NCBI RefSeq assembly: GCF_005403045.1
Contig: NZ_BJCL01000020.1
Coordinates: 1-64,000 of the forward strand
DNA: 64,000 bases
Direction: 5' to 3'
Origin: Pseudaquabacterium pictum
Lineage (GTDB): Bacteria; Pseudomonadota; Gammaproteobacteria; Burkholderiales; Burkholderiaceae_C
A program made the translations under genes and the position numbers. The notes under the pieces were generated by a model, which was given only the letters and a program-made list of their open reading frames with translations, did no database searches and was not told the DNA's origin. Numbering within the stretch: the first letter of the stretch is position 1; the number at the start of each line of letters is the position of its first letter. This document shows positions 1 through 64,000 of this stretch, piece after piece.

Positions 1-1
1 A

Positions 2-121
2 GGCAAGCCGGGCAAGGTGATCGTGGTGGCGTGCATGCACAAGCTGCTGGCCATCGCCTACGGCGTGCTGCGATCTGGCAAGCCCTTCAATGCTGACCAT
101 CTGAAGCCAAGCGCCGCTTGA
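2..121 (+). CDS. IS110-family transposase, C-terminal end only (cut by window edge)
   Basis: The reading frame enters from the left edge and ends at TGA 119-121. The visible 39 residues contain GKVIVVACMHKLLAIAYGVL, which matches the conserved C-terminal signature of IS110/IS1111 (DEDD-type, serine-containing) transposases, normally written GK..KV.LVA.MRKLL. The catalytic domains lie outside the window, so intactness cannot be judged. No other gene is downstream until 370, which fits the non-coding right end of such an element. Family call is recognition; subgroup (IS110 or IS1111) is open. Confidence 0.75.
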   Translation, partial: GKPGKVIVVACMHKLLAIAYGVLRSGKPFNADHLKPSAA

Positions 122-369
122 CACGCACAACGGTGTCTTGACCTCCGCAAAGCAGGCCCTCCCGGCCCGGCGCTCAGCCACCACTGGGACCTTCGCCGCG
201 CGCGGAGACGGTGGCTGGACGAGGACGGCGGGTGACTGGCTGACGTAAGTGGAGGAGGAGTCCTATGCGCCGCTTGCGGCGTGTAGGACGGGGGACATGG
301 AGTCAGCCAGTCACCCGCCGGCCTCGTCCTCGCGCAAATCAAGGCATGTCCGCAACGAGCCCAAGCCCG
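122..369. mobile_element. Non-coding right end of the IS110-type element and its flank
   Basis: About 250 bases without a credible gene follow the transposase stop. The stretch holds a short stem (175-182 with 210-217) and a long nested inverted repeat (226-320). IS1111-group elements encode their guide RNA (bridge or seek RNA) in the non-coding end downstream of the transposase, so 122-225 is a candidate for it. The exact element boundary cannot be placed without an empty-site sequence. Confidence 0.35.
226..320. repeat. Nested inverted repeat, 19-bp perfect outer arms
   Basis: Bases 226-244 (CGGCGGGTGACTGGCTGAC) are the exact reverse complement of 302-320. Inside them, 260-273 and 276-289 form a second stem (GTCCTA..CGCCGC with GCGGCG..TAGGAC) closed by a two-base loop. 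The whole can fold into a very stable cruciform or RNA hairpin. It sits between the transposase tail and the convergent end of the PhyH gene, so it may be an element end, a target palindrome or a terminator. Confidence 0.8.
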
Positions 370-1212
370 TCAATCAAATCCTCTGACCGGGAACCCCGCA
401 GCCCGCTGCAGCCAGTTGTGCGCTGCGTAGGTGGCACGGCCATCGGTGGCATGCAGGGTGTACGCGTGCCGCGACCGGTCGGACCGGTTCGGTGCGCTCC
501 AGTGCGGCAGCAGGCCGTGGAAGACCACCAGCGTGCCCGCCTCGGCCGGCACCGGCACGGCGGTGGACCTGTCGGGCCAGGGCGTGGTGTCCAGTGCCTC
601 CATGCGCACCGCATCGCCCTCGCGCACGAAGCGCTCGCGCAGCGGCCCGCAGTGGCCGCCAGGTTGCATCCACAGACAGCCGTTGTCCACCGTGGCGTCT
701 TCCAGCGCAAACCAGAAGCCGGTCACCGTCGATGGCGTGGTGTCGAAGAAGCTGGCGTCCTGGTGCCACTTCACCTCGCCACCGATGCCCGGCTGCTTGA
801 AGATGTACATGCTCTGCCACAGCTGCGGCTGCTGCAGGCCCAGGTCGGCCGCCAGTTCGGCCAGTGCCGGCCCGCGTGAGAAGGCGGCGAATACCGGGTC
901 CAGGTCGTGCATCGCATGGCCGATCTTGTTGATCGACAGCGCCTTGGCCTGCCGCAGCCGGCCGGTGGCGTCGAACGCTTCCTCCTCGAAGAAGCACTGG
1001 ATGCCCCCGGCCGAGGCCAGGAAGTCATCGCTGGCCGCACGGCGCGCCTGGTCGCTGGTGGAGAAGATGGCGCGGTGGCTGTCGGCGTCGAAGGCGTCGA
1101 CGATCTCGCCGGCGCGCTGGCGAAGCGCCGCCACCTCGGCGGCCGACTTGAAGCCGGGCAGCACCAGGAAGCCGTCGGCCTGGTATCGCAATTGCTGTGC
1201 AGGGCTGAGCAT
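370..1212 (-). CDS. Phytanoyl-CoA dioxygenase (PhyH) family protein
   Basis: A 280-residue Fe(II)/2-oxoglutarate oxygenase of the PhyH fold. The metal-binding HxD appears as KWHQDASFF (about residue 150) and the distal His as VVFHGLLPHWSAPN (about residue 235); an Arg follows in NRSDRSRHAYTLH for 2-oxoglutarate. The start at 1212 (MLSPAQQLRYQADGFLVLPGF) gives the usual PhyH N terminus. It is divergent from a CodA-like deaminase across 93 bases. Members act on diverse small molecules, so the substrate is unknown; only the oxygenase class is supported. Confidence 0.88.
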   Translation of the reverse strand: MLSPAQQLRYQADGFLVLPGFKSAAEVAALRQRAGEIVDAFDADSHRAIFSTSDQARRAASDDFLASAGGIQCFFEEEAFDATGRLRQAKALSINKIGHAMHDLDPVFAAFSRGPALAELAADLGLQQPQLWQSMYIFKQPGIGGEVKWHQDASFFDTTPSTVTGFWFALEDATVDNGCLWMQPGGHCGPLRERFVREGDAVRMEALDTTPWPDRSTAVPVPAEAGTLVVFHGLLPHWSAPNRSDRSRHAYTLHATDGRATYAAHNWLQRAAGFPVRGFD

Positions 1213-1246
1213 GCGCCGATGTTGCCACCGCACGCACCAACCTGGA

Positions 1247-1280
1247 GACACTGCCGGCCCGCCGGGCGACACTGCCGGCC
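1247..1280. repeat. Two 13-bp direct repeats, 21-bp period, in a divergent promoter region
   Basis: GACACTGCCGGCC occurs at 1247-1259 and 1268-1280, exactly 21 bases (two helical turns) apart, within the 93 bases separating the divergent PhyH and deaminase genes. This geometry suits a regulator binding as tandem dimers on one DNA face. No regulator gene is adjacent. A chance tandem duplication in GC-rich DNA is the alternative. Confidence 0.4.
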
Positions 1281-1305
1281 TCTTCCGACCACCGACACGC
1301 CCGCC

Positions 1306-2589
1306 ATGCTGATCCGCAACGCCACCCTGCCCGACGGCCGCACCGGCATCGACATCCTGGTGCAGGACGGCCGCATCGCCGCCCTGGGCGACCACCTGTT
1401 CCACGGCCAGCCGGCCCCGGCCGGCAGCGACGACATCGACGCCGCCGGCTGGCTGCTGAGCCCGCCCTTCGTCGACCCCCACTTCCACATGGACTCGACG
1501 CTGAGCTACGGCCAGCCACGGGTCAATGCCAGCGGCACGCTGTTGGAGGGCATCGCGCTGTGGGGCGAACTGAAGCCGCTGCTGACCGAAGAGGCCCTGA
1601 TCGAGCGCGCACTGCAGTACTGCGACTGGGCGGTGGCCCGCGGCCTGCTGGCCATCCGCAGCCATGTGGATGTGTGCGATGCGCGCCTGCTGGCGGTGCG
1701 CGCGCTGCTGGAGGTCAAGCGCCGGGTGGCGCCCTATCTGGACCTGCAGTTGGTGGCCTTCCCGCAGGACGGCGTGCTGCGTGCGCCCGGCGCGCTCGAC
1801 AACCTGCAACGCGCGCTCGACCTGGGCGTGGATGTGGTCGGTGGCATCCCGCACTTCGAGCGCACCATGGCCGATGGCGCCGAGAGTGTGAAGATCCTCT
1901 GCGAGCTGGCCGCCGCGCGCGGCCTGCGCGTGGACATGCACTGCGATGAAAGCGACGACCCGCTGTCGCGCCACATCGAGACCCTGGCCTTCCACACCCG
2001 GCGCCTGGGCCTGCAGGGCCGCGTCACCGGCTCGCACCTCACGTCCATGCACTCGATGGACAACTACTACGTCAGCAAGCTGCTGCCGCTGATCGCCGAG
2101 GCCGGCGTGCATGCGGTGGCCAACCCGCTGATCAACATCACGCTGCAGGGCCGCCACGACACCTACCCCAAGCGCCGCGGCATGACCCGCGTGCCCGAGC
2201 TGATGGACGCCGGCGTCAACGTCGCCTTCGGGCAGGATTGCGTGATGGACCCCTGGTACGCGCTGGGCTCGGGCTGCATGCTGGAGGTGGCCTCGATGGG
2301 CCTGCATGTGGGCCAGATGACCAGCCAGGCCCGCATGCGCGCCTGCTTCGACGCGGTGACGGTGAACGCTGCCCGCGTGCTGGGCCTGCCGGCCGACGGC
2401 CTGGTGGTGGGCGCGCCGGCCGACATGGTGCTGCTGCAGGCCCGCAACCCGGTGGAGGCGCTGCGCCTGCGGGCCACCCGGCTGCTGGTGGTGCGGCGCG
2501 GCCAGGTGCTGGCCCGCACGCCGGCGGCGACGGCCAGCCTGGCGCTGCCGGGGCGCCCGGCGCGGGTCGACTGGACGCTGCCGCGATGA
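1306..2589 (+). CDS. codA: CodA-like cytosine deaminase / amidohydrolase
   Basis: A 427-residue amidohydrolase-superfamily enzyme matching CodA in length and motif order: metal-binding HxH in DPHFHMDSTL (about residue 62), the HVD and MHCDESDD segments, a second His in GSHLTSMHS, and the metal Asp in FGQDCVMDPWYALGSG. Escherichia coli CodA has GHDDV at the last motif where this protein has GQDCV, a variant seen in relatives acting on other ring amines, so cytosine is the likely but not certain substrate. Start chosen at ATG 1306 because MLIRNATLPDG is the standard N terminus; the frame is open further upstream. No cytosine permease is adjacent. Confidence 0.82.
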   Translation: MLIRNATLPDGRTGIDILVQDGRIAALGDHLFHGQPAPAGSDDIDAAGWLLSPPFVDPHFHMDSTLSYGQPRVNASGTLLEGIALWGELKPLLTEEALIERALQYCDWAVARGLLAIRSHVDVCDARLLAVRALLEVKRRVAPYLDLQLVAFPQDGVLRAPGALDNLQRALDLGVDVVGGIPHFERTMADGAESVKILCELAAARGLRVDMHCDESDDPLSRHIETLAFHTRRLGLQGRVTGSHLTSMHSMDNYYVSKLLPLIAEAGVHAVANPLINITLQGRHDTYPKRRGMTRVPELMDAGVNVAFGQDCVMDPWYALGSGCMLEVASMGLHVGQMTSQARMRACFDAVTVNAARVLGLPADGLVVGAPADMVLLQARNPVEALRLRATRLLVVRRGQVLARTPAATASLALPGRPARVDWTLPR

Positions 2590-2635
2590 TCCCCACACGC
2601 CGGTGCCTTGTCCGCGGCGCCCGGGGCGCCTTGGC

Positions 2636-2641
2636 TAGAAT
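2636..2641 (+). promoter_or_regulatory. Putative -10 box (TAGAAT) for the glutathione transferase gene
   Basis: TAGAAT sits 65 bases ahead of the ATG at 2706, downstream of the deaminase stop. The same hexamer recurs ahead of several genes in this window. No strong -35 element was found at 17 bases. Confidence 0.4.
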
Positions 2642-2705
2642 GAATTTCAGCGTTGTTTCCTGCCAGCGTGCTTCCCTCCAAACCCGGGCGACCTGACCCC
2701 CCACC

Positions 2706-3317
2706 ATGAAACTCATCGGATCCCTCACCAGTCCCTACGTGCGCAAGGTCCGCGTGGTGATGGCCGAGAAGAAGCTCGACTACCAGCTGGTGATCGAGGA
2801 TGTCTGGGGCAGCGACGCGATGCTGAAGATGAATCCGCTGGGCAAGGTGCCTTGCCTGGTGCTCGACGGCGGCGAGGCGGTGTTCGACAGCCGGGTGATC
2901 GTCGAATATGTCGACACCCTGTCGCCGGTGGGCAAGCTGATCCCGCCGTCCGGCCGTGAGCGGGTGGAAGTGCGCACCTGGGAGGCGCTGGCCGATGGGC
3001 TGTGCGATGCCGCGCTGCTGGCGCGCATGGAGGCCACCTGGGGCCCGCGCGAAGGCGCCCGCAGCCAGGCCTGGATCGACCGCCAGATGAGCCGCATCAA
3101 GTCGGCCGTCAAGGCGATGAGCCTGGGCCTGGGCGACAAGCCCTGGTGCAACGGCAACCACTTCACCCTGGCCGACGTGGCGGTGGGCGTGGCGCTGGGC
3201 TACCTGGATTTCCGCTTCAGCCACATCGACTGGCGCGGTGACCACCCCAACCTGGCCAAGCTGGCCGAGAAGCTGGCCGCGCGGCCCAGCTTCATCGACA
3301 CCGCCCCGCCGGCCTGA
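2706..3317 (+). CDS. Glutathione S-transferase family protein
   Basis: A 203-residue protein with an N-terminal thioredoxin-like domain (MKLIGSLTSPYVRKVRVVMAEKKL, with Ser-Pro-Tyr-Val at the glutathione site and cis-Pro in GKVPCLVLDGG) and an all-helical C-terminal domain ending NHFTLADVAVGVALGYLDFR. This pattern is typical of the YibF/GstB-like class in Proteobacteria. The role may be detoxification or peroxide reduction; substrate unknown. It is followed at once by a strong terminator, so it probably forms a single-gene unit. Confidence 0.9.
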   Translation: MKLIGSLTSPYVRKVRVVMAEKKLDYQLVIEDVWGSDAMLKMNPLGKVPCLVLDGGEAVFDSRVIVEYVDTLSPVGKLIPPSGRERVEVRTWEALADGLCDAALLARMEATWGPREGARSQAWIDRQMSRIKSAVKAMSLGLGDKPWCNGNHFTLADVAVGVALGYLDFRFSHIDWRGDHPNLAKLAEKLAARPSFIDTAPPA

Positions 3318-3340
3318 CGCGCCGCGTGCAGCGCCCATGC

Positions 3341-3366
3341 AAAAGGCCGGCATCTGCCGGCCTTTG
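3341..3366. terminator. Intrinsic terminator between convergent genes
   Basis: AAAGGCCGGCA-TC-TGCCGGCCTTT is a perfect 11-bp stem with A and T runs at its ends, so it can work for the plus-strand transferase and the minus-strand PEP-CTERM gene. Confidence 0.85.
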
Positions 3367-3402
3367 CACTGGTGCGGCGCGCCAGGCGCGGCTGGCGCGC
3401 GA

Positions 3403-3954
3403 TCAGCCGGCGCGGCGGCGCAGCTTCAGACCCAGGGCGGCGATGCCGCCCAGCATCAGCGCCAGGGTTTCGGGCTCGGGCACCGGGGCGGCCACGCCAT
3501 TGAATTGCAGTTCACCGACGCTGTAGGAGCCGTCGCCAGCCAGCGCGGTCACGCGGGCAAGGCGGTAGAAGTCAGCGGTGGCCGGCTTGCTGGGGGTGAA
3601 GGTGTCCATGCCGAAATCGGCCGCGCCATCGAAGGCCAGCACCGTGTGGTAATCGACCCAGCTTGTGCCGTCGGTCGACAGGTCGACACGGTAGAAGTCG
3701 TTGTTGTCGACATTGATGGTGATGCCGGTGATCTGGTAGGCCTGGTCGAAGGTGAAGGTCAGGGCCTCGTCCAAGCCGTACCACCAGGCGGTTCCCTCCT
3801 GCCATGGCGTCTCGAATGCTGGCGTTTCGCCATCGGCCGCGAAGATGTCGTTGTTCACACCGGCCGAGCCGACCACCGTCATGCCCACCGTGGCGGCCTG
3901 CGCACCCACCGCACCCAAGGCCGCGACGACGGCGGCGATCTTCAACAGCTTCAT
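3403..3954 (-). CDS. PEP-CTERM sorting-domain protein, discoidin-like
   Basis: A 183-residue exported protein: signal peptide MKLLKIAAVVAALGAVGAQA, a beta-rich middle resembling an F5/8 type C (discoidin) fold (ITGITINVDNNDFYRVDLST, later FYRLARVTA and YSVGELQF), then a C-terminal PEP-CTERM signal: VPEPETLALMLGGIAAL followed by basic KLRRRAG. PEP-CTERM proteins are cleaved and sorted by an exosortase in organisms with exopolysaccharide; no exosortase is in this window. The start at 3954 was chosen because it begins the signal peptide and has an AGGATCAGG-like site ahead. The surface ligand is unknown. Confidence 0.88.
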   Translation of the reverse strand: MKLLKIAAVVAALGAVGAQAATVGMTVVGSAGVNNDIFAADGETPAFETPWQEGTAWWYGLDEALTFTFDQAYQITGITINVDNNDFYRVDLSTDGTSWVDYHTVLAFDGAADFGMDTFTPSKPATADFYRLARVTALAGDGSYSVGELQFNGVAAPVPEPETLALMLGGIAALGLKLRRRAG

Positions 3955-4020
3955 GACCTGATCCTGGTTGGACTGCAAAACGGGCCGCCGGACAACCAGG
4001 CGACCACAATTCACCAGATG

Positions 4021-5766
4021 CTAGCTGTGGACGGCGATGGTGTGGGTGCTGCCAATCCCCGCGTCTGCGGGGGCGCTGGCACCCGGTTCGCGGTGCCGTC
4101 CGGCCGTGCGGCGGTCTGCCTGCTGCGCAAAGCTGTCCGCGCTGGCCTGCGGCCAGTAGGTGCTGAACACCGCATGCGGCCACGGCGTCTCGCCGCGCTC
4201 GGCCGCCAGCAGTTCGCCCGGCGCCACTGTCTGCAGCAGGCTGCTGAGCAGGCGCACCTCCTGGTCGCCGGTGCGGCGCACGATGTGGCTGGCGGTGATC
4301 TGCCGCGGATGCTGCAGGCCCGCGGCCTGCACCAGCTCGCGCAGCGCCTCCAGCGTGTTGCGGTGGAAGTTGGCCACGCGCGTCATCTTGTCGGGCACCA
4401 CCAGCGCCTGCTGGCGCACCGGGTCCTGCGTGGCCACGCCGGTGGGGCAGGTGCCGGTGTGGCAGTGCTGGGCCTGGATGCAGCCCAGCGAGAACATGAA
4501 GCCGCGCGCCGAGTTGCACCAATCGGCACCCAAGGCCATCGCGCGGGCGATGTCGAAGGCGCTGACGATCTTGCCGGCGCAGCCGATCTTGATGCGCTGG
4601 CGCAGGTTCATGCCGACCAGCGTGTTGTGCACCAGGCGCAGGCCCTCCTGCATCGGCGCGCCCACATGGTCGGCAAACTCCAGCGGTGCGGCGCCGGTGC
4701 CGCCCTCGGCGCCGTCGACGACGATGAAGTCGGGCAGCAGGTCGGTGGCAGCCATGGCCTTGACGATGGCGAACCATTCCCAGGGATGGCCGATGCACAG
4801 CTTGAAGCCCACCGGCTTGCCGCCGGACAGGCTGCGCAGCCGGTCCATGAAGCGCAGCATCTCGATGGGCGTGTCGAAGGCGCTGTGCGCCGCCGGGGAC
4901 ACGCAATCCTGCCCCACCGGCACGCCGCGGGCGGCGGCGATCTCGTCGGTCACCTTCGGGCCCGGCAGCATGCCGCCGTGGCCGGGCTTGGCGCCCTGGC
5001 TCAGCTTCAGCTCGATCATGCGCACCTGCGGGTCGCGCGCATTGGCGCTGAACTTGTCGGCGCTGAACGTGCCGTCGTCGTTGCGGCAGCCGAAGTAGCC
5101 CGAGCCGATCTCCCAGATCAGGTCGCCGCCGTGCACCCGGTGGTGCTGGCTGATCGAGCCCTCGCCGGTGTCGTGCGCAAAGCCGCCGGCCTTGGCGCCG
5201 CCGTTGAGCGCCATGATGGCGTTGGCCGACAGCGCGCCGAAGCTCATCGCCGAGATGTTGAACAGGCTGGCCGCATACGGCCGGGTGCAGCGCGCTCCGC
5301 CGATGGACGTGCGGAAGTCGTGGCTGGCCACCGTGCTGGGTTGCAGGCTGTGGTTGATCCACTCGTAGCCCACGCCGTGCACGTCCAGCTGGGTGCCGAA
5401 GGGCCGCTTGTCGCTCTCGTTCTTGCTGCGCTGGTAGACCAGGCTGCGCTGGGCGCGGCTGAAGGGCACGGCCTCGCGGTCGCTCTCCAGGAAGTACTGG
5501 CGGATCTCCGGCCGGATCCACTCGAACAGGAAGCGCAGGTGGCCGATGACCGGGTAGTTGCGCAGCAGCGCATGGCGGGTCTGGCGCAGGTCGCTGATGC
5601 CGATGGCCAGGCCCGCGGCGCCGGCGGCCACCAGGGCCAGCGGCCAGCCCGGCACCGGCTGCACCAGCCACAGCGCCAGCCCGCCGGCGAGCAGCAGCGC
5701 CGCGGTGGCGAGGGTGAGGTAGCGGATCGGGAAGTACCGGTCCAGCGTGATCAACCAGGAGGGCAT
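4021..5766 (-). CDS. Membrane-anchored FMN-binding glutamate-synthase-family protein
   Basis: About 581 residues. Two hydrophobic segments near the N terminus (YLTLATAALLLAGGLALWLV, WPLALVAAGAAGLAIG) precede a GltB-type TIM barrel: NISAMSFGALSANAIMALNGGAKAGGFAHDTGEG, KPGHGGMLPG, VVDGAEGGTGAAP (FMN phosphate site), GCAGKIVSAFDIARAMALGAD and CIQAQHCHTGTCPTGVATQ, whose cysteines match the 3Fe-4S cluster region of glutamate synthase. Glutaminase and GXGXG domains of real GltB are missing, so it is a stand-alone synthase-like flavoprotein of unknown electron partner. A GTG at 5796 in frame could extend it by ten residues; no ribosome site decides. Confidence 0.85.
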   Translation of the reverse strand: MPSWLITLDRYFPIRYLTLATAALLLAGGLALWLVQPVPGWPLALVAAGAAGLAIGISDLRQTRHALLRNYPVIGHLRFLFEWIRPEIRQYFLESDREAVPFSRAQRSLVYQRSKNESDKRPFGTQLDVHGVGYEWINHSLQPSTVASHDFRTSIGGARCTRPYAASLFNISAMSFGALSANAIMALNGGAKAGGFAHDTGEGSISQHHRVHGGDLIWEIGSGYFGCRNDDGTFSADKFSANARDPQVRMIELKLSQGAKPGHGGMLPGPKVTDEIAAARGVPVGQDCVSPAAHSAFDTPIEMLRFMDRLRSLSGGKPVGFKLCIGHPWEWFAIVKAMAATDLLPDFIVVDGAEGGTGAAPLEFADHVGAPMQEGLRLVHNTLVGMNLRQRIKIGCAGKIVSAFDIARAMALGADWCNSARGFMFSLGCIQAQHCHTGTCPTGVATQDPVRQQALVVPDKMTRVANFHRNTLEALRELVQAAGLQHPRQITASHIVRRTGDQEVRLLSSLLQTVAPGELLAAERGETPWPHAVFSTYWPQASADSFAQQADRRTAGRHREPGASAPADAGIGSTHTIAVHS

Positions 5767-5840
5767 GCGGTCGATTGGACGCCGCGAGGTCGGCACCGAT
5801 CGGTCGAACAGCGCCGGCCAAAGGCTGCATTTCCCGCTGA

Positions 5841-5846
5841 TAGACT
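5841..5846 (+). promoter_or_regulatory. Putative -10 box (TAGACT) of the metXW transcript
   Basis: TAGACT lies about seven bases before the start of the SAM-II aptamer, so transcription would begin almost exactly at the riboswitch. No good -35 was found. Confidence 0.35.
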
Positions 5847-5851
5847 CCGGC

Positions 5852-5905
5852 GCAGCGCCGATTTGGTCCTGATTGCGGGCGCTTTAAAAATGCCGCTAAA
5901 AGTGT
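5852..5905 (+). promoter_or_regulatory. SAM-II riboswitch aptamer upstream of metX
   Basis: The sequence follows the SAM-II consensus: P1 stem AGCGCC (5854-5859) with GGCGCT (5878-5883), loop 1 containing GATTTGG and GATTGC, then TTTAAAAA and the invariant GCTAAAAG at 5895-5902. SAM-II binds S-adenosylmethionine through an H-type pseudoknot and controls methionine biosynthesis, mostly described from Alphaproteobacteria ahead of metA or metX. Here it lies 82 bases ahead of metX and just upstream of a terminator. The second pseudoknot helix was not verified by hand. Confidence 0.88.
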
Positions 5906-5913
5906 GACGCCCG

Positions 5914-5951
5914 ACCCGGTGGACCGCTTGGCTAGCGGCACCGGGTTTTTT
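5914..5951 (+). terminator. Intrinsic terminator downstream of the SAM-II aptamer (attenuator)
   Basis: ACCCGGTG (5914-5921) pairs with CACCGGGT (5939-5946), with inner CCGCT/AGCGG and a five-base loop, followed by TTTTTT at 5946-5951. It stands between the aptamer and the metX start, so it would stop transcription into metXW. No large overlap with the aptamer is evident, so how ligand binding would switch it is open. Confidence 0.85.
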
Positions 5952-5986
5952 CTTGGCAGCTGTCACACACGCACTCGTCATCCACC

Positions 5987-7123
5987 ATGGGCGCCCTCGG
6001 CCACGTCACTCCCCAGACCCAGCGCTTCGACGCGCCGCTGCCGCTGCGCAGCGGTGCGCAGCTGCCCGGCTATGAACTGGTCTACGAGACCTATGGCACG
6101 CTGAACGCCGCGCGCAGCAATGCGGTGCTGGTCTGCCATGCGCTGAACGCCAGCCACCACGTGGCCGGCACCTACGCCGGCCAGGACAAGAGCGAGGGCT
6201 GGTGGGACAACCTGGTGGGCCCCGGCAAGCCGCTGGACACCGACAAGTTCTTCGTCATCGGCATCAACAACCTGGGCTCCTGCTTCGGCTCGACCGGGCC
6301 GATGCACATGCATCCGGCCACCGGCCGGCCCTGGGGCGCCGACTTCCCGGTGGTGACGGTGGAAGACTGGGTCGACGCCCAGGCCCGCCTGCTGGACGTG
6401 CTGGGCATCGACCGCCTGGCCGCCGTGCTGGGCGGCAGCCTGGGCGGCATGCAGGCGCTGAGCTGGACGCTGCGCCACGGCCAACGCGTGGGTGAATGCG
6501 TGGCCGTGGCCACCGCGCCCAACCTGTCGGCGCAGAACATCGCCTTCAACGAGGTGGCGCGCCGCGCCATCATCACCGACCCCGACTTCCACGGCGGCCA
6601 CTTCTACGCCCATGGCGTGGTGCCGCAGCGCGGCCTGCGGGTGGCGCGCATGATCGGCCACATCACCTACCTCAGCGACGACTCGATGGAGGAGAAGTTC
6701 GGCCGCCAGATGCGCGCCGCCGAGCTGGGCTATTCCACCCAGGACATCGAGTTCCAGATCGAGAGCTACCTGCGCTACCAGGGCGACAAGTTCAGCACCT
6801 ACTTCGACGCCAACACCTACCTGCTGATCACCCGCGCGCTGGACTACTTCGACCCCGCGGCGGCGTTTGGCGGCGATCTGTCGGCGGCGTTCGCCGCGGC
6901 CCGGGGCAAGCGCTTCACCGTGGTCAGCTTCACCACCGACTGGCGCTTCTCGCCGGCACGCAGCCGCGAGATCGTCAAGGCCCTGGTCGACAACCGCATC
7001 GACGTCAGCTACGCCGAGATCGCCGCACCCCACGGGCACGACGCCTTCCTGCTGGAGGACCCGCGCTACCACGGCGTGCTGCGCGCCACCTTCGACCGCA
7101 TTGCCCGGCAGGTGCAGCGATGA
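5987..7123 (+). CDS. metX: Homoserine O-acyltransferase MetX
   Basis: A 378-residue alpha/beta-hydrolase enzyme that activates homoserine for methionine synthesis. The nucleophile elbow is [12 protein letters not shown] (about residue 150), the oxyanion region is [12 protein letters not shown], and the catalytic Asp and His appear in the C-terminal third (FTTDWRFSP and [11 protein letters not shown]). Proteobacterial MetX uses acetyl- or succinyl-CoA; betaproteobacterial members are often assigned as succinyltransferases, which the sequence alone does not settle here. It overlaps metW by four bases (ATGA) and is preceded by the SAM-II/terminator leader, so both genes should fall when SAM is abundant. 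Confidence 0.95.
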
Positions 7124-7707
7124 ACGGCGTGACCACCGAAATGGAACTGATCGCCGACCTGGTGCCCGCCGGCAGCCGGGTGCTCGACCTGGGCTGCGGC
7201 GATGGCGCCCTGCTGGCCCACCTGCAGCAGGCCAAGGGCTGCACCGGCTACGGCGTGGAGATCGCCGACGAGAACGTGCTGGCCTGCGCCCGGCGCGGCG
7301 TCAACGTGGTGCAGCTGAACCTGGAGGACGGCCTGGCGCTGTTCGATGACCACAGCTTCGATGTCGTGCTGCAGCTGCAGACCCTGCAACACCTGCGCAA
7401 CACCGAGAAGATGCTGCGCGAGACGGCGCGGGTGGGCCGCATCGGCATCGTCAGCTTCCCCAACTTCGCCCACTGGCCCAACCGGCTGAGCGTGGCCCAG
7501 GGCCGGATGCCGGTGACGCGGACGCTGCCTTACCAGTGGTACGACACGCCCAACATCCGCGTCGGCACCTTTGCCGACTTCGAGGTGCTGGCCCGCCGCA
7601 ACGGCCTGCAGATCCTCGACAGCTTCGGCTTCCACGCCGGCCGCGCGGTGCGCCGCTGGCCCAACCTGCGCGCCAGCGTGGCGGTGTTCAAGATCGCCCG
7701 CGGCTGA
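7120..7707 (+). CDS. metW: Methionine biosynthesis protein MetW
   Basis: A 195-residue class I SAM-dependent methyltransferase-like protein, with motif [16 protein letters not shown] near residue 25, then [10 protein letters not shown] and the MetW-specific segments [15 protein letters not shown] and [12 protein letters not shown]. MetW is needed with MetX for homoserine acylation in many Proteobacteria, though its chemistry is not settled. Its ATG overlaps the metX stop, showing translational coupling behind the same riboswitch. Confidence 0.94.
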
Positions 7708-7780
7708 ACCGGGGCCAACCCGCTGGCGCGACCGGGGCCACCGGCCGTACGCTGGCCACCCCTGCACACCGGAGATCCCC

Positions 7781-8149
7781 ATGATCGGTTACGTCTGCCT
7801 CGGCACCAGCGACCTGGAACGCGCCACCGCCTACTACAACGCCCTGCTGGCCCCGATGGGCGGCAAGATGCTGATGGACTTCGGCCGCGGCCGCGCCTGG
7901 GGCACCGCGCCCGACCAGCCGATGGTCAGCGTGATCCTGCCGTTCGACGGCAAGCCGGCCCACCCCGGCAACGGCACGATGACGGCGCTGATGTGCGGCA
8001 GCAAGGCGCAGGTCGACGCGCAGTACAAGCTGGCCATCGACCTGGGCGGCACCGACGAAGGCCCGGCCGGCCAGCGCGGCGAGGGCTTCTACGCCGGCTA
8101 CTTCCGCGATCTGGACGGCAACAAGCTCTGCTTCTGCCACTTCGGCTGA
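7781..8149 (+). CDS. VOC (glyoxalase/bleomycin-resistance) superfamily protein
   Basis: A small 122-residue one-module VOC protein: MIGYVCLGTSDLERATAYYNALL opens the first beta-alpha-beta unit, and the C terminus AGYFRDLDGNKLCFCHF is the second, with Asp-Leu-Asp-Gly-Asn-Lys typical of glyoxalase-like dioxygenase folds. A GGAG site lies seven bases ahead of the ATG. Members of this size are often annotated as lyases or resistance proteins without tested activity; substrate unknown. Confidence 0.85.
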   Translation: MIGYVCLGTSDLERATAYYNALLAPMGGKMLMDFGRGRAWGTAPDQPMVSVILPFDGKPAHPGNGTMTALMCGSKAQVDAQYKLAIDLGGTDEGPAGQRGEGFYAGYFRDLDGNKLCFCHFG

Positions 8150-8206
8150 CCTGCACCGGCCCGCCGGCGCGGCGCTACGATGGCGGCTTCCCGCAAGGAG
8201 CCCCGC

Positions 8207-9694
8207 ATGAACGCCCGTGATCCCCACCTGCCGCTGCAGCCCGACGAGGCCAGCGCGCTGGGCAGCTTTTCCCGCCAACGCTGGGACGAGGCCATCGTCC
8301 CGGCGCTGACCGACTACATCGCCATCCCGGCCAAGAGCCCGATGTTCGATGCCGACTGGGCGGCCCATGGCCACATCGAGCGGGTGGTGCGCGATGCCGC
8401 GCAGTGGGTGGAGGGCCGCAAGGTGCCCGGCCTCGCCCTGGAGGTGGTGCGCATCCCCGGCCGCACGCCGGTGATCTTCTTCGAGATCGCCGGCACCAAG
8501 CCCGGCGCCAATGACGCGGGTGCCGACACCGTGGTGGCCTACGGCCACCTCGACAAGCAGCCCGAGTTCACCGGCTGGCGCAACGACCTGGGCCCGTGGA
8601 CGCCCAAGTACGTCGATGGCCTGCTGTACGGCCGCGGCGGCGCCGACGACGGCTATGCCGTCTACGCCACCATCACCGCGGTCGAGGCGCTGAAGGCCCA
8701 GAACCTGCCGCACCCGCGCATCGTCGGCCTGATCGAGACCTGCGAGGAAAGCGGCTCGCACGACCTGCCGGCCTACCTGGACGTGCTGCGGCCCCGCCTG
8801 GGCAACGTCAGCCTGGTGGTGTGCCTGGACTCGGGCGCCGGCAACTACGACCAGCTCTGGCTCACCACCAGCCTGCGCGGCATGGTCTCGGGCGTGCTGA
8901 AGGTGGAGATCCTCACCGAGGGCGTGCACTCGGGCGACAGCTCGGGCGTGGTGCCCAGCAGCTTCCGCATCCTGCGCAACGTGCTCGACCGGCTGGAGGA
9001 TTCGGCCACCGGCCGGCTGCTGCCGGAGTTCTTCCACTGCGCCATCCCGGCCGACCGCGTCGCCCAGGTGCAGGACGCTGCCAAGATCCTGGGCGACCAG
9101 GCCTGGAAGACCTTCCCCTGGGCCTGCGGTGCCGACGGCACGGCCACGCTGCCCACCACCACCGATCCGGCCGAGGCCCTGCTGAACCGCCACTGGCGGC
9201 CCACGCTGTCGGTCACTGGCGTTGACGGTTTCCCGGAGATGAAGAGTGCCGGCAACGTGCTGCGGCCCCACACCGCCTTCAAGCTCAGCCTGCGGCTGCC
9301 GCCACTGGTGGATGGCAACGAGGCTTCGGTGAAGCTCAAGGCGCTGCTGGAAGACAACGCGCCCTACAACGCCAAGGTCACCTTCCATCCCGACGGCCGC
9401 GCCGGTGCGCTGGGCGCCAACGGCTGGAACGCGCCCAGCCTGGCGCCCTGGCTGGAATCGGCGCTGGACACGGCGTCGCGCGCGCAGTTCGGCGCGCCGG
9501 TGGCCTACATCGGCCAGGGCGGCACCATCCCGCTGATGAGCATGCTGCAGCAGGGCTTCCCGCGGGCGCAGATGATGGTCTGCGGCGTGCTGGGCCCCAA
9601 GAGCAACGCCCACGGGCCCAACGAGTTCCTGCATGTGCCGTATGCGCAGAAGCTCACCGCGGCGGTGGCCCAGGTGATCGCCGCGCATCCCTGA
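8207..9694 (+). CDS. M20-family metallopeptidase
   Basis: A 495-residue dizinc peptidase. Zinc ligands appear in order: YGHLDKQPEF (His, with the catalytic Asp), GRGGADDGYAVY (bridging Asp), IETCEESGS (catalytic Glu pair), VCLDSGAGNYDQLW (Asp) and AHGPNEFLHVP (final His). The lid domain has GVHSGDSSGVVPSSFR, as in the carnosinase-like CNDP group. AAGGAG at 8195-8200 fixes the start at 8207. It probably hydrolyses dipeptides in the cytoplasm, as there is no signal peptide. A palindromic terminator follows. Confidence 0.92.
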   Translation: MNARDPHLPLQPDEASALGSFSRQRWDEAIVPALTDYIAIPAKSPMFDADWAAHGHIERVVRDAAQWVEGRKVPGLALEVVRIPGRTPVIFFEIAGTKPGANDAGADTVVAYGHLDKQPEFTGWRNDLGPWTPKYVDGLLYGRGGADDGYAVYATITAVEALKAQNLPHPRIVGLIETCEESGSHDLPAYLDVLRPRLGNVSLVVCLDSGAGNYDQLWLTTSLRGMVSGVLKVEILTEGVHSGDSSGVVPSSFRILRNVLDRLEDSATGRLLPEFFHCAIPADRVAQVQDAAKILGDQAWKTFPWACGADGTATLPTTTDPAEALLNRHWRPTLSVTGVDGFPEMKSAGNVLRPHTAFKLSLRLPPLVDGNEASVKLKALLEDNAPYNAKVTFHPDGRAGALGANGWNAPSLAPWLESALDTASRAQFGAPVAYIGQGGTIPLMSMLQQGFPRAQMMVCGVLGPKSNAHGPNEFLHVPYAQKLTAAVAQVIAAHP

Positions 9695-9718
9695 TCGGCA
9701 GGCGCCGCCAGAAACACC

Positions 9719-9740
9719 AACGGGCCCCGCGGGGCCCGTT
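9719..9740. terminator. Palindromic terminator between convergent genes
   Basis: AACGGGCCCCGCGGGGCCCGTT is a perfect 22-base palindrome between the peptidase and the converging DUF4148 gene. It lacks a long T run, so efficiency is uncertain. Confidence 0.6.
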
Positions 9741-9774
9741 GTCATGCCTGGCCCTTGCGGGCCTGGGTGCTCGC

Positions 9775-10116
9775 TCAGCGCGCGGCCTGCGACAGGCGCA
9801 CCGGGGCGGCCGGCGTGTAGCCGTAGACCTCGGCATTGATCGCCTTGATCTCGCCGCTGCCGATGGCCTGCAGCGTGGCAGCCTTGATCTCGGCGCGCAG
9901 GGCGCTGGAGCGCACCGGCTCCATGTAGCCGGCCGACCAGGCCTTGGTCAGGCCCGACTGGCGGGCGGCGGTCAGTTCGGCGCTCACGTCGGCACGGCTC
10001 TTGGTGCTCTGCGCGCTCTGCAGCCAGGTGTCGGGCGTGGCTTCCTGGGCGAAGGCGGCGCTGGCGCCCAGCAGGGCGATGGCGGCGGCGGCGATGCGTT
10101 GGCGGGTGGTGGTCAT
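9775..10116 (-). CDS. DUF4148 periplasmic protein, copy 1
   Basis: A 113-residue protein with signal peptide MTTTRQRIAAAAIALLGASAAFA cleaved before QEATPDTW. The mature part carries the DUF4148 core, with the block AARQSGLTKAWSAGYMEPVR shared identically with two other genes in this window (10160-10501 and 23397-23738). The family is restricted largely to Burkholderiales and has no assigned function. It lies 43 bases downstream of copy 2 and probably shares its transcript. Mature size is about 90 residues with no cysteines. Confidence 0.88.
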   Translation of the reverse strand: MTTTRQRIAAAAIALLGASAAFAQEATPDTWLQSAQSTKSRADVSAELTAARQSGLTKAWSAGYMEPVRSSALRAEIKAATLQAIGSGEIKAINAEVYGYTPAAPVRLSQAAR

Positions 10117-10159
10117 GGTGGTGTCCTGTGGATGGGTTGGATGCGGTGGGGCTGTCGGC

Positions 10160-10501
10160 TTACTTGGCGGCCAGGGTCGGGGCGGCGGCCGGCGTGAAGC
10201 TGTAGACCTCGGCGTTGATGGCCTTCAGTTCGCCGCTGGCGATGGCCTGCAGCGTGCTGGCCTGGACCGTGGCGCGCAGGGCGCTGGTGCGCACCGGCTC
10301 CATGTAGCCGGCCGACCAGGCCTTGGTCAGGCCCGACTGGCGGGCGGCGACGAGCTCGGCGCTCACGTCGGCGCGGCTCTTGGTGCTCTGCACCTGCAGC
10401 CAGGTGTCGGGGGTGGCTTCCTGGGCGAAGGCTGCGCCGGCGCTGAGCAGCGATGCAGCGGTGACAGCGGCGACGGCGAGGAGTTGGCGGGTGTGGGTCA
10501 T
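10160..10501 (-). CDS. DUF4148 periplasmic protein, copy 2
   Basis: A second 113-residue DUF4148 gene in tandem with copy 1. Signal peptide MTHTRQLLAVAAVTAASLLSAGAAFA, then QEATPDTWLQ and the shared core; the C terminus reads INAEVYSFTPAAAP. It is first in the unit and divergent from a LysR-type regulator 241 bases away, which is a plausible controller. Copies 1 and 2 are nearly identical at DNA level in the centre, which indicates recent duplication or gene conversion. Function unknown. Confidence 0.88.
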   Translation of the reverse strand: MTHTRQLLAVAAVTAASLLSAGAAFAQEATPDTWLQVQSTKSRADVSAELVAARQSGLTKAWSAGYMEPVRTSALRATVQASTLQAIASGELKAINAEVYSFTPAAAPTLAAK

Positions 10502-10742
10502 GATGATTTCCAGTGGTTGCGTTGAACGAAAGCCGGAGCGTCGGGGCCCGTCAGGGCGGCGGTTCTGTCCGGTCTCGGTGAGTCGCTTGGTGTGTTCCGG
10601 CTCATCGATGGGGTGAACTGTAGAGATCAACCCTGATGGGAAAAACCAGCAGATCCGCAATGGTTCGTTGCTGATTTGGGAATAATCGCCTTTCAGAACC
10701 CAGATTACCGAAAGATTACAACTTTGTAATCCATAATCAGCC
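10502..10742. promoter_or_regulatory. AT-richer divergent regulatory region with palindrome ATTACAACTTTGTAAT
   Basis: The 241 bases between DUF4148 copy 2 and the LysR gene are distinctly AT-rich in their right half. At 10715-10730 lies a perfect palindrome with 7-bp arms (ATTACAA-CT-TTGTAAT), ending 12 bases before the regulator's ATG. It contains T-N11-A (10716 to 10728), the LysR-type core, so autoregulation is likely. The same shape also resembles CopR/CusR-type boxes. Confidence 0.55.
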
Positions 10743-11738
10743 ATGGACCAATTGCGTGCAATGCGGGTGCTGGCCAAGGTGGCCGACGAGGGCAGCTTTG
10801 CCGGTGCCGCCCGGGTGCTGGACATGGCGCCGGCCGTGGTGACGCGGGTGATCGCCGAGCTGGAAGAGCACCTGGGCGCGCGGCTGATGAACCGCACCAC
10901 CCGGCGGCTGAGCTTCACCGAGGCCGGTGACGACTACCTGCAGCGGGTGCGCCAGATCCTGGCCGATGTGGACGAGGCCGCGGTGCGGGTGGCCAATGCC
11001 GTCGGCGAGCCGCGCGGCCATCTGCGGGTGCTGCTGCCGCCCGCGCTGGCGGTGCACCAGGTGGTGAAGAACCTGGCCGCCTTCCGCCGCCTGTATCCGC
11101 AGGTGACGGTGGAACTGCACTCGCCCGGCCCGGTGGAGACCATGGACGACAGCTTCGACCTGACCATCGTGGCCTCGCGCCGGCCGCTGGAAGGCGACTT
11201 CATCGCCCGCCGACTGGCCCGCACCGAAGTGGTGATGTGCGCCTCGCCCGAGTACCTGGACGCCCGCGGCCGCCCCAGCCACCCCAGCGAGCTGGTGCAC
11301 CACGACACCCTGCTGCCACCGATCAGCGACCTGCAGCGCGGCATCACCTTCCAGGCCGGCGGCAACGGGCCCGATGACGCCCCGGCCGAGTCGGTCACCC
11401 TGGTGCCCAGCCGGTCGGTGCTGTCGTCCACCCACATCGACACCACCTATGCCGGTGCGCTGCACGGCCTGGGCATCGCCGGCCTGCCGTCCTTCGTGCT
11501 GGAGGATGCGTTGCTGGAGAACGCGCTGGAGCGGGTGCTGCCGATGTGGCGGCTGTTCTCCATCACCATCTGGGCGGCCATGCCCAGCCGCAAGCACCTG
11601 CCGGCGCGCACCCGGGTGTTCCTCGATTTCCTGATCGACCTGTTCGGCGGCGAGGACAAGGACCCCTGGCTCACTGCCGCCGGCTGCGAGACGCGGCCCT
11701 GGGCCGGGCCGCCGCCGGCCGGGCCGTCAGCGCAGTGA
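10743..11738 (+). CDS. LysR-family transcriptional regulator
   Basis: A 331-residue LTTR. The N-terminal winged helix-turn-helix is MDQLRAMRVLAKVADEGSFAGAARVLDMAPAVVTRVIAELEEHLGARLMNRTTRRLSFTEAG (quoted by its ends: MDQLRAMRV to LSFTEAG), followed by the linker helix and a periplasmic-binding-like effector domain from about residue 90. It is divergent from the tandem DUF4148 genes. The C terminus overlaps the converging amgK stop by 12 bases. The effector is not predictable; the group usually controls neighbouring genes. Confidence 0.92.
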   Translation: MDQLRAMRVLAKVADEGSFAGAARVLDMAPAVVTRVIAELEEHLGARLMNRTTRRLSFTEAGDDYLQRVRQILADVDEAAVRVANAVGEPRGHLRVLLPPALAVHQVVKNLAAFRRLYPQVTVELHSPGPVETMDDSFDLTIVASRRPLEGDFIARRLARTEVVMCASPEYLDARGRPSHPSELVHHDTLLPPISDLQRGITFQAGGNGPDDAPAESVTLVPSRSVLSSTHIDTTYAGALHGLGIAGLPSFVLEDALLENALERVLPMWRLFSITIWAAMPSRKHLPARTRVFLDFLIDLFGGEDKDPWLTAAGCETRPWAGPPPAGPSAQ

Positions 11739-12824
11739 GAAGGCGGTGGTGGTCAGCGCGCCGGTCATCGGCTCGATCAGCCCGACCAGCGGCTTGAGCT
11801 CGCGGTAGCGCAGCGCCACCTTGGTGGCATAGGCGAAGAAACGCGGCAGGTCGGCCGCATAGGCCGGCTTGCCGTCGCGGTGCTTCAGGCGGCAGAAGAT
11901 GCCCAGCACCTTCAGGTGGCGCTGCAGGCCCATCCATTCCAGCGCGCGCCAGCATTCGCCGAAGTCGGTGGCGAAGTCATGCTCGCCGAACAGGCCGGCC
12001 GCACGCGCCTGCTGCCACCAGCGGGCGGCCCAGTCGATCTCCTGCGCCTCGTCCCAGCTGTGGAAGGCGTCGCGCAGCAGCGAGGCGATGTCGTAGGTGA
12101 TGGGCCCGACCACCGCATCCTGGAAGTCCAGGATGCCGGGATTGGGCGTGGCGATCATCAGGTTGCGCGGCATCCAGTCGCGGTGCACCACCACCGTGGG
12201 CTGGGCCAGGGCGCTGGCCACCAGGGTGTCGCACAGCCTGTCCCAGGTGGCCTGCTGGGTGGCCGTCCAGGTGATGCCGTGTTCGCGCTGCACGCACCAG
12301 TCGGGGAACAGCGCCAGCTCGCGGCGCAGCAGCGCGTCGTCGTAGGCCGGCAGGCCGGTGCCGTCCATGTGGCGCTGCCAGTGCACCAGGGCAGTCACGG
12401 CCTCGCGCATCAGTTGGTCGGCCTGGTCCGGTGCGGCGGCCTGCAGCGTGGGCAGGTAAAGCTGGCGGCCCAGGTCGGCCAGCAGCACGAAGCCCTGGTC
12501 CGCGTCGCTGGCCAGCACCGCCGGCGCATGCAGACCCGCGGCGGCGATGCGGCCGGCGATGTCGATGAACGGGCGCACGTCTTCCTGCGGTGGCGGCGCG
12601 TCCATCACGATGCGGCTGCTGCCGTCGGCTGCCTGCACCCGCAGGTAGCGGCGGAAGCTGGCATCGGCCGAGGCCGGCGCCAGGCTGTCGGCCTGCAGGC
12701 CCAGTTGCGCCGCCAGCGGCGTGAACCAGCGCCAGAACGCTGCCTCGCGCTGGGCATCGGGCCAGGCCACGCCGGTGGCGGCGGGCGGCTGGTGGGACGA
12801 GGACGCGGGCAGGGCAGACGACAT
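11727..12824 (-). CDS. amgK: AmgK-type N-acetylmuramate/N-acetylglucosamine kinase
   Basis: A 365-residue aminoglycoside-phosphotransferase-fold kinase. The catalytic loop is VVHRDWMPRNLM (about residue 220) and the metal motif is GILDFQDAVVGPITYD. AmgK phosphorylates the anomeric carbon of MurNAc/GlcNAc in the anhydro-recycling route, and its gene is commonly beside lptD in Proteobacteria, as here; the usual partner murU is not in the window. The start codon lies only about three bases from the predicted transcript start, so the mRNA may be nearly leaderless, or the true start may be internal. Confidence 0.88.
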   Translation of the reverse strand: MSSALPASSSHQPPAATGVAWPDAQREAAFWRWFTPLAAQLGLQADSLAPASADASFRRYLRVQAADGSSRIVMDAPPPQEDVRPFIDIAGRIAAAGLHAPAVLASDADQGFVLLADLGRQLYLPTLQAAAPDQADQLMREAVTALVHWQRHMDGTGLPAYDDALLRRELALFPDWCVQREHGITWTATQQATWDRLCDTLVASALAQPTVVVHRDWMPRNLMIATPNPGILDFQDAVVGPITYDIASLLRDAFHSWDEAQEIDWAARWWQQARAAGLFGEHDFATDFGECWRALEWMGLQRHLKVLGIFCRLKHRDGKPAYAADLPRFFAYATKVALRYRELKPLVGLIEPMTGALTTTAFSLR

Positions 12825-12839
12825 AATCGAACGATTCTA
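12822..12839. promoter_or_regulatory. Overlapping divergent -10 boxes of amgK and lptD
   Basis: CATAAT (12822-12827) is a plus-strand -10 candidate for lptD; on the minus strand 12839-12834 reads TAGAAT, a -10 for amgK. The intervening AATCGAACGATT is a near-palindrome. The 12-mer CGAACGATTCTA directly after the -10 recurs identically in the fur/bamE promoter. Confidence 0.5.
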
Positions 12840-12935
12840 CGAACCGCCGGCGCAGCGCCTGGGGCACGGGCCCCGGCGACTGGCCGGTGTCGCGGTGGCG
12901 CCAGCCGGCCGGCCATCCTGTCTTCCCGCCCTGCC

Positions 12936-15272
12936 GTGCACCCTGTCCGCGCCGCCTCCACCGCCGTCTCCTGCCCCCGCCGCCTCGCGCTGATTCCGCT
13001 GGCCGCGGCGCTGCTGTGCCAGTCCGTCTGGGCGGCCGAGCCGGCGCCGCTGCAGCCCAGCACTTCGCTGGCGCCGGCGGCCGGCAGCGCGGCATCGCGT
13101 CAGCGGCCGATGATCCTGCTGGCCGACGAGGTCAAGGTGCGGCCCGACCTGGACGCGGTGGCCGAGGGCGCGGTGGAGTTCCGCCGCGCCGGCGTGCTGA
13201 TCAAGGCCGACCGGCTGCGCTACGACAGCGCCAGCGACACCGCGCTGGCCAAGGGCAAGGTCTTCATCGGCCGTGACGGCGTGCGCTACACCGGCACCGA
13301 GCTGCAGCTGCAGGTGCAGCGCTTCGAGGGTTTCTTCCTGCAGCCCGAGTTCGAGTTCGACCGCGTCGGCGCCGGCGGCCGTGCCGACCGCATCGATTTC
13401 CTCGACAGCGAGCGCTCGCGCGCCTACAACGCCATCTACTCCAGCTGCCCGCGCGATGGTGGCGGTGAACCCGACTGGCTGCTGCGCACCGACCGCGTCA
13501 AGCTCGACTTCGAGGCCAACGAGGGCGTGGCCGAGGGCGCGGTGCTGCAGTTCCTGGGCGTGCCCATCCTCGGCCTGCCGGTGCTGAGCTTTCCGCTGAC
13601 CGACGACCGCAAGAGCGGCTGGCTGCCGCCCACCATCGGGCTGGACAGCCGCAGCGGCTTCGAGCTGGGCGTGCCGTACTACTGGAACATCGCGCCCAAC
13701 CGCGACGCCACCTTCACCCCCACCGTGCTCACCCGCCGCGGCCTGGCGCTGGACAGCGAGTTCCGCTACCTCGAGCCGCGCCACAACGGCCGCCTGCGCC
13801 TGCACCTGCTGCCCGACGACCGCACCGTCAGCAGCACCCGCTTCGGCTGGGAGATCGACAACGCCGGCTGGCTGGGCCGCTCCACCCGGTACCGCGCCAG
13901 GCTGCTGCGGGTGTCGGACGACAGCTACTGGAAGGACTTCCCGGCCATCGTGCCGTCCACCTCGCCGCGCCTGCTGGGGCAGGACGTGCAGCTGCAGCGC
14001 GAACTGACCACCGCGCTGGGCCCGCTGCAGGCCTATGCCCGGGTGCAGCACTGGCAGGTGCTGCAGACCGGCACCGGCAGCGACCTGATCGTGGCGCCCT
14101 ACCAGCGCAGCCCGCAGCTGGGCCTGCGGCTGGCACCGGTGCTGCCCGCCGGGCTGCGCGCCTCGCTGGAAACCGAGGTCAACCACTTCACCCGCACCAC
14201 CGGCACGGCCGACCGCAACGTGCCCACCGGCTGGCGCTGGCATGTGCTGGGCCAGCTGAGCCGGCCGTTCACCTGGCCCGGCGCCTGGCTGACGCCGCGG
14301 CTCACCCTCAACGCCGCCAGCTACAGCTTCGAGTCCCCCGGCCAGCCGCGGCAGCGTGATTCGCGGGTGATTCCGACCACCAGCGTCGATGCCGGCATGG
14401 TGTTCGAGCGCGACAGCCACTGGTTCGGCCGCGCCCAGCGGCAGACGCTGGAGCCGCGCCTGCTCTACGTCAACACGCCGTTCCGCGACCAGGCCGGCCT
14501 GCCGAACTTCGATGCCGCCGAGCGCGACTTCAACGCGGTGTCGATCTACGCCGAGAACGCCTTCTCCGGCATCGACCGCGTCAGCGACGCGCACCAGGTC
14601 ACCGCCGGCGTCACCACCCGGCTGGTCGATGCGGCCACCGGCGCCGAAACCCTGCGCCTGGGCCTGGCCCAGCGCATCCGTTTCCGCGACCAGCGGGTGG
14701 TGCTGTCGGGCGACGTGCTGTCGCAGCGCTTTTCCGATGTGCTGGTCGAGGGCAGCAGTTCGGTCTTCAACCCCTGGAAGCTGGATGCCGCGCTGCAGTA
14801 CAACCCCGACAACCAGCGCGTGGTGCGCTCGATCATCGGCGTGCGCTACCAGCCCGGGCCGTTCCGCACCCTGTCGGCCGGCTACCGGCTGGCGCGTGGC
14901 CTGTCCGAGCAGGTCGAGCTGGGCTGGCAATGGCCGCTGTGGAAGGGCCAGGCCACGCCGGTGGGCGCGTCCGGTGGCTGCGGCGGCACGCTGTATGTCG
15001 TGGGCCGGCTCAACTACAGCCTGCGCGACCGCCGCATGACCGATTCACTGGTCGGCGCCGAGTACGACACCGGCTGCTGGATCGCCCGCATCGTCTCCGA
15101 ACGGCTGTCCACCGGCCGCGCCGAGGCCACCACCCGGCTGATGCTGCAGCTGGAGCTGGTCGGCCTGTCGCGCCTGGGTTCCAACCCGCTGCAGGCCTTG
15201 AAGGACAATGTCCCTGGCTACCGGCTGCTGCGCGAGCCGCGAAGCACCCCGTTCTCCAATCCCGAGCCATGA
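12936..15272 (+). CDS. lptD: LPS-assembly outer-membrane protein LptD
   Basis: A 778-residue protein from the GTG at 12936. Signal peptide HPVRAASTAVSCPRRLAL... ends QSVWA; an OstA/LptA-like jellyroll follows (ILLADEVKVRPDLDAVAEG to about residue 180), then the LptD beta-barrel to the C terminus. Cysteines near residues 170 (YSSCPRD), 681 (GGCGG) and 713 (DTGCW) fit the inter-domain disulfide pattern of LptD. LptD with lipoprotein LptE (34612-35118 here) inserts LPS at the outer leaflet. It overlaps surA by four bases, which links LptD with a chaperone for its own folding. No ATG starts the signal peptide, hence the GTG choice. Confidence 0.93.
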   Translation: MHPVRAASTAVSCPRRLALIPLAAALLCQSVWAAEPAPLQPSTSLAPAAGSAASRQRPMILLADEVKVRPDLDAVAEGAVEFRRAGVLIKADRLRYDSASDTALAKGKVFIGRDGVRYTGTELQLQVQRFEGFFLQPEFEFDRVGAGGRADRIDFLDSERSRAYNAIYSSCPRDGGGEPDWLLRTDRVKLDFEANEGVAEGAVLQFLGVPILGLPVLSFPLTDDRKSGWLPPTIGLDSRSGFELGVPYYWNIAPNRDATFTPTVLTRRGLALDSEFRYLEPRHNGRLRLHLLPDDRTVSSTRFGWEIDNAGWLGRSTRYRARLLRVSDDSYWKDFPAIVPSTSPRLLGQDVQLQRELTTALGPLQAYARVQHWQVLQTGTGSDLIVAPYQRSPQLGLRLAPVLPAGLRASLETEVNHFTRTTGTADRNVPTGWRWHVLGQLSRPFTWPGAWLTPRLTLNAASYSFESPGQPRQRDSRVIPTTSVDAGMVFERDSHWFGRAQRQTLEPRLLYVNTPFRDQAGLPNFDAAERDFNAVSIYAENAFSGIDRVSDAHQVTAGVTTRLVDAATGAETLRLGLAQRIRFRDQRVVLSGDVLSQRFSDVLVEGSSSVFNPWKLDAALQYNPDNQRVVRSIIGVRYQPGPFRTLSAGYRLARGLSEQVELGWQWPLWKGQATPVGASGGCGGTLYVVGRLNYSLRDRRMTDSLVGAEYDTGCWIARIVSERLSTGRAEATTRLMLQLELVGLSRLGSNPLQALKDNVPGYRLLREPRSTPFSNPEP

Positions 15273-16612
15273 CCCACACACCACCTCCTTCCGGCATCTC
15301 CGGCCGGCGCACCGCCGCCTGGGCCCTGGCCGTGCTGCTGGCCTGCAGCAGCGTGCAGGCGCAAACGGCAGGTGGCCGGGCGGCCAGCCGCCCTGGCGAC
15401 TTCATCGTCGCGGTGGTCAACACCGAGCTGGTCACCGCGGTGGAGCTGCAGCAGCGGCTGGACCGGATCAAGGCCGACGCCCGCCGCGACAACACCCGTC
15501 TGCCCGACGACGACAGCCTGCGCCAGCAGGTGCTGGACGCGCTGATCGACGAACGGGTGCAGATCACCCATGCGCGGGAGAGCGGCCAGCGGGTGGACGA
15601 TGGCGACATCGACCGCGCCATCGCCAACATCGCGGCGCAGAACCAGCTCACCGTGCTGCAGCTGCGCGACCGCCTGCGCGCCGACGGCATGGACCTGCCG
15701 CGCTTCCGCAGCAACCTGCGCGACCAGATCCTGGTCGAGCGGGTGCGCGAGCGCGAGGTCAACCAGCGCATCCGCATCACCGATGCCGACATCGACCAGG
15801 CCCTGGCTGCACGCCAGGCCCAGGCCGCCGTCGGCGACGAGCTGAACCTGGCGCAGATCCTGGTGACCGTGCCCGAAGGTGCGGCGGCCGACGTCGTGGC
15901 CCAGCGCCAGGCCCGTGCCGAGCAGGCCCTGGCCCGGCTGCGTGCCGGCGAGGATTTCTCCAAGGTCGCCCGTGAACTCAGCGAAGACGCCAACCGCGAG
16001 GCCGGCGGCGAGCTCGGCATGCGGCCGGCCGACCGCCTGCCGGACCTGTTCGTCTCCGCCACCAAGGGCGTGGCGGTGGGGCAGATCACGCCGCAGCCGG
16101 TGCGCAGCGCCGCCGGCTTCCACATCCTGAAGGTGATCGACCGCCAGGGCGACGACCCCTACAAGGTCACCCAGACCCGCGCCCGCCACATCCTGATGCG
16201 CGCCGCCGATGCCGCCCAGGCCGCCCAGGTGGCGCGCCGGCTGGAGACACTGCGCGCGCAGATCGAGCGCGGCGAGCGCAAGTTCGACGATGTCGCCCGC
16301 GAGGTGTCCGAGGACGGCAGCGCTGCCGGCGGTGGCGACCTGGGCTGGGCCTCGCCCGGCAACTTCGTGCCCGAGTTCGAGGAGGCGATGAACCGCCTGT
16401 CGCCGGGCGGCATCTCGCCGCCGGTGGGTTCGCGCTTCGGCGTGCACCTGATCCAGGTCCTGGAACGGCGCAGCGCCACGCTCGACCCCAAGGAAGTGCG
16501 CGAGCAGGCCCGAGCGCGGCTGCGCGAATCCAAGTTCGAGAGCACCTACCTGGAATGGGCCAAGGAGCTGCGCCTGCGCGCCTACGTCGAGATGCGCGAG
16601 CCGCCGGTGTGA
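15269..16612 (+). CDS. surA: Periplasmic chaperone and peptidyl-prolyl isomerase SurA
   Basis: A 447-residue protein with signal peptide ending SSVQAQ, the SurA N-terminal domain ([22 protein letters not shown]), and two parvulin (PPIC) domains, about residues 185-290 ([13 protein letters not shown]) and 300-405 ([29 protein letters not shown]). SurA escorts beta-barrel proteins, including LptD, to the BAM complex. ATGA overlaps with lptD upstream and a GTGA overlap with rsmA downstream show one operon with translational coupling. Confidence 0.94.
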
Positions 16613-17379
16613 GCCAGCACATCGCCCGCAAGCGCTTCGGCCAGCATTTCCTGGTCGACGCGGTGGTGATCGACCAGATCGTGCGGGCCATCGCGCCCAA
16701 GCCGGGCCAGCCGCTGGTGGAGATCGGGCCCGGGCTGGGCGCCATGACCCAGCCGCTGCTGGAGCGCTGTGGCGCGCTGACTGTCGTCGAGCTCGACCGT
16801 GACCTGGCGGTGCGCTGGCGCCAACGCCCGGGCGTCACCGTGGTCGAGGCCGATGTGCTGCAGGTCGATTTCGCTGCGCTGGCGGATGCCGCCGGTGCAC
16901 CGCTGCGGGTGGTCGGCAACCTGCCCTACAACATCTCCACACCGATCCTGTTCCACCTGCTGGCGGTGGCGCCGCGGGTGGTCGACCAGGTCTTCATGCT
17001 GCAGAAGGAGGTGGTCGACCGCATGGCCGCCAGCCCCGGCGGCAAGGATTACGGCCGCCTCAGCGTGATGCTGCAGTGGCGCTACCGCATCGACGCGCTG
17101 TTCGACGTGTCGCCCGAGGCTTTCGACCCGCCGCCGCGGGTGGTGTCGGCCATCGTGCGCATGGTGCCATTGGCCACGCCGCCGCAATTGGACGAAGCCC
17201 GCCTGTCGGCCCTGGTGACGGTGGCCTTCTCGCAGCGCCGCAAGCTGCTGCGCCACACCCTGGGCCGCTGGCTGGACGAGCAGGGCTTCGCCGGCAGCTT
17301 CGACACCCAGCGCCGCGCCGAGGAGGTGCCGGTGGCCGAGTACGTGGCATTGGCGCAGGCCGTCAGCGTGTCGCCATGA
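16609..17379 (+). CDS. rsmA: 16S rRNA (adenine1518-N6/adenine1519-N6)-dimethyltransferase RsmA
   Basis: A 256-residue KsgA-family methyltransferase: [12 protein letters not shown] at the N terminus, motif [13 protein letters not shown], and motif [12 protein letters not shown], the adenine-N6 signature. It dimethylates two adenines near the 3' end of 16S rRNA. The GTG start at 16609 overlaps the surA stop and begins [11 protein letters not shown] as in relatives; no ATG is available there. The link of surA with rsmA (and often pdxA) is conserved in Proteobacteria. Confidence 0.94.
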
Positions 17380-17383
17380 GAAA

Positions 17384-17401
17384 GGCGGCCCGCAGGCCGC
17401 C
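17384..17401 (+). terminator. Stem-loop after rsmA
   Basis: GGCGGCC-CGCA-GGCCGCC directly follows the rsmA stop. A 7-bp GC stem with no T run makes it a weak or Rho-assisted terminator. Confidence 0.5.
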
Positions 17402-17427
17402 GATCAAACCAAGTGGGCGCCGCGGAA

Positions 17428-17488
17428 CCGGCTTTGCCGGGCCGCTGGGGCCGCCCCCCTGGGGGGGGAGCGCCGCAGGCGCTTCGGG
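17428..17488. repeat. REP-like cluster of three GC hairpins
   Basis: Three hairpins in a row: CCGGC-TTT-GCCGG, CCCCCC-T-GGGGGG and AGCGCC-GCA-GGCGCT, then a G run. This poly-C/poly-G plus AGCGCC pattern resembles intergenic repeats common in Burkholderiales genomes. It lies between convergent rsmA and the barstar gene. No second copy was seen in the window. Confidence 0.55.
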
Positions 17489-17497
17489 GGGGCCTTG

Positions 17498-18064
17498 TCA
17501 GGCCGCGTTGAGCCACATGGCGGTGTCGAAGGCGCTGCTCATCATCGGCATGTTCATGCCGAAGTTGGGGTTGGCGCCGTTCTTCGGCGCGGCCTTCGGT
17601 GCGGGCTTGGCGGGCTCCTGCGCGGCCTCGTTGACACGCTCCCAGGCGCTCGACTCGTTGGCGCGGGCCACGGCGAAAGAGTAGAAGCAGCGGAACGGGA
17701 TGCGCCGCTCGCCCCAGAAATCGGCCGCGTCGCGGAACACGTCGAGCAACTGCTCGCGGGCTTCACGGTCGAAGCGGGCGTTGTCGGGCAACTGCTCCAG
17801 CACCACCACGAAGCCGGGCTGGCTGCCGGCGCGGTGCACCAGGTCGGTCATGCAGTCGAACAGCGCGTCCAGGTTCTTGCCGAAGTGCGCCGGGAACAGG
17901 AAGGACTCGGCGATCTTGTCGAGCACGTCCTGCTTGGATTGCGCCTCGGTCAGGTTGGCGTACAGGAAATGCTGGCCAGCGCCTTCGGCGGCGGCCATCA
18001 GGTCTTCGACACGGTAGGCACGGATGGCCTGCACGATATTGGGACGGACGGTCTGCAGCAGCAT
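17498..18064 (-). CDS. Barstar-family ribonuclease inhibitor
   Basis: A 188-residue cytoplasmic protein. Residues about 25-130 match the barstar fold: LYANLTEAQSKQDVLDKIAESFLFPAHFGKNLDALFDCMTDL (ends quoted; GKNLDALFD is the signature) and FVVVLEQLP. The C-terminal 55 residues are a Pro/Ala/Asn-rich tail (EPAKPAPKAAPKNGANPNFG) absent from Bacillus barstar. AGGAGG nine bases ahead supports ATG 18064; a GTG at 18070 is the alternative. It lies 51 bases downstream of a secreted guanyl RNase gene, so it probably protects the producer from that enzyme. Confidence 0.88.
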   Translation of the reverse strand: MLLQTVRPNIVQAIRAYRVEDLMAAAEGAGQHFLYANLTEAQSKQDVLDKIAESFLFPAHFGKNLDALFDCMTDLVHRAGSQPGFVVVLEQLPDNARFDREAREQLLDVFRDAADFWGERRIPFRCFYSFAVARANESSAWERVNEAAQEPAKPAPKAAPKNGANPNFGMNMPMMSSAFDTAMWLNAA

Positions 18065-18115
18065 GGTCACGTTCCTCCTGGCTCTAAGAGTGGTCGGTTC
18101 CGGATCGAGCGCCGC

Positions 18116-18523
18116 TCACTGCGCGATCAGCTTGAAGCTGGCGTAATGGTCGGCGGTGTAAAAACAGGCTTCAGGAGCAGTGGGCTGCTGGCCGCCGCAC
18201 ACGATGCGCCGGGCGCCGCGGTCTGGCGACCCCGGCGTGCGCACGGTGTACTCGCGGTAGAAGCCCCGTTCCGCGCGCGGCAGCAGCCGCTCCCGGTTGC
18301 CGAAGACCGACCCATCCTTGCGGTAGGGGAATGGTCCACCGGACAGGATGAGGCGGTGCGTGGTGCGTGCTTCCGGCGGCAATGCGGCCAGTGCCACGGT
18401 GCCCAGCGTGTCTGCCGGACCCCTGGCCTGCGCCGCTCCACCCACCAGCATGGCTGCCATCAGCAGCACCTGCCCAGCCACTGCCGACGATCTGGCCCCC
18501 CAGCTGCGCAGGGGATGCTTCAT
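18116..18523 (-). CDS. Secreted guanyl-specific ribonuclease (RNase Sa/barnase family)
   Basis: A 135-residue precursor: signal peptide MKHPLRSWGARSS..., hydrophobic VLLMAAMLVGGAAQA, then a 100-residue microbial RNase domain. Catalytic residues can be placed by motif: general base Glu in YREYTV, Arg in GARRIVCG and general acid His in YTADHYASF; FPYRKDGSVFGNRERLLP is the guanine-recognition region. Two cysteines (IVCGG and EACFY) may form one disulfide. It is first in the unit with the barstar gene behind it. The role may be nutrient RNA digestion or antagonism; no secretion partner is near. Confidence 0.88.
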   Translation of the reverse strand: MKHPLRSWGARSSAVAGQVLLMAAMLVGGAAQARGPADTLGTVALAALPPEARTTHRLILSGGPFPYRKDGSVFGNRERLLPRAERGFYREYTVRTPGSPDRGARRIVCGGQQPTAPEACFYTADHYASFKLIAQ

Positions 18524-18784
18524 CGGTGACCGGCTGGTCTCGCAAACGGGTTCCACGGGTTGACCCTGAAATCTGAGTTGCGAATGCTACCGGAACGGCC
18601 CCCGGAACTCAAGCCGGTGCCTCAAATTTGGGCAGCCACCAGGGGAATTGAGTGGGTGCTCACAATCCAGAAACATGACATGAATCAGGGACTTACAGAC
18701 TTGTCAAGTCCTTGACATCCGCGTTTTCATGGTCCCCGACCACCTGGATGCAGGTCGCACCAGACTGGTGCAAGCCGGCCTGAC
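18524..18784. other. Intergenic region between RNase promoter side and malic enzyme stop
   Basis: About 260 bases with no credible gene. It holds the RNase promoter (18584-18612), a small inverted repeat GCACCAGACTGGTGC at about 18757-18771 that could end the malic enzyme transcript, and a repeat-like stretch ACTTGTCAAGTCCTTGACAT near 18700-18719 of unknown meaning. Confidence 0.5.
18584..18612 (-). promoter_or_regulatory. Sigma70-type promoter for the RNase-barstar unit
   Basis: On the minus strand TTGAGT (18612-18607), a 17-base spacer and TAGCAT (18589-18584), ending 61 bases ahead of the RNase ATG. It is one of the best -35/-10 pairs in the window. Confidence 0.6.
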
Positions 18785-21079
<2,295 letters not shown>

Positions 21080-21108
21080 GGGTCGGCGGTCCTGAATCGG
21101 GGGGGCGG

Positions 21109-21114
21109 ATTCTA
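21109..21114 (-). promoter_or_regulatory. -10 box (TAGAAT) of the malic enzyme gene
   Basis: The minus strand reads TAGAAT at 21114-21109, 30 bases ahead of the ATG at 21079. Confidence 0.5.
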
Positions 21115-21141
21115 GGAGTGTCGCGCCCGCGACGCGCCTGT

Positions 21142-21161
21142 CCATGCGCGAAACTGCGTAG
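21142..21161. promoter_or_regulatory. Dyad box A, CYAYGC-N8-GCGTAG, upstream of malic enzyme
   Basis: CCATGCGCGAAACTGCGTAG. It matches 18 of 20 bases of the box at 23754-23773 ahead of the two-component operon. The arms CCATGC and GCGTAG form an imperfect dyad, and the centre is about 40 bases from the -10 box, the usual distance for an activator at the -35 region. It lies outside coding sequence, between the maeB start and the sensor kinase stop. Confidence 0.6.
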
Positions 21162-21182
21162 CCCCCGAGGGGGTAACCGGCG

Positions 21183-22532
21183 TCAGGTCGCCAGGGTGAA
21201 TCCGACCCGCGTGGTGCCGCTGGCGCTTTCGGCCACGGTGCGGCCGGCATGCATGCGGGCGATCGCCGCCACGATGGCCAGGCCCAGGCCGTGGTGCTGG
21301 CCGTCCTCGCAGCAGCGGGCGCTGTCGACGCGGAAGAAGCGGTCGAACAGCCGCGGCAGGTGGTCGGCGGCAATCGCCTCGCCGCGGTTCTGCACCACCA
21401 CCTGCACCTGCTGCGGCTCGGGCGCCGGGGCGATGGCGATCACCACGGTGCTGCCCGGCTCGGCAAACCGGGTGGCGTTGCCCAGCAGGTTGGACAGCGC
21501 GCGCTTGACCAGCGGCTCGTCCACCGGCAGCGTGGCATCGCCTTCGATGCGCAGTGCCAGGCCGGCGTCTTCCAGCGTGGCCTCGTGGAACTCGCTGACC
21601 TGCGCCGCCAGCCCGGCCAGGCTGACCGGCGCGCCGCGCCGCGCCGTCACGCCGCGGTCGGCCTGCGACAGGAACAGCATGTCGTTGACCAGGGCCGACA
21701 GCCGCTGCATCTCTTCCAGGTTGGACTGCAGCGTTTCGCGCAGGGCCTGCGGGCTGCGCTCGCGCGACAGCGCCACCTCGGTCTCGCCGATCAGCGTGGC
21801 CAGCGGCGTGCGCAACTCATGGGCGACGTCGGCGTTGAAGGCCTCCAGCTGGCCATAGGCCTGCTGCAGCCGGTCCATCAGCGCGTTGAACTGCACGATC
21901 CAGGGCGACAGCTCCTCGGCCGGATCGGCCAGCGCCAGCCGCTGGTCCAGCTGGCGCGGCGAGATGGCACGGGTCTGAGCGGCCAGCAGGTTCAGCGGCT
22001 TGAGGCTGCGGCGCACGAACCAGGCGGAACCCAGCGCCACGACCACGCCGGCCATCAGCGTGACCACGCTGAGGATGATGGCCCAGCGCGCGCCGAGCTT
22101 GGCGCTGCTGGTGAAGTCCACCGAGTAGCGCGCGCGCAGCTGACCGCCGGGCAGGCCGGGAGCGTCGATGGCGAACTCGTGGGCGCGCACATGCTCGCTG
22201 GCCTGCATCGACGCCGGCGTGGCGTCTGCGTAGAACAGCTGGCCGTCCGGTCGCCACACTTCCAACCGGGTGCGGGCGCGCATCGGTGCGTCGGTGTGCA
22301 GGCGCTGCAGCACCGCGGTCTCGCCGCCGTTCTGCGCCTCCAGGCTCAGGATGTCGGCCAGCAGGTCGCAGCGCACGCCGAGGTCCTGCAGGTTGCGCTG
22401 CTTGACCATCATCGCCACCGAGAACCAGCTGGCGGAGGACACCATGCCGATGACGATGGCGGTGAAGATGGCGAGCTTCTTCGACAGCCGGTGGGCGATC
22501 GAGTGGCTGCAGAGCATCGTCGGGCAGCTCAT
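21183..22532 (-). CDS. Heavy-metal-type sensor histidine kinase (CusS/CopS-like)
   Basis: A 449-residue kinase: TM1 about residues 20-42 ([19 protein letters not shown]), a short periplasmic domain of about 110 residues, TM2 about 150-172 ([24 protein letters not shown]), HAMP, HisKA with [16 protein letters not shown] (His about 248), then HATPase ([27 protein letters not shown]). Its ATG overlaps the stop of the response regulator (ATGA). The family usually senses periplasmic copper, silver or other metals, but no efflux gene is adjacent; the divergent neighbour is a DUF4148 gene. Confidence 0.9.
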
Positions 22533-23215
22533 GGTGCACGGTCTTCCAGCACGTAGCCCATGCCGCGCACCGTGTGCAGCAGCTTGTGGGGGAAGGGGTC
22601 GTCCAGCTTGGCACGCAGGCGGCGCACGGCCACCTCGACGATGTTGGTGTCGGAGTCGAAGTTCATGTCCCACACCTGCTCGGCCAGCGTGGTGCGCGAC
22701 AGGATCTGCCCGCGCCGGCGCAGCAGCAGGGCCAGCAGCTTGAACTCCTTGGCGGTCAGGTCCAGCCGCTCGCTGCCGCGCTCGGCGCGGCGGCTCAGCA
22801 GGTCCAGCCGCAGGTCGGCCAGCTGCAGTTCGGTGGCCGGTGCGGCGCCGGCCTGCTGGCCGCGGCGCAACAGCGCACCCACGCGGGCCAGCAGCTCGCT
22901 GAAGGCGAAGGGCTTGACGAGGTAGTCGTCGGCGCCTTGCTCCAGGCCGCGCACACGGTCTTCGACCCGGTCGCGGGCGGTGAGCATCAGCACCGGCAGG
23001 CTGCGCTTCTCGGCGCGGATGGCCTGCAGCACACCGAAGCCGTCGACGCCAGGCAGCATCACGTCGAGCAGCACCAGGTCGTAGTCGCCGCCGGTGGCCA
23101 GGCGCCGGCCTTCGATGCCGTCGTGTGCCACGTCGACCACATGGCCGTTCTCGCCCAGGCCCTTGTGCAGGTACTGGGCGAGCTTCACCTCATCTTCGAT
23201 CACCAGGAGTCGCAT
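22529..23215 (-). CDS. OmpR/PhoB-type response regulator (CusR/CopR-like)
   Basis: A 228-residue regulator with REC domain ([20 protein letters not shown], phospho-acceptor Asp in [14 protein letters not shown], Lys in YLVKPFAF) and C-terminal winged helix ([39 protein letters not shown]). Start at 23215 gives the canonical MRLLVIEDE. It heads the operon with the kinase and is divergent from DUF4148 copy 3. A palindrome ATGAC-N6-GTCAT in the shared upstream region is the probable target. Confidence 0.92.
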
Positions 23216-23251
23216 CGGCCGTGATGGTGCCACCGCCGGCGCCGGTGGTGG

Positions 23252-23267
23252 ATGACGTTTTTGTCAT
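23252..23267. promoter_or_regulatory. Palindrome ATGACGTTTTTGTCAT, likely response-regulator box
   Basis: Perfect 5-bp arms (ATGAC/GTCAT) around six bases, 37 bases ahead of the response-regulator start and 130 bases ahead of DUF4148 copy 3. CusR/CopR-type regulators bind TGACA-TTGTCA-like dyads, so autoregulation and control of the divergent gene are plausible. Confidence 0.55.
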
Positions 23268-23396
23268 GTGGCTGTTCGGCGTGCGTCGGTTGCGCTCTTC
23301 AAACTTCGTTCCGTGGTCGGCGCTGTGACAGCACTGCAAGGCCACCAGCAACCGACCGGAACCATCCACGCCAACCCACCCTTGAAGGACACCACC

Positions 23397-23738
23397 ATGA
23401 ACGCCACCCAATCCCTGATCGCCGCCATCGCCCTGACCGCCGCTGCCGCCGGCTCGGCCTTCGCCCAGGAAGCCACGCCCGACAGCTGGCTGCAGGGCGT
23501 GCAGAGCACCAAGACCCGCGCCGAGGTCGGCGCCGAGCTGACCGCCGCCCGCCAGAGCGGCCTGACCAAGGCCTGGTCGGCCGGCTACATGGAGCCGGTG
23601 CGCAGCACCGCGCTGCGCGCCTCGGTGAAGGCCAGCACGCTGCAGGCCATCCAGTCTGGCGAACAGCGCGCGATCAACGCCGAGGTCTACAGCCACCTGC
23701 CGGCCGGTGCCGTGCTGGTGGGCCAGGCCGCCCGCTGA
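23397..23738 (+). CDS. DUF4148 periplasmic protein, copy 3
   Basis: A 113-residue protein: signal peptide MNATQSLIAAIALTAAAAGSAFA, then QEATPDSWLQ and the shared block AARQSGLTKAWSAGYMEPVR, ending INAEVYSHLPAGAV. It is divergent from a CusR-like two-component system, a recurrent setting for this family in Burkholderiales, and is likely regulated by it. The 45 bases at 23559-23603 are identical (inverted) to tracts in copies 1 and 2. Function unknown; periplasmic location is inferred from the signal peptide. Confidence 0.88.
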   Translation: MNATQSLIAAIALTAAAAGSAFAQEATPDSWLQGVQSTKTRAEVGAELTAARQSGLTKAWSAGYMEPVRSTALRASVKASTLQAIQSGEQRAINAEVYSHLPAGAVLVGQAAR

Positions 23739-23753
23739 TGGACCGAAGCCCGG

Positions 23754-23773
23754 CCATGCGCACAACTGCGTAG
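23754..23773. promoter_or_regulatory. Dyad box B, CYAYGC-N8-GCGTAG, upstream of the sensor kinase operon
   Basis: CCATGCGCACAACTGCGTAG, 18 of 20 bases identical to box A at 21142-21161. It is centred about 35 bases ahead of a possible -10 (AATACT, 23796-23801) and 48 bases ahead of the kinase ATG at 23812. Probable site for the FixJ/DctR-type regulator encoded in the same operon. Confidence 0.6.
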
Positions 23774-23811
23774 GCCGGGCCCGCTGCCGGCGGGAAATAC
23801 TGGCGGTCCTG

Positions 23812-25920
23812 ATGACCGCCGTTGCGCCGCCCGCCACCCCAGCATCCGCACCACCCCAGGACAGCCCCCGCTCGCGGCGGCTGTTGCTGTGGGTGGCGCT
23901 GGTCGTGCTGCTGGTGGTGGCGCAATCGCTGCTGGTGCTGCTGACGCTGCGCTACGAGCAGGCCCGCGCCCAGGAGCGCACCGACGACCAGGCCACCGCG
24001 GCGCAGGGCGAGATCCGCCGCCGCGCCCAGTTGGTGCTGCAGGGCCTGCAGGGCCTGCAGACACGCGAGGCCGATGCCCAGGCCTGGCAGCGCCATGCCG
24101 AGACGCTGCTGCGCAGCCAGCGCGAGATCGGCCGCATCGAGCGCCGCGACGCGCGGCTGCGCATCCTGGAAGCAGCTGACTCGCCGTTCCGCGAGCCGCT
24201 GTTCCAGCGCATGTCGCGTGCCGAGATGGCGCTGGAGGCCGAGGTGGCCTGCGGCATCGCCCGCCGGCTGGCCACGCCGGCGTTTTCGCGCAGCCAGTTC
24301 GTGCCGCTGCCCGGCGGCCTGGGCGCCGAGGTGGTGGATGTCTGCGTGCCGGTGCAGCAGGCCGGCGAGCTGGTCGGCTTCCATGTGGCCACGCTGCTGT
24401 TGTCACAGTGGCTGGACGAGGTGCGCGGCAGCGATGCCGGGCGCAGCCATGAGCTGAGCTTCATCGAAGGCGATGGCACCCGCCTGGCGCGCAGCGGCGC
24501 GGTGCGTGGCGCCGGCGTCTATGTGGCCGAGCGGGTGGTCGACCTGCCCGGCTCGCCGCTGCAGCTGCGGGTGGATGCGGCCGAGCGCGCGCCCAGCCTG
24601 ATCCCCAACCTCGCCACCGCCCTGGTGATGGGCCTGTCGATCGCGCTGTTCGCGGTGGTGCTGCTGCTGGTGCGCGACGGCCGCCGCCGCGCCGCCGCCG
24701 AGGAGGCGCTGGCCGAATCGCTGGGCTTCCGCAAGGCGATGGAGGATTCGCTGCTGACCGGCCTGCGCGCCCGCGATCGCCAGGGCCGCATCGTCTACGT
24801 CAACCCGGCGTTCTGCCGCATGGTCGGCTTCAGTGCCGACGAGCTGCAGCACGCCACGCTGCCGCCGTACTGGCCGCCCGAGCACGCGGCCGACTACCAG
24901 CGCCGCCAGGCCGAGCGCCAGGCCGCGGCCACCGACGAAGAGCAGCCGCACCAGGGCTACGAGACGGTGTTCATGCGCAAGGACGGCGAGCGCTTCCCGG
25001 TGATGATCTACGAGGCGCCGCTGGTCACCGGCACCGGCAAGCAGACCGGCTGGATGAGCGCGGTGCTCGACCTGTCGTCGCAGCGCCGGGTGGAAGACCT
25101 GTCGCGCCAGCAGCAGGAGCGGCTGCAGGCCACCGCCCGCCTGGCCAGCGTGGGCGAGATGGCCTCGCTGCTCAGCCATGAGCTGAACCAGCCGCTGTCG
25201 GCCATCGCCAGCTATGCCACCGGCTCGCTGAACCTGGTGCATGCGCCGGCGCTGCCGGGCCAGGACCCCGATCGGCCCGATCCCGACCTGCTGCCCTCGC
25301 TGCAGCATGCGCTGGAGCGCATCGCCGAGCAGGCCGAGCGTGCCGGCCGGGTGATCAAGAGCGTGCACGACTTCGTGCGCCGCCGCCACCAGGCCCATGA
25401 GGTGATCGCCGCAGACCTGCTGATCGAGTCGGTGCTGCCGCTGGTGCGGCTGCAGGCACGCAAGAGCGGCGCGCGGGTCGAGCTGGACATCGCACAGCCG
25501 GTGCCGCGGGTCAAGGTCGACCGCACGATGGTGGAGCAGGTGCTGCTGAACCTGGCGCGCAACGGCATCCAGGCGATGGAGGCCGACACGCCACTGGCCG
25601 AGCGGGTGCTGACGCTGCGCGTGCGGCTGGCGCCCGCGGCGGCTGGCACGCCGGGCCGCTGGGTGGTGTTCTCGGTGGTCGATGCCGGCCCCGGCATCCC
25701 GGCCGAGGTGGCGCAGCGGCTGTTCACCCCGTTCTTCACCACCAAGCCCGAGGGCATGGGCCTGGGCCTGTCGTTGTGCCGCACGGTGGTGGAGCAGCAT
25801 GGCGGTGCGATGGACTTCGAGAATCTGCCGCCGCGGCCAGGTGACGCCAGTGGCCGCGCCGGCGGCACCGGGTTCCGCTTCACCCTGCCGCAGCTGGTGG
25901 GCCGTCCACCGGCCGGCTGA
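23812..25920 (+). CDS. PAS-domain sensor histidine kinase, DctS-like
   Basis: A 702-residue membrane kinase: TM1 residues about 20-43 (RRLLLWVALVVLLVVAQSLL), a periplasmic domain of about 220 residues, TM2 about 262-285, a PAS domain from about 316 (DRQGRIVYVNPAFCRMVGFSADEL), HisKA with SLLSHELNQPLSAIASYATG (His about 456) and HATPase (NLARNGIQAME, GPGIPAEV, GMGLGLSLCRTVVEQHGG). ELNQPL and this layout are those of the DctS/FixL-type kinases that work with FixJ-like regulators; such a regulator follows. C4-dicarboxylate sensing is inferred from the layout and from the malic enzyme box, not shown directly. Confidence 0.9.
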   Translation: MTAVAPPATPASAPPQDSPRSRRLLLWVALVVLLVVAQSLLVLLTLRYEQARAQERTDDQATAAQGEIRRRAQLVLQGLQGLQTREADAQAWQRHAETLLRSQREIGRIERRDARLRILEAADSPFREPLFQRMSRAEMALEAEVACGIARRLATPAFSRSQFVPLPGGLGAEVVDVCVPVQQAGELVGFHVATLLLSQWLDEVRGSDAGRSHELSFIEGDGTRLARSGAVRGAGVYVAERVVDLPGSPLQLRVDAAERAPSLIPNLATALVMGLSIALFAVVLLLVRDGRRRAAAEEALAESLGFRKAMEDSLLTGLRARDRQGRIVYVNPAFCRMVGFSADELQHATLPPYWPPEHAADYQRRQAERQAAATDEEQPHQGYETVFMRKDGERFPVMIYEAPLVTGTGKQTGWMSAVLDLSSQRRVEDLSRQQQERLQATARLASVGEMASLLSHELNQPLSAIASYATGSLNLVHAPALPGQDPDRPDPDLLPSLQHALERIAEQAERAGRVIKSVHDFVRRRHQAHEVIAADLLIESVLPLVRLQARKSGARVELDIAQPVPRVKVDRTMVEQVLLNLARNGIQAMEADTPLAERVLTLRVRLAPAAAGTPGRWVVFSVVDAGPGIPAEVAQRLFTPFFTTKPEGMGLGLSLCRTVVEQHGGAMDFENLPPRPGDASGRAGGTGFRFTLPQLVGRPPAG

Positions 25921-25977
25921 CGCCGCCCCGGGATCGCCCGTGGCGCTGCCTGGCCCGCCGTGCTGGATACTCCGGCC

Positions 25978-26634
25978 ATGGCCTCCACAGCAGCACCGCC
26001 ATTGGGGATTCCGGTTGTCTACCTGGTCGACGACGAGTCGGTGGTCCGTGATGCCCTGGCCTGGCTGCTGCGCTCGCGCCGCCTGCTGTCCGAAGGATTC
26101 GGCCATGCCGAGGCCTTCGAGGCCTTCCTCGCCACCCGCGACCTGACGGCCTGGCCCGATGCCCCGTCCTGCCTGCTGCTGGATGTGCGCATGCCCGGCA
26201 CCAGCGGCCTGGTGCTGTTCGAGCGGCTGGTCGAGCGCGGGCTGACCACGGCGCTGCCGGTGATCTTCCTCACCGGCCATGGCGACGTGCCCACCGCGGT
26301 GGCCGCGGTCAAGCGCGGCGCCTTCGACTTCGTCGAGAAGCCGTTCTCCGACAACGCCCTGGTCGACCGGGTGGTGCAGGCGCTGGAGGTCAGCGGCCAG
26401 GCCATCGTCCGCCGGCGCGCGCGGCTGGCGGTGCAGCGCGCGCTGGCCGAGCTGACCGACCGCGAGCGCGAGGTGATGGAGCGGGTGGTCGCCGGCCTGG
26501 CCAACAAGCTGATCGCCGACGCGCTGGACATCAGCGTGCGCACGGTGGAGGTGCACCGTGCCCGCCTGTTCGAGAAGATGAACGTGCGTTCGGCGGTGGA
26601 ACTGGCCAATCTGCTGCGCGAGCAGGCGCCGTGA
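25978..26634 (+). CDS. FixJ/DctR-family response regulator
   Basis: A 218-residue regulator: REC domain (VVYLVDDESVVRDALAWLLRS, acceptor Asp in CLLLDVRMPGTSGL, FLTGHGDVPTAVAAVKRGAFDFVEKPF) and LuxR-type helix-turn-helix (LTDREREVMERVVAGLANKLIADALDISVRTVEVHRA). The GHGDVP.AV motif is characteristic of FixJ. It follows the kinase by 57 bases, and its stop overlaps the ATG of the hybrid kinase gene. It is the natural candidate to bind the two shared dyads at 21142 and 23754. Confidence 0.93.
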   Translation: MASTAAPPLGIPVVYLVDDESVVRDALAWLLRSRRLLSEGFGHAEAFEAFLATRDLTAWPDAPSCLLLDVRMPGTSGLVLFERLVERGLTTALPVIFLTGHGDVPTAVAAVKRGAFDFVEKPFSDNALVDRVVQALEVSGQAIVRRRARLAVQRALAELTDREREVMERVVAGLANKLIADALDISVRTVEVHRARLFEKMNVRSAVELANLLREQAP

Positions 26635-29600
26635 TGCGCAGGGCAGTCGGGGCGCTGCTGGCGGCCTGGCTGCTGTGGATGTGCGCAGCGGCTGCCCTCG
26701 CGCAGGCGGCCGGCGGGCCCTACCGCTTCCGCCAGGCGCCGCAGCCGGGCATCGTCACCCCGGCCTCCGACCTGCTCGATGCCAAGGAGCAGGCCTTCCT
26801 GGCCAGCCTGCCGCCGCTGCGCGTGGGCCTGAACCTGCCGGACAACCGGCCCTACGAGGTGATCGCCGACAACGGCGAGATCTCCGGCATCCAGGTGGAG
26901 ATCCTCACCCGGCTGGCGCAATCCCTGGGCCTGCGGCTGGAGCCGGTGGTGCTGCCCGACTTCCCCAGCACCCTGGCCGCGCTGCGCGAGCGCCGCATCG
27001 ACCTGATGACCACCGTGGGCTACGAGCCCGCGCGCGAGGCCTACATGGCCTACACCCTCGGCACCGCCCCCAATCCCGGCGCCCTGATCGGCCGCCAGGC
27101 CGACAACCGGCTCAGCACCGAGCCCTCGCTCAATGGCCGGCGGGTGGCCATCGAGCGCGGCTATGTCACCCGCTACTACCTGCAGCGGCTCTACCCCGAC
27201 GCGCTGATCACCGAGCACCCCGACACCGCCGAGGCCCTGCGCGCGGTGGCCCTGGGCGAGGACGACTACTACTTCGGCAGCCTGCTGATGGCGCTGGACC
27301 GGCTGCAGCGCGAGGGCATCGGCGGCCTCGGCGTCAAGCGGTCGATCGTCTATGCCACCGGGCAGATGCACTTCGGCGTGCGCAGCGACTGGCCGCTGCT
27401 GGCCAGCGCACTGAGCAAGGGCGTGGCGGCGATGCGGCCGTCGCCGATGCCGTCGCTGCAGGCGGCCCTCAGCAACCTGGGCCAGCAGGCCGGCAACGTG
27501 CCGCGCTTGCTGCCCTTGCCGCCAGAGGAGCAGGCCCAGCTCGCCGGCCGCAGCGTGCTGCGGGTGGGCGCGGTGCGCGGCCTCACCCTGCTGAACGAGG
27601 CCACGGCCAGCGGCGGCCATGCCGGCATCGCCGCCGACTACACCGCCGAGGTCGCCGCCCGCCTGGGCACGGCGATCGACGTCGTGCCCTTCGACAGCGT
27701 GGCCGACATGCTGGACGCGCTGCGCGCCGGCCGCATCCACCTGGTGCCCTTCCTCACCCGCACGCCGGCGCGGGCGCGCGAATTCAGCTTCTCCGACCCC
27801 TACCTGGAGATGCCCTACCAGATCGTCGCCCGCAGCGACGCACCGCTGTACTGGGACCTGAACAGCCTGCGCGGCAAGCGGCTGGCGCTGGCCGCCCAGC
27901 ACCCGCTGCGCGACCTGCTGGCCGAGCGCTATGCCGACATCCGCATCGTCGACGCGCCCTCCGGCCAGGCCGCGATGGACATGGTGGCCGCCGGTGATGC
28001 CGATGCCGCGGTCGAGGCCAAGCTGTACGCCAACCTGCGCATCCACAGCGACAACAACGGCGTGCTGCGCCAGGTGGCACGGGTCGACGAGCTGCCGGCG
28101 CAGTTCCACTTCGCCACCTCGGTGGCGTCGGCGGCGCTGGTGCCGCTGATCAACCGCGCGCTGGCCGACATTCCGCCGGCCGAGCGCGAGCGCATGATGC
28201 GCCGCTGGGTGGCGGTGGACGTGGTGCCCGGCTTCCCCTGGCGGCGCTGGCTGCCGCTGATGGTGACCGCCGGCGTGGCCCTGCTGCTGCTGGCCGCCGC
28301 CAGCGCCTGGTGGATGCGCCGGCTGTCGAAGGAGGTGGCCCAGCGCCGCCAGGCCGAGCAGCGCCTGCTGGCGGTGGCCAACAGCCTGCCCGGCGTGGTG
28401 TTCCAGTACATCGCCAGTGCCGACGGCAAGCTGCTGCAGCGCTATGTCAGCGACGCGGTCGACACCTTCCTGGGCCCCGGCCTGCGCGACGTGCCCAGCC
28501 TGTTCGAGGCGGTGGCCCTGCGCGCCCCGGCGCCGCAGGCCGCCCGGCTGCGCGCGGCGCGGGCCGAATGCCTGGCCACCCGCCAGCCATTCAAGCAGAC
28601 GGCGCACTACAACCACCCGCTGCACGGCCCGCGCTGGCTGCACTGCGAGGCGGTGGCCCGCACGCTGGAGGGCGGCCGCATCGCCTGGACCGGCTATGTG
28701 GTCGATGTGTCGAGTGAGCGGGCGCTGCAGGCCGAGCTGGTGGATGCGGTGCAGGCCAAGAACCTGTTCGTCGCCAGCGCCAGCCATGAGCTGCGCGCGC
28801 CGCTGCAGGCCATCACCCTGGCACTGGCGCGACTGGGCCAGGGCCCGCTGGACGAGGCCCAGCGCCTGCTGTGGCAGATGGCGCAGCAGGCCTCGGGCAC
28901 CCTGGTGCAGCTGATCGACGACGTGCTCGACCTGGCCCACTATGAATCGGGCCGGCTCACGCTGCAGCCCGCCAGCGTGGCGCTGGTGCCGCTGCTGCAG
29001 CAGATCGTCGAGCCGCACCGGCTGGCGGCCCAGGCCCGCGGCCTGGTGCTGCAGCTGCAGCTGTCGCCCGCGCTGCCGGCCCAGGCCAGTGTGGACGCGC
29101 TGCGGCTGCGCCAGCTGCTGGCCAACCTGGTCGGCAATGCGGTGAAGTACACCCCGGCCGGCCAGGTGCTGGTCAGCGCGGTGCTGGACGGCGAGACCGT
29201 GGCCGACGCGCCCGACGCCGCCACCCCGGTGGCCAACGGCTGGCTGCGGCTGACGGTGCGGGACACCGGCGTGGGCATCGCGCCCGAGCGGCAGCCGCTG
29301 CTGTTCACCCCGTTCAGCAGCGCCCAGGGTCTGGCCAGCCTGCCCGCCGGCGAGCGCAGCCACGGCCTGGGCCTGGCCATCTGCAAGCGCCTGGCCGAGG
29401 CGATGCAGGGCGAGATCAGCCTGCGCAGCCAGCCCGGCCAGGGCACCGAGGTGGTGGTGCGCCTGCCCCTGCTGACCGCGGCCACCACCGCGCCCGAAGC
29501 ACTGCCGCTGCCCGCTGCCGGCGGGACCGCCGACCTGGTGCTGCTGGTGGACGACGATGCGCTGTCGCGCCTCCTGCTGGCCGAGCTGCTGCGCTCGGCC

Positions 29601-29909
29601 GGTTACCGGGTGACCGAGGCGGCCGATGCGGCCGAAGCGCTGGCACAGTGGCGCGGCCAGCCGGTGGCCGCAGTGATCAGCGACCGCCACATGCCGGGCG
29701 ACGATGGGCCCACGTTGCTGCAACGCATCACCGACGAGGCCCGCGCCGCCGGCCGGCCGCCGCCGGGCCGCATCCTGTGCACCGGCCACCCGGGTGATGC
29801 CGCCGCGCTGGGCGTCGACCTGGTGCTGGAGAAGCCGGTCACGCTGGCCGCACTGCACCGGGCGCTGCTGGCCGCCGGCGTGCACCCGGCGGCCCCGGTC
29901 AGCGCCTGA
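26634..29909 (+). CDS. BvgS-like hybrid sensor kinase with tandem solute-binding domains
   Basis: A 1091-residue protein: signal peptide, two periplasmic SBP_bac_3 (Venus-flytrap) domains (about residues 60-285 and 300-520), TM about 538-560 (LPLMVTAGVALLLLAAASAWWM), PAS-like segment, HisKA with FVASASHELRAPLQAITLAL (His about 718), HATPase (NLVGNAVKYTPAG, HGLGLAICKRLAEAM) and a C-terminal REC domain (LVLLVDDDALSRLLL, acceptor in VISDRHMPGDDG). BvgS has a further HPt domain; none is visible here, so phosphorelay would need another protein. ATG overlaps the FixJ-like regulator stop (ATGA), so three signalling proteins share a transcript. Confidence 0.9.
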   Translation: MRRAVGALLAAWLLWMCAAAALAQAAGGPYRFRQAPQPGIVTPASDLLDAKEQAFLASLPPLRVGLNLPDNRPYEVIADNGEISGIQVEILTRLAQSLGLRLEPVVLPDFPSTLAALRERRIDLMTTVGYEPAREAYMAYTLGTAPNPGALIGRQADNRLSTEPSLNGRRVAIERGYVTRYYLQRLYPDALITEHPDTAEALRAVALGEDDYYFGSLLMALDRLQREGIGGLGVKRSIVYATGQMHFGVRSDWPLLASALSKGVAAMRPSPMPSLQAALSNLGQQAGNVPRLLPLPPEEQAQLAGRSVLRVGAVRGLTLLNEATASGGHAGIAADYTAEVAARLGTAIDVVPFDSVADMLDALRAGRIHLVPFLTRTPARAREFSFSDPYLEMPYQIVARSDAPLYWDLNSLRGKRLALAAQHPLRDLLAERYADIRIVDAPSGQAAMDMVAAGDADAAVEAKLYANLRIHSDNNGVLRQVARVDELPAQFHFATSVASAALVPLINRALADIPPAERERMMRRWVAVDVVPGFPWRRWLPLMVTAGVALLLLAAASAWWMRRLSKEVAQRRQAEQRLLAVANSLPGVVFQYIASADGKLLQRYVSDAVDTFLGPGLRDVPSLFEAVALRAPAPQAARLRAARAECLATRQPFKQTAHYNHPLHGPRWLHCEAVARTLEGGRIAWTGYVVDVSSERALQAELVDAVQAKNLFVASASHELRAPLQAITLALARLGQGPLDEAQRLLWQMAQQASGTLVQLIDDVLDLAHYESGRLTLQPASVALVPLLQQIVEPHRLAAQARGLVLQLQLSPALPAQASVDALRLRQLLANLVGNAVKYTPAGQVLVSAVLDGETVADAPDAATPVANGWLRLTVRDTGVGIAPERQPLLFTPFSSAQGLASLPAGERSHGLGLAICKRLAEAMQGEISLRSQPGQGTEVVVRLPLLTAATTAPEALPLPAAGGTADLVLLVDDDALSRLLLAELLRSAGYRVTEAADAAEALAQWRGQPVAAVISDRHMPGDDGPTLLQRITDEARAAGRPPPGRILCTGHPGDAAALGVDLVLEKPVTLAALHRALLAAGVHPAAPVSA

Positions 29910-29949
29910 GGCCCGGCACGCCCGGCCGGGTCGGCCACAATCACCGGCC

Positions 29950-30927
29950 ATGGCCCTGGGCGAATTCGACCTGATCCAGAAGTACTTCACCCGCCCCACG
30001 CCGCAGGCGGTGCTGGGCGTGGGCGACGACTGCGCGCTGCTGCAGCCCGCCGCCGGCATGCAGTGGGCCATCTCCAGCGACATGCTGGTCGAGGGTCGGC
30101 ACTTCCTGTCGACGGTGCGGCCTGAGCGGCTGGGCCACAAGGCGCTGGCCGTCAACCTGAGCGACCTGGCCGCCTGCGGCGCGAAGCCGGTGGCCTTCAC
30201 CCTGGCGCTGGCGCTGCCGCGGGTGGACGAGGCCTTCCTGGCCGGCCTGGCCCAGGGCCTGTTCGATCTGGCCGACGCGCACGGCATTGGCCTGGTGGGC
30301 GGCGACACCACCGCCGGGCCGCTGAACCTCTGCATCACCGTCTTCGGCGAGGTGCCGCCCGGCCAGGCGCTGCGGCGCGATGGCGCCCGCGCGGGGGATG
30401 CGCTGTGGGTCAGCCACCCGCTGCACGGCGGCCTGGGCGATGCGCGGCTGGCGCTGGAGGCCTTCCGCGGCCATGTCAGCCTGGATGGTGCCGATTTCGA
30501 GGCGGTGCGCACGGCCATGGAGCAGCCGCAGCCGCGGGTGGCACTGGGCCTGGGCCTGCGCGGCCTGGCCACCGCGGCCATCGATGTCAGCGACGGCCTG
30601 GTCGGCGACCTGCGCCATGTGCTGCGCCGCTCGGGCGTGGGCGCCGAGATCGGGCTGGCCGATCTGCCCATCGGCCCGGTGCTGGCACGCCAGCCGCAGC
30701 AGCAGCAATGGCAGTGCTGCCTGGCCGGTGGTGACGACTACGAGCTGCTGTTCACCGCGCCGCCGGCGGCCGGTGCCGCGGTGCAGGCCGCGGCGGCCGC
30801 GGCCGGTGTCGGCGCGCGCTGCATCGGCCGCCTGACCGCCGAACCCGGCCTGCGTCTGCTGGACGCCCAGGGCCGTGCGGTGCCGCTGCAGCTGCAGGGC
30901 TTCGACCACTTCGCGGCGGGCGCATGA
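29950..30927 (+). CDS. thiL: Thiamine-monophosphate kinase
   Basis: A 325-residue ThiL: LGEFDLIQKYF at the N terminus, GVGDDCALL (metal Asp pair), ISSDMLVEGRHF, NLSDLAACGAKP, GLVGGDTTAGP, AIDVSDGLVGDL and the C-terminal GGDDYELLFT. It phosphorylates thiamine phosphate to the diphosphate cofactor. It overlaps pgpA by four bases, an arrangement common in Proteobacteria. Confidence 0.95.
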   Translation: MALGEFDLIQKYFTRPTPQAVLGVGDDCALLQPAAGMQWAISSDMLVEGRHFLSTVRPERLGHKALAVNLSDLAACGAKPVAFTLALALPRVDEAFLAGLAQGLFDLADAHGIGLVGGDTTAGPLNLCITVFGEVPPGQALRRDGARAGDALWVSHPLHGGLGDARLALEAFRGHVSLDGADFEAVRTAMEQPQPRVALGLGLRGLATAAIDVSDGLVGDLRHVLRRSGVGAEIGLADLPIGPVLARQPQQQQWQCCLAGGDDYELLFTAPPAAGAAVQAAAAAAGVGARCIGRLTAEPGLRLLDAQGRAVPLQLQGFDHFAAGA

Positions 30928-31463
30928 CGGCCGCTGCCCCCACCGCGCCGATTCGGCCCACCGCCCGCTTCATGCGCGGCCACCTGGCGCACTGGGTGGC
31001 GCTGGGCTTCGGCAGCGGCCTGTCGCGCTGGGCGCCGGGCACGGTGGGCACGCTGTGGGCCTGGGCCGCCTTCGTGGTGGCCGACCGCTGGCTGACCAGC
31101 GCGCAGTGGGGCTGGGTCATCGCCGGCGGCCTGCTGCTGGGCTGGTGGGCCTGCACCCGCACGGCGCAGCACCTGGGCACGGCCGACCCCGGCGCCATCG
31201 TCTGGGACGAGGTGCTGGCCTTCTGGCTGATCCTCTGGCTGGTGATGCCCACCGGCCTGCTGGGCCAGGCCGTGGCCTTCGGCCTGTTCCGTTACTTCGA
31301 TGCCGCCAAGCCCGGCCCGGTGCGCTGGGCCGACCGGCTCTACAAGCTGCGCCCCGGCCAGGCCATCGGCTGGCGCCAGGGCTGGGGCATCCTGTTCGAC
31401 GACCTGGTGGCGGCGCTGTGCACGCTGCTGGTGATCGCGCTGTGGCTGCGGCTGACTGTCTGA
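30924..31463 (+). CDS. pgpA: Phosphatidylglycerophosphatase A
   Basis: A 179-residue integral membrane phosphatase with GFGSGLSRWAPGTVGTLWAW, DPGAIVWDEVLAFWLIL (acidic active-site pair) and FRYFDAAKPGPVRWADRL. It dephosphorylates phosphatidylglycerol phosphate at the inner membrane. Four hydrophobic segments are visible. ATGA overlap with thiL. Confidence 0.95.
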   Translation: MTAAAPTAPIRPTARFMRGHLAHWVALGFGSGLSRWAPGTVGTLWAWAAFVVADRWLTSAQWGWVIAGGLLLGWWACTRTAQHLGTADPGAIVWDEVLAFWLILWLVMPTGLLGQAVAFGLFRYFDAAKPGPVRWADRLYKLRPGQAIGWRQGWGILFDDLVAALCTLLVIALWLRLTV

Positions 31464-31487
31464 GCTGACTGGCTGAGGAACAACCCG

Positions 31488-31994
31488 ATGTCCGACCCCA
31501 TCCCCACCCTGGTACATGCCCTGGCGGACGCGCTGCGCCAGCGCGGCCAGATGATCGCCACCGCCGAGAGCTGCACCGGCGGCCTGATCGCCGGTGCCTG
31601 CACCGACCTGGCCGGCTCCAGCGACTGGTTCGAGCGTGGCATCGTCAGTTACAGCAACGCCGCCAAGACCGAGCTGCTGGGCGTGCCGGCGGATCTGATC
31701 GGCGCCCATGGCGCGGTCAGCGAGCCGGTGGCCCTGGCCATGGCCGCGGGTGTGCTGCAGCGCTCGCACGCGCAGCGGGCGGTGGCCGTCACCGGCGTGG
31801 CCGGGCCCGGCGGCGGCACGGCCACCAAGCCGGTGGGCCTGGTGTGGCTGGCCTGGGCGCAGCGCGGGGCGGATGGCGCCATCACCAGCCGCGCCGTGGC
31901 GCAGCACTTTCCCGGCGACCGCGCGGCGGTGCGCCAGGCCACCATCGCCTGCGCACTGCAGGGCCTGATCGACGACCTGGCGGTGCCCGCATGA
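31488..31994 (+). CDS. pncC: Nicotinamide-nucleotide amidase (CinA C-terminal family)
   Basis: A 168-residue stand-alone CinA domain: ATAESCTGGLIAGACTDLAGSSDWFERG holds the catalytic Ser, followed by VSYSNAAKTELLGV, HGAVSEPVA and VTGVAGPGGGT. PncC converts NMN to nicotinate mononucleotide for NAD recycling. Its stop overlaps the next start by four bases. Confidence 0.93.
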   Translation: MSDPIPTLVHALADALRQRGQMIATAESCTGGLIAGACTDLAGSSDWFERGIVSYSNAAKTELLGVPADLIGAHGAVSEPVALAMAAGVLQRSHAQRAVAVTGVAGPGGGTATKPVGLVWLAWAQRGADGAITSRAVAQHFPGDRAAVRQATIACALQGLIDDLAVPA

Positions 31995-32932
31995 ACCTGC
32001 TGCTGACCGGCAACTTCGACGCCGCCGAGCGCGACGCCTGGGCCTCCGCGCTGCGCCAGGCGCTGCCCGGCCACCGCCTGTGCCTGGCCCGCGGCGAAGC
32101 GGCCGATGACCAGATCGATGCCGCCATCGTGGCCAATCCGCCGCCCGGCCAGCTGCAGGGCCTGCCGCGGCTGCGGCTGATCCAGAGCCTGTGGGCCGGC
32201 GTCGACCGCCTGCTGGCCGATGCCACGCTGCCGGCCGGCGTGCCCATCGCCCGCATGGTCGATCCGGCGATGAATGCGGCGATGGCCGAAACCGCGCTGT
32301 GGGCCACGCTGGCGCTGCACCGCGGCTTCTTCGGCTATGCCCGCCAGCAGAAGGCGGCGGTGTGGCAGCAGCACCCGCAGCGCCGGGCCGACGAGGTGCC
32401 GGTGCTGGTGCTGGGCCTGGGCCAGATGGGCCGCACCTCGGCGCTGCGGCTGCAGCAGCAGGGCTACCCGGTGGCCGCCTGGCGCCGCGGCGCCGGCACA
32501 GCCGCACCGCCGGGCGTGCAGGTGCACACCGGCACCGACGGCCTGCACACGGCGCTGGCCGGCGCCCAGGTGGTGATCAACCTGCTGCCGTTGACGCCCG
32601 ACACCCGCGGCTTGCTGGATGCATCGCTGCTGGCCCGCCTGCCGCATGGCGCTGGCCTGGTGAACCTGGCGCGTGGCGCCCACCTGGTCGATGCCGACCT
32701 GCTGGCCGCGCTGGCCAGTGGCCAGGTCGGCCATGCGGTGCTGGATGTGTTCCACACCGAGCCGCTGCCGGCCGACCATGCGTTCTGGGCCCACCCGCAG
32801 GTGACGCTGCTGCCGCATGTGGCCGCGCAGACCGACGAGCGCAGCGCCGCCGCGGTGGTGGCCGCCAACATCCGCGCGCTGGCCGACGGTGCGCCGCTGG
32901 CCCACCTGGTGCAGCGCGACGCCGGTTACTGA
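31991..32932 (+). CDS. D-2-hydroxyacid dehydrogenase, GhrA-like (glyoxylate/hydroxypyruvate reductase)
   Basis: A 313-residue NAD(P)-dependent reductase: Rossmann motif VLVLGLGQMGRTSALRL (about residue 135), catalytic Arg in NLARGAHLVDADLLAAL, Glu in DVFHTEPLPADHAFW and His in LLPHVAAQTDE. Length and motif spacing match GhrA. It starts at ATG 31991, overlapping pncC. Substrate preference between glyoxylate and hydroxypyruvate is not readable. Confidence 0.88.
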   Translation: MNLLLTGNFDAAERDAWASALRQALPGHRLCLARGEAADDQIDAAIVANPPPGQLQGLPRLRLIQSLWAGVDRLLADATLPAGVPIARMVDPAMNAAMAETALWATLALHRGFFGYARQQKAAVWQQHPQRRADEVPVLVLGLGQMGRTSALRLQQQGYPVAAWRRGAGTAAPPGVQVHTGTDGLHTALAGAQVVINLLPLTPDTRGLLDASLLARLPHGAGLVNLARGAHLVDADLLAALASGQVGHAVLDVFHTEPLPADHAFWAHPQVTLLPHVAAQTDERSAAAVVAANIRALADGAPLAHLVQRDAGY

Positions 32933-32962
32933 ATCCCGCCTTCCTCACCCCACGGAGCTTGC

Positions 32963-33487
32963 ATGGCTGTCCTGTCCCGTTCCCTGATCGCCACGGCGCT
33001 GGCCGCGGTCACCACACTGACGAGTGCCCAGACCACGCCGCCGCAGCGCGACGCTGCCACGCTGGCGCGCGAGGAGGCGGCCATCAAGGCTGCCCGCATT
33101 GCCCAGACCCAGGCCATGGCGGTGGACGATCTGGACAAGGTGGTCACCTGGTGGGTGCCCGACATCACCATCCGACGCGCCCTGGGCCAGCCGGTGGAGG
33201 GCGCCGAGGCCGCACGCAAGCTGCTGGTGCCGCCGGCCAATCCGTCGCCCAACCGGCTGATCTACCAGCGCGAGCCGGTGTCGGTGCAGGTCAGCCCGAA
33301 CTGGCCGCTGGCCTACGAGGAGGGCCGCTGGTCGGGCCACCCGGGCAGCGTGGCCAATGCGCCGATGCTGGGCGGCCGCTACTCGGCGCAGTGGGTGCTG
33401 CGTGACGGCAAGTGGCTGATCCGCAGCGAGGTGTTCGTGGCGCTGACCTGCAGCGGCGCGGGCTGCACCTTCCCCGCTGCACCCTGA
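32963..33487 (+). CDS. Exported NTF2/SnoaL-like protein
   Basis: A 174-residue protein with signal peptide MAVLSRSLIATALAAVTTLTSAQ and a cone-fold domain: AIKAARIAQTQAMAVDDLDKVVTWWVPDITIRRALG, then SVQVSPNWPLAYEEGRWSG and YSAQWVLRDGKWLIRSEVFV. Such domains are catalytic or ligand-binding; no active-site assignment is possible. A cysteine pair (LTCSGAGCTF) lies near the C terminus. It ends four bases before the converging holA stop. Confidence 0.78.
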   Translation: MAVLSRSLIATALAAVTTLTSAQTTPPQRDAATLAREEAAIKAARIAQTQAMAVDDLDKVVTWWVPDITIRRALGQPVEGAEAARKLLVPPANPSPNRLIYQREPVSVQVSPNWPLAYEEGRWSGHPGSVANAPMLGGRYSAQWVLRDGKWLIRSEVFVALTCSGAGCTFPAAP

Positions 33488-33491
33488 CGCG

Positions 33492-34598
33492 TCAGGCTTC
33501 CAGCGCCAGGCGCGGGCCCGCACGCAGCAGCGGCGCCTTGCCGCGCGGCGCGGGCGGGCTGGCCACGGCTTGCACCAGCAGCAGCACCAGGTGGCGCAGG
33601 GCATCCCAGGCGTCCAGCGGCCACAGCGGGTGCTTCAAGCCCTTGACCACACCGTCGCAGATGCTGGCGGCCTCCACCAGGTGGGCCAGCTGGTGCTCGG
33701 CCAGCAGCGGCAGCACACGTTCATACAGCCGCTGCTTGACGCCCCAGACCCGGCCTTCCTGGAAGGCGACCGGCAGCGGCTTGCCCTGGGCCAGCGCGTC
33801 CTTCACCCGCTTCAGCCCGGCGATGGTGTCGGCCACATGCCAGTGCACCAGCACCGCGGCCTCGCCTTCGGCGCGCAGGCCGTCCAGCATGCGCAGCACG
33901 CGGGCGGTCTGGCCGGCCAGCACCGCATCGCACAGCTTGCTCACGTCGTAGCGGGCCACGTTCAGCACCGCGGCTTCCACCTGCTCGAAGGCCAGCGTGC
34001 CAGCGGGGTACAGCAGGGCCAGCTTCTGCAGCTCTTGATGGGCGGCCAGCAGGTTGCCTTCCACCCGGTCGGCAAAGAAGGCCAGGGTCTGCTGGCCGGC
34101 GTCGCCCTCGGCCACCCGCTGGCCCTGGGCGGCCAGGCGCTGGGCGATCCAGGTGGGCAGCTGGCGGCGGTCGACCGGCAGCACCTCGATCGTGGGGCCG
34201 GCCTGCGACAGCGCGCCGAACCAGGCGCCCTGCTGTTGCTGGCGGTCGAGCTTGGGCAGGTGCACGATGGTCAGCACGTCGTCCGACAGGTGGCCGCAGT
34301 AGCGCTGCAGCGCCTCGCTGCCGTCCTTGCCCGGCTTGCCGCTGGGAATGCGGATCTCGATGAGCTGCCGCTCGGCGAACAGGCTCATCGCCTGCGCCGC
34401 GCCCAGCAGGCCCGACCAGTCGAAATGCTGGCCGCTGACGGTGAACACCTTGCGCTCGACAAAACCCGCCGCGCGGGCGGCCGTGCGGATGGCGTCACCC
34501 GCCTCCTGCGCCAGCAGCGGCTCGTCGCCGTGGATGGTGTAGACCGGCTGCAGCCCGCGGGCCAGGTGCTGGGGCAGTTGCTCCGCGCGCACTTGCAT
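33492..34598 (-). CDS. holA: DNA polymerase III delta subunit
   Basis: A 368-residue HolA: LARGLQPVYTIHGDEPLLAQEAGDAIRTAARA at the N terminus, LIEIRIPSGKPGKDG, the FFADRVEGNLLAAHQELQKLALLY segment and ALWPLDAWDALRHL-like C terminus. Delta opens the sliding clamp as part of the clamp loader. The leuS-lptE-holA order is conserved in Proteobacteria; it is 13 bases downstream of lptE. Confidence 0.95.
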   Translation of the reverse strand: MQVRAEQLPQHLARGLQPVYTIHGDEPLLAQEAGDAIRTAARAAGFVERKVFTVSGQHFDWSGLLGAAQAMSLFAERQLIEIRIPSGKPGKDGSEALQRYCGHLSDDVLTIVHLPKLDRQQQQGAWFGALSQAGPTIEVLPVDRRQLPTWIAQRLAAQGQRVAEGDAGQQTLAFFADRVEGNLLAAHQELQKLALLYPAGTLAFEQVEAAVLNVARYDVSKLCDAVLAGQTARVLRMLDGLRAEGEAAVLVHWHVADTIAGLKRVKDALAQGKPLPVAFQEGRVWGVKQRLYERVLPLLAEHQLAHLVEAASICDGVVKGLKHPLWPLDAWDALRHLVLLLVQAVASPPAPRGKAPLLRAGPRLALEA

Positions 34599-34611
34599 GG
34601 GGTGGCTCCGG

Positions 34612-35118
34612 TCAGGGGCGGGCCTGGGCCAGCCGGCGCAGCACCTGCTGCACGATGTCGTCCTGCATGGCGGTCAGCAGCTCGGCTTCCTCCTGCGCCT
34701 TGGCCAGGGCGAAGCTCTCGCTGTAGCTCATGTCGCGGGTCAGCAGCAGTTCGTTGGCAGGCACCAGCTCGCGTCCGCCGGGCGAGACCACGCGGAACTC
34801 GAAGCGCACCCGCAGCTGCAGTTCACGCACCTGGCCGGCGGCAGTGGACGCGACCACGCTGCGCTCACGCTTGTCGGTGATGGATTGCAGCACCACCTCG
34901 GCCTGGCCGGGGGTGTCGACCACCTGGGCGGCGTCGGCGAGGCGCTGGCGCAGGCTGCCGGCCAGCGGCGAATCGGCCACGAAGCCGGTCAGCGCGATGC
35001 GGCGGAAGGGCAGCGGCGGCGTCTGCCGCAGGGCGAAGCCGCAGCCGCCCAGCAAGGCGGCTCCGCCCACGGCAGCCAGGGCGGCCAGGAGGCGTCGGCG
35101 TGCGTGACTGTGCACCAT
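34612..35118 (-). CDS. lptE: LPS-assembly lipoprotein LptE
   Basis: A 168-residue lipoprotein: Arg-rich n-region, hydrophobic core and lipobox ALLGGCGFALR, then the LptE fold (PFRRIALTGFV, ELQLRVRFEFRVV, ELLLTRDMSYSESFALAKAQEEAEL). LptE plugs the LptD barrel (12936-15272 here). Start at 35118 places the Cys at residue 26. Located between leuS (8-base gap) and holA. Confidence 0.93.
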   Translation of the reverse strand: MVHSHARRRLLAALAAVGGAALLGGCGFALRQTPPLPFRRIALTGFVADSPLAGSLRQRLADAAQVVDTPGQAEVVLQSITDKRERSVVASTAAGQVRELQLRVRFEFRVVSPGGRELVPANELLLTRDMSYSESFALAKAQEEAELLTAMQDDIVQQVLRRLAQARP

Positions 35119-35126
35119 GCAGCCGG

Positions 35127-37817
35127 TCAGACCACCACGTTGACCAGCCGGCCCGGCACCACGATCACCTTCTTCGCCGCCTTGCCCTCGCTGAACTTGG
35201 CGAACTCGGGCGAGGCCAGCGCAGCCGCCTCGATGGCAGCCTTGTCGGCCGCCGCCGGCACACTGAGCGCGCCGCGGGTCTTGCCGCTGATCTGCAGCAC
35301 CAGGCTGATCTGGTCCTGCACCAGGGCGGCCTCGTCGACCGCAGGCCAGGGCGCATCCAGCAGGTCGCCCACGGCCTGGGCGAAGCCGAGTTCGGCCCAC
35401 AGCGCATGGGTGATGTGCGGGCAGGCCGGGTACAGAGCGCGCAGCAGCACCGACATGCCTTCGCACAGCGTGGCGGTGTCGCCGTCGCTGCCGTCCGCCT
35501 TGAAGCCTTCCAGCGCATTCAGCAGCTTCATGCAGCCCGACACCACGGTGTTGTACTGCATGCGGTCGAAGTCATGGCTCACCTGGCGCAGCACCAGGTG
35601 CACCTCGCGGCGCAGCGTGGCGGCCTCGGGGCGCAGCGTGGCGCCGCTCAGGTTGCTGCTGGTCGCACGCTGCAGCAGCGCGGCGTTCTTCGCGCCGAAA
35701 CCCCACACCCGCTTGAGGAATCGGTGCGCGCCTTCCACGCCGGCGTCGTTCCACTCCAGCGTCTGTTCGGGCGGGCTGGCGAACATCACGAACAGCCGGG
35801 CGGTGTCGGCGCCGTACTGGTCGATCAGGGCCTGCGGGTCGACACCGTTGTTCTTGGACTTGGACATCGTGCCCACGCCCTCGTAGTCGACCAGGCTGCC
35901 GTCGGCCTTGACGCGGGCCTGGGTCACCTTGCCGGCGTCATCACGGATGTCTTCCACCTCGTGCGGCCAGAAGTACTCGATGCCGCCCTTGTCGCTGCGC
36001 CGGCTGTAGATGTGGTTGAGCACCATGCCCTGGGTCAGCAGCTTGGTGAACGGCTCGGACACCTTGACCAGGCCCAGGTCGCGCATCACCTTGGTCCAGA
36101 AGCGGGCGTACAGCAGGTGCAGGATGGCGTGCTCGATGCCACCGATGTACTGGTCCATGCCAGGGTGGCCCGCGGTGTCCCCCATCCAGTACTGCGTGCC
36201 GTCGGCCACCATCGCCTCGGCGTTGGTGGGGTCGCAGTAGCGCATGAAGTACCACGACGAATCGACGAAGGTGTCCAGCGTGTCGGTCTCGCGCCGCGAC
36301 GGCTTGCCGCAGACGGGGCAGGGCACGTTCAGGAAGTCGGCGCGCTTGTTCAGCGGGTTGCCGCTGCCGTCGGGGATGCAGTCTTCGGGCAGCACCACCG
36401 GCAGGTCCTTCTCGGGCACCGGCACCGCGCCGTGGTCGTCGCAGTGGATGATCGGGATCGGCGTGCCCCAGTAGCGCTGGCGGCTCACGCCCCAGTCGCG
36501 CAGGCGCCAGGTGGTCTTCTTCTCGCCCAGGGCCTTGGCCGCCAGCAGCTCGGCCACTTTGGACACTGCCGCCTTGTGCGGCAGGCCGTCGAGCACGCCG
36601 GAGTTGACGCACACCGCACGCTGCTTGTCGCCGTACCAGTCGGCCCAGGCGTCGGTGCTGAAGGTCTCGCCGTCGGCCGCCACCACCTGCTGGATGGCCA
36701 GGCCGTACTTCCGGGCGAAGGCGAAGTCGCGCTCGTCATGCGCCGGCACGCCCATCACCGCGCCGTCGCCGTAGCCCATCAGCACGTAGTTGCCCACCCA
36801 CACGTCCACGGCCGCACCGGTCAGCGGGTGTGTCACCGTCAGGCCGGTGGCCACGCCCTTCTTGTCCTGCGTGGCCAGCTCGGCCTCGGTGGTGCCGCCC
36901 TGGGCGCACTCGGCGATGAAGGCGGCCACGGCGGGGTTGGACGCCGCGGCATGCGCGGCCAGCGGATGCTCGGGCGCCACGGCGCAGAAGGTCACGCCCA
37001 TGATGGTGTCGGCGCGGGTGGTGAACACCCACATGCGCCCATCGCCGATCAGCGCGCCATCCGCACCACGGATGTCGTGGGTGAAGGCGAAGCGCACGCC
37101 CTCGCTCTTGCCGATCCAGTTCTCCTGCATCAGCCGCACCCGCTCGGGCCAGCCGGCCAGGTACTGCGGGTCGTCGGGGTTGTTCACCGCCGACAGCAGC
37201 TCTTCGGCGTACTGGGTGATCTTCAGGTAGTAGCCGGGGATCTCGCGCTTCTCGACCACCGCGCCGCTGCGCCAGCCCTTGCCGTCGATCACCTGCTCGT
37301 TGGCCAGCACCGTCTGGTCGACCGGATCCCAGTTCACCACCTGGGTGCGGCGCTCGGCGATGCCGGCTTCCAGCATCTTCAGGAACAGCCACTGGTTCCA
37401 CTTGTAGTACTGCGGCGTGCAGGTGGCGACCTCGCGGCTCCAATCGATGGCCAGGCCCATGGCCTGCATCTGGCCCTTCATGTGGGCGATGTTCGAGTAG
37501 GTCCACGCAGCCGGTGGCACCTTGTTCTTCATCGCCGCGTTCTCGGCCGGCAGGCCGAAGGCGTCCCAGCCCATGGGCATCAGCACGTTCATGCCCTTCA
37601 TGCGCAGCTGGCGCGCGAGCATGTCGTTGATGGTGTAGTTGCGCACATGGCCCATGTGCAGCTTGCCGCTGGGGTAGGGCAGCATCGAGCAGGCGTAGAA
37701 CTTCGGCTTGCTCTGGTCCTCGGTCACGCGGTAGGCGTTGTGGCCGTTCCACAGCGGCTGCGCCCAGTGGGCATGGGCCGCGGCTTCCACCTCGGCGGGG
37801 GCGTATTTCTCGTTCAT
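35127..37817 (-). CDS. leuS: Leucyl-tRNA synthetase
   Basis: An 896-residue class I synthetase: HIGH-type motif in [16 protein letters not shown] (about residue 50), the CP1 editing domain (residues about 230-430, with [14 protein letters not shown]), zinc-type [20 protein letters not shown] and KMSKS motif in [14 protein letters not shown] -10 candidate TACAAT lies at 37829-37824 just ahead of the start, inside the short gap after exbD. Confidence 0.97.
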
Positions 37818-37855
37818 CCCTTCATTGTAGAAGGGGGGTCTGCGGGCAGATGCCG

Positions 37856-38287
37856 CTATTTGGCCGATGGCGCGGCCGCGACCTCGGTGACAAAGCCCAC
37901 GCGGTTCAGCCCGCCCGCCTGCACCAGGCCGATCAGCTCGGCGATGCGGCCGAAGGGCACGGCCTGGTCGGCGCGCAGCTGCACCTCGGTGGCCGGGTTG
38001 CGGCGGGCGCTGTCGCGCACCTTGGCCTGCAGCTGTTCTGGGGTGACGGGTTCATCGCCCCAGAACAGCTGGCCGCCGGCATCCACCGCCACGGCGACGA
38101 ACAGCGGCGCATCGGTGGGCGTGGCGCCGTCGGCCTTGGGCAGATCGAGCCGCAGGCTGCTGCTCATCAGCGGTGCGGTGATGATGAAGATCACCAGCAG
38201 CACCAGCATCACGTCGATCAACGGCGTCATGTTGATCTCGCTCATCGGCTGCGATGCGCCAGGGCGCTGCAGGCGGCCGAAGGCCAT
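37856..38287 (-). CDS. ExbD/TolR-family proton-channel accessory protein
   Basis: A 143-residue single-span inner-membrane protein: [31 protein letters not shown] contains the family's essential Asp in the membrane helix (IDVMLVLL), then a periplasmic domain ([26 protein letters not shown]). Works with the ExbB/TolQ partner encoded one base upstream. It could serve TonB-dependent uptake or the Tol system; position beside dapB is common in Betaproteobacteria. Confidence 0.9.
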
Positions 38288-38288
38288 G

Positions 38289-38960
38289 TCAGCCGGCCTG
38301 GCGGGCGCCGGCGCCCGCCGCATCGAGGGCCATCTCGCGCAGGTCATGCGCAAAGCCTTCCAGCGCGGCCTCGCAGGACGCGACCCACTGGCCGAACAGG
38401 TTGTAGGCCAGCACCGCAGGGATGGCCACTGCCAGGCCGGCTGCGGTCATCACCAGCGCCTCGCCCACCGGGCCCGAGACCTTGTCGATGGTCAGCGAGC
38501 CGGCCGCCGAGATGCTGATCAGTGCGTGGTAGATGCCCCACACCGTGCCGAACAGGCCGATGAACGGCGCGGTGCTGCCGATCGACGCCAGCAGCACCTG
38601 GCCGAAGCGCAGGTGGGCCAGGCTGCGCTGCAGCGCATCACGCAGGCGGCGCGTCAGTTGCGAGCCGAGTGCGGCCTGGGTGGCCAGGGTGCCGGCCGGC
38701 TCGGCCAGCAGGCCGGCGTCCAGCATCGGCAGCAGCACCTGTTCACGGTCCAGCGCGGCCAGGCGGGTGCGGCCGGCGGCCAGGGTGTCGGCCGACCAGA
38801 AGGCGGCCACCGCACGGTCGATGTCGCGGCGCGCGCGCTGCAACACCCAGCCCTTCCAGAAAATCAGCACCCAGGCGCTGACCGACATGGCCAGCAGCAG
38901 CACCACCACCGTGCGGCCGATGGCGTCGTTCTCGTGCCAGAACTGCAGCAGGCCTTGCAT
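38289..38960 (-). CDS. MotA/TolQ/ExbB-family proton channel protein
   Basis: A 223-residue protein with three membrane helices: VVVLLLAMSVSAWVLIFWKG near residue 25, then FGQVLLASIGSTAPFIGLFGTVWGIYHAL and VGEALVMTAAGLAVAIPAVLAYNLFGQW, the last two forming the conserved channel core (GLFGTVWGI, EAL..TA.GL.VAIPA). It uses the proton gradient with ExbD/TolR (37856-38287). Start at 38960 chosen as the first Met preceding the first helix. Confidence 0.92.
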   Translation of the reverse strand: MQGLLQFWHENDAIGRTVVVLLLAMSVSAWVLIFWKGWVLQRARRDIDRAVAAFWSADTLAAGRTRLAALDREQVLLPMLDAGLLAEPAGTLATQAALGSQLTRRLRDALQRSLAHLRFGQVLLASIGSTAPFIGLFGTVWGIYHALISISAAGSLTIDKVSGPVGEALVMTAAGLAVAIPAVLAYNLFGQWVASCEAALEGFAHDLREMALDAAGAGARQAG

Positions 38961-38968
38961 GCCCAGGC

Positions 38969-39772
38969 TCAGGCCAGGCCGAGCACGTCGTTCATGTCGA
39001 ACAGGCCGGTGGCGTGCCCCGCCAGGAAGCGTGCGGCCCGCAGGCTGCCCTGGGCATAGCCGGCGCGGCTGCTGCTCTTGTGGCTGATCTCGATGCGCTC
39101 GCCGGTGCCGGCGAACAGCACGGTGTGGTCGCCGATGATGTCGCCGCCGCGGATGGCCGAGAAGCCGATGGTCGACGGATCCCGCTCGCCGGTGACGCCT
39201 TCGCGCGCATAGACCGCGCAGTCCTTCAGGTCGCGCCCCAGCGCGGCGGCCAGCACTTCGCCCATCTGCAGTGCGGTGCCGCTGGGTGCATCCACCTTGT
39301 GGCGGTGGTGGGCTTCGATCACCTCGATGTCGTAGCCCTGGCTCAGCGCCCGGGCAGCCTGGTCCAGCAACTTCAGCACCACGTTGACGCCCACGCTCAT
39401 GTTGGGCGCGAACACCACCGCCGTGTGCGCGGCATGGGCGGTGATGGCGGCCTTCTGCTCGGGCGAGAAGCCAGTGGTGCCGATCACTGCCTTGACGCCC
39501 AGCCGGCGGCAGGCCGCCAGATGCGCCAGCGTGCCGGCGGGCCGGGTGAAGTCGATCAGCACCTGGGCGTTGGCCAGGCCGGCGTCCAGGTCGCTGGTGA
39601 TGGCCACGCCGGTGTGGCGTCCGGCAAAGGCGCCGGCATCCTGGCCCAGGGCCGGGCTGTCGGCGACGTCGAGCGCGCCAGCCAGTTGCAGGTCGGGCGC
39701 AGCCAGCACCGCCTCGACCAGCATGCGGCCCATGCGGCCGGACGCACCGGCAATCGCGATGCGCAGCGTCAT
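38969..39772 (-). CDS. dapB: 4-hydroxy-tetrahydrodipicolinate reductase
   Basis: A 267-residue DapB: nucleotide motif [37 protein letters not shown], the catalytic [16 protein letters not shown] and [24 protein letters not shown]. It reduces the dipicolinate intermediate in lysine and diaminopimelate synthesis. ATG overlaps the bamE stop (ATGA). Confidence 0.97.
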
Positions 39773-40326
39773 GGTTCCAGCGGCGGGTAGCTGCGCACGG
39801 CACCCATCGGAACGGTGGGCTCGGGCGCGGCTGCCGGTGGCTTGGGCAGGGCCTTGATCTGCTCGTCGGTCAACGCGATCGGCTGGGTGCGCTGGCCTTT
39901 CAGCGGTCGGCTGATGGCGGCGACGAAGTCACGCTCGGTCGGCAGGTCCTTGGCTTCCAGCCGCTCCAGCTTGTCCTCCTTGAAGAAGGCGACCACGTCG
40001 CGGCGTTGCGGTGGCGTGCCTTGGCGCCGGATGGTGAAGATGTAGTCCCAGCGGTCGGCGTGGAACGGGTCGGTCAGCATCGGCGAGCCGAGGATGTCGC
40101 GCACCTGGGCCCGGGTCATGCCCGGTTGCACCCGCGCCGCCAGCTCCTGGGTCACCACATTGCCCTGCACGATGTCCATGCGGTAGGGCGTGACCACACC
40201 CAGGAAGCTCTCGCCCGACTGCAGCGAGGGCAGGGCGGGCAGGTAGGCGCAGGCGCCCAGGGCCAGGGGCAGGCCGGCCAGGCCGGCCAGGCGGAGGATG
40301 CGGCGAAGAGGGGCGGATGTGCTCAA
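39769..40326 (-). CDS. bamE: Outer-membrane protein assembly factor BamE
   Basis: A 185-residue lipoprotein: from TTG 40326 the signal [29 protein letters not shown] places the lipid Cys near residue 26. The SmpA/OmlA domain follows: [45 protein letters not shown]. BamE supports the BAM complex that inserts beta-barrels such as LptD. An in-frame ATG at 40413 would put over 50 residues before the lipobox and sits on the promoter, so it is unlikely. C-terminal Pro-rich extension. Confidence 0.92.
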
Positions 40327-40407
40327 GGTGCCTGCCGTAGACGGGGTGCAGCTGGGGTGCAGCCGGGGTGTTGCCACGGCGCGCTGGGCGCCGCCGGCCG
40401 GGCTGGA

Positions 40408-40425
40408 TATCATCGAACGATTCTA
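40408..40425. promoter_or_regulatory. Overlapping divergent -10 boxes of fur and bamE
   Basis: TATCAT (40408-40413) is the plus-strand -10 for fur, 22 bases ahead of its ATG; the minus strand reads TAGAAT at 40425-40420 for bamE. CGAACGATTCTA (40414-40425) directly after the -10 is identical to 12828-12839 in the amgK/lptD region. Confidence 0.55.
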
Positions 40426-40435
40426 TCCACCCACC

Positions 40436-40888
40436 ATGCCGACCCGCGCCGACCCCTCCCAGTCCCACGCCGACGAGCTCAAGAGCAGCGGCCTGAAGGC
40501 CACGCTGCCGCGCATCAAGATCCTCGAGGTCTTCCAGCGCACGTCGCAGCGGCACATGACGGCCGAGGATGTGTTCAAGGCCTTGCTGATGGAAGGCGCC
40601 GACATCGGCCTGGCCACGGTGTACCGGGTGCTGATGCAGTTCGAGCAGGCTGGCCTGCTGTCGCGCAGCCACTTCGAATCCGGCAAGTCGGTGTTCGAGC
40701 TCAACGAGGGCCAGCACCACGACCACCTGGTCTGCCTGACCTGCGGCCGGGTGGAGGAGTTCTACGACCCCGAGATCGAGCAGCGCCAGCGGGCCGTCGC
40801 CCAGGCCCACGGCTTCGACCTGCAGGACCACGCGCTGTCGCTGTACGCGGTGTGCACCAAGCCCGCCTGCCCGCACAAGGGCAAGTGA
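40436..40888 (+). CDS. fur: Ferric uptake regulator Fur
   Basis: A 150-residue Fur: DNA-binding [31 protein letters not shown] and [20 protein letters not shown], metal sites [31 protein letters not shown], and a C-terminal [11 protein letters not shown]. It represses iron uptake when loaded with Fe(II). Divergent from bamE, as in most Betaproteobacteria. No clear Fur box was noticed in its own promoter. Confidence 0.97.
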
Positions 40889-40901
40889 GCGCGCCGGCGG
40901 C

Positions 40902-41855
40902 TCACTCGTCGGGCTGCTGCATCGCGCGCTGGTGGCGCTCGATGAATTCCTGGTAGGTGTCGATGCCGCGCAGCTGCAGGATGGTGTTGCGCACCGCTGC
41001 CTCCACCAGCACCGCCAGGTTGCGGCCGGCATCCACCGTGATCACCACCTTGCGGATGCCGATGCCGAGAATGTCCTCGTACAGCGGCTCGTAGGGCAGG
41101 CGTTCGAACTCGCGCTCCATCGTCTCCTTGCGCACCAGGTGCACGATGAGCTTCAGGCGCATCTTGCGGCGCACCGCCGTCTCGCCAAAGATCGCCTTGA
41201 TGTCGAGCAGGCCAATGCCGCGCACTTCCAGCAGGTTCAGCAGCAGGTCGGGGCAGCGGCCCTCTAGCGCGCTCTGGCTGATCTTGTAGAGGTCGACCGC
41301 ATCGTCGGCCACCAGGCCGTGGCCACGGCTGATCAGCTCCAGCCCCAGCTCGCTCTTGCCCAGGCCGCTCTCGCCCGTCAGCAGCACGCCCAGCCCCAGG
41401 ATGTCCATGAACACGCCATGGCGGGTGATGCGGTCGGCGAACAGCTGCGCCAGGTAGGCGCGCACGATGTCGATCACCTGGCCGGCGGATTCGCTGGTGA
41501 CGAACAGCGGGATCTCGGCACGGTCGCACATCGCCACCAGGCGGTCGGGCGGCGTCACGCCGTCGGCGGCGATCAGCACCGGCGGCTCCAGCGTGACGAT
41601 GCGCGAGATGCGGCGCTCCTGGTCCTCGGGGCTGTTCTCGGAGAGGTACTTGACCTCGCGCCAGCCGACGATCTGGACCCGGTAGGGGTGCACATAGTTC
41701 AGGTAGCCGACCAGGTCGGCGGCTGACTGCGCATCGCGCACCGCCGCGTCGTCGAAGCGGCGCTCGGGGTGTGCGTGGCCAGCGATCCAGGCCCAGCGCA
41801 GCAACTCGCGGTGGGCTTCGAACAGCGCCTCGGCGCTGATCGAGGTCGGCTTCAA
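40902..41855 (-). CDS. hprK: HPr kinase/phosphorylase
   Basis: A 317-residue HprK: N-terminal MurF-like half, then Walker [31 protein letters not shown] (P-loop about residue 155) and the HprK signature [19 protein letters not shown]. It phosphorylates and dephosphorylates a seryl HPr. The start is a rare TTG (41853-41855 complement), since [18 protein letters not shown] is the family N terminus and no ATG precedes it. 34 bases downstream of ptsN; HPr and EI genes are not in the window. Confidence 0.94.
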
Positions 41856-41889
41856 GCGGTGGCCCCGGGCAGCACGGCAGCGTGGCGGC

Positions 41890-42360
41890 TCAGGCCACCG
41901 ACTTCAGCGGCGCCCAGTCGGCGATCAGCTTGTGCAGCGCCACGGCGGTCTCGGCGGTCTTCATGCGCTCGCGCAGGTCGCGGTCGGACAACAGCTCGGC
42001 GATCTCCGACAGGATCTCCAGGTGCCGCTGCGTCGCCGCCTCGGGCACCAGCAGGAAGATCAGCAGGCCCACCGGCTCGTCGTCGGGCGCGTCGAACGGG
42101 ATCGGCTGCTGCACGCGGATGACCGCCGCCAGCGGGTTCTTCAGGCCCTTGATGCGGCCGTGCGGGATCGCCACGGCATGGCCCAGACCGGTGGAGCCCA
42201 GGCGTTCGCGTGCGAACAGGTTGTCGGTGACGGTGGCCCGCGCAATGGCGTGCTGGTTCTCGAACAGCAGACCGGCGTGCTCGAAGGCGCGCTTCTTGCT
42301 GGTGGCATCCACATCCACCATCACATTGGCGACGGGCAGGATGGCGGCGAGACGGTTCAT
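41890..42360 (-). CDS. ptsN: Nitrogen-PTS EIIA component PtsN
   Basis: A 156-residue EIIA(Ntr): phosphorylated His in [21 protein letters not shown] (about residue 68), later [23 protein letters not shown]. It links phospho-relay to potassium and nitrogen physiology. A sigma70-type promoter (TTGCGG-N16-TATAAT) lies 66-93 bases upstream, so ptsN-hprK can be transcribed apart from hpf. Confidence 0.95.
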
Positions 42361-42425
42361 GGCGTTCCCCCCGCATCGCGCCGGTTCTTGGCTGGCGCCA
42401 TCACGGGTCCTGTGACTGAAAAATG

Positions 42426-42455
42426 ATTATAGAAACGCATTGCTGCACCGCAATG
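42426..42455 (-). promoter_or_regulatory. ptsN promoter with overlapping palindrome
   Basis: Minus strand: TTGCGG (42453-42448), 16-base spacer, TATAAT (42431-42426). The spacer and -35 overlap a perfect inverted repeat CATTGC-TGCACC-GCAATG (42438-42455), a possible operator. Confidence 0.6.
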
Positions 42456-42514
42456 TAGACACCACCCTCGACTGCGGGATGTTGCCAATCCGCTTCAAAT
42501 CATGCAGATGTGAA

Positions 42515-42538
42515 CAAAACGGCCCCCGCAGGGGCCGT
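42515..42538 (-). terminator. Intrinsic terminator of hpf
   Basis: On the minus strand ACGGCCCC-TGCG-GGGGCCGT followed by TTTTG, 20 bases after the hpf stop. It separates hpf from ptsN transcription. Confidence 0.8.
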
Positions 42539-42558
42539 CGGTTGCAGAGGTGGACGGC

Positions 42559-42900
42559 CTAGACCACGCCAGCATCCAGGCGCTTGGCGGCCGGGTGGTG
42601 GTGGTCCTGCAGTTTGTCCTTGTGCTTGACGACCTGGCGGTCGAGCTTGTCCATCAACTGGTCGATGGCGGCGTACAGATCCTCATGCGACTGCTCCACG
42701 AAGATGTCCTTGCCCTTGGCATGCAACGTCACTTCGGCCTTCTGCCGTCGTTCCTTCTCCTTCAGCTTTTCCACTGTCAGCAGAACACTGATGTCGACCA
42801 CCTGGTCGAAGTGCCTTGTGACCCGATCCAGCTTGGTGAGCACGTACTCACGAAGCGCCGGAGTGACATCCAGATGGTGTCCGCTGATCGTCAGGTTCAT
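42559..42900 (-). CDS. hpf: Ribosome hibernation-promoting factor, short form
   Basis: A 113-residue [42 protein letters not shown] (ends quoted) and [37 protein letters not shown] make the beta-alpha-beta-beta-beta-alpha fold that fills the tRNA/mRNA channel of idle 70S ribosomes. The C-terminal dimer domain of long HPF is missing. In most Betaproteobacteria rpoN lies just upstream; here the neighbour is a divergent HTH-receiver gene. Confidence 0.95.
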
Positions 42901-43304
42901 CAGAGCGTCCTTTCAAAAAGGGTTTCTCGGAGCAGGACGGTGTGCAGGCACTTCGCCGACGCAGCACGGAGCGCCCACCGTCCGAGCCCAGTGTGCGCCC
43001 GATGTCAGGGCGATGACAAGGGGTGACTGGGCGCCATGGGCGGTGCTTTTGAGAGGTTCAGCACAATCTGCAAGCTTGACAATTTCGCCGTGTCCCTGGT
43101 GTCCTGTCAGATGTGACATCCGTGTTTTCCTAGGGGTGCCCCCTCACCCGATGGGTTAAACAGGGTAAAGTGAAAAAAAGTGGCGGCTCGTGCCGGGTGC
43201 GTGCAAGTGGGCGCTCCTGGCCGGGCCGCAGTCGATCCCCACGTTCCTGCATGCCTTGCCCGGCAGGCGGGGCGGCCTCCAAGCCCGGTCTGGCCGGCAG
43301 CGTG
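42901..43304. other. Long divergent intergenic region, hpf / HTH-receiver gene
   Basis: About 400 bases without a convincing gene. It is AT-richer in the middle and contains the palindrome TGTCA-GATG-TGACA (43105-43118), an adjoining GATGTGACATC dyad, TTGACA at about 43076 and the run GGGTTAAACAGGGTAAAGTG near 43155. Promoters of both genes must lie here, but no -35/-10 pair stands out. Confidence 0.5.
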
Positions 43305-43931
43305 ATGCGCAAGAACCCCACCAACGACGACGTCCTGTCCACCCGCGAAGCCGCCGAGCAGTTGGGTGTTGCCTTGCGAACCGTGCAGTTGTGGGTGGAA
43401 AGCGGTGTGTTGCCAGCATGGAAGACGGCCGGCGGCCACCGCCGCATCTCCCGCATCGCCGTCGAGCGGCTGATCGGCGAGCGCCGTGCAGCGCTGTCGG
43501 GCGACACCCAGCCTGCCCCGTTGGCGCCAGGCGGGGAAGCCCGTCTGCGGGTGATGGTGGTCGAGGACGAGCCGGAGCTGCTGCGCCTGTTCATGATGGT
43601 GATCGCCGGCTGGGACCTGCCCATCGACGTGACCCCGGCCTCCGACGGCTTCGAGGCCCTGTTGCGCATGGGTCAGCAATGCCCCGACCTGCTGGTCACC
43701 GACCTGAACATGCCGGGCATGGACGGCTTCAAGATGATCCAGTCGCTGCGCGGCGTCGGTCCGGCCTACGACGACATGGAGATCGTCGTCGTCACCGCCT
43801 TGTCCGAGGCCGACATCGCCCAGCGCGGCGGCCTGCCGGCGCAGGTGCGGGTGTTCCACAAGCCGGTGCCGTTCGACGAGCTCGAAGCGCTGGTGCGCGA
43901 CCGCGTCGCCGCGCTGGCCTCGGTGGCCTGA
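43305..43931 (+). CDS. Excisionase/MerR-type HTH protein fused to a receiver domain
   Basis: A 208-residue protein with inverted domain order: an N-terminal helix-turn-helix of excisionase/MerR type (VLSTREAAEQLGVALRTVQLWVESGVLPAWKTAGGHRRI, residues about 10-50), a short linker, then a complete REC domain (LRVMVVEDEPELLRLFM, acceptor Asp in DLLVTDLNMPGMDGFK, Lys in VFHKPVPF). Most response regulators carry REC first. It is followed by a stand-alone receiver and is divergent from hpf. A cognate kinase is not nearby. ATG 43305 chosen; a GTG three bases earlier is possible. Confidence 0.88.
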   Translation: MRKNPTNDDVLSTREAAEQLGVALRTVQLWVESGVLPAWKTAGGHRRISRIAVERLIGERRAALSGDTQPAPLAPGGEARLRVMVVEDEPELLRLFMMVIAGWDLPIDVTPASDGFEALLRMGQQCPDLLVTDLNMPGMDGFKMIQSLRGVGPAYDDMEIVVVTALSEADIAQRGGLPAQVRVFHKPVPFDELEALVRDRVAALASVA

Positions 43932-44076
43932 TCGCCCGCCAGGGCTGGGCCAGCCGCCGGCCCGTGGTGGCCGTTGCACCGGCCGGCCATTTCCGGTCTT
44001 CGGCCAGGTGCAATCCGCCTGACAATGTGGCGTGGGGTTGCCGGCCGAAGGCTGCCGGCCCCGGGGAGCCCTTGCC

Positions 44077-44448
44077 ATGAAACGCGTGCTGATCGTCGAA
44101 GACCAGGCTGACATCCGGAAGCTGATCCGGATGACGCTGGAGTTCGAGCCCTACGAGATCCACGAGGCTGCCAACGGCACGGACGGCCTGCAACTGGCCG
44201 TCTCGGTGCAGCCGGACCTGATCCTGCTCGACGTGATGATGCCCGGCGAGCTCGATGGCCTGCAGGTGTGCGCCCGCGTGCGCGCGCTGCCGGCGCTGCA
44301 GGGCACCCGGGTGGTGCTGCTCACCGCCCGCGGGCAGACCCAGGACCGCGATGCCGGCCAGGAAGCAGGGGCCGACGAGTACCTGATCAAGCCCTTCAGC
44401 CCGCTGCAGCTGATCGAGACCATCGAGCGGCTGATGCCTGCGGCCTGA
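44077..44448 (+). CDS. CheY-like single-domain response regulator
   Basis: A 123-residue receiver: MKRVLIVEDQADIRKLIRMTLE, acceptor Asp in DLILLDVMMPGELDGLQV, Thr in VVLLTARGQ and Lys in ADEYLIKPFSPLQL. No output domain. GGGGAG lies eight bases ahead. It probably exchanges phosphate with a kinase elsewhere, possibly together with the HTH-receiver protein encoded just upstream. Confidence 0.92.
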   Translation: MKRVLIVEDQADIRKLIRMTLEFEPYEIHEAANGTDGLQLAVSVQPDLILLDVMMPGELDGLQVCARVRALPALQGTRVVLLTARGQTQDRDAGQEAGADEYLIKPFSPLQLIETIERLMPAA

Positions 44449-44468
44449 GCCTGCCGCACCGGCAGGCT
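44448..44468 (+). terminator. Stem-loop directly after the receiver gene
   Basis: AGCCTGCCG-CAC-CGGCAGGCT, a perfect 9-bp stem beginning at the stop codon, without a T run. It may end the receiver transcript before the corA leader starts. Confidence 0.55.
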
Positions 44469-44484
44469 GCCAGGGTGCCGATGC

Positions 44485-44657
44485 CATAATCATCGGCTGA
44501 TCCACTCGGAGCACCACGTTGGACCCCAGTCACCCTCGGTGACCGTCCACGCCAGGCCAGACCTGGGGTGAGGCGGTCGCAGACACACGTCATCCCCCAG
44601 CCTTCCACGGCCGCCCGTGCCCTTCGGCATGCAGGCCGCCGCGTCCTGGAGAGCGCC
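44485..44657 (+). promoter_or_regulatory. -10 box and long structured 5' leader of corA
   Basis: CATAAT (44485-44490) is a -10 candidate, giving a leader of about 160 bases. The leader can pair ACCCCAG (44523-44529) with CTGGGGT (44563-44569), enclosing GTCACC-CTC-GGTGAC (44529-44543); GACCG (44541-44545) can instead pair with CGGTC (44574-44578), which gives alternative folds. It matches no riboswitch family that I recognise. It could be a metal-responsive leader. Confidence 0.45.
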
Positions 44658-45620
44658 ATGCTCAACGTCTTCACACTGGCCCAAGGCAGGCTGGTGCAGC
44701 ATGAAATCGACAGCCCCGACACCCTGGCCCAGGCGGCGCCGGTGTGGGTGGACCTGGAAGCGCCGTCGCCGATGGAAAAGGGCTGGATCAGCGCCCGCTT
44801 CGGCCTGCACATCCCCGACGACATCGTCGACGACGACCTCGAGGAATCGGCCCGCTTCTACGAGGAGGACAACGGCGAGCTGCACATCCGCTCCGACTTC
44901 CTGATCGACGACGACGTGACGCCGCGCAACGTGCGGGTGGCCTTCATCCTGAAGGACGGCGTGCTGTTTTCGGTGCACGGCGAGGACCTGCCGGTGTTCC
45001 GCCTGCTGCGGCTGCGGGCGCGCCGCATCCCGGCGCTGATCGGCGACGCCAAGGATGTGCTGCTGAAGCTGTACGACGCCGATGCCGAGTACTCGGCCGA
45101 CGCGCTGGAGGGCATCTACGACAGTCTGGAGAAGGTGAGCGCCCGGGTGCTGAAGCAGGACGTGGACGACCGCGCCGCCGGCGACGCGCTGAGCGCCATC
45201 GCCAAGGAGGAAGACCTGAACGGCCGCATCCGCCGCAACGTGATGGACACCCGCCGGGCGGTGAGCTTCATGATGCGCAGCCGGCTGCTGAATGCCGAGC
45301 AGTTCGAGGAGGCGCGCCAGATCATGCGCGACATCGATTCGCTGGACAGCCACACCGCCTTCCTGTTCGACAAGATCAACTTCCTGATGGATGCCACCGT
45401 CGGCTTCATCAACATCAACCAGAACAAGATCATCAAGATCTTCTCGGTGGCCAGCGTGGCGCTGCTGCCGCCCACGCTGATCGCCAGCATCTACGGCATG
45501 AACTTCCAGCACATGCCCGAGCTGCAGCACCCCTGGGGCTACCCGTTTGCGCTGGGGCTGATGGTGGCCTCGGTGGCGGCGCCGTTCATCTACTTCCGGC
45601 GCAAGGGCTGGCTGCGCTGA
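44658..45620 (+). CDS. corA: CorA-family magnesium/cobalt transporter
   Basis: A 320-residue CorA: large N-terminal cytoplasmic domain, coiled stalk (about residues 160-255), two C-terminal membrane helices (IIKIFSVASVALLPPTLIASIYGMNF and YPFALGLMVASVAAPFIYF), and the selectivity GMN motif at about residue 281. A basic tail (RRKGWLR) ends the protein. GGAG precedes ATG 44658. The unusually long leader suggests post-initiation control. Confidence 0.95.
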   Translation: MLNVFTLAQGRLVQHEIDSPDTLAQAAPVWVDLEAPSPMEKGWISARFGLHIPDDIVDDDLEESARFYEEDNGELHIRSDFLIDDDVTPRNVRVAFILKDGVLFSVHGEDLPVFRLLRLRARRIPALIGDAKDVLLKLYDADAEYSADALEGIYDSLEKVSARVLKQDVDDRAAGDALSAIAKEEDLNGRIRRNVMDTRRAVSFMMRSRLLNAEQFEEARQIMRDIDSLDSHTAFLFDKINFLMDATVGFININQNKIIKIFSVASVALLPPTLIASIYGMNFQHMPELQHPWGYPFALGLMVASVAAPFIYFRRKGWLR

Positions 45621-45750
45621 CGGCCTGGCCGTCCGTGAAGGGTTGCATGCGCGCCACAGCCGATGCGGCTGCCGCGGTTTCGGCGGCAGGTGGCTGTGCT
45701 AGCGTGCGGCCGGTTGTCCGTATTGCCGGGCGCTGCACTCCTGTCTGACC

Positions 45751-46218
45751 ATGCTGCCAATCGCCCCCCCGCTCCTGCGCACGCTGCGCACCCTGTTGCT
45801 GCTGGCCGCCGGCGGTGTGGCCGGGGTCGCCCAGGCCCAGTTCGCGATGGTGCCTTCACCGCTGGCGGCAGCGGGTGCCCCCAGCGAGGCCGACACCGAC
45901 CAGGTCTACAAGCTGGAGGCCGCCAAGCATCTGTATGCCAGCTATCCGATGCGGGTGTTCAAGGGCCGCATGCCGCCGCTGCTGTACGGCGTGATGATCG
46001 TCGACACCGAAATCGACGCGCAGGGCCAGATCGTGGATGTGCGGGTGCGCCGGCCGCCGGCCGCGCCCGAGGTCGGCCCCTGGGTGGTGGCGATGATCCG
46101 CAAGGCGGGGCCGTTCCCGGCGCCGGCCAAGCTGGGCAAGGCGGTTTACACCGACATCTGGCTGGTGCACAAGAGCGGCAATTTCCAGCTCGACACGCTG
46201 ACCGAAGGTCAGAACTGA
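45751..46218 (+). CDS. Exported TonB C-terminal-like protein
   Basis: A 155-residue protein with signal peptide (LLRTLRTLLLLAAGGVAGVAQAQ) and a domain resembling the TonB C terminus: YASYPMRVFKGRMPPLLYGVMIVDTEIDAQGQIVDVRVRRPPAAPEVGPWVVAMIRKAGPFPAP (ends quoted), where the VDTEIDAQGQIVDVRV stretch is the characteristic beta-hairpin. It has no transmembrane anchor beyond the signal, so it may be periplasmic. Function unknown; it ends four bases before the converging SnoaL-like gene. Confidence 0.65.
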   Translation: MLPIAPPLLRTLRTLLLLAAGGVAGVAQAQFAMVPSPLAAAGAPSEADTDQVYKLEAAKHLYASYPMRVFKGRMPPLLYGVMIVDTEIDAQGQIVDVRVRRPPAAPEVGPWVVAMIRKAGPFPAPAKLGKAVYTDIWLVHKSGNFQLDTLTEGQN

Positions 46219-46222
46219 AGCT

Positions 46223-46657
46223 TCATCCGCCGGCGCGCTTCTTCAGCCAGCGCATCAGGACGCCCAGCACGGGCAGCTTCTCGTACAGCTCCTCGGCCGC
46301 ATCCCAGTAGTCGCGGTGCGATTGCACCTGGCCGGCGGCATTGAAGCGGATGTGGCTGCCACCGTGGATCGCCACGGCCGCCGCGCCGGCGCCGCGGGTG
46401 CGGAAGGTGAAATCCCAGGTGAGGAACAGCGCGTCGCCGTCGGCCACGATCTCCAGCACCTGGAAGCGCGGGTGGTCCAGCGTGCGGAACATGTGGCTGA
46501 AGATGCGGGCGATCGCGGCCACGCCCTGCACCTCGTTGAACGGGTCCTTGAAGCGGGCGTCGTCGGCATAGACGCCGCGCAGCGCCGGCAGGTCGGCTGG
46601 CGTCAGGGTCTCGTACAGCGCCACCACCCGCTGCACCCGCGGGTCGGCATGGCGCAT
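46223..46657 (-). CDS. SnoaL/NTF2-like protein
   Basis: A 144-residue cone-fold protein: VVALYETLTPADLPALRGVYADDARFKDPFNEVQG at the N terminus and FHIRFNAAGQVQSHRDYWDAAEELYEKLPVLG-like C terminus, as in proteins of sigmaE-ChrR stress clusters. Last of eight same-strand genes. Start ATG 46657 lies 10 bases after the SDR stop. Exact reaction unknown. Confidence 0.85.
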   Translation of the reverse strand: MRHADPRVQRVVALYETLTPADLPALRGVYADDARFKDPFNEVQGVAAIARIFSHMFRTLDHPRFQVLEIVADGDALFLTWDFTFRTRGAGAAAVAIHGGSHIRFNAAGQVQSHRDYWDAAEELYEKLPVLGVLMRWLKKRAGG

Positions 46658-46667
46658 GGCGGCCGGC

Positions 46668-47453
46668 TCAGACACGCACGGCGCGGCGGATGGCGCCGAA
46701 GTACATGCCGTCGGGCATCGGCCGCAGGGCCTTGAGCATGCGGGTGAAGCGCTTGGGGAAGTGGATCTCGAACTCGCCGGCCTCCCAGCCCGCGACGATG
46801 GCCAGCGCGGCATCCTCCGGGCTCATCAGCGCCGGCATCTTGAAGCTGTTCTGCGCGGTCAGCGGCGTCTCGACGAAGCCGGGGTTGATCAGCGACACGC
46901 CCACGCCGCGGGCATGCAGGTCCAGGTACAGCACCTCGGACAGGTTGATCAGCGCGGCCTTGGTGGGGCCGTAGGCCAGCGCATTGGGCAGGCCGCGGTA
47001 GCCGGCCACGCTGGCCACCAGGCTCAGGTGCGCCGGCGTGCCGGCGGCGGCTTGCCGCAGCAGCGTGGGCAGCACCGCATCCAGCATGTTCAGCGCGCCC
47101 ACGTAGTTGATCTGCTGGTGGCGCACCGCGTCGGCCAGGTCGAAGCTGGTGGCCTGCATCGCGTGGTAGTGGCCGGCGCAGTACAGCGCCAGGTCGATGC
47201 GGCCGTCCTCGGCCAGCAGCTGGGTGGCGGCGGCGCGCACGGCGCCAGCATCGGTGGCATCCAGCGGCAGAGCGCGGGCGCCGGGGTGGTCGGCAACGAA
47301 GCTGTCCAGCGCCGGCAGGCCGCGCGCCGACACCGTGACCTTGGCGCCCAGCGCATGCAGCCGGGCCGCGGTGGCGCGGCCGATGCCGGTGGAGGCGCCC
47401 ACCAGCCAGACATGCTGGCTGCGCCAGTCGGTGATGCGGGGATTCAGGGCCAT
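46668..47453 (-). CDS. Short-chain dehydrogenase/reductase
   Basis: A 261-residue SDR: cofactor motif VWLVGASTGIGRATAARL, CAGHYHA (NNAG-equivalent), catalytic Ser in SLVASVAGYRG and YxxxK in AYGPTKAAL. The C terminus (FPKRFTRMLKALRPMP) has a membrane-interacting look. It sits in the lipid-modification cluster, so the substrate may be a modified acyl chain; this is inference. Confidence 0.9.
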   Translation of the reverse strand: MALNPRITDWRSQHVWLVGASTGIGRATAARLHALGAKVTVSARGLPALDSFVADHPGARALPLDATDAGAVRAAATQLLAEDGRIDLALYCAGHYHAMQATSFDLADAVRHQQINYVGALNMLDAVLPTLLRQAAAGTPAHLSLVASVAGYRGLPNALAYGPTKAALINLSEVLYLDLHARGVGVSLINPGFVETPLTAQNSFKMPALMSPEDAALAIVAGWEAGEFEIHFPKRFTRMLKALRPMPDGMYFGAIRRAVRV

Positions 47454-47475
47454 CGTGGGCTTTCTCGCCGGGCGG

Positions 47476-48048
47476 TCAGCCGGGCAGGCGTTGGAAGGAC
47501 AGCAGCACCTCGCCCAGGCGGATGCCGAACTTCGACATCACCGCACGGTTGAGCATCACCTGGTCGTCGACCAGGAACATCCAGTCGTCGAACTGCACTT
47601 CCCAGGTGCGGCCGTCCACCGGCAACAGCAGGGTGTAGCGCCAGTTCAGCGCATTGCCCGCGGCCTGGCCCTGGGCCTCGCCCAGCACGTCGGCGGCGGT
47701 GCCGATGTAGCGGCCGTCGGCGCCGCGTTGGAGCGTCCAGACGCGCGTCTCCTTGCGGCCATCGGCATAGGTGAAGCGTTCGTCCAGCGTGCCGGTGTCG
47801 CCCACCCAGGTGCCGGTGAGCTGCACGGTGAAGCGCTGCAGCACCTTGCCGCCGCGGTCGGTGACGATGCCGTGGGCCAGCAGCTTGCCGTTGAAGTACT
47901 GCTTGAGGTCGAGCTTCGGGCTCTGGCTGGCGTAGTCGGCCGGCGTCGGGCTGGCGCAGCCGGACAGGCCCAGCGTGGCCAGGCCGGCGATGGCCAGGGT
48001 GGCGCCGGCGGCCAGCCGGCGCAGGGTGGGGGTGAAGCGCGGTGTCAT
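47476..48048 (-). CDS. DUF3833 lipoprotein
   Basis: A 190-residue protein: signal ending TLGLSGCASPTPADY (lipobox LSGC), then the DUF3833 body (LDLKQYFNGKLLAHGIVTDRGGKVLQRFTV, LDERFTYADGRKETRVW, WEVQFDDWMFLVDDQVMLNRAVMSKFG), a lipocalin-like beta structure. ATGA overlap with the transporter gene. The family travels with Cfa and FAD oxidoreductase genes; function unknown. Confidence 0.9.
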   Translation of the reverse strand: MTPRFTPTLRRLAAGATLAIAGLATLGLSGCASPTPADYASQSPKLDLKQYFNGKLLAHGIVTDRGGKVLQRFTVQLTGTWVGDTGTLDERFTYADGRKETRVWTLQRGADGRYIGTAADVLGEAQGQAAGNALNWRYTLLLPVDGRTWEVQFDDWMFLVDDQVMLNRAVMSKFGIRLGEVLLSFQRLPG

Positions 48049-49349
48049 GGGCGGTCCAGGTGGGTGCGAAAGGTCCAGAGCAGGCCGGCGGCGCCGGCCT
48101 TCAGCAGGCAGGGCACGGCGGCATAGACCACGGCCAGCGCGTTCAGCGCCGTGGGGTCGGTGGCGCCGGGGGCATAGCCCAGCCACTGCAGCGCCGGCAG
48201 GGCCAGGCCGGCGGCCAGCGCCAGGTTGAGTTTGTTGGCGCAGGTCCACCAGCCGAAGTAGTTGCCCTCGTGGCGCAGCGCATGGCCGGCGCGCTGGATC
48301 ACGCCGGTCAGCAGCGCGCCGGGCACGGCCAGGTCGGCGCCCAGCGCCACGCCGGAGGCGATGCAGATCGCCAGGAAGGCGGCGGTGTCGTCGCTGCCCA
48401 GCCGCGCCGCCCACATGAAGGCGGCAATGGCCAGGCCCATGCCGGCCAGCCAGCAGCGCAGCAGGCCGAACCTTGCCACCGCCCGCACCCACAGCGGCAT
48501 CGACAGCGCTGCCGCGGCGAAGTAGCTGCCGAGAAAGGCCGGCTCCCAGGCCGGCGCCTGCAGCCGGTCGCGGATGAAGAAGATCACCAGCGTGGCCGGG
48601 ATCGCGCTGGCCACGCCGTTGAGCAGGAACACCGCCATCAACCGGCGGAAGGCCGGCGTGCGCCAGGGCAGCAGCCAGGCGCCCGGCTCGCTCGCTGTGC
48701 CGGTCTGCAGCAGCCGCAGCGGCGCGGCGCGGAACGGCGCGCCGGACAGCGCCCAGATCGCCAGCGCCAGCAGCGTGATGCAGGTGACCACCATCACCGG
48801 CACGCCGGCCAGCGCGGGCAGCACGCTGGCGGCCAGCACGCCGGCCAGCGACAGGCCCTCGCGCCAGCCGGTGATGCGGGCCTGTGCAGTGGCCCCGCCG
48901 CCCAGCCGGGCGCCCCAGGCCTGGTGCAGCACGCCCAGGGCGCTGTAGCCCAGGCAGGTGACCACCAAGGCCACGGCGCACCAGGCCAGCAGCGCGTCCG
49001 AACCCTGCACCTGCGGGAAGAACAGCGCCGCGAAGCCCAGCGCCATCAACAGCGCCGCGCCGGCCGCAGCCGCCAGCACCTGGCGGCGCGGGCGCGCCAG
49101 GCCGGCATCGACCATCCGGCCCAGCCAAGGGTCGATCAGCGCATCCAGCGCGCGGGTGCCTAGCAGAACGGCGCCCAGCCCGGCCAGCGGCACGCCCAGC
49201 TGGGCGGCGTAGTGGTTGGGCAGCAGCACGTACAGCGGCAGCGCGGCAAAGGCCAGCGGCGCGCCCAGCGCGCCGTAGCGCAGGCCATCGGCCAGGCTGA
49301 AGCCGGAGGACGCGGCGCCAACAGGTTGGCTGAGCGTGCGGTTGGTCAT
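48045..49349 (-). CDS. MFS/GPH-type membrane transporter
   Basis: A 434-residue protein with about 12 hydrophobic segments and the sugar-cation symporter style motif GTRALDALIDPWLGRMVDAG between helices 2 and 3 (DxxxDPxxG), placing it with GPH-like MFS carriers. It is embedded in the lipid cluster, so the substrate could be a lipid or precursor. Its stop overlaps the DUF3833 start by four bases. Confidence 0.85.
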   Translation of the reverse strand: MTNRTLSQPVGAASSGFSLADGLRYGALGAPLAFAALPLYVLLPNHYAAQLGVPLAGLGAVLLGTRALDALIDPWLGRMVDAGLARPRRQVLAAAAGAALLMALGFAALFFPQVQGSDALLAWCAVALVVTCLGYSALGVLHQAWGARLGGGATAQARITGWREGLSLAGVLAASVLPALAGVPVMVVTCITLLALAIWALSGAPFRAAPLRLLQTGTASEPGAWLLPWRTPAFRRLMAVFLLNGVASAIPATLVIFFIRDRLQAPAWEPAFLGSYFAAAALSMPLWVRAVARFGLLRCWLAGMGLAIAAFMWAARLGSDDTAAFLAICIASGVALGADLAVPGALLTGVIQRAGHALRHEGNYFGWWTCANKLNLALAAGLALPALQWLGYAPGATDPTALNALAVVYAAVPCLLKAGAAGLLWTFRTHLDRP

Positions 49350-49371
49350 GGTGCTGGGCGGGGTCGGCCGG

Positions 49372-49965
49372 TCAGGCGCCGCCGCTCACCAGCTGCTGTC
49401 GCAGCTGCGGGTCGGAGGTGCGCGGCGACAGCCAGATGCCGAAGAACAGGCGGGTGAACTCGGCATCGGCCACCTCGCCGCGCAGCGCGCCGTTGAAGTA
49501 GAACCGTGCCGACTGGCCCGGCCGCTGGATGCCGGTGATGCGGTCGCCCGGCTTGACGTTGGGGAACAGCGGCGTCATCGCCTGCGTCCAGCGCGCCGAT
49601 TGTTCTGCACTGAAGGTGGCCAGCCGCTGCATCTCGCGCAGCGAGCTGCTGACGATCAGGTCGGCCTTGATGTTGCGGGCATAGACCAGCTCCAGCGCCA
49701 GCGGCTGGCTGGCCCCGTCACCGTTGACGGCCGCGGGCGCCCACAGCCGGGCGTCGTAGATGCGCATGCCGAGGAAGCGCATCGCGCCGCTGCCGCGCAG
49801 GTGGGCGCCGGGCAGCTCGCCGGCCAGCTCGGGCGGTGCAGCCATGTCGGACCGTGCCCGCACCGCCACGCCGGCCGACAGCAGCACGCCGCCCGTCAGC
49901 GCGGCCAGACAGGCGCGGCGGGTGGTGCCGCAGCGGGGCCGGACAGGAGCGGCAGGATGGCGCAT
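49372..49965 (-). CDS. Chalcone-isomerase-like exported protein
   Basis: A 197-residue protein with a twin-arginine-like n-region (TTRRACLAALTGGVLLSAGVAV) and the bacterial chalcone isomerase-like domain: LRGSGAMRFLGMRIYDARLWAP, LELVYARNIKADLIVSSSLREMQRL, FPNVKPGDRITGI and FYFNGALRGEVADAEFTRLFFGIWLSPRTSDPQLR. Such proteins bind fatty acids or isomerise unknown lipids. TGATG junction with cfa (one shared base). Confidence 0.87.
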   Translation of the reverse strand: MRHPAAPVRPRCGTTRRACLAALTGGVLLSAGVAVRARSDMAAPPELAGELPGAHLRGSGAMRFLGMRIYDARLWAPAAVNGDGASQPLALELVYARNIKADLIVSSSLREMQRLATFSAEQSARWTQAMTPLFPNVKPGDRITGIQRPGQSARFYFNGALRGEVADAEFTRLFFGIWLSPRTSDPQLRQQLVSGGA

Positions 49966-51206
49966 CAGGCCCCCGGTCGGCGCAGGGTGAACTGCATCAC
50001 GTCGGTGTTGCCGCTGGCGAACGCCGCTTCGCAGTAGGCCAGGTAGAACTCCCAGGTGCGCATGAAGCGGGTGTCGAAGCCCAGGCCGCGCACCTGCGTG
50101 TCCTGGTGCAGGAAGTCCTGCCGCCAGCGGCGCAGCGTCTCGGCATAGTCGGTGCCGAAGCGCAGCTCGCGCTCCACCTGCAGGCCGGCCTTCGCCGCCT
50201 CGGCGCGGAAGGCACTGGGGCTGGGCAGCAGGCCGCCCGGGAAGATGTACTGCTGGATGAAATCGGTGCCGCTGACGTAGCGGTCGAACAGTGCATCGTC
50301 GATGGTGATCGACTGGATGCAGGCGCGGCCACCGGGCTTGAGCTGGTCGTGCACCGTCTTGAAGTAGCTGGCCCAGTATTCGCGGCCCACGGCCTCGAAC
50401 ATCTCGATCGACACGATGGCGTCGAATGGGCCGTCGCCGATGTCGCGGTAATCCTGGAAGCGCAGGGTGGCACGGTCGGCCAGGCCGGCCTGGGCCAGCC
50501 GCTGCTGGCCGAAGACGAGCTGCTCGGCCGACAGCGTGACGCCGGTGATGCGGGCGCCGAAGTCGCGCGCCGCGCATTCGGCCAGGCCACCCCAGCCGCA
50601 GCCGATCTCCAGCACCCGGCTGGCCGGCGTCACATGGCACTCGCTCAGCGCGCGGCGCATCTTGGCCTGCTGCGCGGCGGCGGTGTCCTGCGCGGTGTTG
50701 CCGTTGAACCAGGCACTGGAATACGTCATCGTGTCATCCAGCCACAGCTTGTAGAAGCTGTTGCCCAGGTCGTAGTGGGCGTGGATGTTGCGTTTGCTGC
50801 CGGCGCGGCTGTTGCGGTTGAACAGGTGGCGCATGCGGTGGATCAGGTTGCCCCACCAGGTGCCGTAGACCACCGACTCCATGGCATCGCGGTTGGCGAT
50901 GAACAGCTGCAGCAGCGCCACCAGGTCGTTGGCCGCCCAGTCGCCGGCGATGAAGCTCTCGGCGAAGCCGATGTCGCCCGAGCGCAGCGCGGCGCTGCAG
51001 ATGTTCCAGTTGTGCAGACGCAGTGCGGCATGCGGCTCGTCGGCCTTGCCGCTGCCGAAGTGCAGCTGGCTGCCATCGGGCAGCTGGACATCCAGCGTGC
51101 CCACCTGCAGGCGCCGCAGCAGCGCGAACACCGCGCGGGCCGCAGCGGGTGCAGTGTGGGGCAGGGCCAACGAGCCGGTGTCGACGGTGGTGGAGGCAGA
51201 GCGCAT
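49965..51206 (-). CDS. cfa: Cyclopropane-fatty-acyl-phospholipid synthase-type methyltransferase
   Basis: A 413-residue Cfa/CmaS protein: N-terminal lipid-binding domain (LRSGDIGFAESFIAGDWAANDLVALLQLF), then NIHAHYDLGNSFYKLWLDDTMTYSSAWF, SAM motif VLEIGCGWGGLAECAARDFGARITGVTLS and SIEMFEAVGREYW. It methylates unsaturated acyl chains of membrane phospholipid; relatives in this cluster type make methylated or furan fatty acids rather than cyclopropanes, so the product is open. Start ATG 51206. Confidence 0.92.
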   Translation of the reverse strand: MRSASTTVDTGSLALPHTAPAAARAVFALLRRLQVGTLDVQLPDGSQLHFGSGKADEPHAALRLHNWNICSAALRSGDIGFAESFIAGDWAANDLVALLQLFIANRDAMESVVYGTWWGNLIHRMRHLFNRNSRAGSKRNIHAHYDLGNSFYKLWLDDTMTYSSAWFNGNTAQDTAAAQQAKMRRALSECHVTPASRVLEIGCGWGGLAECAARDFGARITGVTLSAEQLVFGQQRLAQAGLADRATLRFQDYRDIGDGPFDAIVSIEMFEAVGREYWASYFKTVHDQLKPGGRACIQSITIDDALFDRYVSGTDFIQQYIFPGGLLPSPSAFRAEAAKAGLQVERELRFGTDYAETLRRWRQDFLHQDTQVRGLGFDTRFMRTWEFYLAYCEAAFASGNTDVMQFTLRRPGA

Positions 51207-51244
51207 CGTGGAGATCCTGGGTCCGGTGCGGTGAACGGGAGGGG

Positions 51245-52042
51245 TCAGCGGGTGGGCAGGGCGGGCGCCACGGCGGCGCCTGGTGCCTTGCCGAAGAACG
51301 GCACCCGCTTGAGCAGCAGACGCAGGGCCTGCCAGTGGATGCGGGCGATCACGCCCAGCGTGAGCAGCGGCATGCGCCACAGCGCGTGGTGCAGGCGCTG
51401 CGGCGTCAGCGCGGCCAGCTCGCCGCTGACGCTGGTCAGCAACAGCGGGCCTTGGGCGTCGTCATGCACGATGCGGGCCACGGTGCGGCCGGCGCCGTCG
51501 TTGCCGGTGGTGGTGCGCATGAAGCGGAAGCGGTAGCCGCCCTCGATCTGGCAGAACGGCGACACATGGAACTGCTTGACGGCCGGCAGCTCCTGGCCCC
51601 AGGCCAGCTGCGGGTCGGTCAGCAGATAGCAATGGCGGCCGCCGAAGGTGTTGTTGACCTCGGCGACGATGGCCGCCAAGCTGCCGTCGGCCCGGTGGCA
51701 GTACCAGAAGCTGACCGGCTTGAAGGCCACGCCCAACATGCGCGGGTAGGTGTGCAGCCACACCTCGCCGGTGGCGTCGGCGATGCCTTCGGCCTGCAGG
51801 CGCTCGTCCAGCCAGGCCAGGCAGTCGGCGCGGCCATCGCCATGGTCGGCATCGTGGAAGCTGACCCAGCCGCCGCGGTTGCGCCGCAGGCTGGGGTTGG
51901 GCTGCTGGCGCAGCTGGCGCATCGGCAGCAGCAGGAACCAGGTCGGGTAGTCGAAGCCATGGCCCACCGGGCGCAGCCGCTGGTGGCGCACCCGGCCAAT
52001 GCCCAGCTGGGCCTGTGGCGCGGTGGCGGTGCGGGCGTCCAT
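51245..52042 (-). CDS. DUF1365 family protein
   Basis: A 265-residue protein: GRVRHQRLRPVGHGFDYPTWFLLLPM, WLHTYPRMLGVAFKPVSFWYCHRADGSLAAIVAEVNNTFGGRH and KQFHVSPFCQIEGGYRFRF, the DUF1365 hallmarks. It sits between an FAD oxidoreductase and Cfa, its constant partners across Proteobacteria. A GTG at 52051 could add three residues; neither start has a clear ribosome site. Biochemical role unknown. Confidence 0.92.
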   Translation of the reverse strand: MDARTATAPQAQLGIGRVRHQRLRPVGHGFDYPTWFLLLPMRQLRQQPNPSLRRNRGGWVSFHDADHGDGRADCLAWLDERLQAEGIADATGEVWLHTYPRMLGVAFKPVSFWYCHRADGSLAAIVAEVNNTFGGRHCYLLTDPQLAWGQELPAVKQFHVSPFCQIEGGYRFRFMRTTTGNDGAGRTVARIVHDDAQGPLLLTSVSGELAALTPQRLHHALWRMPLLTLGVIARIHWQALRLLLKRVPFFGKAPGAAVAPALPTR

Positions 52043-52059
52043 GGCTGTCACTGACGGCG

Positions 52060-53406
52060 TCAGGCGGCGGCGCGCACCGGCGTGCCAGTGATCTCGGCGG
52101 CCCAGCGGGCGCGCAGGCCCTCGGCCACGGCCATGCCGGACATCAGGCCGTCCTCATGGAAGCCGTAGCGCGTCCAGGCGCCGGCAAACCACACATGCGA
52201 CTGGCCCTGCAGCAGCGGCACGCGGACCTGCGCGGCGATGGCGGCCAGGTCGAACACCGGGTGGGCGTAGTCGTATTCGCCCAGCACGGTGGCAGGCGCC
52301 GGGTCGCGCACCGGATTCAGCGACACCACCACCGGCTGCTGCCAGGGCAGCGGCTGCAGGCGGTTGATCAGGTAGTGCAGGCACACGGCCGATTGCTCCT
52401 GCGCATGCTGCGGCGCGCGCAGGTAGTTCCAGGCCGCCCAGGCCTTGGGCCGCTCGGGCAGCACGCTGGCGTCGGTGTGCAGCACCGCGCGGTTGCGGTG
52501 GTAGCCGATGGCGCCCAGCACGGCGCGCTCGTCGGCGCTGGCATGGTTGCCCAGCAGGGCCAGGCTCTGGTCGCTGTGGCCGGCCAGCACCACCTCGTCG
52601 AAGCGCTCGCTGCCGTGGTCGGTGTCGATCCACACGCCGGCATGGCCGCTGTCGGGCGGCAGGCGGCGCACCGCGCGCACCGGAACGCCAGCGCGGGCAT
52701 CGGGAATGCGCTGCAGCATGCGCTGCACATAGTGCTTCGAGCCGCCACGCACCGTGTACCACTGCGGCCGGTCGGTCACCCGGATCAGGCCGTGGTTGTG
52801 GCAGAAACGGATCATTGTGGCCACCGGGAAGCGCAGCATCTGGTCGGTGGGGCAGCTCCAGATGCAGCCCAGCATCGGCAGCAGGTACCAGTCGCGGAAG
52901 GCGTTGGAGAAGCCGCGCTCGGTGAGGAACTCGCCGATCGGCTGCTGCAGCGCGGCCTCCTGCTGGGCTTCGGCGATCTGCGTGGTCACGCGGTTGAAGC
53001 GCAGCAGATCCCGCAGCATGCCCAGGAAGCGTGGGTTCACCAGGTTGCGGCGCTGGGCGAACACGGTGTCCAGGTTGCAGCCGCTCCACTCCAGCGCGTT
53101 GCGGCCGTCCGGGCCGGGCACCTGCACCGAGAACGACATCTCCGACGGTGCGGTGTCCACGCCCAGGTCGGCAAACAGCTTGCGCAGATGCGGATAGGTG
53201 GCGTGGTTGAAGACCAGGAAGCCGGTGTCGACACCGTGGGTGGTGTCGTCGATCGTCACATCCACCGTGTGGGCATGGCCGCCAAAGCGCGGGTCAGCTT
53301 CGAACAGCGTGACCTGGGCGTGGTCGGCCAGGTGCCAGGCGGCGGCCAGGCCGGAGATGCCGGCGCCGACGACGGCGACGCGCCGCGTGGGGCGGGTGCC
53401 GGTCAT
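52060..53406 (-). CDS. FAD-dependent oxidoreductase (amine-oxidase/desaturase type)
   Basis: A 448-residue flavoprotein: dinucleotide motif VAVVGAGISGLAAAWHLAD, EADPRFGGHAHTVDV, a second FAD contact FDEVVLAGHSDQSLALL and the C-terminal FAGAWTRYGFHEDGLMSGMAVAE. It heads the eight-gene lipid cluster. Relatives in Rhodobacter are proposed to desaturate methylated fatty acids; assignment here rests on gene context. Confidence 0.9.
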   Translation of the reverse strand: MTGTRPTRRVAVVGAGISGLAAAWHLADHAQVTLFEADPRFGGHAHTVDVTIDDTTHGVDTGFLVFNHATYPHLRKLFADLGVDTAPSEMSFSVQVPGPDGRNALEWSGCNLDTVFAQRRNLVNPRFLGMLRDLLRFNRVTTQIAEAQQEAALQQPIGEFLTERGFSNAFRDWYLLPMLGCIWSCPTDQMLRFPVATMIRFCHNHGLIRVTDRPQWYTVRGGSKHYVQRMLQRIPDARAGVPVRAVRRLPPDSGHAGVWIDTDHGSERFDEVVLAGHSDQSLALLGNHASADERAVLGAIGYHRNRAVLHTDASVLPERPKAWAAWNYLRAPQHAQEQSAVCLHYLINRLQPLPWQQPVVVSLNPVRDPAPATVLGEYDYAHPVFDLAAIAAQVRVPLLQGQSHVWFAGAWTRYGFHEDGLMSGMAVAEGLRARWAAEITGTPVRAAA

Positions 53407-53697
53407 GCAGCACCCCGGGGGCTGGAAGAAGAAAGAGCCGTGCAGCGCCCTGAGGCCAACGAGGGAGGGAGGGAGGAGGAGGAGAACTGCCTCAGGATTG
53501 CTTGTCGGTCATCCGACAGGCTGCACGGCGCGAAAACTGATGACAGGCTTATCGGCCTGCACACAGACACATTGAGCCCAAGTCGTTGCGAAGGTTCCGC
53601 AGCGCGCGGCACCTTTGCACGCCAGCAACGATTCAGGTCGGTCATGGTCTGTTGGGTATTGATTTGAACTGATGAGTTCAAGTGTGACTGCTCAGTC
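53407..53697. other. Intergenic leader of the lipid cluster with polypurine run
   Basis: About 290 bases. A short minus-strand frame here has no homology that I recognise and is not called. The leader contains a 26-base G/A-only run (53461-53486: GAGGGAGGGAGGGAGGAGGA then GGAGAA) that could form a G-quadruplex on the plus (template) strand. A minus-strand GATAAG near 53550 could be a -10 of ECF type, but no matching -35 was found. Confidence 0.45.
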
Positions 53698-54285
53698 TCA
53701 CTTTGTCTTCAGTAGTTTCTCCAAGTCCTTCACGAAAGCCGGGTCTTTCGGATCGACCGCCGAGGCGTGGCTGATGACCACATCGCCCTGGCGGCTGACC
53801 AGGTACTTGTGGAAGTTCCACTTCGGCGTGGCGCCGCTGCGCTGGGCCAGCGCCACGAACAGCGGGTTCACGGTGCGGCCCGGTCCTGGCGCCACGCTGG
53901 ACTTGGCGAACATCGGAAACTTGACGCCGAAGGTGTTCTCGCAGAAGTCGGCGATCTCCTTGGCGCTGCCGGGCTCCTGCTGGCCGAAGTCGTTGCTGGG
54001 AAAGCCCAGCACCACCAGGCCGCGCGGGCCGTAGGTGGCATGCAGTGCCTCCAGGCTCTTGTACTGCCCGGTGAAGCCGCAGAAGCTGGCGGTGTTGACC
54101 ACCAGCAGCACCTTGCCGGCGTAGCTGCACAGATGGACCGGCTTCTCGTCCTGCAGCCGCGGTTGCGTCTGCTGCAGCATCGCCGGGCAGGCGGCGGCCG
54201 GGATGGCCGGATGGGCTGCCTGGGCATGGGCTCCCGTCGGCAGCAGCGCGGCAAGCAGCAACGGGACGATCAAGGCATGGCGCAT
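53698..54285 (-). CDS. Exported glutathione peroxidase (cysteine type)
   Basis: A 195-residue GPx: signal peptide to GAHAQAAH, peroxidatic Cys in NTASFCGFTGQYKSLEAL (Cys, not Sec), catalytic Gln/Asn environment in GFPSNDFGQQEPGS and Trp in PKWNFHKYLV. Such enzymes usually take electrons from thioredoxin. Periplasmic location is inferred from the signal. Divergent from the diiron ferritin-like gene, which suggests shared oxidative-stress control. Confidence 0.9.
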   Translation of the reverse strand: MRHALIVPLLLAALLPTGAHAQAAHPAIPAAACPAMLQQTQPRLQDEKPVHLCSYAGKVLLVVNTASFCGFTGQYKSLEALHATYGPRGLVVLGFPSNDFGQQEPGSAKEIADFCENTFGVKFPMFAKSSVAPGPGRTVNPLFVALAQRSGATPKWNFHKYLVSRQGDVVISHASAVDPKDPAFVKDLEKLLKTK

Positions 54286-54414
54286 GGGTGGACTCGCAGG
54301 GTGCGTGGATGGGGATACGGTGGCCGGGGCCGACCGGATGCGCAGGGGGGCCGGCGGCCCCCCGCGCCCTGTGGTTGCTGGCGCCTGGCGTGGTGCGCGT
54401 TGGGGGTGGCGCCC

Positions 54415-54420
54415 TAGAAT
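54415..54420 (+). promoter_or_regulatory. -10 box (TAGAAT) of the ferritin-like gene
   Basis: CTAGAAT at 54414-54420, 26 bases ahead of ATG 54447; the -35 region is poor. Confidence 0.4.
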
Positions 54421-54446
54421 CATGCCCTTGCTTCGGAAAGACCCTC

Positions 54447-55319
54447 ATGCTCTACCCTGAACTCTTCAAGCAGCTGGAAGCCGTGCGCTGGAACATGGAC
54501 ACCGACATCGCGTGGGCCCAGTTCGACGCGAGCCTGCTGACCGAGGACCAGGCGCAGACCATCAAGATGAACGCCATCACCGAGTGGGCGGCGCTGCCGG
54601 CCACCGAGATGTTCCTGCGCGACAACCGTGACGACAGCGATTTCTCCGCCTTCATGAGCGTCTGGTTCTTCGAGGAGCAGAAGCACAGCCTGGTGCTGAT
54701 GGAATACCTGCGCCGCTTCCGGCCCGACCTGGTGCCCACCGAGGCGGAACTGCACGCGGTGCGCTTCGAGTTCGACCCTGCGCCCGCGCTGGAGACGTTG
54801 ATGCTGCACTTCTGCGGCGAGATCCGGCTGAACCATTGGTACCGCCGCGCCGCCGAATGGCACACCGAGCCGGTGATCAAGCAGATCTACGAGACGCTGG
54901 CCAAGGACGAGGCCCGCCACGGCGGCGCCTACCTGCGCTACATGAAGCGTGCGCTGACCAAGTTCGGCGACGAGGCCCGCAGCGCCTTTGCCAAGGTGGG
55001 CGTGCTGATGGCCAGCGCCCGTCGCACCGCGCAGGCGCTGCACCCCACCAACCTGCATGTCAACGAGAAGCTGTTCCCGCGTGACACCATCCAGAGCCGC
55101 CTGCCCGATCCGGCCTGGCTGGAGCACTGGCTGGACAAGCAGATCCAGTTCGACACCGTGTGGGAGAACAAGGTGGTCGAGCGCATCCTGCACAACATGA
55201 GCCTGCTGATGGAGCGCAGCTTCGCCAGCGTGCAGGAGCTCAACCGCTTCCGCAAGGAAGTGACCACCCGGCTGGCCGCCTCGGCCGCCCACAACCAGCG
55301 CGGCATCCAGCCGGCCTGA
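54447..55319 (+). CDS. Diiron ferritin-like / acyl-ACP desaturase-like protein
   Basis: A 290-residue helical protein with the carboxylate-bridged diiron pattern: Glu in ITEWAALPATEMF, EEQKH (ExxH) in FFEEQKHSLVLMEYLRRF, Glu in LMLHFCGEIRLNHWY and a second ExxH in LAKDEARHGGAYLRYM. The layout resembles acyl-ACP desaturase and ferritin-like oxidases. Substrate unknown; lipid or oxidative-stress function is possible given the divergent peroxidase. GGAAAG precedes ATG 54447. Confidence 0.85.
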   Translation: MLYPELFKQLEAVRWNMDTDIAWAQFDASLLTEDQAQTIKMNAITEWAALPATEMFLRDNRDDSDFSAFMSVWFFEEQKHSLVLMEYLRRFRPDLVPTEAELHAVRFEFDPAPALETLMLHFCGEIRLNHWYRRAAEWHTEPVIKQIYETLAKDEARHGGAYLRYMKRALTKFGDEARSAFAKVGVLMASARRTAQALHPTNLHVNEKLFPRDTIQSRLPDPAWLEHWLDKQIQFDTVWENKVVERILHNMSLLMERSFASVQELNRFRKEVTTRLAASAAHNQRGIQPA

Positions 55320-55348
55320 ACCGCGGCCTTCCGCTGTGCAGGCATGAA

Positions 55349-55372
55349 AAAACCGGCCCGCGGGCCGGTTTT
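55349..55372. terminator. Bidirectional intrinsic terminator
   Basis: AAAACCGGCCCG-CGGGCCGGTTTT, a perfect palindrome with A/T runs, between the ferritin-like gene and the converging glutathione transferase. Confidence 0.88.
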
Positions 55373-55396
55373 GTGCTTCTGGCGGTCAGCGGTCGA

Positions 55397-56059
55397 TCAG
55401 CCGGCCTTGGCGGCGGCGGCCATGCGCGCGGCATCGGCCTTCTTGTCGGCATCCACCTTCTGCGCGCTGGGGCGCTGGGCGATCAGGCCGGCGTAGGCCT
55501 TCCAGTCGATGCCGGCGGCGGCCAGCAGGTCTTCGCCCAGCACCTTCTTGGTGGCCAGGGCCACCAGCGGCAGGCTGACGTAGGCGGCGCAGTCGGCCAG
55601 GCCGAAGCTGTCACCGGCCACATAGGGGCCGAACTTGGCCAGGCGCTGGAAGCCGGCGATGTTCTTCGTCAGCTGCTTGCGCACGCGGTCCTGCGTCTCC
55701 TGCGGGACCGTGCCGCCGAAGAAGGCCTGGGCATACAGCTCGCGGGCCACCAGCTCCAGGTGCAGGTCGATGAAGGTGCACAGCTCGCGCACCTTGGCGG
55801 CGGCCAGCGGGTCGGCCGGCACCAGCGGATGCGCCGGGTAGGCCGCTTCCAGGTAGTCCACCATCACCTGGCTCTCGCACAGCGTGCCACCGTCGGTGCG
55901 CAGGAAGGGCACCTTGCCCAGTGGCGTGGCGGCCAGCACGGCGTCGTCCTTGCTGCCGGTCATCACCAGTTCCTCGTTGAACGGGATGCCTTTTTCCAGC
56001 AGGGCCAGCTTGACCTTGTTGTAGTAGTTGGAAACCGCGAAACCGCAGAGCGTGAGCAT
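55397..56059 (-). CDS. Glutathione S-transferase family protein (second)
   Basis: A 220-residue GST: thioredoxin-like N-terminal half (MLTLCGFAVSNYYNKVKLALLEKGIPF; ATPLGKVPFLRTDGGTLCESQVMVDYLE, with cis-Pro and the Glu-Ser glutathione pair) and helical C-terminal half ending with an Ala/Lys-rich tail (DADKKADAARMAAAAKAG). Different subgroup from the GST at 2706-3317. Substrate unknown. Confidence 0.92.
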   Translation of the reverse strand: MLTLCGFAVSNYYNKVKLALLEKGIPFNEELVMTGSKDDAVLAATPLGKVPFLRTDGGTLCESQVMVDYLEAAYPAHPLVPADPLAAAKVRELCTFIDLHLELVARELYAQAFFGGTVPQETQDRVRKQLTKNIAGFQRLAKFGPYVAGDSFGLADCAAYVSLPLVALATKKVLGEDLLAAAGIDWKAYAGLIAQRPSAQKVDADKKADAARMAAAAKAG

Positions 56060-56092
56060 GAACCATCTCCTGTAGGGGGTGCGGGCCGCAGT

Positions 56093-57046
56093 CTAGGTGC
56101 GGCCTGTGCCTGCAGTGCTTCCCGCAGGTGACACCCGCGTCGGCGCCCGGTTCACCAGCGCGATGCCCAGCACCACGGTGGCGCAGGCCACGCCCAGGCG
56201 CAGCGTCAACGGCTCACCCAGCAGGCCCACGCCGGCCAGCAGGCCGGCCAGCGGCGTCAGCAGCGTGAACGCGGTGACCTGGGTGGCCGGGTAGCGCCGC
56301 AGCAGCCAGAACCACAGCAGGTAGCTGACGAAGCTGACCACGGCGGTCTGGAAGCCCATCAGCGCCCAGGCCTGGGTGCTCAGCTGCCCCGGCGCCGGCC
56401 AGGCCTCGCCGACCAGCCACGAGCCGACCAGCAGCAGCGGCCCCGACACCGCCAGCTGGTAGAACAGCGCCTGCACCGGCGTGGCCGTGGCCAGCCGGCT
56501 GCCGCGCAGGCACAGGGTGTTGGCGCCCCAGAGCACGGCGGCCAGCACGCCCAGGGCGTCGCCGATCCAGCGCTGTTCCTTGCCGGGTACCGGCGTGCCG
56601 GTCAGGCTCTCGGCAAAGGCCCAGGCCACGCCGCTGAAGGCCACCGCCAGGCCCAGCAGCTGGGCGGCGCTGGGCCGTTCGCTGTGCGCCACCAGCGGCA
56701 TGCCCAGCGCCACCACGAAGGGCGCCAGGTAGATGAAGACGATCATCCGCGAGGCCTCGGTGTACTGCAGGCCCCAGTAGATGCAGGCGAACTCGGCGGC
56801 GAAGGTGGCGCCGGCCAGCAGCCCGCCCGGCAGCGTGCCGTTGCGCAGGCTCAGCGAGATGCCCTGCCAGCCAGCCCAGGCCGCCACCAGCAGCGCCGCG
56901 CCCACCGAGCGCGCACCGGCCTGCAGCAGCGGTGGGATCTCGGCCAGCGTCAGCTTGGTGACGGCATGGTTCAGACCCCACAGGGCGCAGCAGCCCACCA
57001 GGGTGACGATGGCCAGGGTGTCCAGCCGGGTGCGTCGATCGTTCAT
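56093..57046 (-). CDS. EamA/DMT-family permease
   Basis: A 317-residue protein with ten hydrophobic segments in two EamA repeats (first from LDTLAIVTLVGCCALWGLNHAVTKL, second from WIGDALGVLAAVLWGANTLCLRGS; each ends with GEPLT-like glycine motifs). Drug/metabolite exporter family; substrate not predictable. Start ATG 57046. Confidence 0.9.
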   Translation of the reverse strand: MNDRRTRLDTLAIVTLVGCCALWGLNHAVTKLTLAEIPPLLQAGARSVGAALLVAAWAGWQGISLSLRNGTLPGGLLAGATFAAEFACIYWGLQYTEASRMIVFIYLAPFVVALGMPLVAHSERPSAAQLLGLAVAFSGVAWAFAESLTGTPVPGKEQRWIGDALGVLAAVLWGANTLCLRGSRLATATPVQALFYQLAVSGPLLLVGSWLVGEAWPAPGQLSTQAWALMGFQTAVVSFVSYLLWFWLLRRYPATQVTAFTLLTPLAGLLAGVGLLGEPLTLRLGVACATVVLGIALVNRAPTRVSPAGSTAGTGRT

Positions 57047-57056
57047 CGGGGCGATG

Positions 57057-57689
57057 CTAGGGCGCGGCGGGGGTGGCCCGGTCTGCAGCACTGCCCACGC
57101 CGCAGGCCAGGGCGCACAGCCAGCCGGCCAGCGCGCCGCTGGCATGGGCCGCCGGTGCGACCGGGAAATCCCAGCCGGCCACCTGCTGCAGCGGCCCCAG
57201 CCAAGGCGCCTCCAGCCCCAGCTTGATGAGCAGGCCGGCGGCGATGGCCGCCCCCACCGCCCGGCGCAGGCCACGCTCACCGCGCAGCAGCTGCCAGGCC
57301 ACCACCGCCACCGCCGCATGCAGCACGCCGGACAGCCCGCCGTAGGCGCTGAGCGCCGGCTGCGCCAGCAGGCCCAGCTGGGTCAGCGGCCAGGCCAGCG
57401 CCCAGGCCAGGGCGGCGCGGCGGCCGCAGCCAGCAGCGCGGCCCAGCACCGCCACGACGGCGGTGGCCACCAGGTTGCCGGCCAGGTGCCACGCGCTCAG
57501 GTGCACCCAGGCCGCGGTGATGGCGCGCCAGGGCTCGGCGGCGGCCAGCGCCGGTTGCCAGTTGATGCGGGCCGGGTCGACGGCCTCGGCCGCCAGCGCG
57601 CCCAGCGCCGCGGCGGCACACAGGCCGGCCCAGTGCATCCAGGCCGGCAGTGCGGCCAGCCGCCGGCTCAGCCGAAGACGGCCTGCCAC
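57057..57689 (-). CDS. rrtA: Rhombosortase (rhomboid-family GlyGly-CTERM protease)
   Basis: A 210-residue six-helix rhomboid-like protease: WVHLSAWHLAGNLVATA (rhomboid His/Asn helix), catalytic Ser in AYGGLSGVLHAAVAVV and the partner His in AHASGALAGWLCAL. The YGGLSGVLH form and short length are those of rhombosortases, which cut proteins bearing a GlyGly-CTERM signal. No such substrate is in the window. The GTG start overlaps the end of glnE by 22 bases; ATG 57638 is an alternative. Confidence 0.82.
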   Translation of the reverse strand: MAGRLRLSRRLAALPAWMHWAGLCAAAALGALAAEAVDPARINWQPALAAAEPWRAITAAWVHLSAWHLAGNLVATAVVAVLGRAAGCGRRAALAWALAWPLTQLGLLAQPALSAYGGLSGVLHAAVAVVAWQLLRGERGLRRAVGAAIAAGLLIKLGLEAPWLGPLQQVAGWDFPVAPAAHASGALAGWLCALACGVGSAADRATPAAP

Positions 57690-60424
57690 AGCACCAGGAT
57701 GGCGTCGCGCTCGCGGGCCAGCTGGTCCGGCTCCACCTGGGTGGGCCGCTCGTCCAGCCGCGCCGCATGCTGGGCGCGGCGCAGCTCGCGGTAGGCATCG
57801 GCGGCGGCCTGGCCCACGCCGCCGGACAGCAGGCCGGCGGCCTCGGCCCGCTGCAGCAGGGCGATGTTGCCGGCGTTGTCCAGCAGGGCCGGGTGGCGCT
57901 GGCCATGCGCCAGCACCAGGTACTGCACCGCGAACTCGGCATCCATCATGCCGCCGGCGCTGTGCTTGACGTCGTAGCGCCCCGCCTTCACCGGCCGGGC
58001 GGCGCGCACCTTCTCGCGCATCTCCAGCACCTCGCGCCGCAGCTCGGCCGCGTCGCGCGGGGTGGCCAGCACCTGGCGGCGCACCGCGTCGAAGCGTGCC
58101 GCCAGCACCGGCGATCCGGCACAGAAACGGGCGCGGGTCAGCGCCTGGTGCTCCCAGGTCCAGGCGGTGTTGCCGCCGCGGCCGACCTGGTAGCGCTCGA
58201 AACTGTTGATCGAGGTGACCAGCAGGCCCGAGTTGCCGTTGGGCCGCAACGCGGTGTCGATGTCGAACAGCTCGCCGGCGGCGGTGCGCAGCGTCAGCCA
58301 GGTGATCAGCTTGCGCACGAAGTGGCCGTAGACCTCCTGCGCGCGGTCGGCATCGGGCTCGTCGGCATCGTCGTAGAGGAAGACCACGTCGAGGTCACTG
58401 CCGTAGCCCAGCTCCTTGCCGCCCAGCTTGCCGTAGGCGATGACGGCGAACGTGGGCGCCGGCCGGTGGTGCTGGCGCAGCCGCGGCCAGGCCCAGCGCA
58501 GGGTGCAATCGAGCGTGGCGTCGGCCAGGGCCGAGAGATCGTCGGCCACCTGCTCCACCGTGATCAGGCCTTCGACATCCCGCACCAGGGTGCGGAACAC
58601 CTCGGCATGGTGGGCGTGGCGCAGGGTGTCGAGCAGGGCGTCCTCGTTGTCCTCGCCGGCGCGCTGCCAGGCCCGGTGGCGGTCGTCGAGGCCGGCGATG
58701 TACTCGGCGGCGTTGAAGCGCTCATGCAGCAGGCGCTCGTCCGACAGCTCGTCGATCACGCCCGGGTGGCGCATCAGGTACTGCATCGGCCAGCGGGCCA
58801 GGCCCAGCAGGCGCAGCAGGCGGCGCAGCACCTCGGGCCGCTCGGCCAGCAGGGCCAGGTAGCTGTCGCGGCGCAGCAGCGGCTCCAGCCAGTCGATGAA
58901 GCGCAGCGCGGCGGCTTCGGTGCAGTCGCCGTCGTCGACGCAGACGCCGGTGCGCTGCACCAGCCGGCCCAGCCGCAGCTTGCTCTCCTCGCGCAGCGCC
59001 AGCACCCGCGGGTGCTCGCGCCAGGGCTTGATGCGCGCGGCCAGGCCGGGCGGCAGGCGCTCCAGCAGCAGCTCGCTGTCGATGGCCTGCGGGCCGGGGC
59101 CGCAGTTCTTGCAGGCACCACGCGCGCCGCCGCCCTGGCTGTCGTGCAGCAGCGCGTCGAACTCGTTGGCCACCAGCTCGCGGATCTCGCACAGCCGGTC
59201 GAGCAGGCCGCAGGCCTGCGACACGCGGGCATCGGCGTCGTCGCACAGGCCCAGCGAGCGGGCGATCCAGTCGAGGTCGGCGTCGTTGGTGGGCAGCAGG
59301 TGGGTCTGCTGGTCGTCCAGGAACTGGATGCGGTGCTCCACCTGGCGCAGGAAGACGTAGGCCGCGTCCAGCTTGACGGCGGTCTCGGGCTTCATCAGGC
59401 CGCGGCCGGCCAGCTTGTGCAGGCTTTTCAGCGTGCTGCGGGTGCGGATCTCCGGGAACTGCCCGCCGCGCACCACCAGCAGCAGCTGCACGATGAACTC
59501 GATCTCGCGGATGCCGCCGCGCGACAGCTTCACGTCGTTGGCGCGCTCGGGCCGGCCGGCAGCGCGGCGCTGGGCCTCCTCGCGGATCTTGCGGTGCAGC
59601 TGGCGCAGGCCTTCGAAGATGCCGTAGTCCAGGTAGCGCCGGTAGACGAAGTGCGAGACCAGCGCCCGCAGTGGCAGCGCCCGGCCGCTGGTCACGGCCG
59701 CCCGTGGGGCCACCACCCGGCTCTTGAGCCAGGCGAAGCGTTCCCACTCGCGGCCCTGCACCTGGAAGTACTCTTCCAGCATGCCCATGCTGACCACCGG
59801 CGGGCCAGAGTTGCCGTTCGGCCGCAGCGCCAGGTCGACACGGAAGACGAAGCCGTCGTCGGTGGTGTCGCCGATCAGCGCATACAGCCGCTTGGCCACC
59901 TGGGTGAAGTACTCGTGGGCGCTGACCGGTTGCGGGCCGTCGGTCTGCCCGTCGTCCTCGTAGACGTAGATCAGGTCGATGTCGGACGACACGTTCAGCT
60001 CGCGCGCGCCGAGCTTGCCCATGCCGATGATCCAGAAGTCGATCACCCGGCCCTGGGCATCGCGCGGGGCGCCGAAGCGGTCATCGGCCTCGGCACGGGC
60101 AGCGGCCAGCGCGATCTCCAGCGTGGCCTCGGCCAGCACCGTCATCGCCAGGGTGATGTCGCCCAGCGGCGCAGCCTGCTCCACGTCCAGCACCGCCAGG
60201 CGCTCGACCACCAGCTGGCGCGCCACCCGCAGCGCCGACGGCAGCGCGCGGCCGCCGTCCTGCAGCTGGCCCACCAGCGCAGTGATGGTGGCGGTGTCGG
60301 GCAGACCTGGTGGCAGCAGCGGCAGCTCGGCCGCATAGCGGCGGCGGATGCGCTGCACGAAGCGGCTGTGGTCGGCCGCCGCACGGGGCGCGCTTGTGTC
60401 CGGCGCGTGAAGTTCGGAACCCAT
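57668..60424 (-). CDS. glnE: Bifunctional glutamine synthetase adenylyltransferase/adenylyl-removing enzyme
   Basis: A 918-residue GlnE with two nucleotidyltransferase halves: the N-terminal adenylyl-removing site GMGKLGARELNVSSDIDLIYVYE (about residue 140) and the C-terminal adenylylating site AYGKLGGKELGYGSDLDVVFLYD (about residue 660), each followed by a GlnD-linked helical domain. It switches glutamine synthetase activity according to PII state. Divergent from the YhdP-like gene. Confidence 0.95.
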   Translation of the reverse strand: MGSELHAPDTSAPRAAADHSRFVQRIRRRYAAELPLLPPGLPDTATITALVGQLQDGGRALPSALRVARQLVVERLAVLDVEQAAPLGDITLAMTVLAEATLEIALAAARAEADDRFGAPRDAQGRVIDFWIIGMGKLGARELNVSSDIDLIYVYEDDGQTDGPQPVSAHEYFTQVAKRLYALIGDTTDDGFVFRVDLALRPNGNSGPPVVSMGMLEEYFQVQGREWERFAWLKSRVVAPRAAVTSGRALPLRALVSHFVYRRYLDYGIFEGLRQLHRKIREEAQRRAAGRPERANDVKLSRGGIREIEFIVQLLLVVRGGQFPEIRTRSTLKSLHKLAGRGLMKPETAVKLDAAYVFLRQVEHRIQFLDDQQTHLLPTNDADLDWIARSLGLCDDADARVSQACGLLDRLCEIRELVANEFDALLHDSQGGGARGACKNCGPGPQAIDSELLLERLPPGLAARIKPWREHPRVLALREESKLRLGRLVQRTGVCVDDGDCTEAAALRFIDWLEPLLRRDSYLALLAERPEVLRRLLRLLGLARWPMQYLMRHPGVIDELSDERLLHERFNAAEYIAGLDDRHRAWQRAGEDNEDALLDTLRHAHHAEVFRTLVRDVEGLITVEQVADDLSALADATLDCTLRWAWPRLRQHHRPAPTFAVIAYGKLGGKELGYGSDLDVVFLYDDADEPDADRAQEVYGHFVRKLITWLTLRTAAGELFDIDTALRPNGNSGLLVTSINSFERYQVGRGGNTAWTWEHQALTRARFCAGSPVLAARFDAVRRQVLATPRDAAELRREVLEMREKVRAARPVKAGRYDVKHSAGGMMDAEFAVQYLVLAHGQRHPALLDNAGNIALLQRAEAAGLLSGGVGQAAADAYRELRRAQHAARLDERPTQVEPDQLARERDAILVLWQAVFG

Positions 60425-60560
60425 GGAGCGGCTGTGGCTCTGTGCTAGATTGCCTCGCAGCCCGGCGCCTGGCTGCGCCGTGCCGAGCGGGCCGGCACAG
60501 CCGGGTCGTCCAGACGCAGGCCGATCTCACGCACTGCGCACCGGTTCTCGCTCCTCATCC

Positions 60561-63500
60561 ATGCCTCACTCGTCGTTGTCAGCTGCGGTGCGCCAACCGG
60601 CCAGCCGGTGGGGGCGCCCTGCGTGGCCAGGCAGGCTGTGGGCCGTCTGGCGCTGGGGCTGGCGCATCGCGCTCGGGTTGTTGTTGGCAGTCTGGCTGCT
60701 GGCCTTGCTGGCCTGGTCCACCCTGCATTGGCTGATTCTGCCGCGTCTGGACGAATGGCGCCCACGCGTGGAAGTACTGGCCACGCAGGCACTGGGGCAT
60801 CCGGTGCAGATCGGCCGCCTGGCCACCCAGGGCGGCGGCTGGCTGCCCAGCTTCCTGCTGCAGGACGTGGTGCTGCGCGACCCCGCCGGCCACGAGGCCT
60901 TGCGCCTGCCGCGGGTGCAGGCGGCGCTGTCGGTGCCCTCGCTGCTGGCGCTGCAGCTGCGCTTTGCCCAGCTGCTGATCGAAGACGCCCGGCTGGATGT
61001 GCGGCGCGACGCCGCCGGCCGCCTGTACGTCGGCGGGTTGCCGCTGGGCAGCGCCTCGCCCACGCTGGCGGGCGATGGCAGTGCCGACTGGCTGTTCAGC
61101 CAGCACGAGATCCTGGTGCGCGGCGGCACGCTGCGCTGGCTGGACGAGCAGCGCGCCGCGCCGCCGCTGGCCCTGGCCGACGTGCAGCTGCTGCTGCGCA
61201 ACCGCGGCCGCCGCCATGAGCTGCGGCTGGAGGCCACGCCGCCGGCCGACTGGGGCGACCGCTTCACCATCGTCGGCCAGGCGCGCGGGGCGCTGCTGTC
61301 GCGGCCCGGCGACTGGCGCCGCTGGAAGGGCACGCTGCATGCCAGCTTGCCGCGCGCCGATGTCGCCCAGCTGCGCCACCATGTGACGCTGCCGGTCGAC
61401 CTGCAACAGGGCCGGGCCGCGCTGCGCGCCTGGGTCGACTGGGACCAGGGCCAGCCGCAGGCGCTGACGCTGGATGCGGTGCTGAGAGGTGTCTCGGTGC
61501 AGCTGGGCCGCGACCTGGAGCCGGTGGCCGTGGCCGGCCTCAGCGGCCGCCTGGTGGCCGAGCGCCAGGGCAACGGCGCCAAGCTCGCGCTCCAGGGCCT
61601 GGGCTTCACCCTGCCCGACGGCGCCACCTGGGCGCCCAGCCAGCTGGCGCTGCAGTGGCGGTCGTCGGCCGCCGCCGGCCTGGCTGCGGCGGCTGCGGCC
61701 GAGCCGGCCAGCCAGCCCGCCAGCCAGCAGTGGCTGCCGCCGCTGGACGGCGGCCAGCTCACCGCCGACCGGCTGGACCTGCCGCTGCTGGCCCAGCTGG
61801 CCGAGCGCCTGCCCATCGGCAGCGGCCTGCGTGAATTGCTGCGCCAGCTGGAGCCTGAGGGCACCGTCACCGCGCTCGATGCGCGCTGGGATGGCCCGCT
61901 GGACCAGCCGCGCAGCTGGAGCGCCAAGGCCGGTGTGCAGGGCCTGGCGATCGCCGCGGCCGCGTCGCCCGAGCCCGGCGGCATCGGCCGGCCCGGCTGG
62001 CGCGGTGCCGACCTGCAGATCACCGCCAACCAGGCCGGCGGCCAGGCCGATCTGAAGCTCAACGATGGCCAGCTCACCCTGCCCGGCGTGTTCGACGAGG
62101 CGGTGGTGCCGCTGACCCGTTTCGGCGCCCGGCTGGAATGGGCGCTGACCCCCGCCGCCCAGGGCGATGGCCTGCCGACGGTGCAGCTGAAGGTGCGCAA
62201 CGCCAGCTTCGACAACGCCGATGCCCGCGGCAGCCTCGAGGCCACCTGGCAGACCGGCGCCGGCACCGGCTTCGGCAAGGGCGGCCGGCTGCCTGGCGTG
62301 CTGCAGCTCGAGGGCCGCCTGGCCGAAGGCCGCGCCACCCAGGTGGCGCGCTACCTGCCGCTGGGCATCGGCATGGAGAGCAGGCTGTGGACGCAGCGGG
62401 CGGTGCGTGGCGGCAGCCTGCACGACGTCAGCTTCCGGGTGCAGGGCGACCTGTGGGATTTCCCATTCGTCAACAAACGGGATGGCGACTTCCGCATCAC
62501 TGGCCAGCTGAAGGACGTGACGCTGGCGCCGGTGCCCTCGGTGCCGCCGGGCAGCGGCGAGCCGGCGTGGGACTCGCCCTGGCCCACCTTCGCCAACATC
62601 TCGGGCGAACTGGTGTTCGAGCGCGACAGCATGCGGTTCTCCAAGACCCGCGGCACGCTGTGGGGCCTGGCGCTGGACGAGGTCTCGGGCGGCATCCGCG
62701 CGCTGTCGGCCGAGCCCACGGTGCTGGAAGTCGACGGCCAGGTGCGCGGCCCGCTGGCCGATCTGCTGCGTGCGGTGCGCGGCACGCCGGTGAGCGATGC
62801 CACCGGCCGCCTGCTGGACGCCACCACCGCCAGCGGCAACGCCGACCTGAAGCTGGGCCTGACGGTGCCACTGGGCCGCAGCGCCGAGGCCCAGCTGCGT
62901 GCCGTGCTGCAGCTGCCCGGCAATGATGTGCGCCTGCGGCCCGACCTGCCACTGCTGGGCCATGCCCGCGGCCGCATCGAGGCCACCCACAAGGGCGTGG
63001 TGATCGCCGGCCTGCGCGCCCAGCTGCTGGGCGGCGAGGCGGTGCTGGACGGCGGCAGCCAGCCCGACGGCAGCCTGAAGCTGACAGTCAGCGGCCTGGC
63101 CAGCGCCGAGGCGCTGCGCCGCGCCACCGAGCTGGGCCCGGCCGTGCCGCGCCTGGCCCAGCGGCTGCAGGGCCAGGCCAGCTACCGGCTGCAGAGCAGC
63201 CTGCTCAACGGCCAGACCGACTGGGCGCTGGCCAGCAACCTGCAGGGCATGGCCATCGACCTGCCGGCGCCGCTGGGCAAGCCGGCCGAGCAGGCGCTGG
63301 CCCTGCGCGTCAGCAGCGCGCCGGATGTCCGCGCCAGCAGCGCGTCGGACAGCCGCGCCTCCACCACCGCACCGCCGCGCGACTGGCTGCGCCTGGAGCT
63401 GGGCCCGCTGCGCGCCCAGGCGCTGGTCGAGTCCACCGCCACCGGCCTGCGGCCGCTGCGCAGCGCCTGGTCCTGGGAGGCGCCGTTGCCCGAGCCGGTG

Positions 63501-64000
63501 GCCGGCGGCCGCGCGGTGCTGGCGCTGGCCCGGCTGGATGCCGATGCCTGGCGCGGTGCGCTTGCCGGCGTTCCCGCCGCAGCCGCTGCAGCGGCCGACG
63601 ACAGCGCCTGGCTGCCGCAGACCCTGCAGCTGACCACGCCCGAACTGCTGCTGGCCGGCCGGCGCCTGAGCGGCGTGGTGCTCGATCTGCAGCGCCAGCC
63701 CGCCACGGCGGCCGAGGCCGGCGACACCTGGCGCGCCCAGTTCAAGAGCGACCAGGCTGCCGGCACGCTGGATTACCGCGAGGCCCGCCAGGCCAGCGCG
63801 CCCGGCCGGCTGCGCGCCCAGCTGGCGCGGTTGAGCCTGCCCGACGAGGTGGCTGGCCCGGCGGGCAGCGACCCGGTGGCGCAGATCGTCGACCGTGCCG
63901 GCCAGGTGCTGCCGGCGGTCGACCTGGAGGTGGCCGACTTCGAGCTGCGCGGCCGCAAGCTCGGCAGCCTGGTCCTGCAGGCGGCCAACCGCCCGGCCAC
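60561..64000 (+). CDS. YhdP-family AsmA-like protein (partial, runs off the right edge)
   Basis: The frame opens at ATG 60561 and stays open to the window end (over 1,140 residues visible). A basic N terminus and one membrane helix (IALGLLLAVWLLALLAWSTLHWLIL) precede PRLDEWRPRVEVLATQALGHPVQIGRLATQGGGWLPSFLLQDVVL (ends quoted), the N-terminal signature of the TIGR02099/YhdP group. The rest is a long beta-rich repeat region, as in AsmA-like proteins that bridge inner and outer membranes and carry phospholipid. Beginning next to glnE is a common Betaproteobacterial order. Confidence 0.92.
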   Translation, partial: MPHSSLSAAVRQPASRWGRPAWPGRLWAVWRWGWRIALGLLLAVWLLALLAWSTLHWLILPRLDEWRPRVEVLATQALGHPVQIGRLATQGGGWLPSFLLQDVVLRDPAGHEALRLPRVQAALSVPSLLALQLRFAQLLIEDARLDVRRDAAGRLYVGGLPLGSASPTLAGDGSADWLFSQHEILVRGGTLRWLDEQRAAPPLALADVQLLLRNRGRRHELRLEATPPADWGDRFTIVGQARGALLSRPGDWRRWKGTLHASLPRADVAQLRHHVTLPVDLQQGRAALRAWVDWDQGQPQALTLDAVLRGVSVQLGRDLEPVAVAGLSGRLVAERQGNGAKLALQGLGFTLPDGATWAPSQLALQWRSSAAAGLAAAAAAEPASQPASQQWLPPLDGGQLTADRLDLPLLAQLAERLPIGSGLRELLRQLEPEGTVTALDARWDGPLDQPRSWSAKAGVQGLAIAAAASPEPGGIGRPGWRGADLQITANQAGGQADLKLNDGQLTLPGVFDEAVVPLTRFGARLEWALTPAAQGDGLPTVQLKVRNASFDNADARGSLEATWQTGAGTGFGKGGRLPGVLQLEGRLAEGRATQVARYLPLGIGMESRLWTQRAVRGGSLHDVSFRVQGDLWDFPFVNKRDGDFRITGQLKDVTLAPVPSVPPGSGEPAWDSPWPTFANISGELVFERDSMRFSKTRGTLWGLALDEVSGGIRALSAEPTVLEVDGQVRGPLADLLRAVRGTPVSDATGRLLDATTASGNADLKLGLTVPLGRSAEAQLRAVLQLPGNDVRLRPDLPLLGHARGRIEATHKGVVIAGLRAQLLGGEAVLDGGSQPDGSLKLTVSGLASAEALRRATELGPAVPRLAQRLQGQASYRLQSSLLNGQTDWALASNLQGMAIDLPAPLGKPAEQALALRVSSAPDVRASSASDSRASTTAPPRDWLRLELGPLRAQALVESTATGLRPLRSAWSWEAPLPEPVAGGRAVLALARLDADAWRGALAGVPAAAAAAADDSAWLPQTLQLTTPELLLAGRRLSGVVLDLQRQPATAAEAGDTWRAQFKSDQAAGTLDYREARQASAPGRLRAQLARLSLPDEVAGPAGSDPVAQIVDRAGQVLPAVDLEVADFELRGRKLGSLVLQAANRPA

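Follow-up and report, generated by a model that had tools for sequence, protein, structure and literature searches.

In Lactobacillales (MaeKR/maePE), the genes of a two-component system are divergent from malic-enzyme genes. According to the accessible part of PMC5457438, the response regulator MaeR binds the intergenic region and activates both divergent operons; it has a winged-helix output domain, and three direct repeats are bound. The DctS/DctR system of Rhodobacter capsulatus consists of a kinase and a FixJ-type regulator (accessible part of PMC4268860), and AccR, the regulator of another pair, is described as a repressor in the available text of PMC6456745; the portion of PMC6678401 at hand gave no binding site for AccR. 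EmbRS of Rubrivivax was considered as a counterpart of the pair described here and set aside, being a different system with a ten-TM kinase (available portion of PMC3684757). A literature search returned no study of this maeB-linked pair among the matches listed.

The locus was analysed in a window of 64,000 nucleotides, that is, the whole stretch of Pseudaquabacterium pictum DNA under study. It contains two nearly identical dyads, one next to the malic enzyme gene maeB and one next to the gene of a DctS-like sensor kinase. We predict, with a probability of roughly 0.72, that they are separated descendants of one bidirectional operator of maeB and of the kinase-regulator operon.

Genes and candidate sites in the window

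The relevant features are the following, in order of position.

18785..21079, minus strand: maeB, NADP-dependent malic enzyme with a C-terminal PTA-like domain (NCBIfam NF009501, PRK12861, 1300.8 bits, cut-off 1178)
21109..21114, minus strand: TAGAAT, second -10-like hexamer of maeB, with a putative function deduced from sequence
21117..21122, minus strand: GACACT, -10-like hexamer of maeB, starting 22 nt from the copy 1 core (near edge)
21142-21161 (core 21145-21160), maeB side, between copS and maeB: candidate operator copy 1, CCATGCGCGAAACTGCGTAG (PWM 34.5 bits)
21183..22532, minus strand: copS-like heavy-metal sensor kinase (TIGR01386, 333.2 bits, cut-off 292.55)
22529..23215, minus strand: copR-like heavy-metal response regulator (TIGR01387, 316.4 bits, cut-off 279.2)
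23397..23738, plus strand: gene of a small DUF4148 protein (PF13663)
23748..23780, plus strand: stem-loop enclosing copy 2, just 3' of the DUF4148 stop codon (-27.7 kcal/mol, shuffle z -4.5)
23754-23773 (core 23757-23772), kinase side, between DUF4148 and kinase genes: candidate operator copy 2, CCATGCGCACAACTGCGTAG (PWM 23.1 bits)
23796..23801, plus strand: AATACT, -10-like hexamer of the kinase-regulator operon, starting 23 nt from the copy 2 core (near edge)
23812..25920, plus strand: DctS-like sensor kinase, HK (Pfam PAS, HisKA, HATPase)
25978..26634, plus strand: FixJ-type response regulator, RR, with receiver and GerE/LuxR HTH (Pfam/NCBIfam)
26631..29909, plus strand: BvgS-like hybrid sensor kinase carrying SBP_bac_3 domains (Pfam), its gene overlapping that of the RR

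The maeB product, proposed as the target of copy 1, also matched the Pfam families malic, Malic_M and PTA_PTB. The kinase N-terminus is a tandem-PDC sensor between long helices (AF2 model with pLDDT 88.4, fold match), and the RR scored 186.2 bits with the NCBIfam FixJ model, below its cut-off of 255. On these domain features the pair can be called DctS/DctR-like, with putative C4-dicarboxylate sensing. The copS, copR and DUF4148 genes form the block that separates the two copies of the dyad in the window. An inverted repeat, ATGACGTTTTTGTCAT, lies between copR and the DUF4148 gene (23252-23267, expected 0.01) and is, from its resemblance, possibly a site of a CopR-type regulator. The hybrid kinase appears to be an optional third gene, a homologue being found 3' of the RR gene at just two of the 20 further loci examined. 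In the window it stands between the RR gene and a thiL-like gene; the genes downstream were labelled thiL- and pgpA-like by eye.

Distribution of the dyad within the genome

The first-pass annotation had reported the pair as matching at 18 of 20 positions in non-coding DNA. The sequence bears this out for CCATGCGCGAAACTGCGTAG and CCATGCGCACAACTGCGTAG: both are present, alike at 18/20 positions and intergenic. In the window, only these two places were found at up to three mismatches (shuffle mean 0.12, with none of 100 shuffles reaching two), and in the 6.14-Mb genome these two, both exact matches to the pattern, were the sole places at up to two mismatches. At three mismatches four further places appeared, which is the level of the control (four with the reversed pattern).

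The looser dyad under which the pair had been announced, CYAYGC-N8-GCGTAG, proved uninformative: its nine places compare with seven for the control, so that it carries no weight by itself. The information sits in a longer core, TRCGC-NNAACT-GCGYA, found in the own genome at nine places at up to one mismatch versus three for the control, two of the nine being copies 1 and 2. An exact core match (C1:568793) lies 3' of a metC-like gene, as read by eye, within a longer palindrome, and was judged a probable terminator hairpin. The six remaining matches were within long open frames and were not taken as sites; a coding signature was clear for some of them (L161, L163, L166) and weaker elsewhere, L166 being located inside the window's own hybrid kinase gene. 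No further convincing site was found in the whole genome by these core and dyad scans.

Conservation among relatives

Sixty genomes, including that of P. pictum, were scanned for the strict dyad (at most one mismatch), with the reversed pattern as control. It was found in 18 of them, including 16 of 20 congeners and one genome of another genus; the control pattern was found in one genome. All 22 strict-dyad places in this set adjoined maeB, the HK gene or both. At 13 of the 22 (12 congeners and G025), a single dyad stood between divergent maeB and kinase genes with no copRS match, a gene being counted as absent from a relative's locus when tblastn, at its set thresholds, gave no match in the stretch examined. 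Four of the 20 congeners were without the strict dyad, three of these genomes being 95-98% complete. A family sample of 250 genomes gave 25 strict-dyad places in 23 genomes and one place for the reversed control. The maeB/HK locus accounted for 20 of the 25 places and 19 of the 23 genomes (own included), and five places (L033, L049, L052, L054, L055) were away from it. At L055, from another genus, a near-dyad, TATGCGCAAAACTGCGTAG (1501-1519), lies just 5' of an OmpR-type regulator gene.

The sensor part of the kinase was also used to search named genomes, and the best 80 of 182 loci were taken, belonging to Aquabacterium, Ideonella, Rubrivivax, Leptothrix, Rhizobacter, Piscinibacter, Caldimonas, Roseateles, Mitsuaria, Paucibacter and others. 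The maeB gene was divergent from the HK gene in 77 of these best 80 of 182; 75 loci were unsplit, two had copRS genes in between, and the remaining three of the 80 were cut by a contig end. Among the 75 unsplit loci (from the best 80 of 182), which are related to each other so that their counts are non-independent events, the core was found with 0 mismatches in 56, 1 in 6, 2 in 7, 3 in 3 and 5 in 3. It was thus present at up to one mismatch in 62/75, a partly circular figure because the core consensus had been widened after Roseateles-type variants had been seen, and at three or more mismatches in 6/75. With the window's own 20-mer pattern instead, 38 of the 75 unsplit loci (from the best 80 of 182) were found at up to two mismatches. 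Conservation fades 2-3 bases beyond the core, with 0.55 bits at +16, 1.13 at +17 and 0.02-0.42 at +18 to +21.

The two half-sites were always unlike and no perfect palindrome occurred: 42 of the 62 loci (from the best 80 of 182) have TGCGC..GCGTA and the other 20 have TACGC..GCGCA. The inner AACT keeps one orientation in both half-site types (dyads of L078-L157). All 20 loci of the second type fall in one clade of 23 entries of Roseateles/Mitsuaria/Paucibacter type and may therefore represent a single switch. Since relatives usually hold one site between maeB and the HK gene, the two sites of the window can be regarded as the two-copy form of one site.

Promoter layout and proposed mechanism

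Copy 1 is indeed next to maeB and copy 2 next to the kinase gene, as had been claimed. The -10 elements lie on opposite sides of the two copies: that of copy 1 towards maeB (minus strand), that of copy 2 towards the kinase gene (plus strand). Neither copy has a -10 element on its far side. The distance of 35-40 nt to the -10 element given earlier holds roughly if the far end of the 20-mer is taken as origin (about 39 and 42 nt), but from the edge of the core it becomes 22 and 23 nt. In the 62 distinct unsplit loci (from the best 80 of 182), a -10-like.A[TC]ACT was located 22-23 nt from the core on the kinase side in 61 and on the maeB side in 41, the strict element being absent at this distance on the maeB side in the other 21. 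The maeB-side TA[GC]AAT of unsplit loci (from the best 80 of 182) occurred at scattered offsets, 21-41 from the dyad, and is possibly a second, dyad-independent promoter. The AATACT element is only 10 nt from the kinase ATG (23796-23812 in the window), and several relatives look alike; owing to this short gap the HK mRNA should be nearly leaderless.

Our reading starts from what is directly observed: the positions, conservation, spacing and synteny of the dyads, their doubling, and one -10 element for each split copy. The ancestral state, as seen in many relatives, was probably one imperfect palindrome, TRCGC-NNAACT-GCGYA, between divergent maeB and HK-RR genes. With the usual distance between -10 element and start point, the palindrome would have its centre about 43 bp before the probable start on either side (near -43). 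From there, a single dimer of the FixJ-type RR overlapping the two -35 regions could govern transcription in both directions; the proposed targets would be the regulator's operon itself and the malic enzyme gene. In the lineage of the window, a copS-copR-DUF4148 block would have come to lie inside this region, with the operator on both sides and each copy serving one promoter. Control is presumably positive, by the phosphorylated RR.

The RR could instead be a repressor, the dyad over both -35 regions blocking polymerase until a signal arrives. The dyad does overlap both would-be -35 hexamers, and a consensus promoter scan found no -35 hexamer there; however, this absence, together with a centre near -43, fits an activator-dependent promoter, and FixJ itself is an activator. 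Described regulators point both ways: AccR, from a related kind of pair, represses (accessible text of PMC6456745), whereas MaeR acts as an activator on its two divergent operons (accessible text of PMC5457438). On balance repression seems unlikely, and the bidirectional operator is taken here as a probable site of activation.

Proposed assignment of the regulator

The HK gene was detected in all 23 strict-dyad genomes of the family sample, compared with 176 of its 250 genomes overall. Twenty distant loci were hand-picked among the matches listed, favouring lower identity and avoiding contig ends. In 17 of them the pair was not linked to maeB and the best dyad score was at most 7.7 bits; the three maeB-linked loci gave 22.6 bits, 10.8 bits and, in the third (L188), no dyad. 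In these distant family members (L187-L206) there is often a co-oriented upstream gene, nitrilase-like at its end as judged by eye, directly after which the kinase gene begins, with neither maeB nor dyad. Among other regulators of the own genome, one was found at E <= 1e-20, 46% identical to the RR. As the dyad goes with the pair when the latter is divergent from maeB, and with the kinase in 23/23 genomes, autoregulation plus one metabolic target is the simplest reading: the HK-RR system is probably autoregulated, and its RR (25978-26634) is predicted to bind both dyads.

Another conserved regulator, for example a global carbon regulator, might read the dyad while the pair adjoins it by chance. 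This would agree with the 17 of 20 chosen distant loci at which the pair is away from maeB and without dyad, and the choice of the RR as binder is itself deduced from context. Yet a global regulator should have many sites and the genome shows two strong ones only, and the presence of the kinase in 23/23 strict-dyad genomes, compared with 176/250, also speaks for the adjoining pair. We consider such a foreign reader quite unlikely and retain the RR.

The link between maeB and the HK-RR operon asserted in the first-pass annotation thus survives in kind, as one site shared by both in relatives, but the wider C4-dicarboxylate regulon that it implied does not. The own genome gave no match to the PF00375 (DctA) profile, and no dyad was found at any of its 16 DctP loci, scanned to about 1.5 kb either side of the match (best score 2.6 bits, versus 34.5 and 23.1 for the window sites); nor was the HK-RR pair found within about 1.5 kb of these loci. 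Malate, pyruvate or another small organic acid may be the signal.

In Burkholderia multivorans (L183, the top-ranked record of the plasmid collection), a homologous pair is divergent from dctP and dctM genes of the TRAP type, with HK and RR 37% and 53% identical. In this one record, TIGR00787 (dctP) and TIGR00786 (dctM) scored over their cut-offs, the small permease was only weakly matched, and the substrate of the TRAP transporter is putative. The Burkholderia and Variovorax records are unannotated at the homologous pairs. A PWM hit of 25.5 bits at L183 lies inside the dctP coding sequence, the dctP-HK intergenic region being without dyad, and was taken as chance; since it exceeds copy 2 of the window (23.1 bits), a matrix score alone is no proof of a site.

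Split loci and doubling of the site

Only in three cases, the window, G020 (also L081) and G006 (also L078), was one contig found to carry both dyads with cop genes between them. G010 has the kinase-side copy beside copRS and the maeB-side copy on another contig without copS match, and G002 (also L082) and L079 showed the kinase-side dyad only; the pairings G020/L081, G006/L078 and G002/L082 were deduced, in part from zero tree distance. The cargo varies: G006 (L025/L032) retains only two copS pieces and no copR match, with both dyads still present, and G002 has no DUF4148 match, with the dyad retained. All four maeB-side and all five kinase-side split copies tested have a -10 element on their own side only; L080, an unsplit sister, has one on both sides of its dyad.

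The nine tested split copies match the core with at most one mismatch. They are alike by side across genomes (GCG[GA]A on the maeB side, GCA[CG]A on the kinase side) and not within a genome, which fits one early doubling. The second dyad could also have arisen independently rather than by duplication of the first, and no likeness between the copies beyond the dyad was evident by eye; the close core matches of the nine copies and their side-wise likeness render this very improbable. We therefore keep to duplication of a single bidirectional operator, its copies now lying on either side of copRS-DUF4148, which the first-pass annotation had missed.

How often the split occurred depends on the tree considered. 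In the HK tree (a quick tree), the split form needs two changes because the unsplit L080/L026 fall within the split clade. The RR tree, with three split entries, also needs two, no bootstrap tree having one; for the maeB tree one change suffices, with weak support. One gain plus one loss (e.g. by recombination between direct repeats) may account for the split form, as may two gains, and how the doubling came about is conjectural.

A hairpin around the second copy

Kinase-side copies with DUF4148 just upstream (the window and three other split lineages) are enclosed by GC-rich arms. Folding of 40-nt windows gave -27.7 kcal/mol for the window of this study, -34.8 for L015/L081, -24.4 for L021/L079 and -25.7 for L025/L078, with shuffle z of -5.0 for L015 and -2.9 for L021. 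For 61 unsplit loci the mean was -13.8 kcal/mol (sd 3.7), one of them (L126, -25.2) falling in the hairpin range; a kinase-side copy without DUF4148 gave -18.0 and maeB-side copies -9.8 to -14.7 kcal/mol. Copy 1 showed no unusual hairpin (z 0.17 and -0.86), and a terminator scan that asks for a T run reported neither dyad.

The hairpin of copy 2 may end or protect the DUF4148 transcript. Copy 2 might even be a dual element, a DNA site for the HK-RR promoter and at the same time the loop end of an RNA hairpin closing the DUF4148 transcript, with the RR as a possible roadblock. We consider this decidedly unlikely; if true, a single 20-bp element would serve both the inserted block and the host operon, in two roles. 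That the dyads are terminators or 3' hairpins of the copS and DUF4148 genes instead of operators is hardly credible: both copies do lie directly 3' of stop codons (copy 1 of copS, copy 2 of DUF4148) and copy 2 is within a strong hairpin, but the dyad is conserved between two gene starts in unsplit relatives, copy 1 has no unusual hairpin, the T-run scan reports neither copy and the fixed 22-23 nt to the -10 element would be left unexplained.

Comparison with known systems

The original observation is real; a better description of it is a probable bidirectional operator, conserved among relatives, which serves malic enzyme and a DctSR-like system and has been divided by an insertion. The locus would then be a natural case of a divergent co-regulated pair that persists after other genes have landed between its halves, and would show how such persistence looks, with the shared operator on both sides and one promoter per copy. 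For a two-component system that many Sphaerotilaceae have in common, it further yields predictions of binding site, targets and promoter layout.

Like DctS/DctR, the pair of the window combines, in one operon, a kinase with an N-terminal sensor and PAS and a FixJ-type RR, but it adjoins maeB and copRS, not dctPQM or dctA. AccSR/BphPQ, likewise a kinase-regulator pair of beta-proteobacteria, is also linked to central carbon genes (accessible part of PMC6456745); the pair of the window differs in adjoining maeB, copRS and a hybrid kinase gene, not the pyruvate dehydrogenase genes aceEF. A homologous pair of Diaphorobacter, divergent from aceEF and taken as of AccSR/BphPQ type, is 34% (HK segments) and 42% (RR) identical to that of the window and has no dyad of the window type. 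Compared with MaeKR, no maeP-like neighbour was noted at the window locus, and the RR has a GerE/LuxR HTH and one imperfect palindrome, whereas MaeR, in the available text of PMC5457438, has a winged helix and direct repeats. MaeKR is nevertheless alike in arrangement, with HK-RR genes divergent from a malic-enzyme gene, the two directly adjoining in 75 of the 80 named loci (best 80 of 182).
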